Origin: Oscillibacter valericigenes
GTDB taxonomy: Bacteria > Bacillota > Clostridia > Oscillospirales > Oscillospiraceae
Assembly: GCF_021531915.1 (NCBI RefSeq)
Contig: NZ_JAFBIV010000005.1
Location: 1-64,000, forward strand
Length of the DNA: 64,000 nucleotides
Reading direction: 5' to 3'
Shown piece by piece: positions 1 to 64,000 of this stretch (position 1 is its first letter; every line of letters starts with the position of its first letter). Below the pieces are notes generated by a model, which was given only the letters and a program-made list of their open reading frames with translations, searched no databases and had not been told where the DNA came from. The translations under genes were made by a program, and so were the position numbers.

Positions 1-1
1 G

Positions 2-94
2 ATCTACACCCATATCGACAACGAATCCCTGCGGGTCGCTGCAAAGGCAAATCCCTTGTCACACGTTAAAAAAACGAAGAAAAAGGAACAATAA
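2..94 (+). CDS. Tyrosine recombinase/integrase, C-terminal tail (partial)
   Basis: Only the last 30 codons are in the window; the gene enters from the left edge. The residues IYTHID followed by LRVAAKANPL match the end of XerC/XerD-type tyrosine recombinases, where the Tyr of the IYTH motif (codon 5-7) is the nucleophile that forms the 3'-phosphotyrosyl link to DNA. A lysine-rich tail follows before TAA at 92-94, and a strong hairpin terminator starts 8 bases later. Whether this is a housekeeping Xer protein or a mobile-element integrase cannot be decided from the tail. Confidence 0.6.
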   Translation: MYTHIDNESLRVAAKANPLSHVKKTKKKEQ

Positions 95-101
95 AGATTC
101 G

Positions 102-138
102 AAAATGCGGCAGCTCCAATTGGGAGCTGCCGCATTTT
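102..138. terminator. Bidirectional intrinsic terminator
   Basis: A 16-bp perfect inverted repeat (102-117 pairing with 123-138) has a 5-base loop; the arms begin with AAAA and end with TTTT, so it works in both directions. It lies between the recombinase tail (plus) and the SLH-GH18 gene (minus), which converge. Confidence 0.9.
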
Positions 139-163
139 GATAAGGGCATCTTCCCTGCCCTGT

Positions 164-1783
164 TTATTTGTTCAGCAGGCCGGACCAGCTCCAGCTGTTC
201 TCCATGGGGATGGTGCCCAGCCGCCAGACTGACACGCCGGTGACACCCAGCAGCTTTGCCGCTCGCAGGGCGGTCTCCACGCTGCGTCCATCCTGATACC
301 AGAGGAAATACCGGCTGCTGTCCTCTGTGGTGTAGACGGCGTAGGACTGCTGGTACTCCTGGGACCAGCCCCACTCTGTGTCCTCCTGTGCCAATCGTTT
401 CAGAGCTGTTTCCGTGGATGGATATATGGGCTTACCGGAGACCAGCTTGCCAGCCTCGTCAATTTGCCAGGCCACATTTTTACAACTGAAGCCCAGAACC
501 ACCTTGGCTGGGTCCACTCTGTCAGTCAGGGCCTTGAGCCCCAGATATACCTGGCCGATGGGGGCTGTGGCCGCGGTCTGATAATAGAAGCCGCCCTCAA
601 AGCCGCTCATATCCCGGGCATCGTAGTCGTAGGCCATCAGGATGACCTTATCCGCCAGCTGACCGATGGCGGCGTAATCATAGCCGTCGTAATAGGCCCC
701 GGTGGACAGCACCGGAGGCACACAGATATACAGAGACTTGTTCAGCCTGTTCAGCTCCTGCCGCAGTTCCTTCAAAAAGGCGGTGTAGTCCGCTTTTTGG
801 GCAGCCCGCAGGCCCTCAAAGTCCAGGGTGACGCCCTGATAGGGATTTTTGCCGATAGCGTCGTAGTTGACGGAAATCCCCTGGATGATCTGACGCATGG
901 CCTGTGTCCGGCCCTCCGCCGTGGACAGCATGTCTTTCAGGCTCTGGCCGTCCATAAAGACGCTCAGGTGCAGGTCTTCCAGGGACTCCGTCACCTCCTG
1001 ATAGCTGTCCGGCACATAGTATTCGTTGCCGCCGTCCCGGGTGGTCACCAGCTTGGCCTGGGCACCGTCCCAGGTCATGCGGCTCCAGCCGGCGCTGACA
1101 GCGTCCAGCGTCTGACCCAGTTCCAGCTGACTGTAAGAGGAGATGGCGTAGAAGCCGTGGGCGAAATCGGTCTCCCGGCTGATCTTCTCATAAATGCGCA
1201 CCAGCATAGCCGCCGCCTGAGCGCGGGTAGCGGTGGTATTGGGCGAGAAGGTGGTTGCAGAGGTTCCCTTGGTCATGCCGATCTCATAGGCCACCGCGAT
1301 GTAACCCTTCCGGTCTGTCACATCAGTAAATGGCAAGGAGTTTTCCTTTTCAGCATCACGGGCAACTGCCTTAAGCCTGAGTGCCCGCACCAGCAACTCT
1401 GCCATCTCACCTCGGGTGATGGGCGTGTTGGGGCGGAAGTAAGGATCAGTCCCTGTCACATCGTGGGCCGCGGCAGTCTCAATGATCTCATACCAGGCAC
1501 TGCCGGGGGGAACGTCGTAATAGGAGGCTTTCTCCGGCACCATGGTCTTCCAGCCCATCATCCGTACCAGCACCGCAACGAACTGGGCACGGGTCATGGA
1601 GTCCCTGTAACCGAATGTATTGGCGTTGTAGCCGTTCATCAGACCGTAGTCCACGGCTTTTCGGACTTCCGCCGCCAAGGCGCTTTCAGCCGGAACATCC
1701 GTGTATCCCTCTGCCGAGGCCGCGGGCACCAGCAGAGCCGCCGTCAGGGCCAGCGCCAGCAGGCAGGACAGGAGTTTTTTCAT
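164..1783 (-). CDS. SLH-domain glycoside hydrolase family 18 protein
   Basis: Secreted, cell-wall-attached protein of 539 aa. Residues 1-24 are a signal peptide (MKK, hydrophobic core, ASA cleavage site). Three S-layer-homology repeats follow (about 26-78, 88-138, 150-200); in other bacteria these anchor proteins to pyruvylated wall polymers. Residues about 210-535 look like a GH18 barrel of the YaaH/cortex-hydrolase type: GVTLDFEG places the candidate catalytic Glu at 323, and MAYDYD resembles the later substrate-binding strand. The likely substrate is peptidoglycan or another N-acetylglucosamine polymer (inference). The start is the ATG preceded by AAGGAGG seven bases upstream; an upstream in-frame ATG has no ribosome site. 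It shares an upstream dyad with the SLH deacetylase gene at 5059. Confidence 0.85.
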   Translation of the reverse strand: MKKLLSCLLALALTAALLVPAASAEGYTDVPAESALAAEVRKAVDYGLMNGYNANTFGYRDSMTRAQFVAVLVRMMGWKTMVPEKASYYDVPPGSAWYEIIETAAAHDVTGTDPYFRPNTPITRGEMAELLVRALRLKAVARDAEKENSLPFTDVTDRKGYIAVAYEIGMTKGTSATTFSPNTTATRAQAAAMLVRIYEKISRETDFAHGFYAISSYSQLELGQTLDAVSAGWSRMTWDGAQAKLVTTRDGGNEYYVPDSYQEVTESLEDLHLSVFMDGQSLKDMLSTAEGRTQAMRQIIQGISVNYDAIGKNPYQGVTLDFEGLRAAQKADYTAFLKELRQELNRLNKSLYICVPPVLSTGAYYDGYDYAAIGQLADKVILMAYDYDARDMSGFEGGFYYQTAATAPIGQVYLGLKALTDRVDPAKVVLGFSCKNVAWQIDEAGKLVSGKPIYPSTETALKRLAQEDTEWGWSQEYQQSYAVYTTEDSSRYFLWYQDGRSVETALRAAKLLGVTGVSVWRLGTIPMENSWSWSGLLNK

Positions 1784-1813
1784 AAGGAGTCCTCCTTCTT
1801 TCGTGTTGACTCC

Positions 1814-1852
1814 ATGATAACAGGTCATTTCCAAAATGTGTGAACGGTTCTT
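1814..1852 (-). promoter_or_regulatory. Promoter-proximal dyad GAACNGTTC of the SLH-GH18 gene
   Basis: Read on the minus strand, AAGAACCGTTCACACATTTT is followed by a possible -10 TATCAT (1814-1819), about 30 bases before the start codon. GAACCGTTC (1842-1850) is a 9-base dyad. A nearly identical arrangement precedes the SLH deacetylase at 4990-5030. No -35 fits at 17 bases, so the dyad may be an activator or alternative-sigma site. Confidence 0.4.
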
Positions 1853-1858
1853 TAATTT

Positions 1859-2362
1859 TCAGGGCCGGATGGTTCCGGTGATGTGGAGGAACCGGATGTT
1901 ACGATATTCGTAGCTGGATAGTGGCCGCCAGTCGGCGTCGTAGCTGTGGGCGGCCAGAAGCACATTGTTCGGTGTAATGGGGTTCCCCACGGACACAACC
2001 ACCGGCGAGTGCTGGAAGGTTTCGCCCTTGAAGCTCAGCTGGACGATATCCCCCGGCAGCAGGTCCTCCAGACCGGCTGATTCCCCTACCGGCCCCACGG
2101 AGGGGGTCTTGCGGGTCATGAAGTTCCAGAAGTAGACCACTCCGGTCCAGGCGGGGGCTTTCTGGTTGGCGTCGATATAGTACCAGCCGAAGGTAGGCGT
2201 GAAATTCATAATGCCAGCACCGGCATAGACGCACTGAGAAGCGAAATTGGTGCAGTCTCCCCCCAGCTTTTCATAGTCGTAATAGGCCGGATTCCGGCCA
2301 TAGGCCCACTGATGGGCGTAGAGCACCGCCGCCTGCCGGTCATAATCTCGCAAAAATCGCAT
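1859..2362 (-). CDS. Amidase-domain (Amidase_6-like) protein
   Basis: 167 aa, without a signal peptide. The pattern YDRQAAVLYAHQWA, then GGDCTNFASQCVYAG (candidate Cys nucleophile) and later FQHSPVVVSV (candidate His) is that of the putative amidase domain PF12671, found in Firmicutes proteins thought to be NlpC/P60-like wall or peptide amidases. The substrate is unknown. The start chosen is the ATG after AGGGGAGGGG; a TTG eight codons upstream would place the ribosome site inside the gene. It lies 75 bases upstream of the SLH-GH18 gene on the same strand, suggesting a link to wall processing (inference). Confidence 0.75.
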   Translation of the reverse strand: MRFLRDYDRQAAVLYAHQWAYGRNPAYYDYEKLGGDCTNFASQCVYAGAGIMNFTPTFGWYYIDANQKAPAWTGVVYFWNFMTRKTPSVGPVGESAGLEDLLPGDIVQLSFKGETFQHSPVVVSVGNPITPNNVLLAAHSYDADWRPLSSYEYRNIRFLHITGTIRP

Positions 2363-2413
2363 AGCCGCCCCTCCCCTTTTTCTCAAGTCTATGCTGCAGA
2401 TAGTCCGGAGAGC

Positions 2414-2449
2414 ACAAAAAAACAGAGAGACGCCGAGCGTCTCTCTGTT
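2414..2449 (-). terminator. Intrinsic terminator of fba
   Basis: AACAGAGAGACGC and its complement form a long stem; on the minus strand it is followed by a run of seven or more T. It sits 14 bases after the fba stop codon. Confidence 0.88.
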
Positions 2450-2462
2450 TCGAGGGTTTTGA

Positions 2463-3428
2463 TCAGGCCTTGTGGTCGCAGCCCAGCACGTCCACGATCT
2501 TGTGGGCCACCATTTCCTTGATGGCGGCGCGGGCGGGCTTCAGGTACTGGCGGGGATCGAAGTGATCGGGATGCTCAGCCATGTACTCACGGATGCTGGC
2601 GGTCATGGCCAGACGCAGGTCAGAGTCGATGTTGATCTTGCAGACGGACATGGAAGCGGCCTTACGCAGCTGCTCCTCGGGGATGCCGACGGCGTCGGGC
2701 ATCTTGCCGCCGAACTTGTTGATCTTGGCGACGAAGTCCTGGGGCACGGAGGAAGAGCCGTGCAGAACGATGGGGAAGCCGGGCAGGCGCTTGGAGACCT
2801 CCTCCAGCACATCGAAACGCAGGGGAGGCGGAACCAGGATGCCCTTCTCGTTGCGGGTGCACTGGGCGGGAGTGAACTTGTAGGCGCCGTGGCTGGTGCC
2901 GATGGCGATGGCCAGGGAGTCGCAGCCGGTCTTGGAGACAAACTCCTCAACCTCTTCGGGACGGGTGTAGGAGGAATCTTCAGCAGAAACGCTCACCTCA
3001 TCCTCCACGCCGGCCAGAGTGCCCAGCTCGGCCTCGACCACAACACCGTGGTCATGGGCATACTCGACGACTTTCTTGGTGATCTCGATGTTCTCAGCGA
3101 AGGGCTTGCTGGAGGCGTCGATCATGACGGAGGTGAAGCCGCCGTCGATGCAGCTCTTGCAGGTCTCAAAGCTGTCGCCGTGGTCCAGATGCAGGCAGAT
3201 GGGCAGGCCGGTCTCGATGACGGCAGCCTCCACCAGCTTCATCAGATAGGTGTGGTTGGCGTAGGCGCGGGCGCCCTTAGAGACCTGCAGGATCAGGGGG
3301 GCGTTCAGATCCTTGGCAGCCTCGGTGATGCCCTGGACGATCTCCATGTTGTTGACGTTGAAAGCGCCGATGGCGTAGCCGCCGTCGTAGGCCTTCTTGA
3401 ACATTTCGGTAGTGGTAACCAGTGCCAT
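2463..3428 (-). CDS. fba: Class II fructose-bisphosphate aldolase
   Basis: 321 aa, a typical length. It cleaves fructose 1,6-bisphosphate to dihydroxyacetone phosphate and glyceraldehyde 3-phosphate in glycolysis. Class II signatures are clear: GAFNVNN near the N-terminus, HLDHGD with catalytic Asp82 and zinc ligand His83, EAELG around 132-136, and zinc ligands His180 (GTSHGAYKF) and His223 (VLHGSSS). It is transcribed divergently from the phosphofructokinase gene, with separate promoters in the 239-base gap, and ends in its own terminator, so it is probably monocistronic. Confidence 0.96.
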   Translation of the reverse strand: MALVTTTEMFKKAYDGGYAIGAFNVNNMEIVQGITEAAKDLNAPLILQVSKGARAYANHTYLMKLVEAAVIETGLPICLHLDHGDSFETCKSCIDGGFTSVMIDASSKPFAENIEITKKVVEYAHDHGVVVEAELGTLAGVEDEVSVSAEDSSYTRPEEVEEFVSKTGCDSLAIAIGTSHGAYKFTPAQCTRNEKGILVPPPLRFDVLEEVSKRLPGFPIVLHGSSSVPQDFVAKINKFGGKMPDAVGIPEEQLRKAASMSVCKINIDSDLRLAMTASIREYMAEHPDHFDPRQYLKPARAAIKEMVAHKIVDVLGCDHKA

Positions 3429-3553
3429 AATGTTTCACTCCTGTTCTTTATTTGTCCCGTCCCTCTCGGCACCGGACGATCTGAAAATAAGGGGTTCGTT
3501 AACAGATTGTCAAATACGGTGCTTCAAGCAGGCGAAAACGATTTTCTTTTATG

Positions 3554-3581
3554 ATAATATCACAGAAAAATTAAATTGCAA
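3554..3581 (-). promoter_or_regulatory. Housekeeping promoter of fba
   Basis: Minus strand: -35 TTGCAA (3576-3581), 16-base spacer, -10 TATTAT (3554-3559). It reads toward fba about 125 bases downstream. Confidence 0.65.
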
Positions 3582-3584
3582 GTA

Positions 3585-3613
3585 TTTACAATTCTTTTTT
3601 TCAATGATATGAT
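3585..3613 (+). promoter_or_regulatory. Housekeeping promoter of pfp
   Basis: -35 TTTACA (3585-3590), 17-base T-rich spacer, -10 TATGAT (3608-3613), 54 bases before the start codon. The -35 is only a few bases from the fba -35 on the other strand, so the two promoters are back to back. Confidence 0.75.
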
Positions 3614-3667
3614 AGGTACGCTGATTTTTCCCATAAGACAACATATTTTTTGAGGAGGCTTTTTCTC

Positions 3668-4906
3668 ATGAGCGAACTGAAAGGCGCATGTATCGTCGGC
3701 CAGTCCGGCGGTCCTACTTCCGTCATCAATGCCAGTGTCTACGGTGTCATTGACACTGCCCTGAAGAATCCCAATATCACCCGCGTTCTGGGTGCCGAGC
3801 ACGGCATCAAGGGCGTGCTGAATGACCGGCTGTTCGACATGGCTCAGGAGGACCCCGCCGAGCTGGAGCTGCTGAAGTATACTCCCTCCTCCGCTCTGGG
3901 CTCCTGCCGCTACAAGATGGCGGACCCCGATGTGGACGACACCGATTACAAGCGCATCCTGGAGATCTTCAAGAAGTACGATGTCCGCTATTTCTTCTAC
4001 AACGGCGGCAACGACTCCATGGATACCTGCAACAAGATCTCCAAGTATATGCAGAAGGTCGGCTATGAGTGCCGCGTGATGGGCGTGCCCAAGACCATCG
4101 ACAACGACCTGTACGGCACCGACCACTGCCCCGGCTTTGCCTCCGCTGCCAAGTACATTGCCACCAGCTGCATGGAAGTCTATCAGGATGCCCGCGTGTA
4201 TGACACCGGCATGGTCTGCATCATCGAGATCATGGGCCGTCACGCCGGCTGGCTGGCCGGTGCTGCCGCTCTGGCTACCGCTTACGGCGCCGGTCCCGAT
4301 CTGGTGTACCTGCCTGAGGTGGACTTCGACATGGACGCTTTCCTGGCTGACGTGGAGCGTATTTATAAGGAGAAGGGCAACTGCATGGTGGCCGTGTCCG
4401 AGGGCATCCACTACGCCGACGGCACCTTCGTTTCCGAGGCCAAGACCTCTGCTACCGATGGCTTCGGTCATGCCCAGCTGGGTGGCCTGGCTTCCCTGCT
4501 GGCCAACATCGTAAAGGAGAAGACCGGCGCCAAGGTCCGCGGCATCGAGCTGAGCCTGCTGCAGCGCTGCGGCGCCCACCTGGCCTCTGAGACCGATATT
4601 GAGGAGTCCTACATGTCCGGCAAGGCTGCCGTGGAGAACGCCGTTGCCGGTATCACCGACAAGATGGTGGGCTTCGAGCGCACCTACGAGGACGGCAAGT
4701 ACGTCTGCAAGACCAAGCTGCTGGGCTTGACCGATGTGGCCAACACCGAGAAGAAGGTCCCCCTGGAGTGGATCAACGCCGCTCATAATGGCGTGGAGAA
4801 GCCCTTCATCGACTACGTGCTGCCCCTGGTACAGGGCGAGCCCAAGCTGCCCAAGCAGGATTCCCTGCCCCGCTTCGCCAAGCTGAAGAAGGTCCTGGCG
4901 AAATAA
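3668..4906 (+). CDS. pfp: 6-phosphofructokinase, pyrophosphate-type
   Basis: 412 aa. It phosphorylates fructose 6-phosphate to fructose 1,6-bisphosphate. The N-terminus GQSGGPTSVINAS is the nucleotide/PPi loop; GGNDSMDT at 113-120 has Asp where ATP enzymes have Gly, and PKTIDND at 141-147 carries the Lys typical of PPi users. I therefore infer pyrophosphate rather than ATP as donor, which would make the step reversible. MGRHAGW further on matches the substrate site. The start is the ATG after GAGGAGG; an ATG 18 bases upstream precedes the ribosome site. It is divergent from fba, the next enzyme of the pathway. Confidence 0.9.
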   Translation: MSELKGACIVGQSGGPTSVINASVYGVIDTALKNPNITRVLGAEHGIKGVLNDRLFDMAQEDPAELELLKYTPSSALGSCRYKMADPDVDDTDYKRILEIFKKYDVRYFFYNGGNDSMDTCNKISKYMQKVGYECRVMGVPKTIDNDLYGTDHCPGFASAAKYIATSCMEVYQDARVYDTGMVCIIEIMGRHAGWLAGAAALATAYGAGPDLVYLPEVDFDMDAFLADVERIYKEKGNCMVAVSEGIHYADGTFVSEAKTSATDGFGHAQLGGLASLLANIVKEKTGAKVRGIELSLLQRCGAHLASETDIEESYMSGKAAVENAVAGITDKMVGFERTYEDGKYVCKTKLLGLTDVANTEKKVPLEWINAAHNGVEKPFIDYVLPLVQGEPKLPKQDSLPRFAKLKKVLAK

Positions 4907-4930
4907 GCGTTTCCAAAAGCATATGATCTG

Positions 4931-4962
4931 AAAAGAAGCGGCGGCTTGCCGCTTCTTTTTTA
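4931..4962 (+). terminator. Intrinsic terminator of pfp
   Basis: AAAAGAAGCGGC and GCCGCTTCTTTTTT form a stem with a short loop and a T run, 25 bases after the stop codon. Confidence 0.9.
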
Positions 4963-4989
4963 TGTTACACGCTGCACCTGGCAAGATTT

Positions 4990-5030
4990 AAGGAACTGTT
5001 CACATGTTTTCTCGCCGTAACTGGCATAAT
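4990..5030 (+). promoter_or_regulatory. Promoter-proximal dyad GAACNGTTC of the SLH deacetylase gene
   Basis: AAGGAACTGTTCACATGTTTT is followed by CATAAT (5025-5030). GAACTGTTC (4993-5001) ends 57 bases before the ATG; the equivalent dyad of the SLH-GH18 gene is 58 bases from its ATG. The shared bases GTTCACA and TTTT suggest a common regulator or sigma factor. Confidence 0.4.
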
Positions 5031-5058
5031 GGTTACTATCATACAGAAAGGACAGGTG

Positions 5059-6411
5059 ATGGATTTGCGCAGACTGCTGGGTGCGCTTCTCGCACTGGTG
5101 TTATGCTTCGGGATGCTGCCGGTAGGCGCGGATGCGGCCTCCTTTTCCGATGTGCCCAAAGGCCACTGGGCTTATGATGCCATCATGGCGGCAGAGACCC
5201 GGGGGCTGATCCAGGGCAGTGGCGGAAAATTCCGTCCCGGTGACAGCGTCAGCAGTCAGGCGTTTCTCTCCATGGTCTGCCGGGCCTGGGGCATGGATGA
5301 CCGGAAGCTGGAGACCGGCGACCGCTGGGCGGAGCCTGCCATGGCCTTCGGTCAGTACGCCGGGTGGTTCGAGGAGGAGGAACTGACCCGGACCAGCCGC
5401 ACCAAACCTATCACCCGGGAATTTGCCGCCAAGCTGCTGGTGAACGCCCTGTTTCCGGAGGAGCTGGAGCAGCGGGGCGCTGCTATCCGTTTTCAGGACC
5501 AGAATGAGATTGGCTGGGCCAGGCGGCCCTATGTACAGGCTGCCGCCCGCCTGGGGCTCATTACAGGATATGAGGACGGCACCTTCCGGCCTCAGTCACC
5601 CCTGACCCGGGCCGCTGCCGCTTCCCTGCTGAACCGTGCCCTGCAAATCAAAGAGTCAAACGAACCCGGAGAAAGCGTGCAGGTGCCCATCCTGATGTAT
5701 CACGACATCTCCTATCTGGGCAGCGGCTACTCCAAAACGCCGGAGGTCTTCCGACGGCAGATGCAGGAGCTGAAGGACGCCGGGTTCCACACGGTGACCT
5801 ATACCCAGCTCATAGATTTTGTGGAGAACGGGACGCCGCTGCCGGAAAAGCCCATCGTTATCAGCGTGGATGACGGCTACCGGAGCAACTATGAATACCT
5901 GTACCCCATTCTGCAGGAACTGGATATGAAGGCGGAAATCGCCCTGATCGGCGGCGCCATCCAATATTCTAGCTGGGGTCTGAAATGGGATGAGGTGCGG
6001 GAGATGGCGGACAGCGGGCTGGTATCCTTCCAGGCTCATACCGATCAGATGCACAACGACCAGACTTCTGAGGGCGGCCGTCTGGGGGTCCTGAAAGCCC
6101 CCAAGGAGTCTTGGACGGAATATGTGGAGCTGCTGGGAACCGATACGAATACCATTCTGAACAAGATCGAGCGAAAGACAGGGACCCGTCCCGTGGCGTT
6201 CGTCTATCCCAGAGGGAAGTGGAACACCATGGCAGAGGCTGTCATCCGTTCAGCGGGCTGCAAGGTCTCCGTGACCACCAAAGACGGCGTGGCAAAAATT
6301 ACCCAGGGCGTTCCGGACTCCCTGCACCTCATGGACCGGATCGGCATGGACTTCCGGAACGGAAGTGTGGTTTCGGTGCTGATGCAATTCGGCTATCAAG
6401 GGGGAGCATGA
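5059..6411 (+). CDS. SLH-domain polysaccharide deacetylase (NodB/CE4)
   Basis: 450 aa, secreted and wall-anchored. A signal peptide covers about 1-26, three SLH repeats span about 27-196, and a NodB-type deacetylase domain starts at VPILMYHD (209). Motif 1 reads SVDDGY with the metal/catalytic Asp pair at 271-272. Motif 2 reads HTDQMH (His327, His332), one residue longer than the usual HSxxH and like the PgaB/IcaB exopolysaccharide N-deacetylases. The substrate is probably peptidoglycan or a GlcNAc exopolysaccharide (inference). The start follows AAAGGACAGGTG. It shares an upstream dyad with the SLH-GH18 gene. Confidence 0.87.
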   Translation: MDLRRLLGALLALVLCFGMLPVGADAASFSDVPKGHWAYDAIMAAETRGLIQGSGGKFRPGDSVSSQAFLSMVCRAWGMDDRKLETGDRWAEPAMAFGQYAGWFEEEELTRTSRTKPITREFAAKLLVNALFPEELEQRGAAIRFQDQNEIGWARRPYVQAAARLGLITGYEDGTFRPQSPLTRAAAASLLNRALQIKESNEPGESVQVPILMYHDISYLGSGYSKTPEVFRRQMQELKDAGFHTVTYTQLIDFVENGTPLPEKPIVISVDDGYRSNYEYLYPILQELDMKAEIALIGGAIQYSSWGLKWDEVREMADSGLVSFQAHTDQMHNDQTSEGGRLGVLKAPKESWTEYVELLGTDTNTILNKIERKTGTRPVAFVYPRGKWNTMAEAVIRSAGCKVSVTTKDGVAKITQGVPDSLHLMDRIGMDFRNGSVVSVLMQFGYQGGA

Positions 6412-6428
6412 TTGCTTCCCCTTTTTTT
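6400..6428 (+). terminator. Terminator overlapping the deacetylase stop codon
   Basis: GGGGGAGCA and TGCTTCCCC (one G-U pair) form a stem whose loop contains the TGA stop codon; seven T follow. Confidence 0.8.
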
Positions 6429-6530
6429 CATGTCAGGTATTTTCAAGCCGCGGAATGTGATATAAAGGTACATGTTTGGAATTTCCGCTGCTCTTTTCGG
6501 CGGAAGAGAAGATGGAAGGATGGAATACTT

Positions 6531-7520
6531 ATGACGCAGATATACGGAACTCTGGGCCCCGCCTGTGCCTCTCAGGAGATGCTGGAGGCCATGCTGCGCT
6601 CTGGACTGACCGGCATGCGGCTGAACCTGTCCCACTGTGACCTGGCCGACAGCCGGGAACTGCTGGATGCTTTCTGGGCTGCCGCAGAAGTTACCGGCAC
6701 TCACCCCCAGCTACTGATTGACATGCAGGGCCCTGAACTGCGCATCGGTTCTGTGGCCCCCATGGAGCTGGTGGACGGCGCGGAGCTGGCTCTAGGTGAA
6801 GGCGGGATCAAAGTCCCCGCCGTGCTGTTCCCGGAGATGAAGGTTGGTGATGAACTGCTGCTGGACGACGGCAAGCTGGCCCTGGAAGTTCTGACGACTG
6901 GCACAGACCGGGCGCTGACCCGGGTGGTCCGGGGCGGAAAGCTCACCAGCAACAAGAGCATCAAGCTCACCGGCAAGGACATCCGCCTGCCGGTCTCCAC
7001 GGAGCGGGATATCCGGAACATCCGTCAGGCTGCCGACTTCGGGGTCACCGCCTTGATGCAGCCCTTTGTCCACAGCGGCGAGGACTTGGTGGAACTGCGG
7101 CGAATTTTGGAGGAAAACGGCGCCGGCTACCTGGAGATTCACGCCAAGATTGAAACAGTGGAAGGTGCGCATAACCTGGACAGCATCCTCCCTTATGCGG
7201 ACGCTATCGTCATTGCCCGGGGCGACCTTGGCAACGACATGCCGCTGTGGCAGCTGCCTGCCGTGCAGAAGGACATCTCTGCCGCCTGCCGAAAGGCCGG
7301 AAAGCCCTTCGTAGTGGTGAACCAGATGCTGGCCTCCATGGAGCGCAACCCGATTCCCACCCGCACGGAGGTCTCTGACATTTTCAACGCTGTGGCGGAT
7401 GGTGCTTACGGCGTGATGCTGACCAATGAGACTGCTGTGGGCGCCCATCCTGTGGAAGCGGTCTCCTGCATGGCTCGCACTGCCGCAGACGCCGAACGCT
7501 GGCTGCAGGAGCGGCAGTAA
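6531..7520 (+). CDS. Short pyruvate-kinase-like protein lacking the C domain
   Basis: 329 aa against about 470 or more for bacterial pyruvate kinase. The barrel and B domain are recognisable: MRLNLSH (Arg30, Asn32, Ser34), QGPELRIG, HAKIE (Lys206, Glu208), IARGDLG (Asp232), PTRTEVSD and NETAVGAHPVEA. The catalytic Thr of TQMLESM is Asn264 here (VNQMLASM), the usual SGETA is TNETA, and the C-terminal allosteric domain is absent. It may be a divergent pyruvate kinase, an enzyme with a different phosphoryl substrate, or inactive; I cannot tell which. The start is the ATG after GGAAGGATGG. It stands alone between two terminators. Confidence 0.78.
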   Translation: MTQIYGTLGPACASQEMLEAMLRSGLTGMRLNLSHCDLADSRELLDAFWAAAEVTGTHPQLLIDMQGPELRIGSVAPMELVDGAELALGEGGIKVPAVLFPEMKVGDELLLDDGKLALEVLTTGTDRALTRVVRGGKLTSNKSIKLTGKDIRLPVSTERDIRNIRQAADFGVTALMQPFVHSGEDLVELRRILEENGAGYLEIHAKIETVEGAHNLDSILPYADAIVIARGDLGNDMPLWQLPAVQKDISAACRKAGKPFVVVNQMLASMERNPIPTRTEVSDIFNAVADGAYGVMLTNETAVGAHPVEAVSCMARTAADAERWLQERQ

Positions 7521-7529
7521 CAGACATCA

Positions 7530-7563
7530 AAAAGGACTGGCGGCGAGCCAGTCCTTCTTTTTT
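7530..7563 (+). terminator. Intrinsic terminator of the pyruvate-kinase-like gene
   Basis: AAGGACTGGC pairs with GCCAGTCCTT and is followed by CTTTTTTC. It lies between converging genes and may also slow coaX transcription from the other strand. Confidence 0.85.
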
Positions 7564-7564
7564 C

Positions 7565-8335
7565 TCATTTATTCTTCTGGTAGATGGTCCACAGGCCGTT
7601 CATCAGCAGATACTTGTCGTAGACGATGGGGTTGCGGCAGTAGCGGACGATGACCGGGGCATTGCCGCCGGTGGCCACCACGCTGACCTCCCGGCCGGAG
7701 AACTCCTCCCGGATACGGTCGATGATGCCGTCCAGCATGCCGGCGGTGCCGTAGACGATGCCGGAGCGCATACAGTCCTCGGTGTTCTTGCCGATCAGTG
7801 CCTTGGGATGCTGCAGGGAGATGGCCGGCAGCTGGGCTGCACGGCGGCTAAGGGCCTCCAGGGATACGTTGACCCCCGGAAGCAGCATGCCGCCCTCGTA
7901 GGTGCGTCCTTCGGAGATGACGCCGATGGTGGTGGCGGTACCCATGTCAATGGTGATGATAGGCGGCTGGAACCGCTCCAGTGCCGCCACAGCATCCGCC
8001 ACGATGTCCGCGCCCACCTGGGTCTGAACAGTGAGGCGGATGTTGAGCCCGGTCCTGACACCGGGGCCCACCACCATGGGCGGTTTCCCCAGCAGACGGG
8101 TCAGCGCCTTCTCCATCATAAAGTTCAGCGGCGGCACCACGCTGCACAGAATGGCGCCTGTGACCTGCCGGTAGTCGAAATGGTACAGGGTAAAGAGATT
8201 CATCAGGTCAATGCTGATCTGATCCGCCGTTTTCCGGCTGTCCGTGTCCAGGGACGCCAGAAATTTCAGCTGCTGTTCCCCGTCAAACAGGCCGATGGAG
8301 GTGTTGGAATTGCCCACATCGATGGCAAGCAGCAC
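7565..8335 (-). CDS. coaX: Type III pantothenate kinase
   Basis: 256 aa, a typical length. It phosphorylates pantothenate with ATP, the first step of coenzyme A synthesis. The N-terminal LLAIDVGNSNTSIG is the ASKHA phosphate-1 loop; TIDMGTATT is the second phosphate loop, and GMLLPG and VVATGG also fit. The start is a GTG eight bases after AAAGGAG; upstream in-frame codons have no such site. It is divergent from ogt, and the two promoters share a palindromic -35. Confidence 0.94.
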   Translation of the reverse strand: MLLAIDVGNSNTSIGLFDGEQQLKFLASLDTDSRKTADQISIDLMNLFTLYHFDYRQVTGAILCSVVPPLNFMMEKALTRLLGKPPMVVGPGVRTGLNIRLTVQTQVGADIVADAVAALERFQPPIITIDMGTATTIGVISEGRTYEGGMLLPGVNVSLEALSRRAAQLPAISLQHPKALIGKNTEDCMRSGIVYGTAGMLDGIIDRIREEFSGREVSVVATGGNAPVIVRYCRNPIVYDKYLLMNGLWTIYQKNK

Positions 8336-8371
8336 AGGCCCCACTCCTTTCGTTCCAATGATCTTTTTTCT

Positions 8372-8400
8372 ATGGTAACACGTCTTGCCGCAGCTTGCAA
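8372..8400 (-). promoter_or_regulatory. Promoter of coaX
   Basis: Minus strand: -35 TTGCAA (8395-8400), 17-base spacer, -10 TACCAT (8372-8377). The -35 is the same six base pairs used by ogt in the other direction. Confidence 0.55.
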
Positions 8401-8423
8401 GTCCAGCCAAAAGCCGGTATACT
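8395..8423 (+). promoter_or_regulatory. Promoter of ogt
   Basis: -35 TTGCAA (8395-8400), 17-base spacer, -10 TATACT (8418-8423), 24 bases before the TTG start codon. Confidence 0.75.
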
Positions 8424-8447
8424 GAAAAAAGGAAGGAGCTGAGACAG

Positions 8448-8978
8448 TTGTTCTATATCAAAACCATCCCATCGCCAGTGGGGCCACTGTATCTGGCCTC
8501 TGACGGCGAGGCTCTGACGGGCCTCTGGCTAGAAGGCCAGAAATATTTTGCCGCCACTTTGGACGGCGAGACCCAGGAGCAGCCGGACCTTCCAGTGTTC
8601 CGGCAGACGGGAGCATGGCTGGAGACCTATTTTTCCCGTACCCCCCTCCCTGCCCTGCCGCCTCTGGCGCCTCCGGGCAGTCCATTCCGCCGGGCGGTCT
8701 GGAAGCTGCTACTGGAAATTCCCTATGGCGAAACTTCCACGTACGGTGAGATCACCCGCAAACTCCGGGAGCGCGGTATCCCCACAGCTCCCCAGGCGGT
8801 AGGTGGTGCCGTAGGCCACAATCCCATCTCCATTCTAATCCCCTGCCACCGGGTGGTGGGGGCCAGCGGCAGCCTGACCGGATATGCCGGGGGGATCGAG
8901 AAAAAACAGTTTCTGCTTGCGCTGGAGGGCGTTGACCTGACGCGGCTGTATGTGCCGAAGAAAGGGACGGCGTTATGA
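8448..8978 (+). CDS. ogt: Methylated-DNA--protein-cysteine S-methyltransferase
   Basis: 176 aa. It repairs O6-alkylguanine by moving the alkyl group to its own Cys. The active-site motif ILIPCHRVVGASGSLTGYAGG is intact (Cys in PCHR), and the preceding YGETSTYGEI and VGGAVGHNPI match the DNA-binding helix-turn-helix region. The start is a TTG nine bases after GGAAGGAG and begins the family-typical FYIKTIPSPVGPL. Its stop overlaps the start of the CPCC gene (ATGA), so the two are translationally coupled. Confidence 0.93.
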   Translation: MFYIKTIPSPVGPLYLASDGEALTGLWLEGQKYFAATLDGETQEQPDLPVFRQTGAWLETYFSRTPLPALPPLAPPGSPFRRAVWKLLLEIPYGETSTYGEITRKLRERGIPTAPQAVGGAVGHNPISILIPCHRVVGASGSLTGYAGGIEKKQFLLALEGVDLTRLYVPKKGTAL

Positions 8979-9229
8979 AGGCAGAACAGTTTCCGTGCCC
9001 CTGCTGCGGCTGTCTGACCTTCCCGGGCTCCCCCGCCGACGCCTTGGCCTATATCTGTCCGGTGTGCATGTGGGAGAATGACCTATTCATTGCCTTCAAC
9101 GATGAACCCAGTGATGAGAACCACGGCCTGACCCTGAATCAGGGACGGGCGAACTACCGCACGCTGGGCGTCTGCGACCCGCGTCTGGCCCCATATGCCC
9201 GCAAGCCATTCCCAAAGGAACTGCCATAA
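8975..9229 (+). CDS. CPCC-family cysteine-rich small protein
   Basis: 84 aa. Two Cys pairs, FPCPCCGCLTF near the N-terminus and YICPVCMWEND, match the cysteine-rich CPCC domain family (PF14206), probably a zinc ribbon. The later GLTLNQGRANYRTLGVCDP block is also family-typical. The function is unknown. Its ATG overlaps the ogt stop codon, and the pair ends in a shared terminator, so it is co-expressed with the alkyl-repair protein. Confidence 0.85.
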   Translation: MKAEQFPCPCCGCLTFPGSPADALAYICPVCMWENDLFIAFNDEPSDENHGLTLNQGRANYRTLGVCDPRLAPYARKPFPKELP

Positions 9230-9235
9230 AAGAAG

Positions 9236-9263
9236 AAGCACCGGATATCCGGTGCTTTCTCTT
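9236..9263. terminator. Bidirectional terminator between the CPCC gene and spoIVA
   Basis: A 22-base perfect palindrome with core CACCGGATATCCGGTG spans 9236-9257; T-rich sequence follows on both strands. Confidence 0.78.
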
Positions 9264-10739
9264 TTACAGAATGATGCAGATCAGTCCACCGCTGCCCTCA
9301 TTGATAATGCGGGTCAGGGTCTCCTGCAGCTTTTTCCGGGCGTCCTCCGGCATGCGTTTCAACTTGGTTTGCAGGTCGTCGCTGACCAGCTCGTGGAAGC
9401 TGCGGCCGAAGATGTTGGACTGCCAGATCTTGCTGGTATCCCCCTCAAACTCCTGCAGCAGATAATTCACCATGTCCTCGGACTGCTTCTCGTTGCCCAC
9501 AATGGGGCTGACCGCCGTCTCAATGTCCGCCCGGATCATGTGGATGCTGGGGGCGCTGGCCTTCAGGCGGACGCCGTACCGGCCTCCCTGCTTCATGATC
9601 TCCGGCTCCTCCAGCTTCAGCTCGTCGATACCGGGCACCACGATGCCGTAGCCCGTCTCCCGCACATCTTTCAGGGCGCCCGCTACCTTGTCGTATTCCT
9701 TCTTGACCTCCGCTAGGCGGGTCAGCAGGCTCATCAGATCGCCGTCGTCCCCTACCTGGAAGCCGGACTGCTCCGACAGGGTCTGGTAGAACAGGCCTCT
9801 GGGCAGCCGCAGCTCCGCCGTCGCCACGCCGGTGCCCAGGTCGATAGAGGTGACAGCGGCCTCGCTGATGCTGTCGCAATCCCGCAGGGCCGCGATGACG
9901 CCGTCCACCTCCCGGATGTGATGCAGCTGGGCTGTGGTCTTTCGCACCGCCTCGTAGAGTCCCTCCTTCAAGGGATGGTCCGGAGGGAGGGCGTCCACCC
10001 AGGGCGGCAGGAACAGGTCCAGTTCCTGCATGGGGAACTCGTACAGGACGGCCTTCAGAATGGCCGATACGGCGTCCTCGTTCAGCTCCAGGCAATTCAC
10101 CGGCACGCAGTTGACCTCGTACCGGGAGGCAATATCCCGGGTGATGGCTTGGGCCCGGTCGCTGCGGGGGTCCTGGGAGTTCAGCAGAACGATGAAAGGC
10201 TTCCCTAACTCCTGCAGCTCCCGGATAACCCGATCCTCTGCCTCCAGATAGTCCTCCCGGGGAATATCTGCCACAGTGCCGTCGGTTGTGATGACGATGC
10301 CAATGGTGGAGTGCTCGGCGATGACCTTCCGGGTGCCGATCTCCGCCGCTTCCGTCATGGGGATCTCATGGTCGTACCAGGGGGTGGTCACCATGCGGGG
10401 AGCATCATCCTCGTACTGGCCGATGGCGCCCTTCACCATATAGCCCACGCAGTCGATGAGCCGCACGGAGAAGGCCGCGCCGCCCTCCAGCTGGATCTGG
10501 GCCGCCTCCTCGGGGACGAACTTGGGCTCCGCCGTCATGATGGTCCGTCCGGAGCCGCTCTGGGGAAGCTCATCCCGGGCCCGCTCCTTCCGGTAGACAT
10601 TCTCGATGTTGGGGATCACCTGGGTCTCCATGAACCGCTTGATGAAGGTGGACTTGCCGGTGCGGACCGGCCCCACCACACCGATGTAGATATCCCCCGC
10701 CGTGCGGGTGGCGATATTCTGATAGATACTGGTATTCAT
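9264..10739 (-). CDS. spoIVA: Stage IV sporulation protein A
   Basis: 491 aa, matching the usual 492. SpoIVA is the ATP-hydrolysing cytoskeletal protein that polymerises on the mother-cell side of the forespore as the coat basement layer. The Walker A GPVRTGKS lies at 23-30, and the DCVGYMVKG and LLNSQDPRS segments fit the TRAFAC GTPase-like domain. The C-terminus ends in GGLICIIL, the conserved hydrophobic end that contacts SpoVM in Bacillus. The start is the ATG five bases after GGAGG. A perfect sigma-E promoter lies upstream; partners spoVM and sipL are 4-6 kb away. Confidence 0.97.
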   Translation of the reverse strand: MNTSIYQNIATRTAGDIYIGVVGPVRTGKSTFIKRFMETQVIPNIENVYRKERARDELPQSGSGRTIMTAEPKFVPEEAAQIQLEGGAAFSVRLIDCVGYMVKGAIGQYEDDAPRMVTTPWYDHEIPMTEAAEIGTRKVIAEHSTIGIVITTDGTVADIPREDYLEAEDRVIRELQELGKPFIVLLNSQDPRSDRAQAITRDIASRYEVNCVPVNCLELNEDAVSAILKAVLYEFPMQELDLFLPPWVDALPPDHPLKEGLYEAVRKTTAQLHHIREVDGVIAALRDCDSISEAAVTSIDLGTGVATAELRLPRGLFYQTLSEQSGFQVGDDGDLMSLLTRLAEVKKEYDKVAGALKDVRETGYGIVVPGIDELKLEEPEIMKQGGRYGVRLKASAPSIHMIRADIETAVSPIVGNEKQSEDMVNYLLQEFEGDTSKIWQSNIFGRSFHELVSDDLQTKLKRMPEDARKKLQETLTRIINEGSGGLICIIL

Positions 10740-10824
10740 AGCAACCTCCATGCACCTGACGGCGCCTGTTCAGATTTGGCAGCCCCTCGCATGGAGTCTG
10801 CCTTTTCCGGCCATCGTCTTGATT

Positions 10825-10852
10825 TACTCTATGTCCCATGACGGCAAAGTAT
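10825..10852 (-). promoter_or_regulatory. Sigma-E promoter of spoIVA
   Basis: Minus strand: -35 ATA (10850-10852, in context TCATACTT), 16 bases, -10 CATAGAGTA (10825-10833), an exact match to ATA-N16-CATANNNTA. It leaves a leader of roughly 78 bases. Confidence 0.85.
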
Positions 10853-10926
10853 GACGGCCCGTCTTTCTTTGGCAAACTGCACAAAAGCAAATGGTTTCTT
10901 TCTCCAGGATTCGTTCCTTTTCCTCC

Positions 10927-10955
10927 TTTACAGCAATAATTTAGCATGGTAAACT
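10927..10955 (+). promoter_or_regulatory. Promoter of the amino-acid ABC transporter operon
   Basis: -35 TTTACA (10927-10932), 17-base spacer, -10 TAAACT (10950-10955). It lies 52 bases upstream of the binding-protein start. Confidence 0.55.
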
Positions 10956-11007
10956 ACTACCGTAATAAACGATTGGGCAGCCGCCCAAAGATTTGGAGGA
11001 TTTTGAT

Positions 11008-11856
11008 ATGAAGAAGTTGTTTGCTCTGCTGCTGGCCGCCGTGATGGTCCTGTCTCTGGCCGCCTGCGGCGCCAAGAAAGAGCCCGCTGCCGAGGAAAAG
11101 CCCGCCGCGGAACAGCCTGCCGAAACTCCCGCTGAGGAGCCCACCGCTGACAGCGACATGGCCTACGTCCAGAATAAGGGCGTGCTGGTGGTCGGCATCA
11201 CCGATTTTGAGCCCATGGACTACAAGGACGCCGACGGCAACTGGATCGGCTTTGACGCCGACATGGCCAAGGCCTTTGCCGAGAGCCTGGGCGTGGACGT
11301 GGAGTTTGTGGAGATTGACTGGGACAACAAGGTTCTGGAGCTGAACAGCCAGGCCATCGACTGTGTCTGGAACGGCATGACGCTGACCGATGAGGTCACC
11401 AGCGCCATGGAGTGCACCAATGCCTACTGCATCAATGCCCAGGTGGTCATCGTTCCCGCCGACAAGGCTGACCAGTACCAGACCGTTGAGGCCTGTGCCG
11501 ACCTGGCCTTCGCCGTGGAGGCCGGCAGTGCCGGTGAGGCGGAAGTTGACGCTCTTGGCTACAACTTCACCCCCGTCAAGGCCCAGTCCGACGCGCTGAT
11601 GGAAGTTGCCGCCGGCACCTCTGACGCCGCTGTGATCGACTCCCTGATGGCTGCTGCCATGGTTGGCGAGGGCACCGGCTATGCCGACCTGACCTACACC
11701 GTGGGTCTGAACAGCGAGGAGTACGGCGTTGGCTTCCGCACGGGCTCCGACCTGGCCGCCGCGCTGAACGACTTCTTTGCCGCCGCTTACGCTGACGGCT
11801 CCATGCTCGAGTGCGCTGAGACCTATGGTGTCCAGGCTGCTCTGATCGCGCAGTAA
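11008..11856 (+). CDS. Amino-acid ABC transporter substrate-binding lipoprotein
   Basis: 282 aa. A lipoprotein signal ends in LSLAAC with the lipidated Cys at 20, followed by a Lys/Glu/Ala/Pro-rich linker and a family 3 binding domain (KGVLVVGITDFEPMDY, GFDADMAKAFAESLGV, DCVWNGMTLTDE). The family binds polar or charged amino acids; the exact ligand cannot be read from sequence. The start follows TTGGAGGA. It is first in an operon with permease and ATPase, separated from them by a hairpin that should give more binding protein than membrane components. Confidence 0.9.
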   Translation: MKKLFALLLAAVMVLSLAACGAKKEPAAEEKPAAEQPAETPAEEPTADSDMAYVQNKGVLVVGITDFEPMDYKDADGNWIGFDADMAKAFAESLGVDVEFVEIDWDNKVLELNSQAIDCVWNGMTLTDEVTSAMECTNAYCINAQVVIVPADKADQYQTVEACADLAFAVEAGSAGEAEVDALGYNFTPVKAQSDALMEVAAGTSDAAVIDSLMAAAMVGEGTGYADLTYTVGLNSEEYGVGFRTGSDLAAALNDFFAAAYADGSMLECAETYGVQAALIAQ

Positions 11857-11879
11857 GCATCTTCCCTTTTCCGCATACC

Positions 11880-11911
11880 AAACAGAGAGCGGACCTCCGC
11901 TCTCTGTTTTT
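11880..11911 (+). terminator. Intercistronic (attenuating) terminator
   Basis: AACAGAGAGCGGA pairs with TCCGCTCTCTGTT, followed by a T run. It sits between the binding protein and permease genes with no obvious new promoter after it. Confidence 0.8.
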
Positions 11912-11960
11912 GGCGGTTTACCCCACCCTACCAAACAGAGAAAGCAGGGCGATTCTATCT

Positions 11961-12647
11961 ATGGAACTGATACTTGAACAGATGCCGGTGGTTCTCCACT
12001 CCCTGAACATCGGCTTTTTGCAGACGCTGAAGCTGTTCTTCGTGACGCTGATCGGCGCCATCCCTCTGGGTTTGATCATTGCCTTTGGCTCCATGAGCCG
12101 CTTTTCCCCGCTGCGTTGGCTGACAAGGCTGATCGTCTGGGTCGTCCGCGGTACTCCGCTGATGATCCAGCTGCTGATCATCTACTACTTCCCCGGCCTG
12201 GTGCTGAAGAACAACTGGTGGGGCAGCGGAGAGACCGGCCGCTTCATCGCATCGGCAGTGGCCTTCATTTTCAACTACGCCTGTTACTTTTCCGAGATCT
12301 ACCGGGGCGGCATCCAGGGCGTGCCCAAGGGCCAACAGGAGGCCGGAATGGTGCTGGGTATGACCAAGAGCCAGATTTTCTTCAAGGTCACCCTTCTCCA
12401 AATGATCAAACGCATTGTGCCGCCCATGTCCAATGAGATTATCACCTTGGTGAAGGATACTTCCCTGGCCCGCATCATCGCGCTGCAGGAGATCATCTGG
12501 GCCGGTCAGGCCTTCCTGAAGGGCTCCCAGGGCATCTCCGGCGCTATCTGGCCGCTGTTCTTCACCGCAGTTTATTATCTCATCTTCAATGGTATTTTGA
12601 CGGTTCTTCTGGGACGGCTGGAGCAGAAGCTGGATTATTTCCGTTAA
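11961..12647 (+). CDS. Amino-acid ABC transporter permease
   Basis: 228 aa, HisM/GlnP type. Hydrophobic helices frame the family signature VVRGTPLMIQLLIIYY and the EAA loop EIYRGGIQGVPKGQQEAGMV that docks on the ATPase. The ATG at 11961 has only a weak ribosome site (AGCAGGGCG), but MELILEQMPVVLHSLN fits the family N-terminus. The ATPase gene follows after 12 bases. Confidence 0.92.
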   Translation: MELILEQMPVVLHSLNIGFLQTLKLFFVTLIGAIPLGLIIAFGSMSRFSPLRWLTRLIVWVVRGTPLMIQLLIIYYFPGLVLKNNWWGSGETGRFIASAVAFIFNYACYFSEIYRGGIQGVPKGQQEAGMVLGMTKSQIFFKVTLLQMIKRIVPPMSNEIITLVKDTSLARIIALQEIIWAGQAFLKGSQGISGAIWPLFFTAVYYLIFNGILTVLLGRLEQKLDYFR

Positions 12648-12659
12648 AGGGGTGCTGAT

Positions 12660-13445
12660 ATGGCAATTTTGGAAGTACACAACATTGAAAAGCATTTCGG
12701 GGCGACCCGGGTGCTGGAAGACATCAGCTTCTCCCTGGAGCAGGGACAGGCGCTGGCGATCATTGGATCTTCCGGCAGCGGAAAAACCACCCTGCTGCGG
12801 TGCCTGAACTTTTTGGAGACGCCTGACCAGGGTCAGATTGTGGTCCAGGGCAAGACCCTGTTTGACGCTGCGGACCCCGATACCCAGCGGGAGAGCGAAA
12901 TCCGCAAAAAGCGCCTTCACTTCGGCATGGTGTTTCAGTCCTTCAACCTGTTTCCTCAGTACACGGCTCTACAGAATGTGACTCTGGCCAGCCAGCTGCT
13001 GGCCAAGGAACAGCCCGATTTCAAGGCCAACAAGGCTAACATTCTTGCAGATATTGAGGTCCACGGCAAGGAACTGCTGGCGCAGATGGGCCTGGCGGAC
13101 CGGTCTGGCCATTATCCCCACCAGCTCTCCGGCGGCCAGCAGCAGCGTGTGGCCATCGCCCGGGCGCTAGCGCTGAAACCGGACATCCTCTGCTTCGACG
13201 AGCCCACCTCTGCCTTGGACCCGGAGCTCACCGGCGAGGTGCTGAAGGTCATCCGCTCCCTGGCGGACCAGAAGACCACCATGATTATCGTCACCCATGA
13301 GATGGCCTTTGCCCGGGATGTGGCGGACCAGATCATCTTTATGGACGGCGGCGTAATCGTGGAGCAGGGAGATCCTCACCAGGTCATCGAGCATCCCCGG
13401 GAAGAACGTACAAAGCAGTTCCTGGCCCGCTACGCGGAAAACTGA
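12660..13445 (+). CDS. glnQ: Amino-acid ABC transporter ATP-binding protein
   Basis: 261 aa. Walker A GSSGSGKTT, Q-loop VFQSFNLFPQ, signature LSGGQQQR, Walker B ILCFDEPTSALD and switch His in VTHEM are all present, so it should energise the importer. It is some 15-20 residues longer than usual because of an insertion between the Q-loop and signature (about residues 118-140). The start follows AAAGGGGTG. The glnQ symbol denotes family, not a proven substrate. Confidence 0.92.
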   Translation: MAILEVHNIEKHFGATRVLEDISFSLEQGQALAIIGSSGSGKTTLLRCLNFLETPDQGQIVVQGKTLFDAADPDTQRESEIRKKRLHFGMVFQSFNLFPQYTALQNVTLASQLLAKEQPDFKANKANILADIEVHGKELLAQMGLADRSGHYPHQLSGGQQQRVAIARALALKPDILCFDEPTSALDPELTGEVLKVIRSLADQKTTMIIVTHEMAFARDVADQIIFMDGGVIVEQGDPHQVIEHPREERTKQFLARYAEN

Positions 13446-13460
13446 TCAATTGCAAAAGGA

Positions 13461-13491
13461 CAGCGGACGGAGTTTTCCGTCCGCTGTTTTT
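13461..13491. terminator. Bidirectional terminator, ABC operon and sipL
   Basis: CAGCGGACGGA and TCCGTCCGCTG form an 11-bp stem with T-rich flanks on both strands, between converging glnQ and sipL. Confidence 0.85.
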
Positions 13492-13495
13492 CGAT

Positions 13496-15034
13496 TCAGG
13501 CCCGCTTCCGGGGAATCAGCAGCAGCTTTTCCTGTGGGATGTCCCCCTCCCCTTCCAGCTGATTGGCCGCCAGAATGGCGTGGATGGTGGTGTTGTATTT
13601 TTTGGCCAGGTCCCAGGCGGTCTCCTGTCTGCCCAGACACCGCAGCACCAGGGACGGCGCTCCCGTCAGATCCTTGGGCGATTCTGTGTCCAGTTTTGCG
13701 GCGGAGATGCACACCCGCTTCACACGGCTGACGGCCTCCACCCGGAAGTCCACCGGGAACCGCACTTCGATCCCCCGGTCCCCAAGGCTGCTCTGTGCCT
13801 CTTCCGCGCAGACTGCCCGGGCCGTCACCTTGCAGCCCGCGGGCAGCTCCAGCTGGCAGCTGACGTCGATACACCGCTCCGCCATCAGAGGCACGCCTCC
13901 TTCGTCCAGATAGAGGACCCGGACCGCTGCTCCGGTCCGCAGGACTGTATAGTCCCCCTCCCGGCTGACGGACACGGCGCCGCAGCAGACATTCAGAGAC
14001 AGCACGGATTCCGCCACTACTCCGATCTCCAGTACCTCCCGCACAGTCTGGCGGCGGGACATGCTCTCGAAAAATCCGGTGAGTGCCAGCGGCGCGGCGT
14101 CGTAGGTCATATCATAGGCTGTGGAGTACAGGTCATTCAGCAGCGTCAGCTCCTGTTCCTCCCGCAGCAGCGCGGTGGCATGGAGGTACAGGGTCACGGC
14201 GATCTGGCGGCCCTCAGGGTCGTCTCCGTCGATCTGAAGGTCCGTCCCGGTCAGCTGCAGCTGCAGCGACGGATCAGCTCCCTCCGGAGCGCCTTCGATC
14301 TCCATGATCTGGGAGAACGGAAGCTCGGCGGAAGTGGAACCGCAGCTTCCCTCGGCGGTACGGTACAGCACAGAGACGGAAAAGACACCTTTGAAGATCA
14401 GCTTGCTGCCGACGATTTTCGTCTCCGTGACCGTGCTGTTGATCTGACTGGTTAGCAGCTCGGCCGCACCGCTGCGGCCGGGCGACAGGTTCATTTCTTC
14501 TGTAAAGGTAAAATCCTTTTCAGATATTTGCGTTAAAAGAATCGCATGCTGCCGCTCCTGCCGTTTTTCCACCCGCAGCTCTTGATCTGCCTCCACATCT
14601 GTACAGAAGCTGATGGGAGTTTTCTGGTATCCCGTAATGCGGGTCACCAGCTTGCAGTGGGTAAAGATCTTCCGGGGATTCAGCATTCTGGTCTCCAGAA
14701 ATTCCGTTTCTGTGTCGGCCGTCAGGCAGGTACAGCCAGGCAGACCCCGGCTGTCGCTCTCGGCGGTAAAAGGAATGGCGAATTCCAGCGTTCGGATACC
14801 GCCCTCTGCCTCCGGCGTGTACAGCACCGTGACACGGACTGTACCGGAGACCTCCGCTTTCCCGTCCCGCAGTTCCCGGCTGTGTATGTAGACCTTTCCG
14901 TCGGTGGTGATGATACGGGCGATGTCCGGGCAGTAGTCCGGCACGATGGTCTCCGCCGTTTCCTCCTGGGTCAGGGTCAATTCTCCCCCTGTTTCATATG
15001 CGTCCAGGCACGCTTTTTTCAATTCCAGCTCCAT
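13496..15034 (-). CDS. sipL: SipL-like LysM/SPOCS (DUF3794) spore envelope protein
   Basis: 512 aa. Repeated SPOCS/DUF3794 modules (IVPDYCPDIARIITTDGKVYI, later copies around 180 and 330) precede a C-terminal LysM domain (about 465-510: DLAKKYNTTIHAILAANQ ... LLLIPRK). This is the architecture and length of Clostridioides difficile SipL, which binds SpoIVA and localises the coat. The start is the ATG at 15034 with an AGGAAAGGAAGG ribosome site. It lies directly after spoVM, has its own sigma-E promoter and is 3 kb from spoIVA, all of which support the call. Confidence 0.82.
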   Translation of the reverse strand: MELELKKACLDAYETGGELTLTQEETAETIVPDYCPDIARIITTDGKVYIHSRELRDGKAEVSGTVRVTVLYTPEAEGGIRTLEFAIPFTAESDSRGLPGCTCLTADTETEFLETRMLNPRKIFTHCKLVTRITGYQKTPISFCTDVEADQELRVEKRQERQHAILLTQISEKDFTFTEEMNLSPGRSGAAELLTSQINSTVTETKIVGSKLIFKGVFSVSVLYRTAEGSCGSTSAELPFSQIMEIEGAPEGADPSLQLQLTGTDLQIDGDDPEGRQIAVTLYLHATALLREEQELTLLNDLYSTAYDMTYDAAPLALTGFFESMSRRQTVREVLEIGVVAESVLSLNVCCGAVSVSREGDYTVLRTGAAVRVLYLDEGGVPLMAERCIDVSCQLELPAGCKVTARAVCAEEAQSSLGDRGIEVRFPVDFRVEAVSRVKRVCISAAKLDTESPKDLTGAPSLVLRCLGRQETAWDLAKKYNTTIHAILAANQLEGEGDIPQEKLLLIPRKRA

Positions 15035-15068
15035 GAAGGGTCCCTTCCTTTCCTGGCAGTTCATGTCC

Positions 15069-15096
15069 TACTCTATGAACCGCCGGGAGCGCTTAT
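15069..15096 (-). promoter_or_regulatory. Sigma-E promoter of sipL
   Basis: Minus strand: -35 ATA (15094-15096), 16 bases, -10 CATAGAGTA (15069-15077). The -10 nonamer and spacing are identical to the spoIVA promoter. The -35 overlaps the spoVM stop codon. Confidence 0.82.
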
Positions 15097-15167
15097 GCCT
15101 GGATGTGGAACAATTTCCGCAGGATGCCGCGCAGGAATTTGGGGGATCTCCAGACCACGATGTTCAT
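15093..15167 (-). CDS. spoVM: Stage V sporulation protein M (24-aa peptide)
   Basis: The peptide MNIVVWRSPKFLRGILRKLF plus HIQA is 24 residues. Its core PKFLRGILRKLF aligns with PKFLGGIVRAML of Bacillus SpoVM, including the Pro that sets the helix angle. SpoVM is an amphipathic helix that senses the convex forespore membrane and anchors SpoIVA. An AAGGAGC ribosome site lies seven bases before the ATG. Context agrees: sipL is immediately downstream, spoIVA 4.4 kb away, and the yloC-to-rsgA cluster next door; in B. subtilis spoVM also lies just past that cluster. It is short enough to be missed by standard gene callers. Confidence 0.85.
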   Translation of the reverse strand: MNIVVWRSPKFLRGILRKLFHIQA

Positions 15168-15181
15168 ATCAATGCTCCTTT

Positions 15182-15340
15182 CTAACGCCGGCAGCAGGCG
15201 CAGCCGCATGCGATCAGCAGAAATGCCACCAAAAACAGCAGGGCGCCCACCGGGAAGATGGCCGCGATCAGGATCCCGGCCCCCAGGGCCACAGCGCAGA
15301 TGCCCAGGATCCGGCAGCCGTCTCTGTTGCCACGAAACAT
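15182..15340 (-). CDS. Small membrane protein upstream of spoVM
   Basis: 52 aa. A basic N-terminus (MFRGNRDGCR) precedes a continuous hydrophobic stretch that could form two close transmembrane helices (LGICAVALGAGILIAAIF; ALLFLVAFLLI), ending in CGCACCRR. An AAAGGAGG ribosome site nine bases before the ATG makes it a convincing gene. The family is not recognised. It ends 14 bases before spoVM and is probably co-transcribed with it, suggesting a sporulation role (inference). A TATACT box occurs upstream without a matching -35. Confidence 0.7.
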   Translation of the reverse strand: MFRGNRDGCRILGICAVALGAGILIAAIFPVGALLFLVAFLLIACGCACCRR

Positions 15341-15401
15341 GATGCCACGCCTCCTTTCCTCTGAACCAGTATATACGGGAGAGGCCGTCCAAGGTGCGAA
15401 A

Positions 15402-15435
15402 AAATACCGCCGAAGGTTGACTGCCTTCGGCGGTA
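15402..15435 (-). terminator. Terminator after rsgA (end of the 17-kb cluster)
   Basis: TACCGCCGAAGG and CCTTCGGCGGTA form a 12-bp stem; on the minus strand it is followed by TTTTTT. It separates the cdaA-to-rsgA run from the spoVM region. Confidence 0.87.
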
Positions 15436-15438
15436 CCA

Positions 15439-16326
15439 TTATTTTTTGCCTTCCTGCCAGTCTTTCAGGGGCTTCAGCTCCTCATAGAGCCGCAGATAGC
15501 TGTCGTGGCGGCTCTTTTGAATGTCGCCCCGACGGACAGCCTCCAGCACGGCACAGCCTTTTTCCTTGGTGTGGCTGCAGCCTACGAATCGACACCGATC
15601 CAGATAGGGGGCAAACTCCCGGAAGGTCTCCGGCAGGCGGTGCTTCAGCTCCAGGTTCAGCTCGTCAGTCTCAAAGGAGGAGAATCCGGGGGAATCCACC
15701 ACCTCTGCGCCGCAGTTGAGCCGGAACAGCTCCACATGGCGAGTGGTGTGGCGGCCACGGCCCAGGGCGTCGCTGACCTCCCCTACCTGGATGTGAAACT
15801 CCGGGTCCAGCGCATTCAAAATACTGGATTTTCCAACGCCGGAGTTCCCTGTAAAGGCGGATAGCTTTCCAGCGATCAGAGGCTTCAGCGCCTCCAAACC
15901 CTCTCCCGTTTCTGCACTGACCCGCAGAGTCTGGAAGCCCGCGGCCCGGTAAATTGCGTAGAGCTCGTCGGCGCTGTCCAGATCGCACTTGTTCAGCAGG
16001 ATGATGACCTCGCACCCTTTCAGGGCCGCAATGGCTGCCACCCGGTCAATGAGAAAGGGGTCTGTCCGGGGGATAGCGCCGGAAGCAATGACCACCAGCT
16101 GGTCGATGTTGGCCACGGCAGGACGGGCAAAGGCGTTGCGCCGGGGTAAGATCTTCTCTACGAAGCCTTCGCCGTTTCCCAGTTCCCGGACCTCCACCAG
16201 GTCACCCACCAGGGGAGAGATCCCGTCCTTTCGGAATTTCCCCCTGGCGCGGCAGGTCAGAAGCTCATTGCCGGTATCCACATAATAGAAGCCGCTGAGG
16301 GCTTTTTGAATACGTCCTTTGACCAT
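15439..16326 (-). CDS. rsgA: Ribosome small subunit-dependent GTPase A
   Basis: 295 aa. A circularly permuted GTPase that matures the 30S subunit. An N-terminal OB fold is followed by G4 NKCD, G5-like SAETGEG, G1 GNSGVGKSS and G3 DSPGF, then a C-terminal zinc finger (CRFVGCSHTKEKGCAV). The start chosen is the ATG six bases after GGAG; an ATG four codons earlier would remove this site. It is the last gene of the long cluster, after prkC, as in Bacillus. Confidence 0.94.
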   Translation of the reverse strand: MVKGRIQKALSGFYYVDTGNELLTCRARGKFRKDGISPLVGDLVEVRELGNGEGFVEKILPRRNAFARPAVANIDQLVVIASGAIPRTDPFLIDRVAAIAALKGCEVIILLNKCDLDSADELYAIYRAAGFQTLRVSAETGEGLEALKPLIAGKLSAFTGNSGVGKSSILNALDPEFHIQVGEVSDALGRGRHTTRHVELFRLNCGAEVVDSPGFSSFETDELNLELKHRLPETFREFAPYLDRCRFVGCSHTKEKGCAVLEAVRRGDIQKSRHDSYLRLYEELKPLKDWQEGKK

Positions 16327-16339
16327 AGCCCGCTCCATT

Positions 16340-18316
16340 TCAGACGAATGGCAGATAGTGACTCTGGGCCTGATCCATGATCCCGTCAAAGCAGACCTTG
16401 ATAAACTGGTTGCCGCTGCCGCTGACAGTAACGGCGGCTACTTCGTCACTGCAGTTCAGCGTGGCGGAGAACTGGGGTTCCGTTTCGTTGCCCACATAGA
16501 CCGTCAGTTCGACCGTGGTCCGGTCATCCTGAGGCAGCTTCACCGTGAACTCCTTGCGGACGGTGGACAGTCCGGAACTGACCTTGAAGGAAATGCCGTC
16601 ACCTTCCTTGGCGGTGCTGTAGGCGTCCAGGCTCTGCCAGATGATCTCGCCGCCCGGACGTTCGCTGTCAACCGTATCGGCGCCCAGGCACTTCAAACCG
16701 GAATTTTCCATCTGTTTCAGAGCCTGGTCATAGGTCATGCCCACGAACTGCGGCACCGTGATCTCTTTGATCTCTCTGCCTTTGCTGACCACCAGGGTAA
16801 TGGTATCCCCTTTTTTCAGCTCCTCATCCTTGGCGGGGATGGTGGAGATGATGTGGCCTGCCTCCACGGTGTCGTGGAACTGGTACTCCGATTCATCGGG
16901 GATCTCTATGGTCACCTTGTACTTTTCTTTCAGATTGGACAAAGCACGGTCGGCCTGGGCAATGGTCATACCCGTCACGTCGATCATGGTGCCTTTGTCC
17001 TCGCCGGCGCTGAGCCAGACCTCAATGACCGTATTGGGCTTGCGGATATCGTTCTCCGCCGGACTTTGTTTTGCGATGGTGTCTTTGGGATAGATATCGC
17101 TGAATACCCGCTCATCCGCTAACTTGATCTCAAAGATGTCTTTTACGCCGTCCAATGCTTCGGCCTCTTCCACGGTCAGTCCGAGTACAGACTTGACCAC
17201 ATACTGGTCCACCGGCGTATTGACGGATTTCAGAATGGAAGAAAGAAGTGTAAAAGCCAGGGCTGCGGCCAGCAGGCCGGCCACGGCTAACAATGTTGTC
17301 TTCTTCCAGCTGGATTTGGGAGCGGGGTCATCCTCCTCGTAGTCCCGCCGCCGGGGCTGTTCCCGGGAAGGCTGGGTCCGGTGGTGCGCTGGTGTTGTCG
17401 CGGTCCGGGTGCCGCCGGTCCGCAGCAACTGAGTAGGTTCATCGGTTTCCTCCGGACGGAGATCCGAGAGCTCAAAATCCAGGCTGACCCCTGGATTTTT
17501 CCGGAAGGCCTCCAGGTCGGCGATCATGGCGTCCGCGGAAGGATACCGCTTATCCGGGTCCGCAGTCATGGCCTTCATGCAGATCAGCTCCAGCTGCTCC
17601 GGGATGTCCTTGTTGATCTCGCGGGGTGCCAGGGGAATGGAGCTCAGGTGCTGGATGGCAACGGAAACAGCGCTGTCCCCCTCGAAGGGCAGTCGGCCCG
17701 TCAGCATCTCATAAAGCACCACACCGGCGGAGTAGATGTCACTGCGGGCGTCGGTCCGGTCTCCCCTGGCCTGCTCCGGCGAGATGTAATGGACGGAGCC
17801 CAGGGCCTCCTGGGTCAGGGTCTGGGCGGAGTTTTCCAGGCAGGCGATGCCGAAATCAGCCACCTTCACGCTGCCGTCCCGCAGGACCATGATATTTTGG
17901 GGTTTGATGTCCCGGTGGATGATGCCCCGGCTGTGGGCGTGGCTCAGGCCCCGCATGATCTGGGTGATGAAGTGCAGGGATTCCCGCCAGTTCAGCTGTC
18001 CCCGCTTCTCCATGTACTGTTTCAGGGTGATGCCGTCGATCAGCTCCATGACGATGTACTCGGTATCACCGCCGCGGGACACGTCATAGACCGACACGAT
18101 GTTGGGGTGAGACAGCTGTGCGACCGCCTGAGATTCCGCGTTGAAGCGGCGACGGAAATCCTCGTCCTGGGCCAGATCGGCCTTCAGGATCTTGACCGCT
18201 ACCAGCCGGTTCAGCCGGTGGCACTTGGCTTTATAGACCACCGCCATGCCGCCTGTGCCGATACGCTCCAGGATCTCATAGCGGTTGTCCAGCATTTTTC
18301 CAATGTAAGGATCCAT
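16340..18316 (-). CDS. prkC: Membrane Ser/Thr protein kinase with PASTA domains
   Basis: 658 aa. The kinase domain spans about 10-270: GTGGMAVVYKA loop, VAVKILK Lys, IIHRDIKPQN catalytic loop, VADFGIA (DFG), SPEQARGD. A low-complexity linker leads to one transmembrane helix near 335-355, then three extracellular PASTA repeats (about 365-575) and an extra C-terminal beta domain. PASTA kinases sense muropeptides or lipid II and control growth, wall synthesis and spore germination. It follows its cognate phosphatase gene, the standard pairing. Confidence 0.96.
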   Translation of the reverse strand: MDPYIGKMLDNRYEILERIGTGGMAVVYKAKCHRLNRLVAVKILKADLAQDEDFRRRFNAESQAVAQLSHPNIVSVYDVSRGGDTEYIVMELIDGITLKQYMEKRGQLNWRESLHFITQIMRGLSHAHSRGIIHRDIKPQNIMVLRDGSVKVADFGIACLENSAQTLTQEALGSVHYISPEQARGDRTDARSDIYSAGVVLYEMLTGRLPFEGDSAVSVAIQHLSSIPLAPREINKDIPEQLELICMKAMTADPDKRYPSADAMIADLEAFRKNPGVSLDFELSDLRPEETDEPTQLLRTGGTRTATTPAHHRTQPSREQPRRRDYEEDDPAPKSSWKKTTLLAVAGLLAAALAFTLLSSILKSVNTPVDQYVVKSVLGLTVEEAEALDGVKDIFEIKLADERVFSDIYPKDTIAKQSPAENDIRKPNTVIEVWLSAGEDKGTMIDVTGMTIAQADRALSNLKEKYKVTIEIPDESEYQFHDTVEAGHIISTIPAKDEELKKGDTITLVVSKGREIKEITVPQFVGMTYDQALKQMENSGLKCLGADTVDSERPGGEIIWQSLDAYSTAKEGDGISFKVSSGLSTVRKEFTVKLPQDDRTTVELTVYVGNETEPQFSATLNCSDEVAAVTVSGSGNQFIKVCFDGIMDQAQSHYLPFV

Positions 18317-18332
18317 GGTCTTACCCCCTTTC

Positions 18333-19067
18333 TCACAGCTTCTGCATCAGGACCACCGTCACATTGTCCGGTGCGCCCTGGCTTTTGGATATCTCCAGCA
18401 GCCGCTCCAGACAGGAGTCGGGACTGCCGCGGTGGATGACCTCAAAGAGCATCTCCTGGTCGGTGACAGTGTTCACCAGACCGTCGGTGCAGAGAAGCAG
18501 GTACTCCCCTGCTTTCATAGGACAGATGTAAACATCGCACTTAGCGTCGGCATCCGGACCCAGCGCCCGGGTAATGAGGTTGCGGTTGGGATGGCGACGG
18601 GCCTCCTCGGCGGTGATATCGCCCAGGTCCACCATGCGCTCCACCAGAGAGTGGTCCTTGGTAATGCGAGTGATGCCGTTTTCGCAGATATGGTAGGCCC
18701 GGCTGTCTCCCACGTTGGTGACCACAACACCGTCCGCATAGGATACGGCGGCCACCAGTGTGGTGCCCATGTTCCGGTAGTCCTCATTTTCTTCAGCCGC
18801 GGACCGGATAGCGTTGTTGGCAAGAGAGACCGCGTAAGCGCAGGCGGAGCGCAGCTGTTCCGGTTCCATTTCCGGTGTCAGGACTTTCTCAGCCTCTTCC
18901 ATAAAGGTCCTGGTGGCGATCTGGCTGGCCAGCTGCCCACCGGCAGAGCCGCCCATGCCGTCACAGACCACACAGATGGTACGGTCGGGAGCCTCATGGA
19001 TCATGTACGCGTCCTGATTCTCTTTTCGGACCAGACCGATATCGGTGATCCCCCAAGCATGCATCAT
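18333..19067 (-). CDS. prpC: PP2C-family protein phosphatase (Stp/PrpC)
   Basis: 244 aa. It dephosphorylates substrates of the adjacent PASTA kinase. PPM signatures are present: GLVRKENQDAY, VVCDGMGG with metal-binding Asp, GDSRAY, TKDHS and LLLCTDGL. The start codon overlaps the rlmN stop (ATGA), with GGAGAG upstream; a second ATG three bases later is an equally possible start. Confidence 0.95.
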   Translation of the reverse strand: MMHAWGITDIGLVRKENQDAYMIHEAPDRTICVVCDGMGGSAGGQLASQIATRTFMEEAEKVLTPEMEPEQLRSACAYAVSLANNAIRSAAEENEDYRNMGTTLVAAVSYADGVVVTNVGDSRAYHICENGITRITKDHSLVERMVDLGDITAEEARRHPNRNLITRALGPDADAKCDVYICPMKAGEYLLLCTDGLVNTVTDQEMLFEVIHRGSPDSCLERLLEISKSQGAPDNVTVVLMQKL

Positions 19068-20107
19068 AGCGGCTTCTCTCCTTTCTTTGCTTCTTCCATA
19101 GCCTTCCGGCGGAGCTGTCCGCAGGAGGCGTCAATATCCCCGCCCAGGCTCCGCCGCACCGTGGCGGTGATGCCGTGAGACTCCAACCTTCTCTGGAAGG
19201 CAGCAATGCGCTTGGAGGGCTTGAAGGGGCTCTCCACCACATCGTTGAGCGGGATCAGATTCACATGACCGGGCATCCCTTTCAGCTTGGCAGCAATGAG
19301 ATCCGCCTGCCAGTCCTGGTCGTTGACGCCATCGATCATGGCATATTCAAAGGAAATCCGGCGGCCGGTCTTTTTGAAGTAGTCATGGCAGGCCGCAAAC
19401 AGGTCCTCCACCGGATACGCCCGGTTCACCGGCATGATTCTGGAGCGGGTCTCCCCGTCCGGTGCATGGAGGGAGACCGACAACGTCAGCTGGGTCTTCA
19501 GCTCCGCCAGCCGCCGGATGCCGGGAATAACGCCGCAGGTGGACAGGGAGATGTGCCGCATGCCGATATTCATACCGTCGGGATGATTCACCAGCTGCAG
19601 GAATTTCAGCACGGTATCCAGATTGTCCATGGGCTCGCCGATGCCCATCAGCACGATGTTGGAGATGTCTAAGCCGGAGTCCAGCTGGGTGAACAGCACC
19701 TGGTCCAGCATTTCAGCGGGTGTCAAGTCCCGCACCTTGCCAGCAATGGTAGACGCGCAGAAAGCGCAGCCCATGCGGCAGCCAACCTGGGAGGAGATGC
19801 AGACGGTGTTGCCGTGGTGATAGCGCATCAGCACGGACTCAATGCAGTTGCCGTCCTGCAGTTCCCAGAGGTATTTGATGGTGCCGTCCTGCTGGGAGAC
19901 CTGCTTTCGGGCCACCTTGGGAGCAGTGATGAAGCAGGTTTTCGCCAGCTTTTCCCGGAGGGACTTGGAGAGATTGCTCATCTCGTCAAAGCTCACCGCA
20001 CCCTTGTGAAGCCAGGTAAACACCTGCTTTCCACGGAAAGCAGGTTCTCCCATGTCCCGCAGGGTATCGGTGATCTCCTCCAGCGTCATGGATTTCAAAT
20101 CGATCAT
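19064..20107 (-). CDS. rlmN: 23S rRNA (adenine2503-C2)-methyltransferase
   Basis: 347 aa. Radical-SAM enzyme methylating A2503 of 23S rRNA (and A37 of some tRNAs). The iron-sulfur motif is GCRMGCAFCAST; VLMGIGEPMDN and the C-terminal SLGGDIDASCGQL (methyl-carrying Cys) complete the set. It sits between rsmB and the phosphatase, as in Bacillus. Confidence 0.96.
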   Translation of the reverse strand: MIDLKSMTLEEITDTLRDMGEPAFRGKQVFTWLHKGAVSFDEMSNLSKSLREKLAKTCFITAPKVARKQVSQQDGTIKYLWELQDGNCIESVLMRYHHGNTVCISSQVGCRMGCAFCASTIAGKVRDLTPAEMLDQVLFTQLDSGLDISNIVLMGIGEPMDNLDTVLKFLQLVNHPDGMNIGMRHISLSTCGVIPGIRRLAELKTQLTLSVSLHAPDGETRSRIMPVNRAYPVEDLFAACHDYFKKTGRRISFEYAMIDGVNDQDWQADLIAAKLKGMPGHVNLIPLNDVVESPFKPSKRIAAFQRRLESHGITATVRRSLGGDIDASCGQLRRKAMEEAKKGEKPL

Positions 20108-20117
20108 AAAAAGGACC

Positions 20118-21437
20118 TCACGGACGCCGCGTCATGCGGCAGATGTAAAAGCCATCCGTCCCGTGGCGCTGGGGCCACAGGGTCAGTCGGCCCTCTGTCT
20201 CTCCCACCGGCTGGGGCAGAGAGAAGGGCTCCATGGAAAAATCCGGGTGCTCCGCCAGAAAAGCGGTGGTCACCTCTTCGTTTTCCGTGGGCAGGATGGT
20301 ACAGGTGGAATAGACCAGAGTCCCACCGGGGCGTACATACTGGGCGACATTCTCCAGAATGGCCGCCTGGATCACCGGCAGGGCAAACAGATCGTCCAGC
20401 TTCTTGTAGCGGGTGTCCGGCTTCTTCCGGATGATGCCAAGGCCTGAACAGGGGGCGTCCACCAGCACGGTATCAAAGGCGCTTTCCCACTCCGGACGGA
20501 AGAACCGGCCATCGGCGGAGGCGGTCTCCACGCAGGTGATACCCAGGCGCTCAGCGCCTTCCCGGACACGCTTCAGCTTGTTTTCATGGAGGTCGCAGGA
20601 CAGGATATGCCCCTGGTTTCCCATGGCGAAGGCGCAGGAGAAGGACTTCCCGCCGGGGGCGGCACACACGTCCAGGACCCGCTGACCGGGCCGGACATCC
20701 GCAATCAGGGATACCAGGCGGGCCGCCGGGTCCTGCACCAAAAATTTACCCTCTCGGAAAGGCTTGAGAGCGGTCAGATCTCCGGTGCCGGAGAGCTCCA
20801 GGCAGTCCGGCACCCAACTGTGGGGTGCGGCCTGCACGCCGCAGGCGGTAAGTTCTTCCAGTAGTTCCTCCTGGGTAGTCCGCAGAGGATTTACCTGTAC
20901 CGTCAGGGGCGCGATGCCGTTGTTGGCGGCCAGGAACGTCTCCGTTTCTTCCCTGCCCAGATAGGGCAGCAGCCGCTTCACCAGCCACTTGGGGTGGCTG
21001 TACCGGATGGAGAGATACCGTTCCGGGTCCCGGTCCGGGATGGCGGGCAGGTCGTTTTTATGCTGGGCGATCTTCCGCAGCACCGCGTTCACAAGGCCCG
21101 CGGCCTGCCCTCGCTTGAAGAGCTTGGCCAGATTGACCGACTCATTGACGGCGGCGCTGTCCGGGACCTTGTCCAGGAACAGGATCTGATAAGCACCCAG
21201 CCGCAGGATATCCGACAGCGGGGGCTGCAGGTGGTCAACAGGCTGAGAGCAGTACGCGCCCAAATAGAAATCCAACAGCATTTGATTTTGAAGAACACCA
21301 TAAACCAGACGGCTGCACAAAGCGGCGTCGGGACCGGACAGGCCGTCCCTAGTGATCTGTGCTTTTAGGGCGGCGTCCGCCCAGGCGTCCTTGGTCCGGC
21401 AGGCGATCAGCACACGCAGGGCAGTTTTACGGCTCAT
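20118..21437 (-). CDS. rsmB: 16S rRNA (cytosine967-C5)-methyltransferase
   Basis: 439 aa. An N-terminal NusB-like RNA-binding domain (ALCSRLVYGVLQNQ) is followed by a SAM-dependent domain: VLDVCAAPGGKSF, DAPCSGLG with one catalytic Cys and YSTCTILPTENEE with the other. Its start overlaps the stop of the upstream YugP gene by four bases. Confidence 0.95.
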   Translation of the reverse strand: MSRKTALRVLIACRTKDAWADAALKAQITRDGLSGPDAALCSRLVYGVLQNQMLLDFYLGAYCSQPVDHLQPPLSDILRLGAYQILFLDKVPDSAAVNESVNLAKLFKRGQAAGLVNAVLRKIAQHKNDLPAIPDRDPERYLSIRYSHPKWLVKRLLPYLGREETETFLAANNGIAPLTVQVNPLRTTQEELLEELTACGVQAAPHSWVPDCLELSGTGDLTALKPFREGKFLVQDPAARLVSLIADVRPGQRVLDVCAAPGGKSFSCAFAMGNQGHILSCDLHENKLKRVREGAERLGITCVETASADGRFFRPEWESAFDTVLVDAPCSGLGIIRKKPDTRYKKLDDLFALPVIQAAILENVAQYVRPGGTLVYSTCTILPTENEEVTTAFLAEHPDFSMEPFSLPQPVGETEGRLTLWPQRHGTDGFYICRMTRRP

Positions 21438-22168
21438 TCGCGGCCTCCTCCCCTGCGGCCGCCGCCATTGCGGCCCAGGAAGATCAAAACGTACCGCAGC
21501 AGCTGCAGCATGGACATCAGCAGCGCCGCCACATAGGTCAGGGCGGCTGCCCGCAGGACTTTCTCTGCGCCCCGGACCTCGTCCTCGTCCAGCAGGTAAC
21601 TGTCCTCAATGGTGGCGATGGCCCGACGGGAGGCGTTGAACTCCACCGGCAGGGTCACCAACTGGAAGATGGTAGTCAGAGAGAACAGCAGGATGCCTAC
21701 CAGAAACAGGGGCTGGCTGTACAGCAGCAGGCCCACCAGCAGCAGGATGAAAGAGAACTTGGAGCCCAGCTGAGTGACGGGGATGATGGCACTGCGCACA
21801 CGGATGGGACCATAGCCCACAGCGTACTGTACGGCGTGTCCGGCCTCATGGCAGGCCACGCCCACCGCGGAAATAGTGGCAGAAGCATACACATCCTCGG
21901 ACAGATAAATGGTGTTGTCCCGGGGATCATAGTGGTCCGTCAGACTGCCCCGGCAGGGCCGGATGGGCACATCGTAGACACCGTGGGCCCGCAGGACCGC
22001 TTCCGCCGCCTGGGCGCCGGTGACATGGCGCCGGTTGGCGACGCTGTACCGGCGGAAGCTGCCGCTGACCTGGAACTGTGCCCAGAGAGACAGCAGAAAC
22101 ACCGGGATCAGCAGGATGCAATAGATGTTATTGGCCAGGAAATCGCCGTAGCCGTAGTAATAAGGCAT
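21434..22168 (-). CDS. Zinc metallopeptidase, YugP family
   Basis: 244 aa membrane protein. An N-terminal helix, a cytoplasmic-type loop with the zinc motif CHEAGHAVQYA (HExxH) and two or three further helices match the neutral zinc metallopeptidase family PF04298. A Gly/Arg-rich tail (RNGGGRRGGGRE) follows. The substrate is not established. The start follows GGAGG; the ATG four codons upstream lies before the ribosome site. It sits between fmt and rsmB. Confidence 0.88.
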   Translation of the reverse strand: MPYYYGYGDFLANNIYCILLIPVFLLSLWAQFQVSGSFRRYSVANRRHVTGAQAAEAVLRAHGVYDVPIRPCRGSLTDHYDPRDNTIYLSEDVYASATISAVGVACHEAGHAVQYAVGYGPIRVRSAIIPVTQLGSKFSFILLLVGLLLYSQPLFLVGILLFSLTTIFQLVTLPVEFNASRRAIATIEDSYLLDEDEVRGAEKVLRAAALTYVAALLMSMLQLLRYVLIFLGRNGGGRRGGGRE

Positions 22169-22181
22169 AGAAACCTCCAAT

Positions 22182-23102
22182 TCAGCATTCGATGGGATGG
22201 CCCAGCAGATAGGCGGCAGCCGTCATCCGCTTACCGCCCTGGGCCTGAAGCTCTGTCAAGCGAAGTACCTTGCCATCTCCACAGGCAATGTCAATGCCCA
22301 GTTTGCCCGCTGCCACGATGGTCCCGGGCTGAGCGGAGGTGGATTCTCCGGTTTCTTCGGCGGCGTAGAGCTTCATGGACTCACCAGAAATCACATCGGT
22401 GGTGGCGCAGGGCCAGGGGATCAGGCCCCGGATCTGGCAGGAGATGGCATGGGCGGACCGGGTCCAGTCCACGGGGGACATGTCCTTGGTCAGCATGGAG
22501 GCGTAAGTCATTTTGCTGTGGTCCTGGGGGATACGGACAGCCGTGCCGTTCTTCAGCGCGTCCAAGGTCTCGGACAGAGCCTCCGCTCCCAGTTCCGCCA
22601 GGCGCATAGTCAGGGTCAGAGCGTCCTCCCGGGGGTCAATTGCGGTGGTCTTCTGCAAAATCACGTCACCGGCGTCCAGTTCCTTGGCCATATACATGAT
22701 GGAGACGCCGGTCTCCTCTTCCCCGTCCAGAATGGCCCAGTTGATGGGGGCGGCACCCCGGTATTTGGGCAGCAGGGACGAGTGGACGTTGATGGAACCG
22801 TACTGGGGGAAATTCAGGATATCCTCCGGCAAAATTTTACCGTAGGCCGCCACCACGATCAGCTCCGGCGCCAGCTTCTCCACGATGGAGAAGGCGTCGC
22901 CGTCCCGCATTTTCAGGGGCTGATAGACCTCCAGCCCCTGAGACAGGGCGTATTCCTTCACCGGAGAGGGCGTCAGCTTGTGCCCCCGGTTCTTGGGCTT
23001 ATCCGGCTGGGTGAAGACGCCGCAGATTTCGTGGCCGTCTTCCACCAGACGCTTCAGGGACGCCACGGCGAAGTCCGGGGTCCCCATAAACAGGATGCGC
23101 AT
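22182..23102 (-). CDS. fmt: Methionyl-tRNA formyltransferase
   Basis: 306 aa. It formylates initiator Met-tRNA using 10-formyltetrahydrofolate. MRILFMGTPDFAV, VVAAYGKILP, SSLLPKYRGAAPINWAI (catalytic HSSLLP) and EETGVSIMYM are diagnostic. The ATG at 23102 begins MRILF; a GTG two codons earlier is less likely because GGAGG would be only four bases away. It lies directly after def, the usual pairing. Confidence 0.96.
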   Translation of the reverse strand: MRILFMGTPDFAVASLKRLVEDGHEICGVFTQPDKPKNRGHKLTPSPVKEYALSQGLEVYQPLKMRDGDAFSIVEKLAPELIVVAAYGKILPEDILNFPQYGSINVHSSLLPKYRGAAPINWAILDGEEETGVSIMYMAKELDAGDVILQKTTAIDPREDALTLTMRLAELGAEALSETLDALKNGTAVRIPQDHSKMTYASMLTKDMSPVDWTRSAHAISCQIRGLIPWPCATTDVISGESMKLYAAEETGESTSAQPGTIVAAGKLGIDIACGDGKVLRLTELQAQGGKRMTAAAYLLGHPIEC

Positions 23103-23104
23103 AC

Positions 23105-23623
23105 TCACTGTTCCTCCCCTGCGGCTGCCTCGGCCTCTTCCCGCTCCAGGTACTCCCGCAGCTCGTCATCGGTCAGGAAATGATCGATGTGCTCCACATA
23201 CAGGTGGCCGTCCAGATGCTCGATCTCATGGCAGAAGCAGCGGGCGTTCATACCCTCCCCCTCGGCCTCGAACCAGTTGCCGTCCCGGTCCTGAGCCCGG
23301 ACACGAACCACGTTGGGGCGGGTGACAATGCCCCACTTGCCGGGGACGCTGAGACAGCCCTCCAGACCGGTCTGTTCTCCGCTCTGGGCGATGATCTCGG
23401 GGTTCACCAGCTCCAGATATTCCCCGGAATATTCGTCCATGACAATGCAGATCCGCCGCAGAACACCCACCTGGGGCGCGGCCAGACCGGCACCGTTGGC
23501 GTCCGCCAGGGTGTCCTGCATGTCGTCCAGCAGGGCGTGGAGACGGGAATTGAATTCCGTGACAGGGCGGCAGACCTTATTGAGACAAGACTCCCCCTGG
23601 GTGACGATTTTACGCAGTGCCAT
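23105..23623 (-). CDS. def: Peptide deformylase
   Basis: 172 aa. It removes the formyl group from nascent proteins. Motif 1 GAGLAAPQVG, motif 2 EGCLSVPG (metal Cys) and motif 3 CHEIEHLDG (HExxH) are intact. A C-terminal Glu-rich tail ends at the fmt start. Confidence 0.96.
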   Translation of the reverse strand: MALRKIVTQGESCLNKVCRPVTEFNSRLHALLDDMQDTLADANGAGLAAPQVGVLRRICIVMDEYSGEYLELVNPEIIAQSGEQTGLEGCLSVPGKWGIVTRPNVVRVRAQDRDGNWFEAEGEGMNARCFCHEIEHLDGHLYVEHIDHFLTDDELREYLEREEAEAAAGEEQ

Positions 23624-23644
23624 CGTGCTTACCTCCTTGACTAC

Positions 23645-26113
23645 TCACTCCATGGTGTTGCAGTCCACAAACATATTTAATCCGCGGTTGGCGCGGTCCA
23701 GTGCAAATTCCTTCAAAAGCCAGCTGACCTGCTCCCGGGTGGCCTTGTCGTTGCGGCCTACCAGAAGAACGCGGTAGCGATAGCGGTTGTTGAGCTTCAG
23801 AACAGGTGCGGGAGCGGGACCCAGCACCTCTGGCTGGGAAGCCGCCAGTCCCGGCAGGGCGCAGAGCTGGCGCAGGGTCTCCCGGACACCTGCCGCCGCC
23901 CGCAGCACCGCTCCCTCCTCCGAGCCTGACACCGTGAAGGTGAACAGGTCCGCGAAGGGCGGATACCGCCGCAGCTTGCGCAGACGGATCTCGCTCTCGT
24001 AAAAGCGGTCATAGTCCTGCTTGGCAGCGCTGAGAATGACCTCGTTGCCGGGAGTATAGGTCTGGATGACAGCCCGTCCTGTTTTTCCGCCCCTGCCGGC
24101 CCGGCCCACCACCTGCGTCAGTAGGCTGAAGGTTCGCTCCGCCGCCCGGTAGCTGTCGATATACAGCGACGTGTCCGCCGACAGGACACCCACCAAAGTC
24201 ACATTTTCAAAATCCAGTCCCTTGGCGACCATCTGGGTACCCAGCAGGATGGGGATACGCTCTGATTCAAACTGCCGCAGCAGTTTTTCATGGCCGCCGG
24301 TGGCGGTGTCCGCGTCCATCCGCAGGATGCCAGCCTCCGGGAACAGCTCCCGCAGTTCCTCCTCCACCTTCTGGGTGCCGGTGCCCACATGCTTCATGAT
24401 GCCACCGCACTCCGGACAGACCTCCGTAGCCCGCTGGGAGTGGCCGCAGTAGTGGCACATGAGCCGCCCGTTGGCGGAGTGGTAGGTTAGGGGTACGCTG
24501 CACCGGGGACATTCCGGCACATGGCCGCACTCACCGCACAGCAGCATCCGGCTGTTGCCACGCCGGTTCAAGAACAGGATGCTCTGCTCCCCCCGGCTCA
24601 GGTTTTCCTCCAGCTCCCGGCGCAGGTCCGCGCCGATGAGCCCCGGATACCCCGCCCGGATCTCCTGCCGCAGGTCCGCAATGGTGACCTGGGGCAGGCT
24701 GTGGGCGTTATAGCGGTGCCGCAGCAGGACCTTATGATAGCTGCCCGATTCCGCTGCCCAGGCGGTCTCCACCGACGGGGTGGCGGAGCCCAGCAGCAGC
24801 GTGGCGTTCTGCCGGGCGCAGAGGTATTTGGCGATGTCCCGGGTGTGATACCGGGGCGGATTCTCCGACTGGTAGCTGCCCTCCTGCTCCTCGTCCAGGA
24901 TCACCAGACCAAGGTTTTTCAGCGGAGCGAAGATGGCGGAGCGGGTACCCAGCACCACACGGACCTCTCCCCGACGGATGCGCTTCCACTGGTCGTAGCG
25001 CTCCGTCATGCGGAGAGAGCTGTGGAGCATGGCCACCTGCTCTCCGAAGTAGGAGGAGAATTTTCGCATGATCTGCGGGGTCAGAACGATCTCCGGCACC
25101 AGGACCATGGCGGTCCTTCCCTGCTCCAGTATTTCCTGAACCAGCCGAAGATAGACCTGGGTCTTTCCGCTGCCGGTGACGCCGTACAAAAGCGCTGCCT
25201 CCGGCTTTCCGCTCTTTGTCAGGGCGCAGATACCGTCAAAAGCGGCCTGCTGCTCCCCGTTCAGGACGATGGGCGCCCCTGGCTCCACCTGTTGGGGCGC
25301 CGGGACCCGCAGTGCCTCTTCCTCCGCAAACGACACGATACCGGCCTTCTCCAATCCCCGCAGAGTCTGCATGGAGGCGCCGGTAAAATAACAGATATCC
25401 GCGCTGGAGGCCCGCCCTGTGGCGGCCAGCAGACGCACTACCTCATACCGCATAGGGGCGCTGCGGCGTTTTGGTTCTGTGATCGCCAGTGCTTCCTCAG
25501 CGCTGACAGCCAGCTCCACCATACGGCGGGTCTTATCGCTGATCTTACGCTTTGCGGACGTTTCGCAGACCACCACTCCGGTTTTTTGCAAGGCCTTCAG
25601 CGTGGCGGAAACCTCCTCGCCGCAGGTGTCCCGCAGGCTTTCCAGCCCGGCGCTGCCGCCGCAGGCATACAGCACATCCAGTACGCCCCCGGCCCGGCGG
25701 ACGGAGGCCGCCAAAGCATCGGCCTTTTCCCGGTCCATCGCCGGGTCTGCCAGACACCAGGTCTCCTGAAAGCGGTACCAAAGTCCGGCGGGCAGGATGG
25801 TCTTGACGGCTTCAAACAGCGTGCAGAAATACCGCTGCCGCATCCAGAGAGCCAGGGCAATGCCGTCACCATCCAGGACCGGCTCCCGGTCCAGGACTGA
25901 CGCCAGAGGCTTCAGCCCCGGGGACTTTTCTCCTGTGGTGCGGGCCAGGATGATGCCCTCGGAGCTTCGATTGCCCCGGCCAAAGGGCACGGTCACCCGG
26001 ACGCCCGGGACCGCCGCCTCCAGCAGCGGCTCCGGCACCAGATAATCATAGGGCTTATCAATGGAATAGGGCGCGGCGCTGACCGCGACTTTTACAATGA
26101 CAGCGGTCTCCAT
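23645..26113 (-). CDS. priA: Primosomal replication helicase PriA
   Basis: 822 aa. It restarts stalled forks by loading the replisome. An N-terminal DNA-binding domain (PYSIDKPYDYLVP) is followed by the helicase with Walker A GVTGSGKTQVYL, motif II DEEQEGSYQ (the usual DEEH is DEEQ here) and TRSAIFAPL, then the Cys-rich zinc domain (CGECGHVPECPRC, CHYCGHSQ, CPECGG) and VVGRAGR. In B. subtilis coaBC lies between rpoZ and priA; it is absent here. Confidence 0.96.
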   Translation of the reverse strand: METAVIVKVAVSAAPYSIDKPYDYLVPEPLLEAAVPGVRVTVPFGRGNRSSEGIILARTTGEKSPGLKPLASVLDREPVLDGDGIALALWMRQRYFCTLFEAVKTILPAGLWYRFQETWCLADPAMDREKADALAASVRRAGGVLDVLYACGGSAGLESLRDTCGEEVSATLKALQKTGVVVCETSAKRKISDKTRRMVELAVSAEEALAITEPKRRSAPMRYEVVRLLAATGRASSADICYFTGASMQTLRGLEKAGIVSFAEEEALRVPAPQQVEPGAPIVLNGEQQAAFDGICALTKSGKPEAALLYGVTGSGKTQVYLRLVQEILEQGRTAMVLVPEIVLTPQIMRKFSSYFGEQVAMLHSSLRMTERYDQWKRIRRGEVRVVLGTRSAIFAPLKNLGLVILDEEQEGSYQSENPPRYHTRDIAKYLCARQNATLLLGSATPSVETAWAAESGSYHKVLLRHRYNAHSLPQVTIADLRQEIRAGYPGLIGADLRRELEENLSRGEQSILFLNRRGNSRMLLCGECGHVPECPRCSVPLTYHSANGRLMCHYCGHSQRATEVCPECGGIMKHVGTGTQKVEEELRELFPEAGILRMDADTATGGHEKLLRQFESERIPILLGTQMVAKGLDFENVTLVGVLSADTSLYIDSYRAAERTFSLLTQVVGRAGRGGKTGRAVIQTYTPGNEVILSAAKQDYDRFYESEIRLRKLRRYPPFADLFTFTVSGSEEGAVLRAAAGVRETLRQLCALPGLAASQPEVLGPAPAPVLKLNNRYRYRVLLVGRNDKATREQVSWLLKEFALDRANRGLNMFVDCNTME

Positions 26114-26144
26114 GCCTCGCCCCTCCCCTGTTGTCTTACACGTA

Positions 26145-26357
26145 TTATTCCTCGATGGTCAGATCCATGTGACTGGCGTCCAGCTTGCCCTCGGCCACTT
26201 CGTTGATAGCCAGAGTGACAGGCTTTTCATCCAGATGCTCACCGGTCTCCTCGGCGGTCTCGGCGATCTGACGGGCCCGGCGGGCCACCACGTTCACCAG
26301 CATATAGCGGTTGGGGACATAGCTTGTCAGCTTGTTCATTGCGGGATACAGCATCAT
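26145..26357 (-). CDS. rpoZ: RNA polymerase omega subunit
   Basis: 70 aa. Omega assists folding and assembly of beta-prime. NRYMLVNVVARRARQIAE is the conserved core, with NEVAEGK following. Position between gmk and priA matches Bacillus and other Clostridia. Confidence 0.92.
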   Translation of the reverse strand: MMLYPAMNKLTSYVPNRYMLVNVVARRARQIAETAEETGEHLDEKPVTLAINEVAEGKLDASHMDLTIEE

Positions 26358-26404
26358 AATACTCTACTTCCATTCTGCCTTTCAGGCTGAAATTTTTGAT
26401 GGGG

Positions 26405-27001
26405 TTATTTGCCGCTGAGGACCGCCATGCGCTCCTTGGGTTTGCAGTGTTCGGCGGTTATAATGGCATCCAATTCGTTCACCGCGTTCTCCACGGTGTC
26501 GTTGATGACGAAATAATCATAGGTGTGGGCGGTCTGGAATTCCACCTTGGCCCGCAGCAGGCGCTTCTGGATCTTGTCCTGACTGTCGGTACCCCGGTCG
26601 GTCAGGCGGCGTTCCAGCTCCGCCCAGCTGGGGGGCGCGATGAAGATGCGCACGGTGTCCGGCCGCTTGCTGGTGACCTGGATAGCGCCCTGGACCTCAA
26701 TGTCCAGAATAACGTCCTTCCCCTGCTCCATGGCCTCGTCCACGAAGCGCTTGGGGGTGCCATAGAAGTTCCCCACATATTCGGCGTACTCCAGAAATTG
26801 GTCCATGGAGATCCACTTACGGAAGGAATCCACGTCCATAAAGTGGTAATGGATACCGTCCAGCTCTCCGGGACGGGGGTCCCGGGTGGTGGCGGAGACG
26901 GAAAAATAGAGGTTTTTCCGCCGCTCCAGCAGTGCTCTGAGCACCGTGCTCTTTCCAACCCCGGAGGGGCCGGAAACAATAAAAGTTTTTCCCTTGGTCA
27001 T
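26405..27001 (-). CDS. gmk: Guanylate kinase
   Basis: 198 aa. It converts GMP to GDP with ATP. The P-loop [21 protein letters not shown] (GMP binding), GVHYHF-like GIHYHF and LDIEVQGA are clear. Its start overlaps the remA stop by four bases. Confidence 0.96.
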
Positions 27002-27246
27002 GCTTTCTCCTCCGTATTGCCATCCAGCGGGCCGAACTTCTCCGGCGGCAGCGCCGACAGGATCACGTGGTCGCTGTCCATGATGAAGATGGATGCGGTC
27101 TTGCGTCCGTAGGTGGCATCAATCAGCATTCCACGCTCCCGGGTTTCCTGGACCATACGCTTGATGGGGGCAGAATCCGGACTGACAATGGCCACCAGCC
27201 GGTCCTGGGATACCATATTTCCAAATCCAATGTTGATGAGCTTCAT
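26998..27246 (-). CDS. remA: RemA family DNA-binding regulator (DUF370)
   Basis: 82 aa. Conserved [20 protein letters not shown] and [23 protein letters not shown] match RemA, which in B. subtilis activates biofilm matrix genes. Coupled to gmk by an overlap and preceded by the yloC gene, the standard order. The regulon here is unknown. Confidence 0.93.
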
Positions 27247-27250
27247 AGTG

Positions 27251-28129
27251 TTACTCCACGTTCTGGACCTGCTCCCGCATCTTCTCCACTTCGGCCTTCA
27301 GGCCCACCACCACCTGAGCAATGGCCACGTCGTTGCACTTGGAGCCGATGGTGTTGGATTCCCGGTTGACCTCTTGAATCAGGAAGTCCATCTTGCGGCC
27401 CATAGGCTCGTCGGAGGCAATCATGGTCCGCAGCTGGGCCACGTGGCTCCGCAGGCGGACGGTCTCCTCGTCCACGGCCACCTTGTCGGCGTAGATGGCA
27501 GCCTCGGTCAGGATGCGCTGCTCGTCGATGGTGGTGCTCTGCAGCACCTCCTGCATCCGGGCGGTGAGCTTTGCCCGGTACTCCGCCACGGTCTGGGGAG
27601 AGCGCTCCTCTACCTGGCTGGTGTAGTTCTCGATGTTGGTCAGGCGGTTACCGATGTCCTCCGCCAGCTTGGCGCCCTCCACGGCCCGCATGGCGTTGTA
27701 GGCAACCAGAGCGTCATCCAGGACGGCACAGATATCGGCGCTGACAGTTTCCAGGTCCTCGTCCGCCTTGGTGACGGTCAGTACGTCCGGGAACCGGGCC
27801 AGCTGCTCCGGCGTCACATGAGACTCCGTGCTGCACACCTCCGCCAGTTCGTTGAGCGCACTGGCGTACTGAGCAGCCAGTTCCCGATTGACGGTGACCT
27901 TGGCCACATCAGCGGCAGAGGCATCCACAGTGATAAACACATCCACCTTGCCTCGGGAGATGGCCTGCTGGACATGCTGCTTGATGGCATCCTCCGCAAA
28001 GCTGTACATCCGGGGCATCTTCACTGTGCAGTCCAGATAGCGGTTGTTGACGGACCGGACCTCCACAGTGATATCCCGCTTGTTCAGGATCTCTTTTGCC
28101 CGGCCATAGCCGGTCATACTCTTGATCAC
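27251..28129 (-). CDS. yloC: YicC/YloC family endoribonuclease
   Basis: 292 aa. The start SMTGYGRA and the C-terminal [20 protein letters not shown] are signatures of the YicC family, recently shown to be ribonucleases involved in RNA decay. The start is a GTG eight bases after GGAGG, giving VIKSMTGYG as in relatives; the open frame continues far upstream, but there it is antisense-free overlap with the J-domain gene. Confidence 0.93.
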
Positions 28130-28148
28130 GTTTTCTTCCTCCCTATTT

Positions 28149-28769
28149 TCAGCAGCAGAACCAGTATCCGCCGCCATTGCATAGCGTCCAGAGACAGCAC
28201 AGAGGGATACAGGGATTTCCTGCGCAGACATCCGTGCCGAACGGCTGCCCGCCCGGACGGTAGGCGGACTGGGTCCCCTTTTCCATGAACTCCAGGGCCT
28301 GCCGGTACTCCGGGTTGCCCGGCTCCATCTGGCAGGCAGTCTGGTAATACCGCTTGGCCTCGTCCATCCAGCCACGCCGGTAGCAGACAGCGCCCCGCAG
28401 GAAGTTCCACTCCGCGTTGTGGTCGCTGTAATTGGCCAGCAGCGCCTCGGCACGGCTGAGATCGCCGGACTGAATGGCAATGCGCACCTGCTGCAGGACA
28501 GAACTGCTGCTGCGGCCCTGATACTGGCCGTACTGCTGCTGGTATCCGCCGTAGCTGCCGCCGGAAGCGCGGCTCCCTCCGCTCCGCCGGCGGTTGATCT
28601 CCTCGTAGGCGGCATTGATCTCTTTCATCTTTTCCTGTGCCAGGTCCGCCAGAGGATTGTCGTGGTAGTTGTCCGGGTGGTACTTCCGGGCCAGATCCCG
28701 GTATGCCTTTTTGATTTCTTCATCCGAGGCGTTTTCCGATACACCCAGGATTTGATAGGGATCGTTCAT
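28149..28769 (-). CDS. J-domain protein with TPR-like middle and Cys-rich tail
   Basis: 206 aa. An N-terminal J domain ([23 protein letters not shown] at about 36-38, here HPDN) is followed by a Ser/Gly/Tyr/Gln linker, TPR-like helices ([20 protein letters not shown] ... [20 protein letters not shown]) and a tail with seven Cys within 23 residues ([16 protein letters not shown] ... WFCC). The J domain should stimulate an Hsp70; the tail may bind metal or membrane (inference). It overlaps the upstream DUF5685 gene by four bases, so the two proteins may act together. Confidence 0.88.
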
Positions 28770-29671
28770 GTGGTCTCCTCAACATTCTTCTGTTTCTTTC
28801 TATCTGCTCCGCGCCCCATGGTGCGGAAGGTACCGTCCAGAACGGCCTTTCCAATCTGGAACAGGCCGGTGTATATGGTTTCCGACAGCAGCGGCGTCCA
28901 GACACCGAAGTCCCACAGCTCAAAGGCCGTGGCCATCATGTGGATGGAGTGATCCAGTGTGGCGGTGAACTCCCGGCGGCTGTCCGGGGGCCAAGCTCCG
29001 TCTGTCAGGCCAAACCGCAGTGCCACGGGATTATAGTTCCCGGAAGCCGCGTCTTTTTTCAAATCATCCGCCGCGTCGATCAAATAGACCCAGCGGCCCA
29101 GGTGGTACAGCAGCTGCTCCAGCACCCGCTGCCGGACGGGGTCCTCCACCTCCCCGGCGGCGCTGCCCAGCAGTACCGCGAAAGCGTCCGCTGCCCGGTC
29201 GATGGAGGGGCATTGTTCTCCCTCCAGCTGCGCCAGCAAATCCAGTTGCCGACGCACCGCCCGGTCAAAGCCGGGACGCAGAGATGACGCCTTCCGATAG
29301 GCAGGTTCCAAAACAGTGGAAAGGCCCCTGTATTTCAGACCGTGTAGCCAGTCGTGGTCCGCCACGCCGTCCCGCAGCTGCCAGTAGGCCAGGATGACGC
29401 TCTCATCAGCAGCCAGTTCCATGGCCGGGTCCTGCTCCAGAAACGCGTGGGCGTGGACCGGATGGACCAGACACCGGGCGTTTCCGGAAGGTCCCTCCTC
29501 CCGGTGGTAGAGCAGGATGGCCAGGTAGGTGAAATCATAATTCAGAATGAACCGGGCCGCCGTGCCGTACCGCCGCCCCAAGGTGTGGCAAAGGCCGCAG
29601 TACATGCGCCGGAACCGGGCCGCCTCCTCTGGGGGGAGAACGGCCAGGGGGGGCCTGACGTAGCCGAACAC
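28766..29671 (-). CDS. DUF5685 family protein
   Basis: 301 aa, soluble, helical. The N-terminal MFGYVRPP, then [14 protein letters not shown] with a CxxC pair, and a [17 protein letters not shown] segment near 200 mark the DUF5685 family; the Asp-rich segment resembles metal-binding motifs of helical synthase folds, but no activity is known to me. It is coupled to the J-domain gene by a four-base overlap. Confidence 0.8.
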
Positions 29672-29675
29672 CGGG

Positions 29676-30086
29676 TCAGAAGAGCCGGACGATGGTGAAG
29701 GACAAACCGCCCTTCGCCTTCAGGCGTCGGTCATAACAGATGGCAGCCACGATGCCGACGAGAAACCCGATCACTGCCACGGTGTACTGCACAGCCACCG
29801 GAGCCCCCAGGAAGAATGCCGCCAGATAGCCCAGCAGGAACAGGACCACCGGGGTGGCATACACCAGCGCCACGATGCGGAGCATCTTCTGGGTGTCGCT
29901 CTGCACCACCACCTTCTGCCCGGGATGGGCACCGATGGGGTTGACGGCCTTGGCTTTGACAGCCGCACCGGAGACACCGCAGCCGGCGCACTCCTCGCAG
30001 TCATGGCCGCAGGCGGACTTCCGGGGAACGGAGATCACGGCGTGGTTGGGATCAAGAATACGTTCAACAGTTGCGATTTGGGTCAT
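29676..30086 (-). CDS. rseC: RseC-like SoxR-reducing-system protein
   Basis: 136 aa. An N-terminal cytoplasmic part has a Cys cluster (CGHDCEECAGC) for a probable iron-sulfur site, then two transmembrane helices (about 68-90 and 94-115) and a short basic end. RseC/RsxC-associated proteins couple the Rnf complex to redox sensing; no rnf genes are in the window. It lies between cdaR and DUF5685. Confidence 0.87.
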   Translation of the reverse strand: MTQIATVERILDPNHAVISVPRKSACGHDCEECAGCGVSGAAVKAKAVNPIGAHPGQKVVVQSDTQKMLRIVALVYATPVVLFLLGYLAAFFLGAPVAVQYTVAVIGFLVGIVAAICYDRRLKAKGGLSFTIVRLF

Positions 30087-30104
30087 GGTACATTACTCCT
30101 GTGT

Positions 30105-31433
30105 TCATGCTTCCGGTGAGGTTTCCGTGTCCTGACCAGGCTCTTCTGTGGGTTCCTCCGGAAGCGGCTCGTGAGGCTCTCGGATGCGGACCTGGACCTG
30201 ATAGTTTCCACTGACGCCGAGATCTCCGGCGTTGGAGGCCACCTCCACGAAGGCTGGGACCGTATAGGTACCGGAGGCGGCGGAGTAGTTGGTGAGGTCG
30301 GCCACCACGGTGATCTGATCTTCCGTGATCGCCTCCACATCCGCCGTGGTGCCGAAAACGCGGACTGTCAGTTCCTGGGTCAGGATGTCCACCCGCTTCC
30401 CGCTGGGCAGGTTGGCGTAGGTGAACTGCTGGGTAGTCACCTCCGCGCTGGTCATGTCCGCAAAGCTGACATCCAGCGTGGCACGGGTCACACCGCTGAG
30501 GTTCTGGCAGCCATCAGGGATGATAATGGGATAGGTGTGGTAACGGGGACCGCCGTTCAGCAGATCCAGCAGGTCCAGCTCGCCCAAAGTAATGGTCTCC
30601 ACATTCCGCAGAGCGGCAGCATCGCCGGATACCACAATATACTCGGGCTTGATCTCGTAATTCAGATTGGACTTCCTGGCACCTGGAGACTCCTTGAAGT
30701 CCACCACCAGCTTCAATTCCTTGGTCACAAAGACCGGCAGGGTCACCTGGACGCTATCCACTGTAGGATGGATATTGGCACTGCTCAGCGGCTTGTTGTT
30801 CTTGTCAAAATACTGGAAGGTCAGCTCCTGTGATACGGTCTCCTCGGCACCGTCTCCGACGTCCAGAACCACCTTTACATAGCTGACGGGGTCAATGTCC
30901 TTGGCCTGTCCGCGAATCTCCAGGGTGTCCTGGGACAGCTGCAGCTGTCCGGCAGAATAGCCATCCGCCACATGACCGGAGAGCTCGCAGCGGATATCCA
31001 CGATGCGGCGGTTCAGCTCGCTGATGTTCACCGTCACCTGGTTGCTGCTGGGCTTTCTGGACATATCACTGGAAAATTTGTCGTCATCATAGGAAAAGGT
31101 GCAGGGCACCTGCTGGATACCGGCCTTCTCCACATTGGAGAGGTCCACGTTGATGGTGATATCGTCCTGCTCCAGACGGGATACCTGGCGGCGTCCGCCC
31201 TTGACGGTGACATCCAGGGATGCAGTGGTATCATCCTCCAGCAGCATCAAGCCCCGGTCCGCCAGCTTGCTCTCTCCGTTGAAATTGACGGGAATGTCCG
31301 TAATGGTCTTCTCAATGACACGGTGTCCGCCGTTGTTGCCGAATTCATCGGCATAGATCCACATGGAGATGGCTGCCAGCAAAGCCAGCAGGATGTAAAG
31401 GGCCTTCCTCTTTTTTCCCTGTTCATTCTGCAT
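30105..31433 (-). CDS. cdaR: CdaR/YbbR-domain regulator of diadenylate cyclase
   Basis: 442 aa. One N-terminal transmembrane helix (ALYILLALLAAISMWIYA) anchors a string of extracytoplasmic YbbR repeats (about four, residues 55-410) and a Pro/Glu tail. CdaR binds CdaA in the membrane and tunes c-di-AMP synthesis. The start at 31433 gives an 11-base overlap with cdaA, typical for this pair. Confidence 0.93.
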   Translation of the reverse strand: MQNEQGKKRKALYILLALLAAISMWIYADEFGNNGGHRVIEKTITDIPVNFNGESKLADRGLMLLEDDTTASLDVTVKGGRRQVSRLEQDDITINVDLSNVEKAGIQQVPCTFSYDDDKFSSDMSRKPSSNQVTVNISELNRRIVDIRCELSGHVADGYSAGQLQLSQDTLEIRGQAKDIDPVSYVKVVLDVGDGAEETVSQELTFQYFDKNNKPLSSANIHPTVDSVQVTLPVFVTKELKLVVDFKESPGARKSNLNYEIKPEYIVVSGDAAALRNVETITLGELDLLDLLNGGPRYHTYPIIIPDGCQNLSGVTRATLDVSFADMTSAEVTTQQFTYANLPSGKRVDILTQELTVRVFGTTADVEAITEDQITVVADLTNYSAASGTYTVPAFVEVASNAGDLGVSGNYQVQVRIREPHEPLPEEPTEEPGQDTETSPEA

Positions 31434-32307
31434 CGTCCGCACCTCCGTTCTGTTTGGTGCGCAGCAGACCCGCAAGGCTGAACTTCTGCTTGTCCGATTC
31501 GTTTTCCTCCTGCGGCAGCAATTCATTCCGCAGGAGGTTTTCCAGGGTTTCTGGCTTCAGATGGCGCTTCAGCATGCCGCCGATGGCCACGGAGATGGAG
31601 CCAGTCTCCTCCGACACGATGACCACCACCGCATCGGAATTCTCGCTCATGCCGATACCCGCCCGGTGGCGCATACCCAAATCTCGGCTCAGGTTCACGT
31701 TTTTGCTCAGCGGCAGCATGCAGCCCGCGGCCAGCACCCGGCCCTGCCGGACGATCACAGCGCCGTCGTGCATGGGTGCCTTGACAAAGAAAATGTTTTT
31801 CAGCAGCTCGCTGGAGACAGAGGCGTCCAGCACCGTGCCGCTGCGGACCATGTCATCCAGCAGGATCTCCCGCTCAAACACGATCAGCACGCCGGTACGG
31901 GACTGGGACATCTCCGTGCAGGCCAGTACCGTCTGGCTGATGGTCTGCTCCATGCTGCTGGCGACCTCCGAATGGGTGAAGAACGCCATGAAGCGGCGGC
32001 TGCCCATTTCCTCCAGGATCCGGCGGATCTCCGGCTGAAACAGGATGATGAGGGCCAGGACACCCACTTCTACCATGCGGTTCAAAATGAAGTTGATCCC
32101 GTTCAGCTGCAGCAGGCCCGACAGCACCAGAGCCGCCAGGAATATAAACAGACCCTTCAGCAGGCTGGCGGCCTTGGTGCTCCGCACCAGAAGGAGCAGA
32201 TGGTACATCAAAAATACCATGATGCCGATATCCAGGATATCCGTCACCTGCAGGGTCAGCAGATAGCGGCCGATATCAGCTGGGAATTCCATCAATTTCA
32301 GATCCAT
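31423..32307 (-). CDS. cdaA: Diadenylate cyclase CdaA
   Basis: 294 aa. It makes c-di-AMP from two ATP at the membrane. Three N-terminal helices (about 20-95) precede the DAC domain with the catalytic DGA (MHDGAVIV) and RHR (MRHRAGIG) motifs. The start MDLKLMEF was chosen because it follows AAAGGAATG, though the spacing is long. It heads a 17-kb co-directional run; a consensus promoter lies 46 bases upstream. Confidence 0.94.
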   Translation of the reverse strand: MDLKLMEFPADIGRYLLTLQVTDILDIGIMVFLMYHLLLLVRSTKAASLLKGLFIFLAALVLSGLLQLNGINFILNRMVEVGVLALIILFQPEIRRILEEMGSRRFMAFFTHSEVASSMEQTISQTVLACTEMSQSRTGVLIVFEREILLDDMVRSGTVLDASVSSELLKNIFFVKAPMHDGAVIVRQGRVLAAGCMLPLSKNVNLSRDLGMRHRAGIGMSENSDAVVVIVSEETGSISVAIGGMLKRHLKPETLENLLRNELLPQEENESDKQKFSLAGLLRTKQNGGADDAE

Positions 32308-32352
32308 GGAAACGTCTTCATTCCTTTCGGACCGGATTACATTCGTTTTCTT

Positions 32353-32381
32353 ATTATATAAAAGATGGCTGTCAATTGCAA
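32353..32381 (-). promoter_or_regulatory. Strong promoter of the cdaA cluster
   Basis: Minus strand: -35 TTGCAA (32376-32381), 17-base spacer, consensus -10 TATAAT (32353-32358). Confidence 0.88.
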
Positions 32382-32418
32382 GGTGAATTGGGGGAAAATT
32401 CACGGACTGTTCAGAAAA

Positions 32419-33543
32419 TCACCGCAGAAGTCCACGGAACACCTCAAGAGTCTGATACACCTCTGCCGGGGTATTGAAATCAGAGACACTCAGCCGGACC
32501 GTACCCGTTTCCAGGGTCCCCGCTGTGCGATGCGCAAAGGGCGCGCAGTGGATACCTGCCCGGACGGCAATGCCACGCTCCGCCAGCTCCTCCCCCAGGA
32601 CCTCCACATCTTTCTTTTCAGGCACCACCGACAGCACCCCTGCCTGCTGGCGAAGTCCGGGCAGGGCATAGACCCGCAGGCCCGGGATGGTCCGCAGTCC
32701 CTCCGCCAGCAGCAGGGTCAGCTGACGCTCCCGCAGGCAGATGGCATCCATCCCCCGCCGCTTCACATACCGGACGCCCTCCAGCAGCCCCGCGATACCG
32801 GGCATGTTGTGGGTGCCCGCCTCCAGCCGGTCCGGCAGGAAGTCCGGCATCTCCTGCCGGATAGAAAGGCTTCCGGTCCCCCCTTCCAGCAGTGTACGGA
32901 CCAGTACACCTTCACCGCACAGCAGAACGCCGATCCCCTGGGGACCGTACAGGCCCTTGTGGCCGGGCATGGCGATAAAGGCTGCTCCCAGCGCTGTCAT
33001 ATCCAGCGGCAGGACCCCCGCCGACTGGGATGCATCGATGACCAGCGGAACCTTCCGTTTGCGGCAAATGGCGGCAATATCCTCAATAGGCAGGATGAAG
33101 CCGAACACGTTGGAAATGTGGTTGCAGATCACCGCGTCGGTGTCCGGCGTCACCAGCCGGTCAAAGGCGGCTGTAATGGTTTCTGGGTCGAACAGCGTTC
33201 CGGAGGCCACGGAGACCCGGGCATTCATAGCCAGCAGCGGCCGGGTGACGGCATTGTGCTCATAGCCGGAAACCACCACGTTTCCTCCGGGAGGCACCAG
33301 GCTTTTGATGGCGATGTTCAGTCCGTGGGTGGCGTTCATGGTGAAGACCACCTGCTCCGGATTGGACAAGGAAAACAGCTCCGCCAGCTCGCTGCGGCAG
33401 TCGAAGGCCGTCTCCGCCGCCCGCATGGCGGCCGGGTGTCCGCCCCGCCCGGGGGAACTCATGGTGGCTAAAGCCCGCTGCATAGCGGCGGCTACAGCGG
33501 GGGGCTTCTGAAACGTGGTGGCCGCGCTGTCCAGATAGATCAT
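32419..33543 (-). CDS. Cysteine desulfurase family aminotransferase
   Basis: 374 aa, class V PLP enzyme. MIYLDSAATTFQKPP, the PLP-binding MPGHKGLYGPQGIG (Lys in GHKGL) and GIHCAPFAHRTAG with the mobile catalytic Cys are present. It should release sulfur or selenium from Cys/Sec as an enzyme-bound persulfide. It is coupled by a four-base overlap to a DUF3343 gene, whose family is proposed to carry S/Se, so this pair probably serves a dedicated sulfur or selenium route rather than general Fe-S assembly (inference). There is no scaffold gene nearby. Confidence 0.9.
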   Translation of the reverse strand: MIYLDSAATTFQKPPAVAAAMQRALATMSSPGRGGHPAAMRAAETAFDCRSELAELFSLSNPEQVVFTMNATHGLNIAIKSLVPPGGNVVVSGYEHNAVTRPLLAMNARVSVASGTLFDPETITAAFDRLVTPDTDAVICNHISNVFGFILPIEDIAAICRKRKVPLVIDASQSAGVLPLDMTALGAAFIAMPGHKGLYGPQGIGVLLCGEGVLVRTLLEGGTGSLSIRQEMPDFLPDRLEAGTHNMPGIAGLLEGVRYVKRRGMDAICLRERQLTLLLAEGLRTIPGLRVYALPGLRQQAGVLSVVPEKKDVEVLGEELAERGIAVRAGIHCAPFAHRTAGTLETGTVRLSVSDFNTPAEVYQTLEVFRGLLR

Positions 33544-33791
33544 GGGGCCACCTCCCGGTAGGCGCCCTTCTGGTACAAAAATATCTGAACAGGGTCCAGC
33601 GCCGCCCTGTGCATGACGATCAGAGCCTGGGGCAGGTCGGCGACGGCCAGCCGCAGGACATAGGCACAGCCCAGGTCCGTCAGGTCTCTGGGTGCGCGAA
33701 AGATCTGACAGCGGATACCGGCCTTTTCCAGGACCCGCTGCATCCGTTGGGCATAGGTGACGGACCGGGCAAGGATCAAATAGTGCTCCAC
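33540..33791 (-). CDS. DUF3343 putative Se/S carrier-like protein
   Basis: 83 aa. VEHYLILARSVTYAQRMQRV with later GCAYVLRLAVADLPQA matches the DUF3343 family; the conserved Gly-Cys is at GCAYVL. The start is a GTG five bases after GGAGGAG. It overlaps the desulfurase start (ATGA), so transfer from that enzyme is a reasonable inference. Confidence 0.85.
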   Translation of the reverse strand: MEHYLILARSVTYAQRMQRVLEKAGIRCQIFRAPRDLTDLGCAYVLRLAVADLPQALIVMHRAALDPVQIFLYQKGAYREVAP

Positions 33792-33850
33792 AGACACTCC
33801 TCCTCTCTGCACAGTCTATGCCGTTCAGGAGGTTCACGTGCTGTGAGACA

Positions 33851-33886
33851 GAAAAACGGCGGACCTTCCCAAGGAAAGTCCGCCGT
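33851..33886 (-). terminator. Terminator of ispD-ispF
   Basis: ACGGCGGAC and GTCCGCCGT form a 9-bp stem followed on the minus strand by TTTTTC, four bases after the ispF stop. Confidence 0.85.
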
Positions 33887-33889
33887 CGC

Positions 33890-34378
33890 TTATGCACCTG
33901 CTTTTTCCAGCAGCACCACCGCGTGAGCCGCCATGCCGGAACCGTCTCCGGTGAAGCCAAGGCCCTCCTCGGTGGTGGCCTTGATGTTGACCTGCTCCGG
34001 GTCGATGCCCAGGGCCTCAGCTACGTTGGCCGCCATCTGGGGCCAGTAGGGTCCCACCTTGGGTGCCTGTGCCAGGAGGGTAGCGTCGATGTTCACCACT
34101 TCGAAGCCCCTCTCTCCCAGCAGCCGGCCCACCTCCCGCAGCAGCTTGACGCTGGAGATGCCGGCGTAAGCCGGGTCCGTGTCCGGGAACAGCTTACCGA
34201 TATCCCCCAGCCGGGCGGCGCCGGTGAGGGCATCCATGATGGCGTGGACCAGTACGTCAGCGTCGGAATGGCCCAGCAGGCCCTTTTCCCAGGGAATGTC
34301 CACGCCCCCTAGGATCAGCCGCCGCCCTTCCACCAAACGGTGCACGTCATATCCGTGTCCAATGCGCAGATTTGTCAT
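33890..34378 (-). CDS. ispF: 2-C-methyl-D-erythritol 2,4-cyclodiphosphate synthase
   Basis: 162 aa. MEP isoprenoid pathway enzyme. [11 protein letters not shown] and [22 protein letters not shown] carry the zinc ligands (Asp/His of DVH and HSDAD region); [12 protein letters not shown] is the C-terminal signature. It overlaps ispD by four bases. Confidence 0.96.
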
Positions 34379-35106
34379 ACCCGCTCCTCCCTGTTCTGCA
34401 GGATCGCCTCCGCCAGGATCAGGTCCGTTGGGGTGGTGATCTTCAGGTTTTCCTCGTCGCCCTCCACCAGGAAGACCACCTTGCCCAGCTGCTCCACGGC
34501 GGAACAGTCGTCAGTGACGGGGATGTTTTTCTCCAGTGCGTCCTGGAGGGCTGCTTTCAGGATGCTAGCTTCAAAGACCTGAGGGGTCTGGACGGCCCGC
34601 AGGGAGCTCCGGTCCAGGGTCTCCTCCACAGCGCCGCCGTCCCGGACCACCTTGACGGTGTCCTTCACCGGAACTGCGGGGGCTGCGGCGCCGCAGCGTA
34701 CCGCCGCTGTGATCACATTGTCGATCAGTTCCGGCGTCACCAGGGGCCTGGCACCGTCCTGCACCGCCAGCAGCTCCGTGTCCGGCGATGCCTCCAGGGC
34801 AGCCAGCAACACAGAATGGGCCCGGGTCTCGCCGCCCCGGACCACCTTGGTGCATTTTTTGATACCATATGTACGACAGAGCTGGGAGATCTCCACCAGA
34901 TCCTCTTCCCTGGTGGCTACCACAATCTCATCCACCATCCCTGCGTTCTGGAGCGCTGTCAGCGTCCGGACCAGCACAGGAACGCCGTCCAGAGGCTCCA
35001 GCAGCTTATTGACGCCGCCCATGCGGCTGGAGCTGCCGGCGGCGGCCACCAGCGCCGCGCACCGGGGGCGGCGCCGTTCCTTCACTTTTTTCAAAAACGA
35101 TAGCAT
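34375..35106 (-). CDS. ispD: 2-C-methyl-D-erythritol 4-phosphate cytidylyltransferase
   Basis: 243 aa. It joins MEP to [19 protein letters not shown] is the CTP loop; [15 protein letters not shown] and [14 protein letters not shown] match the active site. A basic N-terminal extension of about 15 residues ([13 protein letters not shown]) precedes the usual start. With ispF and, 3 kb away, ispH, three MEP genes are in the region. Confidence 0.95.
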
Positions 35107-35128
35107 GGTTTCCTTCCTTCCGGTTAAC

Positions 35129-35623
35129 TCACATAGGGACCGGCAGCTGCATCATGGCGCGGTCCAGCCGGCGCTCTACATCCTGATAGTCACTCTTTTG
35201 GGCCAGCACGATTTCGGAGATCATGATCTGCTTGGCAATATGGAGCATTTTCCGTTCCCCTGTAGAGAGACCCCGCTGGGCCTCCCTGTGCATCAGCGCC
35301 TTCACAACCCGGGCCACCTCATAGAGGTCCCCGCTTTTCAGGCGCAGCATATTCTCCTGGTAACGCTTGTTCCAGTTGGTGTTGGTCTCCACGGTCAAAG
35401 CGGGAATGGCGTCCAGCAGTGTCTCAGCCTCCTCGGCCGTGATGATCGCACGGACACCAATGGCGCCGCTGTTGGCCACCGGGATCTTCAGCACAAGACC
35501 GCCCATAGGCATCTTGAAGACATAGTATTCCTTTGTGATCCCAGTGACTTTTTCCTGGATGATATTGTCGATAACGCCGGCGCCGTGCATAGGATGCACG
35601 ACCAGATCCCCAATGCTGAACAT
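35129..35623 (-). CDS. carD: CarD-like transcriptional regulator
   Basis: 164 aa. An N-terminal Tudor-like RNA-polymerase interaction domain (FSIGDLVVHPMHGAGVID) is followed by a helical DNA-contact domain. In mycobacteria CarD stabilises open complexes at rRNA promoters; here it is probably a global initiation factor. It has its own consensus promoter and is followed by ispD-ispF, as in many Clostridia. Confidence 0.92.
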   Translation of the reverse strand: MFSIGDLVVHPMHGAGVIDNIIQEKVTGITKEYYVFKMPMGGLVLKIPVANSGAIGVRAIITAEEAETLLDAIPALTVETNTNWNKRYQENMLRLKSGDLYEVARVVKALMHREAQRGLSTGERKMLHIAKQIMISEIVLAQKSDYQDVERRLDRAMMQLPVPM

Positions 35624-35710
35624 GGCAAGTCCTTTTCCTTTCCTGTCCGCGCGGTGACTGGTTCCCGCTCTGTCGGCCTATTTTTTCCATGATATCCCTG
35701 ATACAGGCAT

Positions 35711-35739
35711 ATTATACCTATTTTTCGGGCATTTTACAA
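35711..35739 (-). promoter_or_regulatory. Strong promoter of carD-ispD-ispF
   Basis: Minus strand: -35 TTGTAA (35734-35739), 17-base spacer, -10 TATAAT (35711-35716). Confidence 0.87.
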
Positions 35740-35782
35740 GCTGTTTTCTTAAAATTTAGAACATTTTTTGCAAAACAATCAG

Positions 35783-35818
35783 AAAAAACGGCGGACAGCC
35801 AAAAAGCCGCCCGCCGTT
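35783..35818 (-). terminator. Terminator of the butyryl-CoA transferase gene
   Basis: AACGGCGG and CCGCCGTT pair with a 16-base loop (with a smaller GGCT/AGCC pairing inside); minus-strand T run follows. Confidence 0.83.
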
Positions 35819-35836
35819 GTTCAAAAAAACAAATAT

Positions 35837-37183
35837 TTACTTCTTGTTGGAGCGGCGCCAGATGTGCATTTTTTCGGCTTCCGCGATCAGTTCCTCCCGG
35901 AACTGAGGATGGGCGATATTGATCAGGCCCTCGGCACGTTCCCAAGTGGACTTGCCCTTGGCATTGAACTTGCCGTATTCCGTCACCAGCCAGTGGAGGT
36001 TGGTACGGGTGCAGGTGGCGATGGAGCCCTCCAGCAGGGTGGGACGGATGCGGGAGTGGAGCTCACCGGTCTTCTTGTCCTTCACGGTGGCGGAGCAGCA
36101 AATAAAGCTCTTGCCGCCCTTGGCCAGATAGGCGCCCATGACGAAGTCCTGCTGGCCGCCTGCGCCGGAAATGTGGCTGGTGCCGGAGGACTCAGAGGAC
36201 ACCTGGCCGTACAGATCGATGTCCACAGCGCCGTTGATAGAGATGAAGTTGTCGATCTGGGACACCCGGGCGATGTCATTGACATAGCTGACGGGAGCCG
36301 CCATGCAGGCAGGGTTGTTGTTGATATAGTCGTACAGCTTCTGGGAGCCGGCGGCGAAAGCGTAGACCTGACGGCCCTTGTCAAAGGGCTTGCAGGCGCC
36401 GGTCAGCTTTCCGGCCGCAGCCATGTCCACGAAGGCGTCCACGTACATCTCGGTGTGCACGCCCAGGTCCTTCAGATCGCTCTTGGCGATCATCTTGCCG
36501 ATGGTGTTGGGCACAGAGCCAATGCCCAGCTGCAGGCAGGCGCCGTCGGGGATCTCGGGCACCACCAGGTTGGCGATGGCCATATCCACCTCGGAGGGCT
36601 CGCCGGAGCCGCCCAGGGTCTCCATGGGAGGATTCTCGCCCTCAACGATCATATCCACCTCGCTGATGTGGACGCAGTTCTCAAAGCCGCCCAGGCAGAC
36701 GGGCATATTCTTGTTGACCTCCACGATGACGGTCTTGGCGCAGTCGCAGACGGCCTTCAGGTGAGAGCCGCCGGGGCCGAAGTTAAAATAGCCGTGCTCA
36801 TCCATGGGAGCCACCTGGAACATGGCCACATCCAGGGTCTTGATGCAGTTGCGGTAGTAGCCGGGCAGTTCGGAATAGCGCAGGGGGATATAATAGGAGA
36901 AGCCCTCCTTGATGGCCTTCCGCTCGATGCCGGACATATGCCAGGAGTTCCAGGTAAAGTGGTCAGCGGCATTGGGCGTATCAAAAATAGCGGGACGGCG
37001 GGTCAGAATGCCGCCGCGGATGTTGATGCCCGTCAGGTCTTCCATGCGCTTGGCAAGTGCCTTATCCAGTGCGTTGGCGGTGCAGATGCTCCAGCCGTAA
37101 TCCAGCCAGTCGCCGGACTTGACCACCTGTACAGCCTCGTCGGCAGATTTCAGTTTCTGCTGGTATTCTTCCTGATAGCTCAT
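35837..37183 (-). CDS. but: Butyryl-CoA:acetate CoA-transferase
   Basis: 448 aa, acetyl-CoA hydrolase/transferase family. It moves CoA from butyryl-CoA to acetate, the last step of butyrate formation in many gut Clostridia. [32 protein letters not shown] and [13 protein letters not shown] resemble the Faecalibacterium/Roseburia enzymes. [10 protein letters not shown] is the CoA-binding loop, and Glu in VHTEMYVD is the candidate catalytic residue. A closely related 4-hydroxybutyrate CoA-transferase cannot be excluded from sequence alone. It has its own strong promoter and terminator, as expected of a highly expressed catabolic gene. Confidence 0.85.
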
Positions 37184-37239
37184 TGTACTTCCTCCTATTA
37201 CGATTGCAATTTTTCTGCGTTAAAACTCACATTGTCAAG

Positions 37240-37268
37240 ATTATAACAGGTGCAGCGAGAGATTGCAA
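37240..37268 (-). promoter_or_regulatory. Strong promoter of but
   Basis: Minus strand: -35 TTGCAA (37263-37268), 17-base spacer, -10 TATAAT (37240-37245). Confidence 0.88.
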
Positions 37269-37298
37269 TGAAAACGTGAAAAAAATCACAAGTTTTTT

Positions 37299-37334
37299 CA
37301 AAAAAGATGCAGGCCCTTTTGGGACCTGCATCTT
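37299..37334 (-). terminator. Terminator of ispH-rpsA
   Basis: AAGATGCAGG and CCTGCATCTT form a long stem (about 13 bp) followed on the minus strand by TTTTTT, 13 bases past the stop. Confidence 0.9.
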
Positions 37335-37346
37335 TGCAGATAAATC

Positions 37347-39302
37347 TTACTCCTCCACGGGAGCCTCTTCGGCTTCCTCGGCGGCGGGAGCCAGCAGAGC
37401 GCGGATGGACAGGGAGATCTTCTTCTTCTCCTCGTCCACAGCGGTGATCTTGGCCTCCACGATCTGACCCTCGGACAGGACATCCTCGGGCTTCTCGATA
37501 CGGCGGTCAGCGATCTGGGAGATGTGGATCAGACCGTCCACACCGGGCACGACCTCGGCGAAAGCACCGAAGGTCATCAGCTTGACGATGCGGACCTCGG
37601 CCACGTCGCCAACGCTGTACTTGTTCATGAAGTTGGTCCAGGGATCCACGCTGTGGTCCTTGCAGCCCAGGGAGATCTTGCGCTTCTCGGGGTCGAAGGA
37701 GATGACGTACACATCCATGGTGTCGCCGACCTTGCAAACCTCAGCGGGGGTCTTGATGCGGCTCCAGGACAGCTCGGAGATATGTACCATACCATCCACG
37801 CCGCCGATGTCCACAAACACGCCGTAGCTGGTCATGGACTTCACGGTGCCGGTGTAGTGCTTGCCGACCTCGATAGAGCTCCAGACAGCCTCCTGCGCGG
37901 CCTTGCGGGCCTCGTCGGTGACGCTGCGGATGGAGCCCACCACGCGGCGGCGGGCACGGTTGACCTCGGTGATGCGCAGCTGGACCTTCTGGCCCTTCAT
38001 CTCGGACAGGTCAGCGCCGCGGGGCATACCGCTCTGAGAAGCGGGCACGAACACGCGGACGCCCTTGACGGACACCACGATGCCGCCCTTGTTCTCCTCG
38101 GTGACAGTGCCTTCCAGCACGGTCTTCTCCTCAACAGCGGTCTCAATGTTCTCCCAGACCTTCACGGCGTCCAGGCGCTTCTTGGACAGCTCGGCGTAGC
38201 CTTCCACGTCGTTGACGCGGACAATGTAGGTCTCGATCTCGTCGCCGACCTTCACAATGTCCTCAGGCTTTGCGTTGGGGTCGTCGGTCAGTTCGCTCAT
38301 CTTGATGTAAGCATACTGCTTTGCGCCAACATCGACCAGAACCTCAGTGGGGTTGATGGCCAGAACGGTGCCGGTGACCTTCTCTCCTGTATTTAAAGTT
38401 TTGAAAGACTGATTCAGTAATTCCTCGAAGGACTCCATACCCTCGGCCACTTTGATTTCTTCGCTCATCGTTGCATATACCTCCTTAATAATGCCAGCAG
38501 GTGTGGAGGCGCCGGCCGTAAGGCCCGCAACAGAGCAACCATGGAAGAAATCCGGCGAGAGCTCGTCCGCGTTCTCGATCTGGAGGACACGGGGGCATCT
38601 CTTCATGCAAATTTCCGTCAAATGTTTGGTGTTGGCGCTTTTACGGTCTCCCACCACGACCATCACGTCCACTTCAGCGGCGATAGAAGCCGCTTCGGCC
38701 TGACGCTTATGCGTAGCATTGCATATTGTATCAAATATTTTTGCGTTTGTACACTCTTTTTTTAGGATTTTCCAAGAAGTTTCAAAAAGTTCTCGGATAC
38801 AGGTAGTCTGAGCCACCACTGTCACAGGGATCTCCCGGTTTTTGGGGTCCTTCTCAAGCCACATTTTTACTGCCTCGGGCCCTTCAAACACCAGAGGATG
38901 GCGGCACCAGCTAGCGATGCCGATGACCTCCGGATGGTGAGGCTCGCCGATGATGACCGGCTGCCGCCCCTCTTCCTCCGCCTGGGCCACCAGCTTCTGA
39001 ATACGGCAGACGTTGGGGCAGGTGGCGTTGACACAGCGGACGCCCCGGCTCTCCAGGTCGTCCAGTACGCTTTTCAGCTCTCCGTGGGAGCGGATGACCA
39101 CCGTGTCCCCGGAGCCTAGCTGGCTGCTGTCCGATATTTTCCGGATGCCCCGCCGGGCCAGATCCTCCACCACATAGCTGTTGTGGATCAGATCACCCAG
39201 CATCCAGCAGCCGCCGGTCTCCACCGCCGTCTTTTCTGCCAGATCCACGGCCCGCCGGACGCCGTAGCAGAATCCGGCGCTCTCCGCAAGGATGACCTTC
39301 AC
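37347..39302 (-). CDS. ispH-rpsA: IspH-ribosomal protein S1 fusion
   Basis: 651 aa, two proteins in one. Residues 1-280 are 4-hydroxy-3-methylbut-2-enyl diphosphate reductase, the last MEP enzyme, with cluster Cys at 12 (GFCYGVRRAV), about 94 (NATCPNV) and about 195 (DTICNAT). Residues about 300-640 hold four S1 RNA-binding repeats (for example GTVKSMTSYGVFVDIGGVDG). Such fusions are known in Clostridia. The start is a GTG overlapping the plsC stop. A Shine-Dalgarno before Met279 could allow separate translation of the S1 part. The Cys195 region lies in a noticeably AT-rich patch (38700-38800). Confidence 0.95.
   Translation of the reverse strand: MKVILAESAGFCYGVRRAVDLAEKTAVETGGCWMLGDLIHNSYVVEDLARRGIRKISDSSQLGSGDTVVIRSHGELKSVLDDLESRGVRCVNATCPNVCRIQKLVAQAEEEGRQPVIIGEPHHPEVIGIASWCRHPLVFEGPEAVKMWLEKDPKNREIPVTVVAQTTCIRELFETSWKILKKECTNAKIFDTICNATHKRQAEAASIAAEVDVMVVVGDRKSANTKHLTEICMKRCPRVLQIENADELSPDFFHGCSVAGLTAGASTPAGIIKEVYATMSEEIKVAEGMESFEELLNQSFKTLNTGEKVTGTVLAINPTEVLVDVGAKQYAYIKMSELTDDPNAKPEDIVKVGDEIETYIVRVNDVEGYAELSKKRLDAVKVWENIETAVEEKTVLEGTVTEENKGGIVVSVKGVRVFVPASQSGMPRGADLSEMKGQKVQLRITEVNRARRRVVGSIRSVTDEARKAAQEAVWSSIEVGKHYTGTVKSMTSYGVFVDIGGVDGMVHISELSWSRIKTPAEVCKVGDTMDVYVISFDPEKRKISLGCKDHSVDPWTNFMNKYSVGDVAEVRIVKLMTFGAFAEVVPGVDGLIHISQIADRRIEKPEDVLSEGQIVEAKITAVDEEKKKISLSIRALLAPAAEEAEEAPVEE
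38466..38486 (-). promoter_or_regulatory. Internal ribosome binding site before the S1 half
   Basis: Minus strand: AAGGAGG (38480-38486), 11 bases, then ATG (38466-38468) starting MSEEIKVAEG at the domain junction. The site is exact, though the spacing is long. Confidence 0.5.
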
Positions 39303-39934
39303 AGGGGCTCCCCCCCTACCGTCTGGCCGCCCAGGGCGTAGGCCTCTGCCAGAATGTCATCAGCGATCTTCTGCATCTCCTCAGAGGTGCCGTGGCGGCC
39401 TGTGTATACAGGGATGTACGGTTTGCCGAAGATGATGCGGGTCCGGTGGAACAGCTTCTTCTCCCCGTCCACAAACACCGGGATCATGGTGGCGCCGGTG
39501 CGGACGCCGATGACCGCCACGCCAGCCTTGGCGTGGGCAGGAAGGCCATCCTTGCAGCCGATGCCGTTGCGAATCACGGTGCCCTCCGGGAAAATCAGCA
39601 GGTTGTCTCCGCCTTTAATGGCCTGTATGGCAGTCTTGACTGCCTGGATGTCGTTGTCGCCCCGGCTGACGGGAAAGGCCCCCACATGCCGCAGCGCCCA
39701 TGCCAGAGGCTTGAAGCGAAACAGCTCCTGCTTGGCCATGATGTGCACCCGGTAGTTGATGGGCAGCCGCAGCACTACCAGCAAGGGGTCCCAGTTGCTG
39801 GAGTGGTTGGGACACAATAGGGCGCCATGCTCCGGCAGATTTTCAAGCCCCTCCACCGTGGTGGGATGCAGAATGCGGCACACAAGGCCAACTACATAAT
39901 AAGCAAATACAAAAAACGTACCCAGGGGTTTCAT
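39299..39934 (-). CDS. plsC: Lysophospholipid acyltransferase (PlsC-type)
   Basis: 211 aa. It acylates 1-acylglycerol 3-phosphate in phospholipid synthesis. The N-terminal hydrophobic helix, catalytic NHSSNWDP (HX4D), and FPEGTVIRNG are clear. The gene is coupled by overlaps to cmk upstream and ispH-rpsA downstream, the common cmk-plsC-ispH-rpsA order of Clostridia. Confidence 0.94.
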   Translation of the reverse strand: MKPLGTFFVFAYYVVGLVCRILHPTTVEGLENLPEHGALLCPNHSSNWDPLLVVLRLPINYRVHIMAKQELFRFKPLAWALRHVGAFPVSRGDNDIQAVKTAIQAIKGGDNLLIFPEGTVIRNGIGCKDGLPAHAKAGVAVIGVRTGATMIPVFVDGEKKLFHRTRIIFGKPYIPVYTGRHGTSEEMQKIADDILAEAYALGGQTVGGEPL

Positions 39935-40605
39935 CTGGTCTTCTCCTTCATGATGTTCAAAAGGGCCTCCTCGCTCTCCGCGAAGGTCAGCTCCGTGGTA
40001 TCCAGAAGAACGGCGTCCTCGGCCTGCCGCAGGGGCGCCGCGGCCCGGTGGGAGTCGTTCCAGTCCCGCTCCTGGATATCCTTCAGTACAGCTTCAAAGG
40101 GCTCCGGCGTACCCCGCTGCTCCAACTCCAGCATCCGTCGCTGAGCCCGGGCCTCCGGGGAGGCGGTCAGGAAGATCTTCACGTCGGCGTCAGGCAGCAC
40201 CACAGTGCCGATATCCCGGCCGTCCATGATGACGTTGTTGGTGCGGGCCAGCTGGCGCTGCATTTCCAGCAGGAAAGCCCGAACAGCGGGATGGGCGGAC
40301 ACGGCGGAGGCGTACATGGAGATCTGCGGCAGGCGGATCTCCTTGGTCACGTCCGCACCGTTCAGCAGCATGTGCTGGAGGCCGTCTTCCCCGTAGGTCA
40401 GCTCCACATGGATCTCCGGAAGCCGGGCGGTCACCGCTGTTTCATCCTTCGGGTCAATTTCTTTTGTATAAATATAGTATCCGATGGTTCGGTAAATGGC
40501 GCCGGTGTCCACATATAAATAGCCGAGCTTTGCGGCAATACTGCGGGCCAGGGTGCTTTTTCCGGCACCGGAGGGGCCGTCGATGGCAATGCTGATGGTC
40601 TGCAT
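39931..40605 (-). CDS. cmk: Cytidylate kinase
   Basis: 224 aa. It phosphorylates CMP/dCMP. The P-loop is DGPSGAGKST, followed by YVDTGAIYRTIGYYI and IMDGRDIGTVVLPDADVKIF. It overlaps plsC by four bases. Confidence 0.96.
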   Translation of the reverse strand: MQTISIAIDGPSGAGKSTLARSIAAKLGYLYVDTGAIYRTIGYYIYTKEIDPKDETAVTARLPEIHVELTYGEDGLQHMLLNGADVTKEIRLPQISMYASAVSAHPAVRAFLLEMQRQLARTNNVIMDGRDIGTVVLPDADVKIFLTASPEARAQRRMLELEQRGTPEPFEAVLKDIQERDWNDSHRAAAPLRQAEDAVLLDTTELTFAESEEALLNIMKEKTR

Positions 40606-40619
40606 GGTTCACTCTCCTG

Positions 40620-41855
40620 TCATGTTTCGTTCTCCGCCGCCGCAAGACCGGCGGCGCGGCCTGTTGCCCAGGCGATCTGCAGGTTGAAGCCGCCGGTATA
40701 GGCGTCCACGTCGATCACTTCACCTGAAAAGTACAATCCCTTTACAAGCTTTGACTCCATTGTAGCTGGGTTGATCTCGCCGACTTTAACACCGCCGGAG
40801 GTAATGATGGCGTCCGTGACCGGGCAGGGGCCCGCGATAGCGATTGGGAAATGCTTCAGCAGGCGCAGAAGCTCACGCCGCTGCTCCTTGGTCAGGTCAT
40901 GGACCTTCTGATGGGGCGGAATCTCCGTCAACCCCACCACCACGGGGATCAGCTTCTGGGGCAGCAGATCGCCCAGAGCGTTGCAGAAGTCACTGTTGGC
41001 GTATTTGGTGAAATCCGACAGCAGCCGTTTGTCCAGCTGCTGCTCATCCAGCGCGGGCTTTAGGTCGATCTCCAGGCGGTACTTTTTCTTTTCAAAGCGC
41101 CGCATGTGGGCGGACGCCGACAGTACCAGCGGGCCGCTGACACCAAAGTGGGTAAACAACATCTCGCCGAAATCCGTGTAGATCTTCTTATCGTTTTCAA
41201 ACACGGTCAGGCTGACATTCCGCAGACTCAACCCCTGCATCCGGGCGCAGAGATTCCCCTGTTCCCGCAAAGGAACCAGGGAGCCCCGCAGGGGCGTAAC
41301 GGTGTGTCCGGCCTCGGCAGCCATGCGGTGGCCCTCACCTGTGGAGCCGGTAGCAGGATAGCTGACGCCGCCGGTGGCCAGAATGACCGCCTGGGCAGGA
41401 TACTCCCGGCGTTCTCCCAGCACACCGCAGACGGTTCCCTCTTCGATCTCAAGGTGCACCGCCCGGTCCCGGACCAAGGTGACCCGCAGGGCCTTCAGCC
41501 GCCGCTCCAGGGCACCACTGATGTCAAAGGCACGGTCGCTGACGGGAAACACCCGGTTTCCCCGTTCAGTTTTCAGGGGTACCCCCAGCTCTTCAAAAAA
41601 AGCCATGGTGTCCCGGCCGTCGAACCGGGAAAAAACACTGTACAGGAACTTGCCGTTCTTCGGCGTGTTGGCCAGCAGGGTCTCCAGGTCCGCATTGTTG
41701 GTCACGTTGCAGCGGCCCTTGCCGGTGATATTCAGTTTCTTGCCCAACCGCTCGTTAGGCTCCAGCAGGGTCACAGAGGCCCCCTGCTCCGCCGCGCAGA
41801 TGGCGGCCATCATGCCGGCGGCGCCGCCGCCCACCACTACGATCTGTTTACTCAT
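40620..41855 (-). CDS. BaiN/YhiN family flavoprotein oxidoreductase
   Basis: 411 aa. The Rossmann start VVVGGGAAGMMAAICAAEQG binds FAD; GKGRCNVTNN, ATGGVSYPATGSTGEG and GEVIDVDAYTGGFNLQIA are signatures of the HI0933/YhiN family. One member, BaiN, reduces bile-acid intermediates in Clostridium scindens, but most members are uncharacterised, and bile-acid activity should not be assumed. The start at 41855 overlaps the rpiR stop by eight bases; a tandem ATG at 41858 is equally possible. It lies in front of cmk. Confidence 0.9.
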   Translation of the reverse strand: MSKQIVVVGGGAAGMMAAICAAEQGASVTLLEPNERLGKKLNITGKGRCNVTNNADLETLLANTPKNGKFLYSVFSRFDGRDTMAFFEELGVPLKTERGNRVFPVSDRAFDISGALERRLKALRVTLVRDRAVHLEIEEGTVCGVLGERREYPAQAVILATGGVSYPATGSTGEGHRMAAEAGHTVTPLRGSLVPLREQGNLCARMQGLSLRNVSLTVFENDKKIYTDFGEMLFTHFGVSGPLVLSASAHMRRFEKKKYRLEIDLKPALDEQQLDKRLLSDFTKYANSDFCNALGDLLPQKLIPVVVGLTEIPPHQKVHDLTKEQRRELLRLLKHFPIAIAGPCPVTDAIITSGGVKVGEINPATMESKLVKGLYFSGEVIDVDAYTGGFNLQIAWATGRAAGLAAAENET

Positions 41856-42720
41856 CATCCATCTTTCCAAACACGCCGTATTCGTTCCAGATGTCTTCCA
41901 GTTCCTCGAAAGTCCTGGCGGCATCGGTGCCCATACGGTAAGCCAGTGCCACCAGCAGGGCGTTGATCAGAGACAGGGGCGCCACCATGGAGTCCACGAA
42001 GGATATCATCTCACAGGGGGCCAGCAGGGCCGCGTCGGACATCTGGTACACCGGGGACAACTCGTTGTCTGTCACGGCAATGATGGTGGCTCCCCGGTCC
42101 TGGGCAAATTTCACGGTGTTCATGGTCACCCTGGAGTAGCGGGGGAAGCTGATGGCGATCATCACGTCCCCGGGGCCGATGCGGAACAGCTGCTCAAAAA
42201 TTTCTCCGGCGGCGTTGGACTGGACCAGGGTCACATTTTCGCACAGCAGGTGCATATAAAAGTTCAGATATCCGGCCACATAGGCAGAGGAGCGGACACC
42301 CAGAATATAGATATGGCGGGCGTTTTTGATGCGGTCCACCACATCGTCGAACTGGTTCCGGTCTGCCTGGGCAGCCAGCTCCCGCAGCTTGTCGATATCC
42401 GACTGCAGCACGGCACCCAACAAGTCCTGCCGCTCAAAGAGCTCCCCGGCCTGCTGGATGCGCTGGGTGGAGGTCAGACGGCTGCGGATCATCTCCTGCA
42501 GTGCCCGCTGCATACTGGGATAGCCGTCGTAGCCCAACTCCGAGGCAAACCGTACCACTGTGGATTCGCTGACGCCCACCAGCTTGCCCAGCTTGCTGGC
42601 GGTCATGAAAGCCGCTTTATCGTAATTGTCCAGGATGTACCCGGCAATTCTCTTTTGTCCCTTGGAAAAGCCGTTCATGCTGCTTTCAATGGTATGTAAA
42701 ATGTTTTTCGCCACGGCCAT
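41848..42720 (-). CDS. RpiR family transcriptional regulator
   Basis: 290 aa. An N-terminal HTH_6 domain (FMTASKLGKLVGVSESTVVR) and a C-terminal sugar-phosphate isomerase (SIS) domain (about 130-260, YILGVRSSAYVAGY, AISFPRYSRVT) define the family, which usually senses a phosphosugar. No sugar catabolic genes adjoin; the downstream flavoprotein is coupled by overlap. The promoter is flanked by inverted repeats that could be its own operators. Confidence 0.92.
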   Translation of the reverse strand: MAVAKNILHTIESSMNGFSKGQKRIAGYILDNYDKAAFMTASKLGKLVGVSESTVVRFASELGYDGYPSMQRALQEMIRSRLTSTQRIQQAGELFERQDLLGAVLQSDIDKLRELAAQADRNQFDDVVDRIKNARHIYILGVRSSAYVAGYLNFYMHLLCENVTLVQSNAAGEIFEQLFRIGPGDVMIAISFPRYSRVTMNTVKFAQDRGATIIAVTDNELSPVYQMSDAALLAPCEMISFVDSMVAPLSLINALLVALAYRMGTDAARTFEELEDIWNEYGVFGKMDDE

Positions 42721-42792
42721 TCCCTCCCCTGTTCGTTCTCTTTTTTATCTTACACACAGAAAATGCGCAGGTCTCCATGCGCATCCTGTCGT

Positions 42793-42820
42793 ATTGTACC
42801 ACAAACCCTGCAAAATTCAA
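42793..42820 (-). promoter_or_regulatory. Promoter of rpiR
   Basis: Minus strand: -35 TTGAAT (42815-42820), 16-base spacer, -10 TACAAT (42793-42798). Confidence 0.7.
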
Positions 42821-42856
42821 ACGGTTTTTGCAGGAAATTTTGCAAAGCTTGCAAAA
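42807..42856. promoter_or_regulatory. Two inverted repeats with TTTTGCA half-sites (candidate operators)
   Basis: CCTGCAAAA (42807-42815) and TTTTGCAGG (42826-42834) are a 9-bp inverted repeat across the -35. TTTTGCAAAGCTTGCAAAA (42838-42856) is a second, with 8-bp arms. The four half-sites lie on the upstream side of the rpiR promoter, a likely autoregulatory region. Confidence 0.6.
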
Positions 42857-42884
42857 TGGAAGCGCGGACCCTTTGGCCCGCGCT
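42855..42884 (-). terminator. Possible terminator of rluB
   Basis: AGCGCGG and CCGCGCT pair around CCAAAGGG-type inner sequence; the minus-strand tail TCCATTTT is only moderately T-rich. Confidence 0.5.
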
Positions 42885-42897
42885 CAGGCAGCTTGAT

Positions 42898-43614
42898 TCA
42901 GGTTGCGGATGGCTCTTTCAGGGCGGCAACCTCGTCCGCCGTCAGATACCGCCATCTGCCAAGCGGAAGGTCACCCAGCTCCAGAGAATGCTCCCGGATC
43001 CGACACAGCCGCTTCACGGTCAGCCCACACGCAGCACACATCCGTCGAATCTGCCGGTTTTTGCCCTCGTGGATGGTGATGGACAGCTCCGCCGTCTGGC
43101 GGGTTTTCCGCAGGACCTCTACTTTTGCGGGGCGGATGGGTTCCCCCTCCAGGTCGGTAATGGCGGCCAGCTTTTCCGCCGCGCCGTCCACCGGGCCAAA
43201 TACGGAGACTAAATAGGTCTTGTTGACCTCTCCGCTGGGATGCAGCAAATGCTGCATCAGATCACCATCGTTGGTCATCAACAGCAGGCCTTCGGAATCC
43301 AGGTCCAGCCGCCCCACGGGATACACCCGGGTCCCGCAGTCCCGCACCAGGTCCGCCACGGTCTTTCGGCCCTTTTCGTCGGACAGAGTGGTCACATAGC
43401 CCCGGGGCTTGTTCAGCAGCAGATAGACGTGCTCGGCTTTTGACGCCAAGAGGTTCCCGTCCACCCGGATGTCATCCCGATCCGGGTCCGCTCGCTGTCC
43501 CAGCTCCGCCGTCACTCCGTTGACGGTCACGCGGCCTGCGGTGATGTAATCCTCCGCTGCCCGACGGGAACACACCCCGGCAGCGGAGAGCAGTTTTTGC
43601 AGTCGTTCTTCCAT
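42898..43614 (-). CDS. rluB: 23S rRNA/16S rRNA pseudouridine synthase, RluB type
   Basis: 238 aa. An N-terminal S4 domain (RLQKLLSAAGVCSRRAAEDYI) and RsuA-family catalytic domain with VGRLDLDSEGLLLMTNDG (catalytic Asp in GRLD), then NRQIRRMCAACG. It modifies the large-subunit peptidyl-transferase region. It ends the scpA-to-rluB gene string. Confidence 0.94.
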   Translation of the reverse strand: MEERLQKLLSAAGVCSRRAAEDYITAGRVTVNGVTAELGQRADPDRDDIRVDGNLLASKAEHVYLLLNKPRGYVTTLSDEKGRKTVADLVRDCGTRVYPVGRLDLDSEGLLLMTNDGDLMQHLLHPSGEVNKTYLVSVFGPVDGAAEKLAAITDLEGEPIRPAKVEVLRKTRQTAELSITIHEGKNRQIRRMCAACGLTVKRLCRIREHSLELGDLPLGRWRYLTADEVAALKEPSAT

Positions 43615-43626
43615 ATGTCAGTCCTT

Positions 43627-44712
43627 CTATCGGGCCAGTTTCAGCACTGCCAGGGCGGATTCCGCCCTGGGTGCCACGGATTCTCCGCACAGCAGGTCCA
43701 CCCGGCCGACCTCCTGGCCGTCCAGGGTAAAAACAGCCTGTCCCACCTTGGTCCCGGCAGCCAGCGGTGCTGTCAGGGTATCTGTGAGCTCCAGGCGTGT
43801 TTCCAGCCTTTCCCCATCCGCGATGGGCCAGGAAAAGCTCTCCGCCGCCACCAGGGCCACGGTTTTCTGCGCGCCGTCCTTCACGGAGACCCGGCGAAGG
43901 GGCTGTCCCAGAACAGACAGGCGTTTGGCTGGATAGGCAGCAAAGCCATACGCATACAGCTCCTGGTGGTCAGCCCAGTCGTTTCCGTCCTGTAAGGTCA
44001 CCGCCACCAGCCGCTGGCCGTTCTTCTCCATGCAGCTGACCAGGGTCCGGCCCGCTGCTTTGGTATAGCCCGTTTTCAGCCCGATGCAGCCCTCCGACCA
44101 GGAGAGCAGCTTGTTGTGATTGGTCATGGTGCGGCCGCCGATGGTGACGGTGCGGGTGGAGGCGATCCGGGCGAAGGTTTCGTTCTCCATAGCGGCGCAG
44201 GCTAGCACCGCCATGTCCCGTGCGGTGGAATAGTGGGTCTCCGCGTCCAGCCCGTTGGGGTTGGCGAAAGAGGTATGCACCATTCCCAGCTCCTTGGCGG
44301 TCTCGTTCATCATCTTCACAAAGCCCGCCTGGCTGCCGCCTACCTGCTCCGCGATGACCACCGCCGCATCATTTCCGGAGCACAGCATCAGACCGTAGAG
44401 CAGCGTCTCCAGGGTCAGCTGCTCCCCCTCCTTCAGGTACATGGAAGAGCCCTCTGTCAGGGTCGCCTCCCGCTTGACGGTCACCATGTCGGAGAGATTC
44501 CCTTCCCTGATAGCCACCAGGGCGGTCATGATCTTGGTGGTGCTGGCAATCAGCATTTTCGCATCCGTGTTCTGCTCATATAGCACCCGACCGCTGTCTG
44601 CGTCCACCAGGATCGCAGCCGCGGCCGAGGTACTCACAGCTTTTGACTGACAAGGGAGAATACTACACAGCATCAATACCACAGTCAGTACAACGGCAGC
44701 GCGCTTTGGCAT
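43627..44712 (-). CDS. D-alanyl-D-alanine carboxypeptidase (DacF/DacB type)
   Basis: 361 aa, penicillin-binding protein family S11. A signal peptide (1-25) precedes the serine peptidase: STTK at 57-60, SGN in LCSGNDAA and KTG in GLKTGYT. A C-terminal beta domain (PBP5-C) follows from about 270. It trims pentapeptide stems; near sporulation genes such as ytfJ it may act on spore cortex (inference). The start follows GAGGTG. Confidence 0.92.
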   Translation of the reverse strand: MPKRAAVVLTVVLMLCSILPCQSKAVSTSAAAAILVDADSGRVLYEQNTDAKMLIASTTKIMTALVAIREGNLSDMVTVKREATLTEGSSMYLKEGEQLTLETLLYGLMLCSGNDAAVVIAEQVGGSQAGFVKMMNETAKELGMVHTSFANPNGLDAETHYSTARDMAVLACAAMENETFARIASTRTVTIGGRTMTNHNKLLSWSEGCIGLKTGYTKAAGRTLVSCMEKNGQRLVAVTLQDGNDWADHQELYAYGFAAYPAKRLSVLGQPLRRVSVKDGAQKTVALVAAESFSWPIADGERLETRLELTDTLTAPLAAGTKVGQAVFTLDGQEVGRVDLLCGESVAPRAESALAVLKLAR

Positions 44713-44756
44713 GGTCCATCACCTCATTCGTTCACGGTGATGGTAGTATACCCCGC

Positions 44757-45155
44757 TCAGAGGGTCTCTTTTTCCTTCTTCTTGTCGATAATTTTTTCCA
44801 CTTTATCCACGATCTCCGGGGCTATGTCTACGATGCGGTCCACCGTGTTCATAGGCGCTGCCGCTACAGGCAGCATCCGGGTGGTGCCGTCCTTGATGAC
44901 CAGGAAGGCCACAGGGTCGATCTTCACGCCTGCGCCTGCTCCGCCGCCAAAGTTGGTGTTGGCGTTCTTGCCGTAGTCGCCGCCACCTCCGCCGAAGCCG
45001 AAGCTGATCTTGGAAATGGGGATCAGGGTCACGCCGTCGGGCGTGGTGATAGGCTGGCCGACGATGGTATTGGTGTCGGCCATGGCATGGACCTTATCCA
45101 TGGTGGAGCGCATCAGCTCGGTCAGTGGATTTTTCTTCTCCGTCGTATTATCCAT
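44757..45155 (-). CDS. ytfJ: Spore protein YtfJ (GerW)
   Basis: 132 aa. IVGQPITTPDGVTLIPISKISFGFGGGGGDYG and the Gly-rich GGGAGAGVKIDPVAFLVI core are the YtfJ/GerW signature; in B. subtilis the protein is made in the forespore and is needed for germination. The start MDNTTEKK follows AAAGGATGG; an ATG 14 codons earlier has no ribosome site. Confidence 0.92.
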   Translation of the reverse strand: MDNTTEKKNPLTELMRSTMDKVHAMADTNTIVGQPITTPDGVTLIPISKISFGFGGGGGDYGKNANTNFGGGAGAGVKIDPVAFLVIKDGTTRMLPVAAAPMNTVDRIVDIAPEIVDKVEKIIDKKKEKETL

Positions 45156-45198
45156 CTTGTGAACCATCCTTTCTGAATCTGAGAGCAAACCGCTCATA

Positions 45199-45843
45199 TC
45201 ATGCTGCCGGCTGAGGCGCCGGTGGTTTCTCTTTTGCTTTTTTCCGGAACCGCAGGAACCAGCGGAGCGCCGGAATGGCGATCCCCAGTCCCACGCCCAA
45301 CAGGGTCCCGATGCGGGCGGTGACGCCCAGGGTCCCCTCGATCAGGGGCTTGGGAGCGTCAAAGTCGATGTCGGTATGGATGCTTGGCTCCGGGGTGTCC
45401 AGGACCTTTTCCAGCACCGGCATCCCTGTCCAGATGGCAGCTTGCAGGTAGCCGTACTGCTCCGCCGCCGCGGCCGGGTCATCTGCGCCTCCAAGAATCA
45501 GGATGACGGTCAGGGGGTGGATGCGGATGCCCCGGCGAGTCCGGTTCAGGGCCCGCTTCAAAGGCGGCCACAGGGTCCTGACCGCGTCCCTGATATCCGT
45601 CAAAGTGGGCTTTGGCAGGGGCTGTTTCTCTTTTTTCTCCTTCGGTTTCTCCGGTTTTTCTGTGGTCTCTTCCTTGGAAGGCTTTGACTTCTTTTTGCCG
45701 GGAAACACCCGGAAGCGGAACAGGCCGAATTTGACATCCACCACAGTGGAGCCGCCGGACAGCGTCACCCGCGCTCCCACGCGGGTCAGGCACAGCCACA
45801 CCAGCAGTAAGACCAGGATGCCCAGAATCCAAAGCGTAATCAA
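45199..45843 (-). CDS. DUF2953 domain membrane protein
   Basis: 214 aa. An N-terminal transmembrane helix (LWILGILVLLLVWLCL), a VDVKFGLFRFRVFPGKKK beta segment, a Lys/Glu/Pro-rich linker and a C-terminal helix near GIAIPALRWFLRF match DUF2953 (YtfI-like). It almost always precedes ytfJ, suggesting they cooperate in spores; the function is unknown. Confidence 0.85.
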   Translation of the reverse strand: MITLWILGILVLLLVWLCLTRVGARVTLSGGSTVVDVKFGLFRFRVFPGKKKSKPSKEETTEKPEKPKEKKEKQPLPKPTLTDIRDAVRTLWPPLKRALNRTRRGIRIHPLTVILILGGADDPAAAAEQYGYLQAAIWTGMPVLEKVLDTPEPSIHTDIDFDAPKPLIEGTLGVTARIGTLLGVGLGIAIPALRWFLRFRKKAKEKPPAPQPAA

Positions 45844-45879
45844 CGGCGCTCACCTCTCTTTTTCTCGGATATCTGCCGC

Positions 45880-46518
45880 TCAGTCCTCCGGGGCCGGGAA
45901 ATCCGCGTTCTCCGGGGTGTCGGCGCCGACGATCTCCGCTTCCGCAACGGGGTCGATAACCTCACCGGTGTCGCTGAGGCGCATCTGTCCTTCCCCGCCC
46001 AGGTCCGGCATCTCCGGCAAATCGTCCAGGCTGGTCAGGTGGAAGGCCCGCAGGAACTGCTTGGTGGTACGGTACAGCCGGGGCCGTCCCGGCACCTGGA
46101 GCCGACCGCATTCTTCAATGAGCTTCCGCTCCTGCAGGAGGCCCATGGTATAGGAGCTGTCCACACCACGGATCTGGTCCACATAGGCCCGGGTGGTTGG
46201 CTGGTAATAGGCAATGATGGTCAGCACTTCCAGAGCGGGCTGGCTCAGCTTGGCGGGCTTCCGGATCTCAAAGGCGCGACGGATGATGTCGGCGTAGTCC
46301 GGGGCGGAACAGAGCTGCCAGCTGTCCTCAATATGCAGCAGGCGGATGCCCCGGCGCTCGTAGGCGTAGTAGTCCATCAGCTTCTGGAGCACCTGCTCCA
46401 CTGTGGGCCGGTCCATGTCCATGGCCACGCAGATGCGGTCCACATGGACAGGCTCTCCGGACGCGAACAGGATGCCCTCAATGGCGGATTCTATTTCTTT
46501 CATCTCCATGGTTTCCAT
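45880..46518 (-). CDS. scpB: Segregation and condensation protein B
   Basis: 212 aa. Winged-helix kleisin-associated subunit of the SMC condensin. IESAIEGILFASGEPVHVDRI and PALEVLTIIAYYQPTTRAYVDQIRGVDS are diagnostic. An acidic tail extends beyond the core. Confidence 0.95.
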   Translation of the reverse strand: METMEMKEIESAIEGILFASGEPVHVDRICVAMDMDRPTVEQVLQKLMDYYAYERRGIRLLHIEDSWQLCSAPDYADIIRRAFEIRKPAKLSQPALEVLTIIAYYQPTTRAYVDQIRGVDSSYTMGLLQERKLIEECGRLQVPGRPRLYRTTKQFLRAFHLTSLDDLPEMPDLGGEGQMRLSDTGEVIDPVAEAEIVGADTPENADFPAPED

Positions 46519-46530
46519 GGCGTGTTCTCC

Positions 46531-47316
46531 TTAAAAGGTCAGATTGTCAGGCATGTCGCCCTCCTGGCGGACGGTGCAGTCCGTCTCAGAACCGGCCAGA
46601 TGCAGCACCCGGGCTTTGCAGAGCTCCAGCACCGCCAGGAAGGTAGCCACCACCTCGCTGCGGCTACGGTTCCCCTGAAACAGCAGCCGGAACCGGGTGA
46701 TGCCGCCCTCTTTCAGGCGCCGCAGGATCTCTCGGGCTTTGCTCTCCACCGGGTATGGCTCATGCTGCACGATATCCTGGAAGGCTGTCTTGGGCGGCGG
46801 CAGAGCTCGCTCGGTCCGGCTCCGAATCTCCGCCATCGCCAGGATCAGGTCTGCCTTCTCCTGGTCGTACTCGTAAATCTTTCCCCGCTTCACCGGCTCC
46901 GGGTTGCGGGTGATGATGCTGCGGCCAAACTCCCCCATGGGCTCCATCCGCTTTGCCAGCATCTTGACACAGACATATTTTTCGCTGCGGCGCCGCTCCT
47001 CCAGAGACTGGATCAGGGCGTCCATCTCGCTCTGGGCCTCCTCATCCTCAATGGACAGCAGCATCCGGGTCTTGATATACACCAGATGGGATGCCATGGT
47101 GACGAACTCGCTGGCTACCTCCAGGTCCATCTTCTGCCGCTGCTCCAGCCAGGCGATGTACTGGTCGCAGATCAGAGAGATGGAGATGTCCTGAATCTCC
47201 ATTTTGTTCTTGCTCAGCAGAAACAGGATCAGGTCCAGGGGACCCTCAAAGTCCTGCATCTCCTCCTCGGAGCGGGAGCGGACGACTTTTTCCAGTTTGA
47301 ATACGGGATTTTCCAA
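46531..47316 (-). CDS. scpA: Segregation and condensation protein A
   Basis: 261 aa, kleisin of the SMC complex. DFEGPLDLILFLLSKNKMEIQDISIS is the N-terminal SMC-binding helix pair; EFVTMASHLVYIKTRMLL and the C-terminal winged helix (VVATFLAVLELCKARVL) follow. scpB begins 12 bases downstream. Confidence 0.95.
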   Translation of the reverse strand: MENPVFKLEKVVRSRSEEEMQDFEGPLDLILFLLSKNKMEIQDISISLICDQYIAWLEQRQKMDLEVASEFVTMASHLVYIKTRMLLSIEDEEAQSEMDALIQSLEERRRSEKYVCVKMLAKRMEPMGEFGRSIITRNPEPVKRGKIYEYDQEKADLILAMAEIRSRTERALPPPKTAFQDIVQHEPYPVESKAREILRRLKEGGITRFRLLFQGNRSRSEVVATFLAVLELCKARVLHLAGSETDCTVRQEGDMPDNLTF

Positions 47317-47326
47317 TGGTCACACC

Positions 47327-47998
47327 TCAAAAAAACAGGTTCAGCAAAAAGCCGTATACGCCCATGATGGCGTTGCCAATCAGGTTGCCTGTCAGACCCA
47401 GCCAGGACAACAGCAACAGCAGAATGATGCCGTACCGCTCGTACCGCATCAGCTGGACATAGAGCCGGTCCGGCAGCAGGACCGCCACCACCTTGGAGCC
47501 GTCCAGGGGCGGAATGGGCAGCAGGTTAAAAAGTCCCAGGCCGATGGACAGAGGTACCACCGTGTAAAGGCAGAAGGTAAAAACTGTGTCCCACATTGGG
47601 GTATAAGGAACGTAAAGGTAAACCACCTTACTGATTCCCAGCATCAGCAGTGCCAGCAGAAAGTTGGAAATGGGCCCCGACAGGGCTGTGAGAGCCATTC
47701 CCTGCTTGGGCTTTTTGAAATAGCCCGGGTTCACAGGCACAGGCTTTGCCCAGCCGAAGCCCGCTGCGAACATCATGACCAGGCCCAGCCAGTCGATGTG
47801 GCGCAGAGGATTCAGGGACAGGCGGTGCATCCGCTTGGCCGTAGGATCTCCCAGTGCCAGAGCCGCCAGACCGTGGCAGGTTTCATGGATGGTCAGGCAC
47901 AGAAAGACGGCAACCACTCGAAGCGCCGCATCCCCCAGAGAACCGAGGTCCAGTGCCTGCAACAGATTTTGCAGATAGTGCAGAGGTGAAAATGCCAT
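47327..47998 (-). CDS. Site-2 protease family (M50) membrane peptidase
   Basis: 223 aa with about five transmembrane segments. The zinc motif is LTIHETCHGLAALALGD (HExxH), and the third ligand lies in NLLPIPPLDGSKV. Rhomboid-like M50B proteins at this position are usual upstream of scpA. The substrate is unknown. The start MAFSPLHYL is six bases after GGAG; an ATG nine codons upstream is before that site. Confidence 0.9.
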   Translation of the reverse strand: MAFSPLHYLQNLLQALDLGSLGDAALRVVAVFLCLTIHETCHGLAALALGDPTAKRMHRLSLNPLRHIDWLGLVMMFAAGFGWAKPVPVNPGYFKKPKQGMALTALSGPISNFLLALLMLGISKVVYLYVPYTPMWDTVFTFCLYTVVPLSIGLGLFNLLPIPPLDGSKVVAVLLPDRLYVQLMRYERYGIILLLLLSWLGLTGNLIGNAIMGVYGFLLNLFF

Positions 47999-48036
47999 AA
48001 CAGACTCCAAATCATAATAACCCAAAATATAGGATC

Positions 48037-48065
48037 ATTATACCAGTTTGCAACACTAAATACAA
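48037..48065 (-). promoter_or_regulatory. Strong promoter of the M50-scpA-scpB string
   Basis: Minus strand: -35 TTGTAT (48060-48065), 17-base spacer, -10 TATAAT (48037-48042). Confidence 0.82.
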
Positions 48066-48085
48066 GGAAAATTCAGAATAAACGA

Positions 48086-48117
48086 GAAAAGAGACAGGCG
48101 CGGATGCGCCTGTCTCT
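48086..48117 (-). terminator. Terminator of rpsB-tsf
   Basis: AGAGACAGGCGC and GCGCCTGTCTCT form a 12-bp stem followed on the minus strand by TTTTC. Confidence 0.87.
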
Positions 48118-48137
48118 CTGGTGCTTATTCTGAAAGA

Positions 48138-49055
48138 TTAGCCCTTCACCATGGAAGCGATCTCAGCAGCGAAGTTCTCCTGCTTCTTCTCGATGCCCTC
48201 GCCCTTCTCGAAACGCACGGCGTTCTTGAAGGTGATGGTGCCGCCCTGGGCCTTGGCCACGGAAGCGATATACTTCTCCACGGTCATGCTGTTGTCCTTG
48301 ACGAACTCCTGCTGCAGCAGGCAGTTCTCGGCATAGAACTTGTTCAGCTTGCCCATGACGATCTTCTCGCGGACCTGCTCGGGCTTGTTGGCCATCTTGG
48401 GATCGTTGGCCATCTGGACCATCATGATCTTCTTCTCCTCGTCCAGAACGTCCTGGGTGACCTGAGTCTTGTCCCAGAAACGGGGATTCAGAGCGGCGAT
48501 CTGCATGGCGGCATCCTTACCGGCCTCTTCCACCTTCTCGGCGGGCAGGTCGGTCTCCAGGTTCACCAGAACGCCGATCTTGCCGCCGGCGTGGACGTAA
48601 GCCACGGAAACGCCGTCAGCGAAGCGGGCGAAGCGGCGGACCTTGATGTTCTCGCCGATGACCAGGACCATCTCCTGCTGCTGCTGCTCAACAGTCAGGT
48701 CGGTGCCGTTGTACTTGCAGGCCATCAGGGCGTCCATGTCGGCGGGAGCTTCCTTGGCCACGGTGGCGGCCACGCCCTTGACGAAGTCCACAAACTTCTC
48801 GTTCTTGCCGACGAAGTCGGTCTCGGCGTTGACCTCGACCACCACGCCCACACCGTCGATGACAGTGGCGAAAGCCATGCCCTCGGCAGCGATACGGCCG
48901 GCCTTCTTGGCGGAAGCGGCCAGGCCCTTCTCACGCAGGTACTCCACGGCCTTGTCCATGTCGCCGTCGGAGGCGGCCAGAGCCTTCTTGCAATCCATCA
49001 TGCCCACGCCGGTCATCTCGCGCAGGGTCTTCACATCAGCTGCGGTAAAAGCCAT
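48138..49055 (-). CDS. tsf: Translation elongation factor Ts
   Basis: 305 aa. Nucleotide exchange factor of EF-Tu. The UBA-like start VKTLREMTGVGMMDCKKAL and the core FVEVNAETDFV-like VVEVNAETDFVGKNEKF are diagnostic. It follows rpsB after 57 bases, the universal pairing. Confidence 0.97.
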   Translation of the reverse strand: MAFTAADVKTLREMTGVGMMDCKKALAASDGDMDKAVEYLREKGLAASAKKAGRIAAEGMAFATVIDGVGVVVEVNAETDFVGKNEKFVDFVKGVAATVAKEAPADMDALMACKYNGTDLTVEQQQQEMVLVIGENIKVRRFARFADGVSVAYVHAGGKIGVLVNLETDLPAEKVEEAGKDAAMQIAALNPRFWDKTQVTQDVLDEEKKIMMVQMANDPKMANKPEQVREKIVMGKLNKFYAENCLLQQEFVKDNSMTVEKYIASVAKAQGGTITFKNAVRFEKGEGIEKKQENFAAEIASMVKG

Positions 49056-49112
49056 TTTTACTTTCCTCCAATTTATATGGTATCAAACACAGTCAGCGTC
49101 TGAAACTGCAAA

Positions 49113-49844
49113 TTACTGAGCGTCCTCAGCCTTCTCCTCGACGGCCTCGGTCTGCTCGCCCTGCTTGCCCTCCAGCACGGCGTTGGCCATGATGGAAGAG
49201 ATCAGCTTGATGGCGCGGATAGCATCGTCGTTGCCGGGGATGACGTAATCGATCTCATCGGGATCGCAGTTGGTATCGGCGATAGCGACCACGGGGATGC
49301 CCAGCTTGTGAGCCTCGGCGATGGCGTTGCGCTCCTTACGGGTGTCCACGATGAACAGAGCGCCGGGCAGCTTCTTCATGTCCTTCACGCCGCCCAGGTA
49401 CTTCTCCAGCTTGGCGATCTCGCCCATGTGCTTCATGACTTCCTTCTTGGGCAGCATATCGAAGGTGCCGTCCTCCTGCATGGTCTTCAGCTGGTTCAGA
49501 CGGTCCACGCGGGTACGCATGGTCTTGAAGTTGGTCATCATGCCGCCCAGCCAACGGGCGTTGACATAGTACTGACCGCAGCGGGTAGCCTCCTCGCGGA
49601 TGGCCTCCTGAGCCTGCTTCTTGGTGCCGACGAACAGCAGGGACTGGCCGCTCTCGCTCAGCTGACGGACGAAGCTGTAAGCCTCTTCCAGCTTGCGGAC
49701 GGTCTTCTGCAGGTCAACGATATAGATACCGTTGCGCTCGGTGTAGATATAGGGAGCCATCTTGGGGTTCCAGCGGCGGGTCTGGTGACCGAAGTGGACG
49801 CCTGCCTCCAGCAGGGCTTTCATGGATACGACGTTAGATGCCAT
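49113..49844 (-). CDS. rpsB: 30S ribosomal protein S2
   Basis: 243 aa. [24 protein letters not shown] and [17 protein letters not shown] are universal S2 sequences; an acidic tail rich in Glu ends the protein. The start MASNVVSMK is 11 bases after GGAGG, a long but workable distance. Confidence 0.97.
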
Positions 49845-49966
49845 AGTGTTGAGTTCCTCCAAATCAAATTTCGTTTTTACCTCCGGCGGCTTCATCCCCC
49901 CTGCTGACCCGGCTTTTTGCGGCCTAGCACGAACAGGAAGTCGACGCACCGTGCGGAATGCTGAAA
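49845..49966 (-). promoter_or_regulatory. rpsB leader (5' untranslated region)
   Basis: About 120 transcribed bases precede rpsB. They contain GGCCGCAAAAAGCCGG-type pairing and a GCCGCCGGAGG stretch near the ribosome site. S2 commonly autoregulates its mRNA, so a protein-binding leader is plausible; I cannot assign it to a known leader class. Confidence 0.35.
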
Positions 49967-49967
49967 T

Positions 49968-49996
49968 ATAATACCACGTTCACTGCGTCAATGCAA
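49968..49996 (-). promoter_or_regulatory. Promoter of rpsB-tsf
   Basis: Minus strand: -35 TTGCAT (49991-49996), 17-base spacer, -10 TATTAT (49968-49973). Confidence 0.78.
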
Positions 49997-50031
49997 GTAT
50001 TTTTTCCCAAAAAACCTCAAAAAATCTGGCT

Positions 50032-50319
50032 TTACCGGAATTTCCGCCGTCGTTTCTGCTCCAGATTGGGGTCCCGCCGCTGGAAGGGCTTGTCAATGAG
50101 GATGATGTCATCCCCAATGCGCTGGATGCACTCCCAGGGGATGTAAAACTCCTCCCCTCTACCGAACAGCCCGAAGAACCGGCAGGGACCGTAGACCACA
50201 ATGGCGATCACCTGTCCCTCCGGAACACGGATGTCCACGTCCGCCACGAAACCCAGCCGGCAGCCATCACAAATATTGATGACCTCCTTACACCGCAGAT
50301 CCCGGATCCTGCACTGCAT
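50032..50319 (-). CDS. ylmC: YlmC/YmxH family PRC-barrel sporulation protein
   Basis: 95 aa. MQCRIRDLRCKEVINICDG and GFVADVDIRVPEGQV match the PRC-barrel YlmC/YmxH family, often next to sigG, as here. The molecular role is unknown. Two tandem ATGs (50322 and 50319) follow AAGGAGG; the second has the better spacing. A sigma-E-like promoter lies just upstream. Confidence 0.88.
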   Translation of the reverse strand: MQCRIRDLRCKEVINICDGCRLGFVADVDIRVPEGQVIAIVVYGPCRFFGLFGRGEEFYIPWECIQRIGDDIILIDKPFQRRDPNLEQKRRRKFR

Positions 50320-50342
50320 CATCCATCCCTCCTTGTCAGGAA

Positions 50343-50372
50343 AGCCTATGCGCGCTCCCGGCTGTCCTATGC
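50343..50372 (-). promoter_or_regulatory. Sigma-E-like promoter of ylmC
   Basis: Minus strand: -35 GCATAGGA (50365-50372), 14 bases, -10 CATAGGCT (50343-50350). The -10 has the CATA and final T of the sigma-E consensus but not its central bases. Confidence 0.45.
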
Positions 50373-50397
50373 GCCCAGAAAGCGACAAAAGCTCCCA

Positions 50398-50427
50398 GTA
50401 TAGGAAAAATCGGCAGCGGAAATACTG
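50398..50427 (+). promoter_or_regulatory. Sigma-F promoter of sigG
   Basis: -35 GTATA (50398-50402), 15 bases, -10 GGAAATACTG (50418-50427), fitting the published sigma-F consensus GYATA and GGNRANAMTR at every position. It lies 30 bases before the ATG. Confidence 0.82.
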
Positions 50428-50457
50428 TCCCCAGAAGCTAACAAGGGGGCAGCAGCC

Positions 50458-51228
50458 ATGCAGGGAAAAGTGGAGATTGCGGGGGTCAATACCGCCAAAT
50501 TGAAGGTCCTGAAAAACGCGGAGACCATGGAGCTGCTGCGGAAGACCAAGGAGGGCGACCAGGAGGCCCGCCGTCAGCTGATCGAGGGGAACCTGCGGCT
50601 GGTGCTCTCCGTGATCCAGCGGTTCGCCAGCCGGGGCGAAAACGCCGACGACCTGTTCCAGGTGGGCTGCGTGGGCCTCATTAAGGCCATCGACAACTTT
50701 GATATCTCCCAGCCGGTGAAGTTCTCCACCTACGGCGTGCCCATGATCATCGGTGAAATTCGCCGCTACCTCCGGGACAACAGCGCCATCCGGGTGTCCC
50801 GCTCCATGCGGGATACCGCCTACCGGGTCCTGCAGGTCCGGGACCGCCTGATCTCGGAGAACCAGCGGGAGCCAACCGTGGAGCAGATCGCCAAAGAATT
50901 GGACATTCCCCGGGAGGAGGTGGTGTTCGCCATGGACGCCATCGTGGACCCGGTGTCGCTGTATGAGCCGGTGTATTCTGACGGCGGCGACGCCATCTGC
51001 GTCATGGACCAGGTCAGCGACACCCGCAATACCGACGAGAGCTGGACGGACCGCATTGCCCTGAAGGACGCCATGGCACGGCTGGACGAACGGGAGCGGC
51101 GCATTTTGTCCCTGCGGTTCTACGAGGGGAAGACCCAGATGGAGGTCTCCGCCGAGGTAGGTATTTCCCAGGCTCAGGTATCCCGTCTGGAAAAGGGCGC
51201 CATCAACACTATCAAAAAGAATATTTAA
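50458..51228 (+). CDS. sigG: RNA polymerase sporulation sigma factor SigG
   Basis: 256 aa, full length. It directs late forespore transcription. VEIAGVNTAKLKVLKN is the SigG-specific N-terminus; region 2 is NLRLVLSVIQRFASRGENADDLFQVGCVGLIKAIDNFD, region 3 starts at NSAIRVSRSMRDTAY, and region 4 ends with GISQAQVSRLEKGAI. The ribosome site is AAGGGGG. A sigma-F promoter drives it, as in Bacillus, and ylmC is divergent. Confidence 0.97.
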   Translation: MQGKVEIAGVNTAKLKVLKNAETMELLRKTKEGDQEARRQLIEGNLRLVLSVIQRFASRGENADDLFQVGCVGLIKAIDNFDISQPVKFSTYGVPMIIGEIRRYLRDNSAIRVSRSMRDTAYRVLQVRDRLISENQREPTVEQIAKELDIPREEVVFAMDAIVDPVSLYEPVYSDGGDAICVMDQVSDTRNTDESWTDRIALKDAMARLDERERRILSLRFYEGKTQMEVSAEVGISQAQVSRLEKGAINTIKKNI

Positions 51229-51266
51229 AAGGAAAAGAGGACGAAAAAGTCCTCTTTTCCTTTTAA
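51227..51266 (+). terminator. Intrinsic terminator of sigG
   Basis: A 16-bp stem (51227-51242 with 51249-51264) starts at the stop codon and ends in TTTT; its arms begin AAAAGG and end CCTTTT. Confidence 0.85.
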
Positions 51267-51326
51267 AATAGGGTCTTGCATTTCATTTTAGTTCATGATA
51301 TTCCTCTGGTAAAGGAGGTTGAAGCT

Positions 51327-51776
51327 ATGAATATGAATCTTGAAAACATTCCGGAGAACACCGTCATCTATCTGCGCCGGACAGGCCCCTACGGCGGGGA
51401 CAACCGCGACTTAATGGAACGCCTGAAAGCCTGGACCACCAGAAATGACCTGCTGGAAACCGGCACCATTTTGGGCATTGCCCGGGATGATCCCGCGCAA
51501 GCGCCGCCGGAGCGCTGCCGTTACGATGTCTGTCTGACTCTCCAGGGTCACTTCCCGGAACCGGAAGCGGGGATGTCTCTGGGACTGCTGCCCGGCGGGC
51601 GATATGCCTGCTTTCAGGGTCCTCACACACCAGAAGGCGTCCAGGCCCTCTGGCAGGATAGCTTTGCCGCCCTGCCGGAACTGGGCTTCTGCCCCGATCC
51701 GGCCCGTCCGGTGATGGAGCGCTACCGGCCGGAGCTGCTGGCCCAGGGGCTCTGCGAACTGTGCATCCCCGTCTAA
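51327..51776 (+). CDS. GyrI-like effector-binding domain protein
   Basis: 149 aa. IPENTVIYLRRTGPYGG, LGIARDDPAQAPPERCRYDVCLTL and GGRYACFQGPHTPEGVQALWQ resemble the C-terminal ligand-binding half of AraC regulators and GyrI/SbmC proteins. There is no DNA-binding domain, so it is a stand-alone small-molecule binder; the ligand is unknown. An AAAGGAGG ribosome site is eight bases before the ATG. A weak TTGCAT/TATTCC promoter precedes it. Confidence 0.82.
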   Translation: MNMNLENIPENTVIYLRRTGPYGGDNRDLMERLKAWTTRNDLLETGTILGIARDDPAQAPPERCRYDVCLTLQGHFPEPEAGMSLGLLPGGRYACFQGPHTPEGVQALWQDSFAALPELGFCPDPARPVMERYRPELLAQGLCELCIPV

Positions 51777-51778
51777 AC

Positions 51779-53383
51779 CTATTCTAACGAGCTGATATTG
51801 CCGAAGGTCCCGCCCTCCTCCGTCAGGATGAAGTCCGTGCTGACCTCCACATTCATATCGCCGGGGGTCTCACCACCGTCAGGGCACTCCGGGCGCTTGC
51901 CGTCCTCCGGCCGCTTCAGTTCAGACGGATCGATGACCGTGCCGTCAGGCAGGGTGATGGTGCCGTCCTCGTTGGGCTTTGGCCAATCCTTACCGGGCTG
52001 TCGGCCGGGGTCGCCCTCGGGCGGCACCATCCCCTCCGGTATCTCAAAGCCCTCGGGCGGCTCTCCCCCGTCAGGCCGGGGGCCGCCCATGCCGTGTCCG
52101 CCGGTCATTCCGGCGGCGCCGGCCAGCTGAGTTTCACCGTTCCAGAGAGTATAGGTCCCCTCCGTCAGGTCCGGGCTGGAGACTACCAGGTAGGTGAAGT
52201 CGTTAGCCGGGGTCCACTCCCCTGCCACGGTGCCGTCCTCCGCCTTCAGGGTGACAGTGGTGCCGCCCTGCTGGCGCTGGCGGAAACCAAACACCACATA
52301 GGGCTGGTCTCCGCCGTCGATGCGGTCCAGCATGTTGCCGGAGGCCGCCACGGTGCCGCCGTTGATGTAGATGCCGTTGTCAGAGTCGATACCCGCGTCC
52401 TGACTGCTGCCGCAGGCGGCGGCAATGACGGTGCCGCCGTTGATGACCAGCCAGCCGTTGGAGTCGATGCCGTCGCCCTCACCGGTGGCGCCGTCCACGT
52501 CGATGGTGAGCACGCCGCCGTTGATGGTGGTGACGGACACGCCGTCCTCGTTGGTGTTGATGCCGTCGTTGCCGGAGGTGATGTTGATGCTGCCGCCGTT
52601 TACCGTCAGGTGCAGCTCGGAATCCAGACCTTCGTTTTCGGCGGTGATGTTCAGAATACCTGTCCCCTGCTCTCCGCCGTCCACATTCATGGACATTTTG
52701 GAATAGAAGGCGCCGTCGTACTTGTGGAGCTTCTTGCTGTCCACCACTTCCGTGCCATCCTCATTGAGTTCCACGCTGTCCGGTTTGTAGATCCGGGCCA
52801 CGTAGGAGCCGGTGATGTTGTTGACCGTGCCGTCGGCGATGATGACATTTGCCCCGGCGGCAGAGGTGTCCACGTCTTTGACGGCGGTCTCCGTATCCGT
52901 GGAGCCGCATTCATAGACGTTGTAGAAGATCACAGCGGGAGCCACCGTGCAGGTGATATCCGCACCGTTCAGGATCAGGGTCACCACGGCGTTGGGGTCC
53001 TCTTCGGCGTCCTCTCCCAGGTCCACGGCTACCTGTCCGGCGGACAAGCTTCCGCTGAGGACATAAGTGCCCGGCTGGGTGATGTGGACCACCGTGTGGG
53101 CATTGGCTTCCGCCTGACTGTGTTCGTCATCTTCGGTGCCCTCGCCGTAGGCGATACCCTGGCCCTCCAGATAAAACACGATGTCATTGGCGGTGTAGAC
53201 AGCCGCCGTCTCGTCGGTGGAAACAGGCTGGCCGTCCACGGTGATGCCGCCATCGGATAAAAGAATGGCAGTCGCACCGTCATAGGTCGGTTGGGCTGTT
53301 TCCTGTGTCTCCGCCCTTTTCCCGCAGGCGGTCAGGGGTACCGCCAGCGCCAAAGCAAGCGCCAGCGCAGTCATTCGCTTCAT
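51779..53383 (-). CDS. Carbohydrate-binding (Cthe_2159-like) lipoprotein
   Basis: 534 aa. The lipobox PLTAC gives Cys20. The central part (about 100-410) is a series of short beta strands with repeated Asn/Asp-Gly turns (LHLTVNGGSINITSGNDGIN, ISSNG-like DGIDSNGWLVINGG) characteristic of the right-handed beta-helix family PF14262, whose Clostridium thermocellum member binds cellulose and pectin. A C-terminal region rich in Gly, Pro and Glu (about 420-510) is probably a flexible spacer. Ligand inferred only from the family. The start follows AAAGGACG. Confidence 0.82.
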   Translation of the reverse strand: MKRMTALALALALAVPLTACGKRAETQETAQPTYDGATAILLSDGGITVDGQPVSTDETAAVYTANDIVFYLEGQGIAYGEGTEDDEHSQAEANAHTVVHITQPGTYVLSGSLSAGQVAVDLGEDAEEDPNAVVTLILNGADITCTVAPAVIFYNVYECGSTDTETAVKDVDTSAAGANVIIADGTVNNITGSYVARIYKPDSVELNEDGTEVVDSKKLHKYDGAFYSKMSMNVDGGEQGTGILNITAENEGLDSELHLTVNGGSINITSGNDGINTNEDGVSVTTINGGVLTIDVDGATGEGDGIDSNGWLVINGGTVIAAACGSSQDAGIDSDNGIYINGGTVAASGNMLDRIDGGDQPYVVFGFRQRQQGGTTVTLKAEDGTVAGEWTPANDFTYLVVSSPDLTEGTYTLWNGETQLAGAAGMTGGHGMGGPRPDGGEPPEGFEIPEGMVPPEGDPGRQPGKDWPKPNEDGTITLPDGTVIDPSELKRPEDGKRPECPDGGETPGDMNVEVSTDFILTEEGGTFGNISSLE

Positions 53384-53471
53384 ATCATCACGTCCTTTCC
53401 GGTTGATGTGGACAGGATAGCAGAGATTTCTGAAATCTTTCTGAAATGCTTCCCTGCATTCGACGCCAGCC

Positions 53472-54858
53472 TCACCGCAGTTTTCGGCAGGTGTGGATAA
53501 TGGCAATTGCAGAGATCACGAAGGTCAGGGCATCAGATACCGGCACGGACCACAGCACGCCGTCCAGCCCCAGGAACAGCGGCAGCAGCAGGGCAAAGCC
53601 CACGCCGAACACCACCTCCCGGACCATGGACAGCATCGTGGACAGCAAAGCCTCTCCCAGGGATTGAAGGTAGATGAAGGTGGCCTTGTTGATGCAGGCC
53701 AGGGGCAGCAGGCAGAGATAGACCCGGAAAGCCTTGACAGCGAACTCCGTGTAGTAATGGCTTTCGTTGGCCGCGCCGAAAATCTGAATCAGCTGACCCG
53801 GGAGGAACTCCGCAATCAGTAATGTCACGATACCCACGACAGTCTCCGCCGTCAGCAAACAGATGAACAACTGACGAGCCCGGTCCTTCCGTCCGGCGCC
53901 GATGTTGTAGCCCACGATGGGGATGCAGCCAGCCGCCATGCCGATCACGACGGAAATCACGATCTGGAAGAACTTCATCACGATGCTCACCACCGCCATG
54001 GGGATCTGTGCATGCTGTTCCTGACCGAAAATCTCGTCCATAGCGCCGTACTTCCGGATCATGTTGTTGATGGCCGCCATGGCCGCCACCAGGGAGATCT
54101 GGGCCAGGAAGCTGCACACACCCAGGGGAATGAAATGGCGGATCACGCCCCAGCAGAGGCGGAAACTACTCTTTTCCAGACGGACGGGTTTATCTTCAGC
54201 TTTCGCTGGGGGATGATGGTGCGGCGGTTGCCACCGTGCTGGCCAGATCCTGACAGCGGCGCTGGCGGTGTGGTATCTCTGCCACATGAAACACCGGGTC
54301 CAGAACGATGTTGGCAGCAGCACCGGCAAGAGTGGAAGCCATGGCGAATCGAGGACTGCCGTCAGAACGGATGATGGGATTCATGGCCTGGCCAAACATG
54401 TAGAACGGAATGCCCAGCGTAATCCAGAAGAAATACTCCTTGGCCTGGGCGAACGTCTCCGCGTTGACCCGGCCGCCGAAGGCAGTGAGGATGGGTTCCC
54501 GAAAAATCAGATACATGACGGTCAGAAGCAGGCTGCCGGCCACACACAGCACCACGGAGTTTCCGATGCTCCGGTGAGCATTTTCCTGATTGCGGGAGCC
54601 CAGGCAGATGCTGACATAGGCACAGCAGCCGTCGCCGATCATCACAGCCACAGCCAGGGCCACCACCGTCAGAGGGAACACAACGCCGTTGGCAGCATTA
54701 CCATAGGAGCCCAGATAGTCCGCGTTGGCAATAAAGATCTGGTCCACGATGTTGTAAAGGGCCGCCACCAGCAGGGATATGACACAGGGAACCGCGTATT
54801 TCCGCATCAGGGTCCCCGGCTTTTCTTCCACCAGAAATGCATTCTTCAATTCGCTCAT
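53472..54858 (-). pseudogene. MATE family multidrug exporter, disrupted by an internal inversion
   Basis: The N-terminal half (54858 down to 54292) reads as a normal MATE protein through NIVLDPVF; the C-terminal half (from PVRLEKSSFRLCWGV, 54188 down) is also normal, to THTCRKLR. Between them 103 bp are inverted. Turned back, the segment reads IFSFRWGMM, then GAAVATVL, then QILTAALAVWYLCHMK, exactly the expected sequence, but two G-runs are each one base short, so frames shift twice. With the inversion undone and two Gs restored the protein would be 462 aa, the family norm. In the present state the exporter should not be made. The start follows AGGAGG. Confidence 0.85.
54189..54291. other. 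103-bp inverted segment inside the MATE gene
   Basis: The segment begins TTTATCTTC and ends CACATGAAA on the plus strand. Its plus-strand reading, not the minus, matches MATE sequence. Edges share GTTT/AAAC, too short for classic phase-variation repeats. The two missing bases lie near 54219-54220 (TGATGGTGCG) and 54241-54242 (GCTGGCCAG). Confidence 0.8.
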
Positions 54859-54878
54859 GTGTTACCTCCTGAACACGC

Positions 54879-54940
54879 AAAAAAAATACAGCGTGAGGCC
54901 GCAACCGGATTTACGCAGTTACGCCACACGCTGTATTTTT
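54879..54940 (-). promoter_or_regulatory. 5' hairpin with T run before the MATE gene (attenuator)
   Basis: On the minus strand AAATACAGCGTG pairs with CACGCTGTATTT; an inner GGC/GCC and GTAACTG/CGGTTGC continue the stem to over 20 pairs. Eight T follow, then AGGAGG and the ATG. The MATE promoter would start the transcript at the hairpin's first bases, so nearly all transcripts should stop unless the hairpin is prevented. No known riboswitch class recognised. Confidence 0.55.
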
Positions 54941-54941
54941 G

Positions 54942-54970
54942 ATTATATGTGGTTTTCGCAGCAGGCGCAA
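54942..54970 (-). promoter_or_regulatory. Promoter of the MATE gene
   Basis: Minus strand: -35 TTGCGC (54965-54970), 17-base spacer, -10 TATAAT (54942-54947). Confidence 0.68.
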
Positions 54971-54985
54971 AGGTGGTTTTTCACA

Positions 54986-55024
54986 AATTTTCTTCTGAGA
55001 AAATTGACCTTTTCCCGGGAAAAG
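54986..55024. promoter_or_regulatory. Two palindromes between divergent MATE and thioesterase genes
   Basis: AATTTTCT-TCTG-AGAAAATT (54986-55005) and the perfect 16-bp CTTTTCCCGGGAAAAG (55009-55024). The second fills the spacer of the thioesterase promoter, a classic repressor position. Confidence 0.5.
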
Positions 55025-55032
55025 CGTACAAT
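55004..55032 (+). promoter_or_regulatory. Promoter of the thioesterase gene
   Basis: -35 TTGACC (55004-55009), 17-base spacer, -10 TACAAT (55027-55032), 29 bases before the ATG. Confidence 0.75.
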
Positions 55033-55061
55033 CATACCATCTGATTCAGGAGTGCTGTTTT

Positions 55062-55472
55062 ATGGACTATCAAAAAATCAAGGACTTTCGCAATACTCAT
55101 AATCCCTATTCCCAGCGGCTAGGCATTTTCGTGGAGGAAATCGGCCCCGGCTATGCCCGGGTCACCAAAACCGTGGGACCAGAGGACGTGAACCCCCTGG
55201 GTGTCCCCCACGGTGGTGTGTATTTTTCCATGGCAGACACCGCCGGCGGCTCGGCCATGGCTTCTCATGGCCGCATGGCTGTCACCGTGAACTGCAATTA
55301 CAACTTCATGCGCAGTGCCAAGGTGGGCGATACCCTGACCGCTGAAGCCCGTGAAGTCAAAGCCGGAAGAACCCTCTGCGTCTATGACGTGCGGATCACC
55401 GACCAGGACGGAATGCTGCTGGGCACCGGAACCTTCACGTTCTATCAGTTGGAACAGGAGATCGATTTTTGA
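55062..55472 (+). CDS. PaaI-family hotdog-fold thioesterase
   Basis: 136 aa, single hotdog domain. NPLGVPHGGVYFSMADTAGG is the family active-site region (HGG with following acidic residue), and NYNFMRSAKVGDTLTAEAREV follows as in PaaI. It hydrolyses acyl- or aryl-CoA thioesters; the natural substrate is not predictable. A good ribosome site (AGGAGTG) precedes the ATG. Confidence 0.9.
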   Translation: MDYQKIKDFRNTHNPYSQRLGIFVEEIGPGYARVTKTVGPEDVNPLGVPHGGVYFSMADTAGGSAMASHGRMAVTVNCNYNFMRSAKVGDTLTAEAREVKAGRTLCVYDVRITDQDGMLLGTGTFTFYQLEQEIDF

Positions 55473-55492
55473 ATGGAATACAATTACCCATA

Positions 55493-55529
55493 AAAAAGCT
55501 GACGTCAATTTTTGGCGTCAGCTTTTTTT
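55493..55529. terminator. Bidirectional terminator, thioesterase and glnS
   Basis: AAAAAGCTGACG and CGTCAGCTTTTT pair (12 bp) with T/A runs on both sides, between converging genes. Confidence 0.9.
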
Positions 55530-55531
55530 GC

Positions 55532-57262
55532 TTATTTTTTGAAGCTGTCCTTCAACGACACGCTGCGGTTGAACACCATGTGTTCGGGGCTGGAGTCCTT
55601 GCTGTCCAGGCAGAAATAACCCAAACGCATGAACTGGAAGGACGGGGCGGTCTTTCCCTTCTTCTCCGTCTGTTCATAGACCTCAGCTGCAGCCTTCAGG
55701 CCAGCCTCCACCTTGCAGCCCTGGAGGACCTCCAGGGAATCGGGATTCAGGCACTCCAGGAAGTCTTTGTCGGCGCCGTCGGGAGACTCGTCGGAGAACA
55801 GGTTGTCGTAGAGCCGGACCTCGGCGTCCACGGCGGTGGCGGCATCCACCCAGTGGATGGTGGCACCCTTCACCTTCCGGCCGTCGGCGGGGTCGCCGCC
55901 CCGGCTCTCGGGATCGTACTCACACAGGACCTCGGTGATGTTGCCGTTCTCATCCCTCACGCAGCCGGTGCAGGTGATAAGGTATGCACCCTTCAGACGG
56001 CACTCGGGCCCGCCGGGGAACAGACGCTTATATTTGGGCACCGGGGTCTCCAGGAAGTCGTCGGCCTCGATATAGAGATTCCGGGAGAAGCTGACCTCCC
56101 GGGTACCGGCGGCGGGGTCCAGAGGATTGTTTTCCACGGTGACGGTCTCGGTTTTGTCCGCGGGATAGTTGGTAATGGTCAGCTTGATGGGCCGCAGAAC
56201 GCCCATGACACGCTCAGCCGTCTCGTTCAGGTCCTCCCGCAGGCAGTGCTCCAGGAAACCGTACTCTACCACATTTGCGCTCTTTGCCACGCCGATACGC
56301 TCGCAGAAATTGCGGATGGACTTGGGAGTGTAGCCCCGGCGGCGCAGGCCGCAGAGGGTAGGCATCCGGGGATCGTCCCAGCCGGAGACCTTGCCGCCCT
56401 CCACCAGAGCCCGGAGCTTCCGCTTACTCATAACCGTGTGGTCAATGCCCAGTCGGGCAAATTCGATCTGCCGGGGCTTTGCGGGCAGGTCGCAGTTGTC
56501 CACCACCCAGTTGTACAAAGGACGGTGGGCCTCAAACTCCAGAGAGCACAGGCTGTGGGTGATACCCTCCAGCGCATCCTGAATGGGATGGGCGAAATCG
56601 TACATGGGATAGATACACCACTTGTCGCCCTGGCGGTGATGGTGCATATGGTTGATGCGGTACAGCACGGGGTCCCGCATATTAAAGTTACCGCTGGCCA
56701 GGTCGATCTTGGCCCGCAGAGTCATGGCGCCGTTGGGGAACTCTCCCGCCCGCATCCGGGCGAACAGGTCCAGACTCTCCTCAATGGGACGGTCCCGGTA
56801 AGGGCTCTTGGCGGGCACACCGATGCTTCCCCGGTACTCCTTGAACTCCTCGGGGCTCAGCTCGCAGACATAGGCCAGTCCCTTTTTGATGAGGCCAACC
56901 GCCTGACGGTAGTCTTCCTCAAAGTAATCAGAGCCGTAGAAGAAACGGTCACCCCAATCGAAGCCAAGCCAGTGGATATCCTCCTGGATAGCGTCCACGA
57001 ACTCGGTGTCCTCCTTGGTGGGGTTCGTATCGTCCATTCGCAGATTGCAGAGGCCGCCGTACTTCTCAGCCGTGCCAAAGTCAATGGTCAGGGCCTTGCA
57101 GTGGCCGATGTGCAGGTAGCCGTTGGGCTCCGGGGGAAACCGGGTATGAACAGTCATGCCCTCGAACTGTCCGCCGGAGGCGATATCCTCTTCAATAAAA
57201 GCATGGATGAAGTTCCGGCTCTCAGCCGCTCCCTCCTGCGTATTTTTGATCTCTTCTGCCAT
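55532..57262 (-). CDS. glnS: Glutaminyl-tRNA synthetase
   Basis: 576 aa. It charges tRNA-Gln directly. Class I motifs are intact: PPEPNGYLHIGHCKA (HIGH) and VMSKRKL (KMSKS form). The C-terminal anticodon-binding beta barrels (LKLTITNYPADK-type start at about 335) are present. Many Firmicutes lack GlnS and use amidation of Glu-tRNA-Gln, so a full-length enzyme is worth noting. The start MAEEIKNTQ follows GGGAGG. Confidence 0.95.
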   Translation of the reverse strand: MAEEIKNTQEGAAESRNFIHAFIEEDIASGGQFEGMTVHTRFPPEPNGYLHIGHCKALTIDFGTAEKYGGLCNLRMDDTNPTKEDTEFVDAIQEDIHWLGFDWGDRFFYGSDYFEEDYRQAVGLIKKGLAYVCELSPEEFKEYRGSIGVPAKSPYRDRPIEESLDLFARMRAGEFPNGAMTLRAKIDLASGNFNMRDPVLYRINHMHHHRQGDKWCIYPMYDFAHPIQDALEGITHSLCSLEFEAHRPLYNWVVDNCDLPAKPRQIEFARLGIDHTVMSKRKLRALVEGGKVSGWDDPRMPTLCGLRRRGYTPKSIRNFCERIGVAKSANVVEYGFLEHCLREDLNETAERVMGVLRPIKLTITNYPADKTETVTVENNPLDPAAGTREVSFSRNLYIEADDFLETPVPKYKRLFPGGPECRLKGAYLITCTGCVRDENGNITEVLCEYDPESRGGDPADGRKVKGATIHWVDAATAVDAEVRLYDNLFSDESPDGADKDFLECLNPDSLEVLQGCKVEAGLKAAAEVYEQTEKKGKTAPSFQFMRLGYFCLDSKDSSPEHMVFNRSVSLKDSFKK

Positions 57263-57304
57263 TGGCTTTGTCCTCCCAATGCGTATTATTTCACGTGGAG
57301 TTAT

Positions 57305-57333
57305 ATTATACAGAATCCGATCAAAAATTGCAA
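57305..57333 (-). promoter_or_regulatory. Strong promoter of glnS
   Basis: Minus strand: -35 TTGCAA (57328-57333), 17-base spacer, -10 TATAAT (57305-57310). Confidence 0.88.
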
Positions 57334-57417
57334 GCAGAATCAATCCCTGTCCAAAAGCTGTCCAAAAGCCAAACCTTTTGATTTCCGGAAAATTTTCACA
57401 GTTTTTCCCGAAAAGTA

Positions 57418-57446
57418 TTGCAAATTTTCTCCGAAAACACTATAAT
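57418..57446 (+). promoter_or_regulatory. Strong promoter of ptb
   Basis: -35 TTGCAA (57418-57423), 17-base spacer, -10 TATAAT (57441-57446), 70 bases before the ATG. Confidence 0.88.
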
Positions 57447-57516
57447 TATATACCGCATGAGTTAGGTATATAAGCATACTGACAATACAGAAAGGATAGA
57501 AAGGAAGAAAAAGAAT

Positions 57517-58452
57517 ATGGAACTGAAAAATTTTGATAACATTCTGAGCCTGATGCCCAAGCTGGACCAGCCCAAGCGTGTGGTTCTGGCCGGTTCCGAC
57601 GGCGAGAACATGCTCAAGGGCCTGTTCAAGGCACAGGAGGCAGGCTTTGTGCAGCCGGTGCTGGTGGGCGACCGGGCCCGCACCATGGTCATGCTGGAAA
57701 AGCTGGGCCTGGAGAAAGAGCCCTACACCATGGTGGAGACCCATCCCGGCCACGATGTGGCACAGGCTGCTATCGACGTCATCCGTTCGGGCGATGGCGA
57801 TATTCTGATGCGCGGCAACATGAGCACCCGCCGTTTCCTGATGGATCTGATGTCCAAGGAAAACGGCCTGCGGACGGACCGTCTGATGACCCACGTTTCC
57901 CTGGTGTCCCTGCCGGAGTATCCCAAGCTGCTGGCCCTGTCCGATATGACCGTCATCATCAAGCCGGACCTGAACCAGAAGAAGGAGATCATCCGCAACA
58001 CCGCCGACGCCCTGAAGGCCTTCGGCTATGAGAATCCCAAGCTGGCCCTGCTGTCCCTGGTGGAGAAGGTGACCTTCCACATGCAGGACACCGTGGAGGC
58101 ACAGGCTCTGGTGGCCGAGCAGGCCCGCAAGCCCTTTGCCGACTGCGAGCTTTGGGGCCCCATCGCTTACGACCTGATCCTCAGCAAGGAGGCTGCCCGC
58201 CTGAAGAACTATGACTGCCCCTATTCCGGCGGCGGGTTCGACGGCATCATCGCCCCCGACCTGTCCACCGCCAACACCCTGGTGAAGAGCTGGCTGATCC
58301 ATGCCCGCGCCACCACCTGCGGCGCTGTGGTGGGCGCCAAGATCCCCGTGGCTCTGACTTCCCGCTCTGCCGCCGAGGAGGAGACCTACCTGTCCCTGGT
58401 GTTCTGCACCATTCTGGACGCCTGGCGCAAGAAGCAGAAGGAAGGCAAATAA
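57517..58452 (+). CDS. ptb: Phosphate butyryltransferase-like enzyme
   Basis: 311 aa, phosphate acetyl/butyryltransferase family. KRVVLAGSDGENMLKGLFKAQEAGF, ILMRGNMSTRRFLMDLM and FDGIIAPDLSTANTLVKSW (family: ...DNIxSGNxLxK) are recognisable. The reaction would be acyl-CoA plus phosphate to acyl-phosphate. A butyrate kinase gene normally follows; here a terminator does, so the partner must be elsewhere or the enzyme acts on another acyl group. Codon use is strongly biased to frequent C-ending codons, suggesting high expression. Confidence 0.87.
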   Translation: MELKNFDNILSLMPKLDQPKRVVLAGSDGENMLKGLFKAQEAGFVQPVLVGDRARTMVMLEKLGLEKEPYTMVETHPGHDVAQAAIDVIRSGDGDILMRGNMSTRRFLMDLMSKENGLRTDRLMTHVSLVSLPEYPKLLALSDMTVIIKPDLNQKKEIIRNTADALKAFGYENPKLALLSLVEKVTFHMQDTVEAQALVAEQARKPFADCELWGPIAYDLILSKEAARLKNYDCPYSGGGFDGIIAPDLSTANTLVKSWLIHARATTCGAVVGAKIPVALTSRSAAEEETYLSLVFCTILDAWRKKQKEGK

Positions 58453-58468
58453 GTTCCTACATACCAGA

Positions 58469-58499
58469 AGAGACCGCCGTGAAGGCGGTCTCTCTTTTT
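58469..58499 (+). terminator. Intrinsic terminator of ptb
   Basis: AGAGACCGCC and GGCGGTCTCT pair (10 bp), followed by CTTTTT. Confidence 0.88.
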
Positions 58500-59094
58500 A
58501 TGTTTCTTCCTGCATGGCCTGCTCCAGGGCCTCCCGGTCATACAGCAGGTTCAGGGCCTCCAGCATTCCGTTGGCGGTCAGATGCTCCGGCAAGTCCAGC
58601 TTTTTCAGCAGCGCCTGCCGCTTGGCGGCGCTGTCCGGACCGCCGGTGAGGCCCAAAGCGAACAGGTCCGCCTTGGTGATGGGCTCCTTCGCCGGGACGC
58701 ACTCCTCTTCCCCGTCCAGAAAGGTGGCTCCGGCCCGTTCCAGCGCCGCCAGCAGCACCTCGGGCTTCATGCCCTCCACGCCCAGCTTGCCCTCTTTTCC
58801 GGCATGGCGCTTCCGGCGCTCCTTGCCGTGGATATCCGGGATATAAGCCTGCTTGACCCGGTCCTTGGGCAGGGCGCCCTTGAGGTAGTTGCGGATGACA
58901 AAGCCGGCGCCGTCGCTGTCCGTCAGGACGATCAGTCCCCGCTCCTCCGCAAGTCTGCGGAGAAAGGCCAGCTTTTCTTTATCATTGAACACAGAAAAGC
59001 CTCCCAGGGTGACCACGGTGGCATCCACCACCTGAGAGATGGTATGTTTATCGTAGCGGCCCTCCACCACGATGACCTCTTTGATCTTCCTCAT
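58498..59094 (-). CDS. rnmV: Ribonuclease M5
   Basis: 198 aa. It matures 5S rRNA. An N-terminal Toprim domain (KEVIVVEGRYDKHTI with catalytic Glu; VLTDSDGAG Asp pair) and PDIHGKERRKRHAGKEGKLGVEG are diagnostic. It overlaps holA by four bases. Confidence 0.93.
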   Translation of the reverse strand: MRKIKEVIVVEGRYDKHTISQVVDATVVTLGGFSVFNDKEKLAFLRRLAEERGLIVLTDSDGAGFVIRNYLKGALPKDRVKQAYIPDIHGKERRKRHAGKEGKLGVEGMKPEVLLAALERAGATFLDGEEECVPAKEPITKADLFALGLTGGPDSAAKRQALLKKLDLPEHLTANGMLEALNLLYDREALEQAMQEET

Positions 59095-60140
59095 TTCCGC
59101 CTTGCCCCCAGCCGCACCAGCAGCAGCTTCAATTCCCCCGCCGCGTCGATGCTTTTCTCACTCTTCATGCGGCGGTCCAGAGTCTGGCACATCTTCACCG
59201 CGTCGGCGCACCAGTCTGCCGTGGTCCGTTTGGCCGCCGTCAGCAGCAGCTTTGCCGGGTAGTCGCTCTTCATCTCCCACAGCTCCATGAGCCAGTACTT
59301 GTCCTTGCCGCTGTCGATGGCCATGCGGGCGGTGTAGATGCGGCGTAGCTGACTGCCCAGAGCCGCCAGGATCATAATGGGCTCCGTCTGCATTTTCAGC
59401 AGGTCCCCTAGAATGGAGGCCGCCTGGTCGTAATTCCCCTGCAGCACCGCGTCGCTGAGCTTGAACACCTCGGCAGACAGCACCGGGTCCGCCACGGCGT
59501 CGATGTCCTGCTGGGTGATGGCCTTGCCCTTGGCGTAGGCGCCAATCTTCTGGATCTCCGGCACCAGCCCCGTCATCAGGCCGCCGCAGGTGAAGATCAA
59601 ATACTCCGCCGTCTGGCGGTCGATCTCCTTCCCCAGCGCCTTGAAGCGGCGGGCGATCCAGGCCACCAGGTCGCTGCTGTCGGCAGCCCGGAACTCCACA
59701 TCCTCCACATGGTCGCTGAGGGCCTTGTACAGCTTCTTCATGGTCTTGTTGGGCTTGTAGGCCACGGTATCGTAGACGAAGACCACACAGCAGTAAGGCG
59801 GGATATCCTCCAGGAAAGCGATCATTTTCTCCCGCTGCTCCTCATTCAGCTTGAAGAGGTCGAAGTCCGTCACCACGATGAGGGTCCGCTCCGCCATCAT
59901 GGGCATGGCCTCTGCCATCTCACTGAGGCTCTGGACCGTCAGGTCCTTCCCCTCCAGCTTGTGGTAGTTGAACTCCTCGAAGCCACCGGGCACCAGCTGC
60001 TTCCGCAGCTCCCCCAGGTAATACTCCCGCAGGTAGCTCTCCTCTCCGTAGAAAATATAGGCACAGCCCGGAGTTCCGGCCTTCAAATCGTCCTTCAGCT
60101 TCTGAAAGGCTTCGTTTTTTGTTTTCTTCGCGTTCGCCAT
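59091..60140 (-). CDS. holA: DNA polymerase III delta subunit
   Basis: 349 aa. Clamp-loader wrench that opens the sliding clamp. YIFYGEESYLREYYLGELRK and the clamp-binding region MAEAMPMMAERTLIVVTDFD followed by AAA-like and C-terminal collar domains fit HolA. It lies between rnmV and comEC, the usual order comEC-holA. Confidence 0.92.
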   Translation of the reverse strand: MANAKKTKNEAFQKLKDDLKAGTPGCAYIFYGEESYLREYYLGELRKQLVPGGFEEFNYHKLEGKDLTVQSLSEMAEAMPMMAERTLIVVTDFDLFKLNEEQREKMIAFLEDIPPYCCVVFVYDTVAYKPNKTMKKLYKALSDHVEDVEFRAADSSDLVAWIARRFKALGKEIDRQTAEYLIFTCGGLMTGLVPEIQKIGAYAKGKAITQQDIDAVADPVLSAEVFKLSDAVLQGNYDQAASILGDLLKMQTEPIMILAALGSQLRRIYTARMAIDSGKDKYWLMELWEMKSDYPAKLLLTAAKRTTADWCADAVKMCQTLDRRMKSEKSIDAAGELKLLLVRLGARRK

Positions 60141-60150
60141 GTTGGTCTCC

Positions 60151-62391
60151 TCAGTTCAAAGATAAGTGGATATTGCCGTGCAGGTCCGTCCGGCAGACGG
60201 CGCAGCCCCGCTCCCCCAGCCGCCGCAGAGTCTCCCTGGCCGGGTGGCCATAGCTGTTGGAGCCCACGCTGATACACACCATCTCCGGTTTCAGGGCATC
60301 CAGCAGTTCCTCAGAAGTGGAAGTTTTGGCTCCGTGGTGGCCCGCCGTCAGATACTCGATGTCCGGCAGGTCCCAGGCCGCCAGCAGCGCTCTTTCGGCG
60401 GCCCGGTCCAAGTCTCCGGTCAGCAGCAGGTCCTCCTCCCCCAGGGAGGCCAGCACCGCAAGGCTGCGTTCATTGTCATTTCCGTCTCCCACAGGCGGGA
60501 ACACCCGCAGGCGGGCCTTGCCCAACTCCAGCGTGATCTCTTCCGTGACGGTCCGCACCTCGGCCCCGTGGGCGGCGGCAGTCTCCAGGACAGCGGCCCG
60601 GACCACCTCGTCGTCGGCTCCCTCCGTCACCAGCACCTCCGCCACGTCCATGCGGGCCAACAGGCCGGTGACGCCGGAGATATGGTCCTTGTCGTAGTGG
60701 GACAGGATCATGTAATCCAGTTCCGTGCAGCCCATGGTTTTCAGCTGGTGGGCCGCCACTTCCCCGGCGTCATACCAGCTGCTGCCGCTGCCGCAGTCCA
60801 CCAGGGCGTATTCCCCGCCGGAGGCCAGCAGCACGCACTGCCCCTGCCCCACATCCAGCATGACGGCCTCCAGGCCGGCACTGTAACGCATAGCGCCCAA
60901 CCGCACTGTCACTGCCAGGGTCAGAACCGCGGCCAGTGCCGCCACGGCGTATTTCCGCCGGGCCTTTGGTTTCATCAGGTATGCCGCCAGGAACAGCAGA
61001 TAGGCAAAGGCCAGCCAGTATTTCAGATAGGGGTTGGAGAAATAGACGGCGTGGTACGGAATCTTCGCCAGCAGGCGTGCCGCAGCCAGGATATACCCGG
61101 CCAGCAACCGGGGCACCACCGCCAGCAGCATCCCCAAAGGCATCCAGAGGAACCCCGCCAGTACGGCCAGCAGACCCAGCAGGAAAACCCCGCTGGCTGC
61201 CCACAGGCACAGCAGATTGCTGAGGGGCGCAATCAGCACCAGGGTGCCGAAATAGTAAGCAGACAGGGGTACCGTGAATACCAGCGCGCCCATAGTGGCA
61301 GAAAAGCTGGCAACAGTAAAGTGAAATACCTTGTCATGCTTTTTATCGCCCATCAGCAGGTTATACAGCTTGGGCGTCAGCCACAGAATACCCGCCATGG
61401 CGGCAAAGGACAACTGCAGACTGATGGAAGCCGCCGCGAAGGGGTTCCACAGCAGGATCAGAAACAGGGCCGTCAGCAAGGAGGTCGGCCCGTCGCTCTC
61501 CCGGTCAAACAGGGGTGCCGCCAGCAGCAGGACCAGCATGACGCAGGCCCGGACCACCGAGGGGCTTCCGCCGGTCAGAAGGGCGTAAAACACCAGCAGT
61601 ATCAGCATGACCCCCGCCACCAGCTTCCTCCGGTGCCGTCCCGTCAGCAGGACTACCAGGGTCAGCAGAAAGCCGCAGTGCATACCGGACACCGCCAGAA
61701 TGTGGTACAGCCCCGCCTCCGACAGGTCCGCCGCCGCCCGCTCTGACAGACCGGATTTGTCGCCAGTGAGGATAGCCGTCAGAAAAGCGGCGGTATCCCC
61801 ATCAAACAGGGCGGCAATTTCCTCCCGCATGGCGTGTCCCACTCTGGTTGGCCACCAGCGGGGCGCCCCGGAGGTTCCCGCATCCAAGGTGACCTCTCCC
61901 CTTTGGTACGCCAGCAAAAACACGCCCTTGGAGGTAAAGGCGGTCACGTCCTCGTCCCGGATGTGGGCAGCGTTTTTCAGATGCACCGTGTCCGTCACCC
62001 TCTGCCCCGGAGACGCCGACAGCAGTGCCTCACTGCCATAGTAGACGGCCTTCCCCGGCAAGCCTTCCAGCTTCACCGTGACTTTGGCGCCGTAGTCAGT
62101 TTTCACCGCATAGTCGCAGAGCGTCATGGTGACCGATTGCTCCGTGTCCGCCAGAGCCTCCAGGGGCGCCTGGACCTGACGAATGTACAGCCAGTTCCAG
62201 CCAAAGGCCAGAGCCAGCCCCACGCCCGCCAGCAGCGCCCGCCGCCCCCAATGGTTCCGCAGGACCAGTCTGCCGCAGGCCAGCACGAAAGCAGCCGCTC
62301 CCATGGGGAGCAGCCAGTCAACCGGCAGCAGGTACTGGGCCAGAAAGATGCCCAGGGAAAAGGCACCCGTGAACAGGGCCAGCTTTCTCAT
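60151..62391 (-). CDS. comEC: DNA internalization competence protein ComEC/Rec2
   Basis: 746 aa. N-terminal helices and an OB-like segment, a competence domain with many transmembrane helices (about 215-490, HILAVSGMHCGFLLTL), and a C-terminal metallo-beta-lactamase domain (from about 510; ILSHYDKDHISG, then GDL, GHHGAKTS) that may degrade the incoming second strand. It would form the DNA channel. The start overlaps the XRE gene stop by four bases. Confidence 0.93.
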   Translation of the reverse strand: MRKLALFTGAFSLGIFLAQYLLPVDWLLPMGAAAFVLACGRLVLRNHWGRRALLAGVGLALAFGWNWLYIRQVQAPLEALADTEQSVTMTLCDYAVKTDYGAKVTVKLEGLPGKAVYYGSEALLSASPGQRVTDTVHLKNAAHIRDEDVTAFTSKGVFLLAYQRGEVTLDAGTSGAPRWWPTRVGHAMREEIAALFDGDTAAFLTAILTGDKSGLSERAAADLSEAGLYHILAVSGMHCGFLLTLVVLLTGRHRRKLVAGVMLILLVFYALLTGGSPSVVRACVMLVLLLAAPLFDRESDGPTSLLTALFLILLWNPFAAASISLQLSFAAMAGILWLTPKLYNLLMGDKKHDKVFHFTVASFSATMGALVFTVPLSAYYFGTLVLIAPLSNLLCLWAASGVFLLGLLAVLAGFLWMPLGMLLAVVPRLLAGYILAAARLLAKIPYHAVYFSNPYLKYWLAFAYLLFLAAYLMKPKARRKYAVAALAAVLTLAVTVRLGAMRYSAGLEAVMLDVGQGQCVLLASGGEYALVDCGSGSSWYDAGEVAAHQLKTMGCTELDYMILSHYDKDHISGVTGLLARMDVAEVLVTEGADDEVVRAAVLETAAAHGAEVRTVTEEITLELGKARLRVFPPVGDGNDNERSLAVLASLGEEDLLLTGDLDRAAERALLAAWDLPDIEYLTAGHHGAKTSTSEELLDALKPEMVCISVGSNSYGHPARETLRRLGERGCAVCRTDLHGNIHLSLN

Positions 62392-62612
62392 TTGCTCTTT
62401 TGGGGCGGCGTGGGGTCGTCAGTACGGCCCAGGAGGTAGTCGGTGCTGACCTTGTAATAGTCGGCCAGCTTGATGACCACATCCACAGGAACGCTGCGAA
62501 CACCCTTTTCGTAGCGCCTGTATACGGTTGGGTCCATTCCAAGGTACTCAGCAACTGCCTTCTGTTTGATATCCTGGTCTTCGCGCAAGTCATGAATTCT
62601 TCGGAAGTACAA
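62388..62612 (-). CDS. XRE-family helix-turn-helix regulator
   Basis: 74 aa, a single HTH domain: RIHDLREDQDIKQKAVAEYL, DPTVYRRYEKGVRSVPVDVVIKLADYY and DYLLGRTDDP. The start preferred is TTG at 62612, six bases after GAGGTG, giving the usual YFRRIHDLRED beginning; a GTG at 62621 is possible but has no ribosome site. The gene is coupled to comEC by a four-base overlap, so it may control competence or simply be co-transcribed. Its start region is buried in a hairpin. Confidence 0.88.
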   Translation of the reverse strand: MYFRRIHDLREDQDIKQKAVAEYLGMDPTVYRRYEKGVRSVPVDVVIKLADYYKVSTDYLLGRTDDPTPPQKSK

Positions 62613-62647
62613 CCAAATCACCTCAAAAAGAGGTTACCATTTGGTTG
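62610..62647 (-). promoter_or_regulatory. Hairpin covering the ribosome site and start of the XRE gene
   Basis: Minus strand: CAACCAAAT pairs with ATTTGGTTG and, inside, ACCTC with GAGGT around five T. The second arms contain the Shine-Dalgarno (GAGGT) and the TTG start. As DNA the same dyad could bind the XRE dimer. Confidence 0.6.
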
Positions 62648-62690
62648 CTTTTATATGCAGAAAGCAGACTGTTTGGTTTGTTATTTGATG

Positions 62691-62719
62691 ATTATACAGG
62701 GATGCTGCAATTCCGTCAA
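62691..62719 (-). promoter_or_regulatory. Strong promoter of xre-comEC-holA-rnmV
   Basis: Minus strand: -35 TTGACG (62714-62719), 17-base spacer, -10 TATAAT (62691-62696), about 80 bases before the start. Confidence 0.87.
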
Positions 62720-62742
62720 GATATGTTCCCTGGTGCTTCTCC

Positions 62743-62771
62743 TTGACGGGACAGGGGCACGGGTATATGAT
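62743..62771 (+). promoter_or_regulatory. Promoter of the third SLH gene
   Basis: -35 TTGACG (62743-62748), 17-base spacer, -10 TATGAT (62766-62771), 45 bases before the ATG. It lacks the GAACNGTTC dyad of the other SLH genes. Confidence 0.8.
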
Positions 62772-62816
62772 GGTAAAAACGGCAAACCGCCGCAATCTGG
62801 AAAGGAGCAACACACT

Positions 62817-64000
62817 ATGAAGCGTTTTCTGACCCTTCTGTTCACCACACTGCTGCTGACGGCGGTGCTGTGCGTGACTGCCTCCGCTTCCGACTATGAC
62901 ACGGTGGCGCAGGACCTGTCCGCCATCGGTATGTTCCGGGGCACCGCCAATGGCTTTGAGCTGGACCGTGCTCCCACCCGCTCCGAAGCCGCCATTATGC
63001 TGGTGCGGCTCTACGGCGCCGAGGAAAAGGCCAAGACCGCCTATGAGGCCGGTGAGATCAGCCATCCCTTTACCGATGTCAGTGAGTTTACCTCCCCTTA
63101 TGTGGCCTGGCTGTACACCAACGGCATCACCAACGGCTTCACGGAGACCACCTTCGGTTCCCAGCGGGCCTGCACTGTCCAGAACTACGTGACCTTCCTG
63201 CTGCGGGCACTGGGCTACAAGGACGGCACCGACTTCCAGTATGCCGACGCTCTGACCTTCGCCCAGGAGAAGGGCTTCTATGAGCCCGTCATGTTCCCCG
63301 GCGCCTTCCTGCGGGACGACCTGGCGGCCGTTACCTATCAGGCCCTGGCCGCCGATATGGCCGGTGGCAAGACCTATCTGCTGGACAGTCTGGTGAAGTC
63401 CGGCGCCATTGACGCCAAGGCCGCCCAGCCCATGACAGAGAAGATCAAGACCTACCGCGCCATGATGGCCACCACCAAGACCATGGATGAAAACGCCATG
63501 GATGTGGACATGGATGTCAAGATGGATATGACCATGACCGCCGCCGGCGAGACCATGACCATGCCCTCCGTCATGAAGGGCAACATGAAGATGCTGGCGG
63601 ACGGCGACAATGTGCAGATGTCCTATACCACCACGACCGAAGCCCAGGGCATCGCCGTGAAGGTGGACATGTGGATGAAGGACGGCTGGGTGTATATGTC
63701 CACCGCCGCAGGCGGCGAGGAAATGAAGGTCAAGTATTCCGTGGAGGATCAGCTGGCCGCCGTCAAGGACTTGGCCGGTATGAACATGAGCGCCATGGAC
63801 GTCAGCGGATTGGCGATGCTGGAGTCCGTGAGCTCTAAAAAGGCAGGCGCCAATACGGAATACACCATCGTTATCGGCGAGGGCATGAACAGCATGCTGG
63901 AGAGCGTCACCGGCGCCATGGGCACGGAGACCGACGGCATGGACATGCGCTTCGGCAAGATCACCGCCACCTATACCGTGGACAGCCGGGGCATCCTGAA
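62817..64000 (+). CDS. SLH-domain protein with Met-rich lipocalin-like region (partial)
   Basis: At least 394 codons; runs off the right edge. A signal peptide (MKRFLTLLFTTLLLTAVLCV ... ASA, 1-24) precedes two or three degenerate SLH repeats (about 27-190, with LDRAPTRSEAAIMLVRLYG and FTSPYVAWLYTNGITNGFTE). From about 220 the sequence is strongly Met-rich (MDVDMDVKMDMTMT, KGNMKMLADGDNVQMSYTT), resembling LolA/LppX-like beta-sheet domains such as DUF6612. Function unknown. The start is nine bases after AAAGGAG, with a good promoter upstream. Confidence 0.85.
   Translation, partial: MKRFLTLLFTTLLLTAVLCVTASASDYDTVAQDLSAIGMFRGTANGFELDRAPTRSEAAIMLVRLYGAEEKAKTAYEAGEISHPFTDVSEFTSPYVAWLYTNGITNGFTETTFGSQRACTVQNYVTFLLRALGYKDGTDFQYADALTFAQEKGFYEPVMFPGAFLRDDLAAVTYQALAADMAGGKTYLLDSLVKSGAIDAKAAQPMTEKIKTYRAMMATTKTMDENAMDVDMDVKMDMTMTAAGETMTMPSVMKGNMKMLADGDNVQMSYTTTTEAQGIAVKVDMWMKDGWVYMSTAAGGEEMKVKYSVEDQLAAVKDLAGMNMSAMDVSGLAMLESVSSKKAGANTEYTIVIGEGMNSMLESVTGAMGTETDGMDMRFGKITATYTVDSRGIL

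Follow-up and report, generated by a model that had tools for sequence, protein, structure and literature searches.

A one-off micro-inversion has very probably destroyed the gene for a MATE-family exporter in this Oscillospiraceae species, and we regard this as a genuine event in the genome. As part of this explanation, we are fairly confident that the exporter gene is a dead gene rather than a switch. The window, that is, the whole stretch of 64,000 nucleotides analysed here, covers the first 64 kb of a contig 128 kb long. The genome amounts to 2.49 Mb in 63 contigs, with a completeness of 97.68%.

The Pfam MatE model (PF01554) matched both flanking pieces of the locus above the curated cut-off (E 6.9e-19 and 2.5e-16), so both are members of the family of MATE efflux transporters. 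The top NCBIfam match of the pieces was PRK09575, far under its equivalog cut-off. The nearest intact relatives are proteins of 462-463 aa, whereas the gene in the window is interrupted. It lacks a single frame of about 460 codons and is divided into ORFs of 220 and 285 aa, and a full-length protein is impossible. The order of residues on the minus strand is ...LDPV(F), foreign residues, PVRLEK.... The preliminary description had reported that the minus-strand homology stops after LDPVF and restarts at PVRLEK. We saw the same, and the plus strand in between matches the coding strand of the orthologues. The C-terminal part has two compensating gap positions in blastn alignments against the congeners G086 and G081. 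The features of the locus are listed in Table 1.

Table 1. Features of the interrupted MATE locus and its surroundings (positions in the window).
Feature	Position	Strand	Basis or content
MATE-family exporter pseudogene, whole locus	53472..54858	minus	Pfam MatE on both flanking pieces; syntenic congener orthologues
N-terminal part, 189 codons	54292..54858	minus	collinear with orthologues; gap-free alignment to G086 and G081
Inverted segment, 103 nt	54189..54291	plus	plus strand is the coding strand of orthologues
C-terminal part, 239 codons including stop	53472..54188	minus	collinear with orthologues
Left junction GTTT	54289..54292	minus	comparison with orthologues
Right junction AAAC, inverted copy of left GTTT	54188..54191	minus	differs in 17/17 chosen orthologues
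G-run, 1 base short against orthologues	54218..54219	plus	window's frame kept across it by P0001
G-run, 1 base short against orthologues	54241..54242	plus	P0001 frame departs from the window exactly here
Truncated 220-aa ORF: N-terminal half and nonsense tail	54196..54858	minus	ORF listing
285-aa ORF: nonsense head and C-terminal half	53472..54329	minus	ORF listing
Nine neighbouring proteins	49116-60140		first five: ribosomal protein S2, sigma factor, GyrI-like, carbohydrate-binding, thioesterase; rest: class I (E and Q) tRNA synthetase, PTA_PTB-family, Toprim/DUF4093, DNA polymerase III delta subunit

The orientation of the segment was compared with that in relatives. When the segment alone was searched by blast against the loci of eight congeners, in seven the match lay on the opposite strand from the flanks (77-82% identity, E 6e-11 to 7e-23; in G012 across just 82 nt). 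The search in the eighth, the distant G023, gave chance-level matches only. Two larger and partly overlapping sets were also scored. Among the best 80 of 574 confirmed GTDB r220 loci for the 220-aa ORF, the segment was opposite in 66 and in the same orientation in none; 13 had no segment match and one lacked a flank. Some of these 13 loci are probably search misses, since G008 matched in one segment search and not in others. The genus search covered 86 genomes, and 19 matched, including the window's own. The 18 non-self places comprised 15 in the opposite orientation, none in the same, and three with a segment match only. Thus, a second genome with the window's orientation was not found among the resolved places of this genus-wide search. 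The frame from the N-terminal to the C-terminal flank was open in 75 of 79 r220 loci and in 14 of 15 congener loci having both flanks. An earlier count of 90/124 loci was set aside, because places had been fetched repeatedly and some loci belonged to other genes.

The segment is therefore collinear in place but reversed against its orthologues. The nearest relatives, G086, G081 and G082, are all in the ordinary orientation, as expected if the window carries the derived state; the flanks of G086 and G081, the closest congeners, are 85-86% identical to those of the window. The reversal against all resolved relatives is far beyond chance. These counts bear out the 103-bp internal inversion at 54189-54291 that the preliminary description had placed in a MATE exporter gene, and the comparison with sister genomes that it had proposed as a check resolved no orthologue in the window's orientation. 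A search of plasmid records for the locus returned no match. According to the record titles, several relatives were sampled from deer, sheep or goat gut or rumen. The congener with the best segment match was G044 (locus L112), at 86.5%, though its flanks match at 72-74%; this high identity is probably chance in a conserved stretch. A paralogue origin of the segment, prompted by G044, was dropped, as the match lies about 3 sites in 103 from that of G086 and is thus indistinct from it.

The segment also differs from its orthologues in length. The flank-to-flank interval was 105 nt in all 17 orthologues that we had chosen from the retrieved loci for the interval and edge comparison, versus 103 nt in the window. 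Against all seven orthologues aligned, the window has a single-base gap in each of two G-runs, which accounts for the two missing bases and agrees with the initial reading that each run is one base short. If deletions fell evenly across 1387 nt, the chance of both lying within the 103-nt segment would be about 0.006, a value computed post hoc.

A second allele with the same arrangement was found in the protein database. P0001, the top relative of the 220-aa ORF, is a protein of 238 aa from a 1,247-base contig and represents a cluster of six members; the length limit of this search left out the intact 462-aa proteins. P0001 continues across the whole reversed segment and both of its junctions. 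Two upstream substitutions (residues 46 and 156) set it apart from the window. Residues 177-206 fit one frame of the window and residues 207-235 another; the frame changes once, at 54241. The tail of P0001, used alone as a query, retrieved that cluster only. By these differences P0001 is distinct from the window's own sequence at the level of the predicted protein, the only form in which it is known, and a separate sample is not proven. Since the frame of P0001 changes at 54241 alone, the deletion at 54218-54219 is common to P0001 and the window and the one at 54241-54242 is not. The latter thus does not stem from the founding event, because P0001 is without it.

P0126, a protein of 224 aa from a 2,164-base contig, with five members, starts inside the C-terminal half and has the best C-terminal identity (96%) among the 120 matches listed. 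P0126 and the window share H59, C110 and T116 in the C-terminal piece, whereas all 35 intact relatives compared carry Y, Y and A; these 35 are our own choice from the 120 matches listed (7999 candidates scored), and many are near-identical. This suggests that P0126 is another disrupted allele. It could also be a contig-end fragment. The nearest intact proteins among the 120 matches listed are about 90-91% identical. Two other relatives at about 90% identity have tails that look frameshifted by eye, namely P0002, whose tail looks shifted right after RWGM, near one of the window's deletions, and P0003. The G013 orthologue (L018) carries an in-frame stop in the N-terminal half, an independent loss of the MATE gene. 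The exporter gene may have been lost repeatedly among the relatives.

The second allele also bears on the assembly chimera that had been listed among the initial interpretations. A chimeric contig or consensus artefact could have misplaced a reversed fragment, and both the 63-contig draft state of the genome and the confinement of the two deletions to the segment would fit such an error. We nevertheless consider it very unlikely. The two junctions recur in P0001, a distinct allele, the edges are precise, a further disrupted allele is suggested by P0126, and the aligned parts of the window showed no local inversion besides this one. Given that a distinct database allele carries both junctions at the protein level, the inversion appears to be inherited rather than an assembly artefact. 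The scan for local inversions against the contigs of five syntenic relatives detected this segment as the sole case; it covered aligned lengths of about 46 kb (G086), 46 kb (G081), 12 kb (G082), 45 kb (G007) and 45 kb (G013), and needs matches of E 1e-5 or better, so that very short inversions are missed. A candidate second inversion at 51224-51267 was dropped as a terminator-like palindrome. The palindrome, listed on the minus strand, lies just downstream of the sigma-factor gene and forms a strong hairpin of 19 pairs accompanied by a T-run.

The quality of the surrounding assembly was assessed against G086. Of 25 frame-changing length differences in 9394-52366, 16 fell in mechanically chosen ORFs, and all 16 either cancel within the ORF or sit less than 100 nt from an ORF end, the starts being uncertain. 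No interior uncancelled frameshift against G086 was seen in this interval, which disfavours a generally error-ridden assembly. The identity to G086, the closest congener, was 89.7% in 9394-52366 versus 83.4% in 52428-55508, as if the latter block had a different history.

The edges of the segment provide information on how it was turned. The right-edge triplet in the 17 chosen orthologues is AAG in 16 and AAA in one (G020), and the following base is G in 13, T in three and A in one. It is never C, hence AAAC does not occur. Both altered right-edge bases of the window are those expected if the left edge had been copied in reverse, and one of them (AAA) also equals ordinary variation in G020. 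The short GTTT edges pointed out in the preliminary description are thus present, but with AAAC in 0 of 17 chosen orthologues, the comparison indicates that they probably arose in part from the event itself, rather than being a repeat that was already there. A simple cut-and-turn of such an ancestor would not yield GTTT on the left together with AAAC on the right, whereas one forward and one reverse copy of the left edge would, which favours copying with two switches.

We therefore prefer template switching in the broad sense, which we regard as the probable mechanism. The inversion would have arisen once, prior to the divergence of the alleles. At the left edge, replication would have moved over to the complementary strand, a step that would require about two matching bases; it would then have copied about 103 nt backwards and returned to the original template. 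GTTT would have been copied a second time as AAAC, replacing the right-edge bases. Later drift would account for the loss of one more base in the window allele and for the substitutions at conserved residues that are private to each allele. The scar does not uniquely prove template switching, since it consists of two bases, of which G020 has one as well, and the flanking arms do not rise above background. The gapped arm alignment at the edges scored 13, which was equalled by 1083 of 9100 random pairs (12%), and 296 of 63889 places have an exact 4-nt inverted repeat at similar spacing. We rejected the idea that the flip is driven by a longer, hidden inverted repeat, as the arms are at background and the 17 chosen orthologues are inconsistent (scores 6 to 14).

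The same product could also arise by another pathway, in which a double-strand break in the segment is repaired by microhomology-mediated break-induced replication. The accessible text of PMC8755829 proposes this route for microinversions between human and chimpanzee whose flanking repeats are very short or imperfect, on the ground that two polymerase jumps seem to need arms longer than 3-4 nt; the repeat here is 4 nt, and the extended arms do no better than background. The small lesions clustered in the segment are compatible with error-prone repair synthesis, but one of the two deletions is absent from P0001 and so does not belong to the founding event. In addition, the edge bases resemble arm copying, which the same portion of PMC8755829 ties to template switching. 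We consider the break-induced route unlikely, though it deserves some weight.

A further reading is that the segment is a reversible intragenic inverton, whose ON/OFF state controls the exporter. Intragenic inversions in bacteria were reportedly described by Chanin et al. in 2024. Several observations stand against such a switch here. The edge repeat is an exact match of only 4 nt with arms at background. No recombinase occurs among the nine neighbouring proteins at this locus (Table 1). The segment is two bases short; judged by its length, turning it would still leave the C-terminal frame shifted, and the two halves would not be joined in one open frame. None of the 120 matches listed is an allele of this lineage with the segment in the ordinary orientation, the nearest intact protein being 91% identical. 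According to the accessible part of PMC11892184, invertons have repeats of 10-40 nt and an invertase. The window resembles them in having a flipped DNA segment in a bacterium, but as compared with that description it has no 10-40 nt repeats, no recombinase in the nine neighbours and missing bases, and two states are not in evidence. A switch of this kind is highly improbable. Of the four interpretations first offered, a micro-inversion in a decaying gene and a template-switch event were supported, whereas the ON/OFF state and the assembly chimera were disfavoured.

The timing of the inversion was considered from codon positions. Differences between the window and G086 lie at third codon positions in 59 of 77 cases in the N-terminal part, 13 of 17 in the segment and 75 of 108 in the C-terminal part. 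The same bias is found between the intact genes of G086 and G081. As the differences are mostly at third positions, constraint on the gene lasted through most of the period after the split, and on that scale the inversion is recent. In a polarised count of codon positions, the window lineage had no surplus of changes outside third positions (16/37, versus 13/28 in G086; Fisher p 0.81), and faster decay of this lineage was rejected on this ground. Given this null result, the case for decay rests on few residues, namely private changes at sites invariant in the 35 relatives: I166, M185 and V215 in the window, M192 and S205 in P0126, and E46 in P0001.

Micro-inversions and template-switch mutations are already known. 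Template-switch mutations at quasipalindromes are described for E. coli in the available text of PMC7202029. As far as PMC8604942 was accessible, template switching at inverted repeats in yeast leads to homogenisation of the arms and inversion of the spacer. These spacer inversions are similar to our case in that they lie in a coding gene and the edge bases are altered toward a better arm match. Their arms exceed 9 bp and their spacers have 2-5 changed bases, as opposed to arms of 4 nt and a segment of 103 nt here. The human-chimpanzee microinversions, in the accessible sections of PMC8755829, are likewise precise, come with no other rearrangement and adjoin inverted repeats of at least 3 nt. 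They measure 17-33 nt, whereas the present segment measures 103 nt and lies within a coding gene of a bacterium. Compared with these yeast and primate examples, as given in those portions of the two papers, the segment is far longer and the arms are far shorter. Tentatively, and with the balance tipped slightly against it, we propose that template switching, aided by a microhomology of about 2-4 nt, produced an exact inversion of 103 nt, which became established in the species and silenced the exporter. Our literature search, in sources mostly outside subscription papers and accessible in part, did not find a bacterial gene inactivated by such an inversion; we claim no first.

The locus presents a clean, recent case of a bacterial gene killed by a precise micro-inversion, and the second allele points to inheritance. 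As far as can be told from the genome sequence, the biology of the host would be little affected, with one exporter lost. The case could seed a search for similar events that are annotated merely as frameshifted genes. If frequent, such events would amount to a neglected way in which bacterial pseudogenes arise, recorded in alignments as unexplained divergence and frameshifts.
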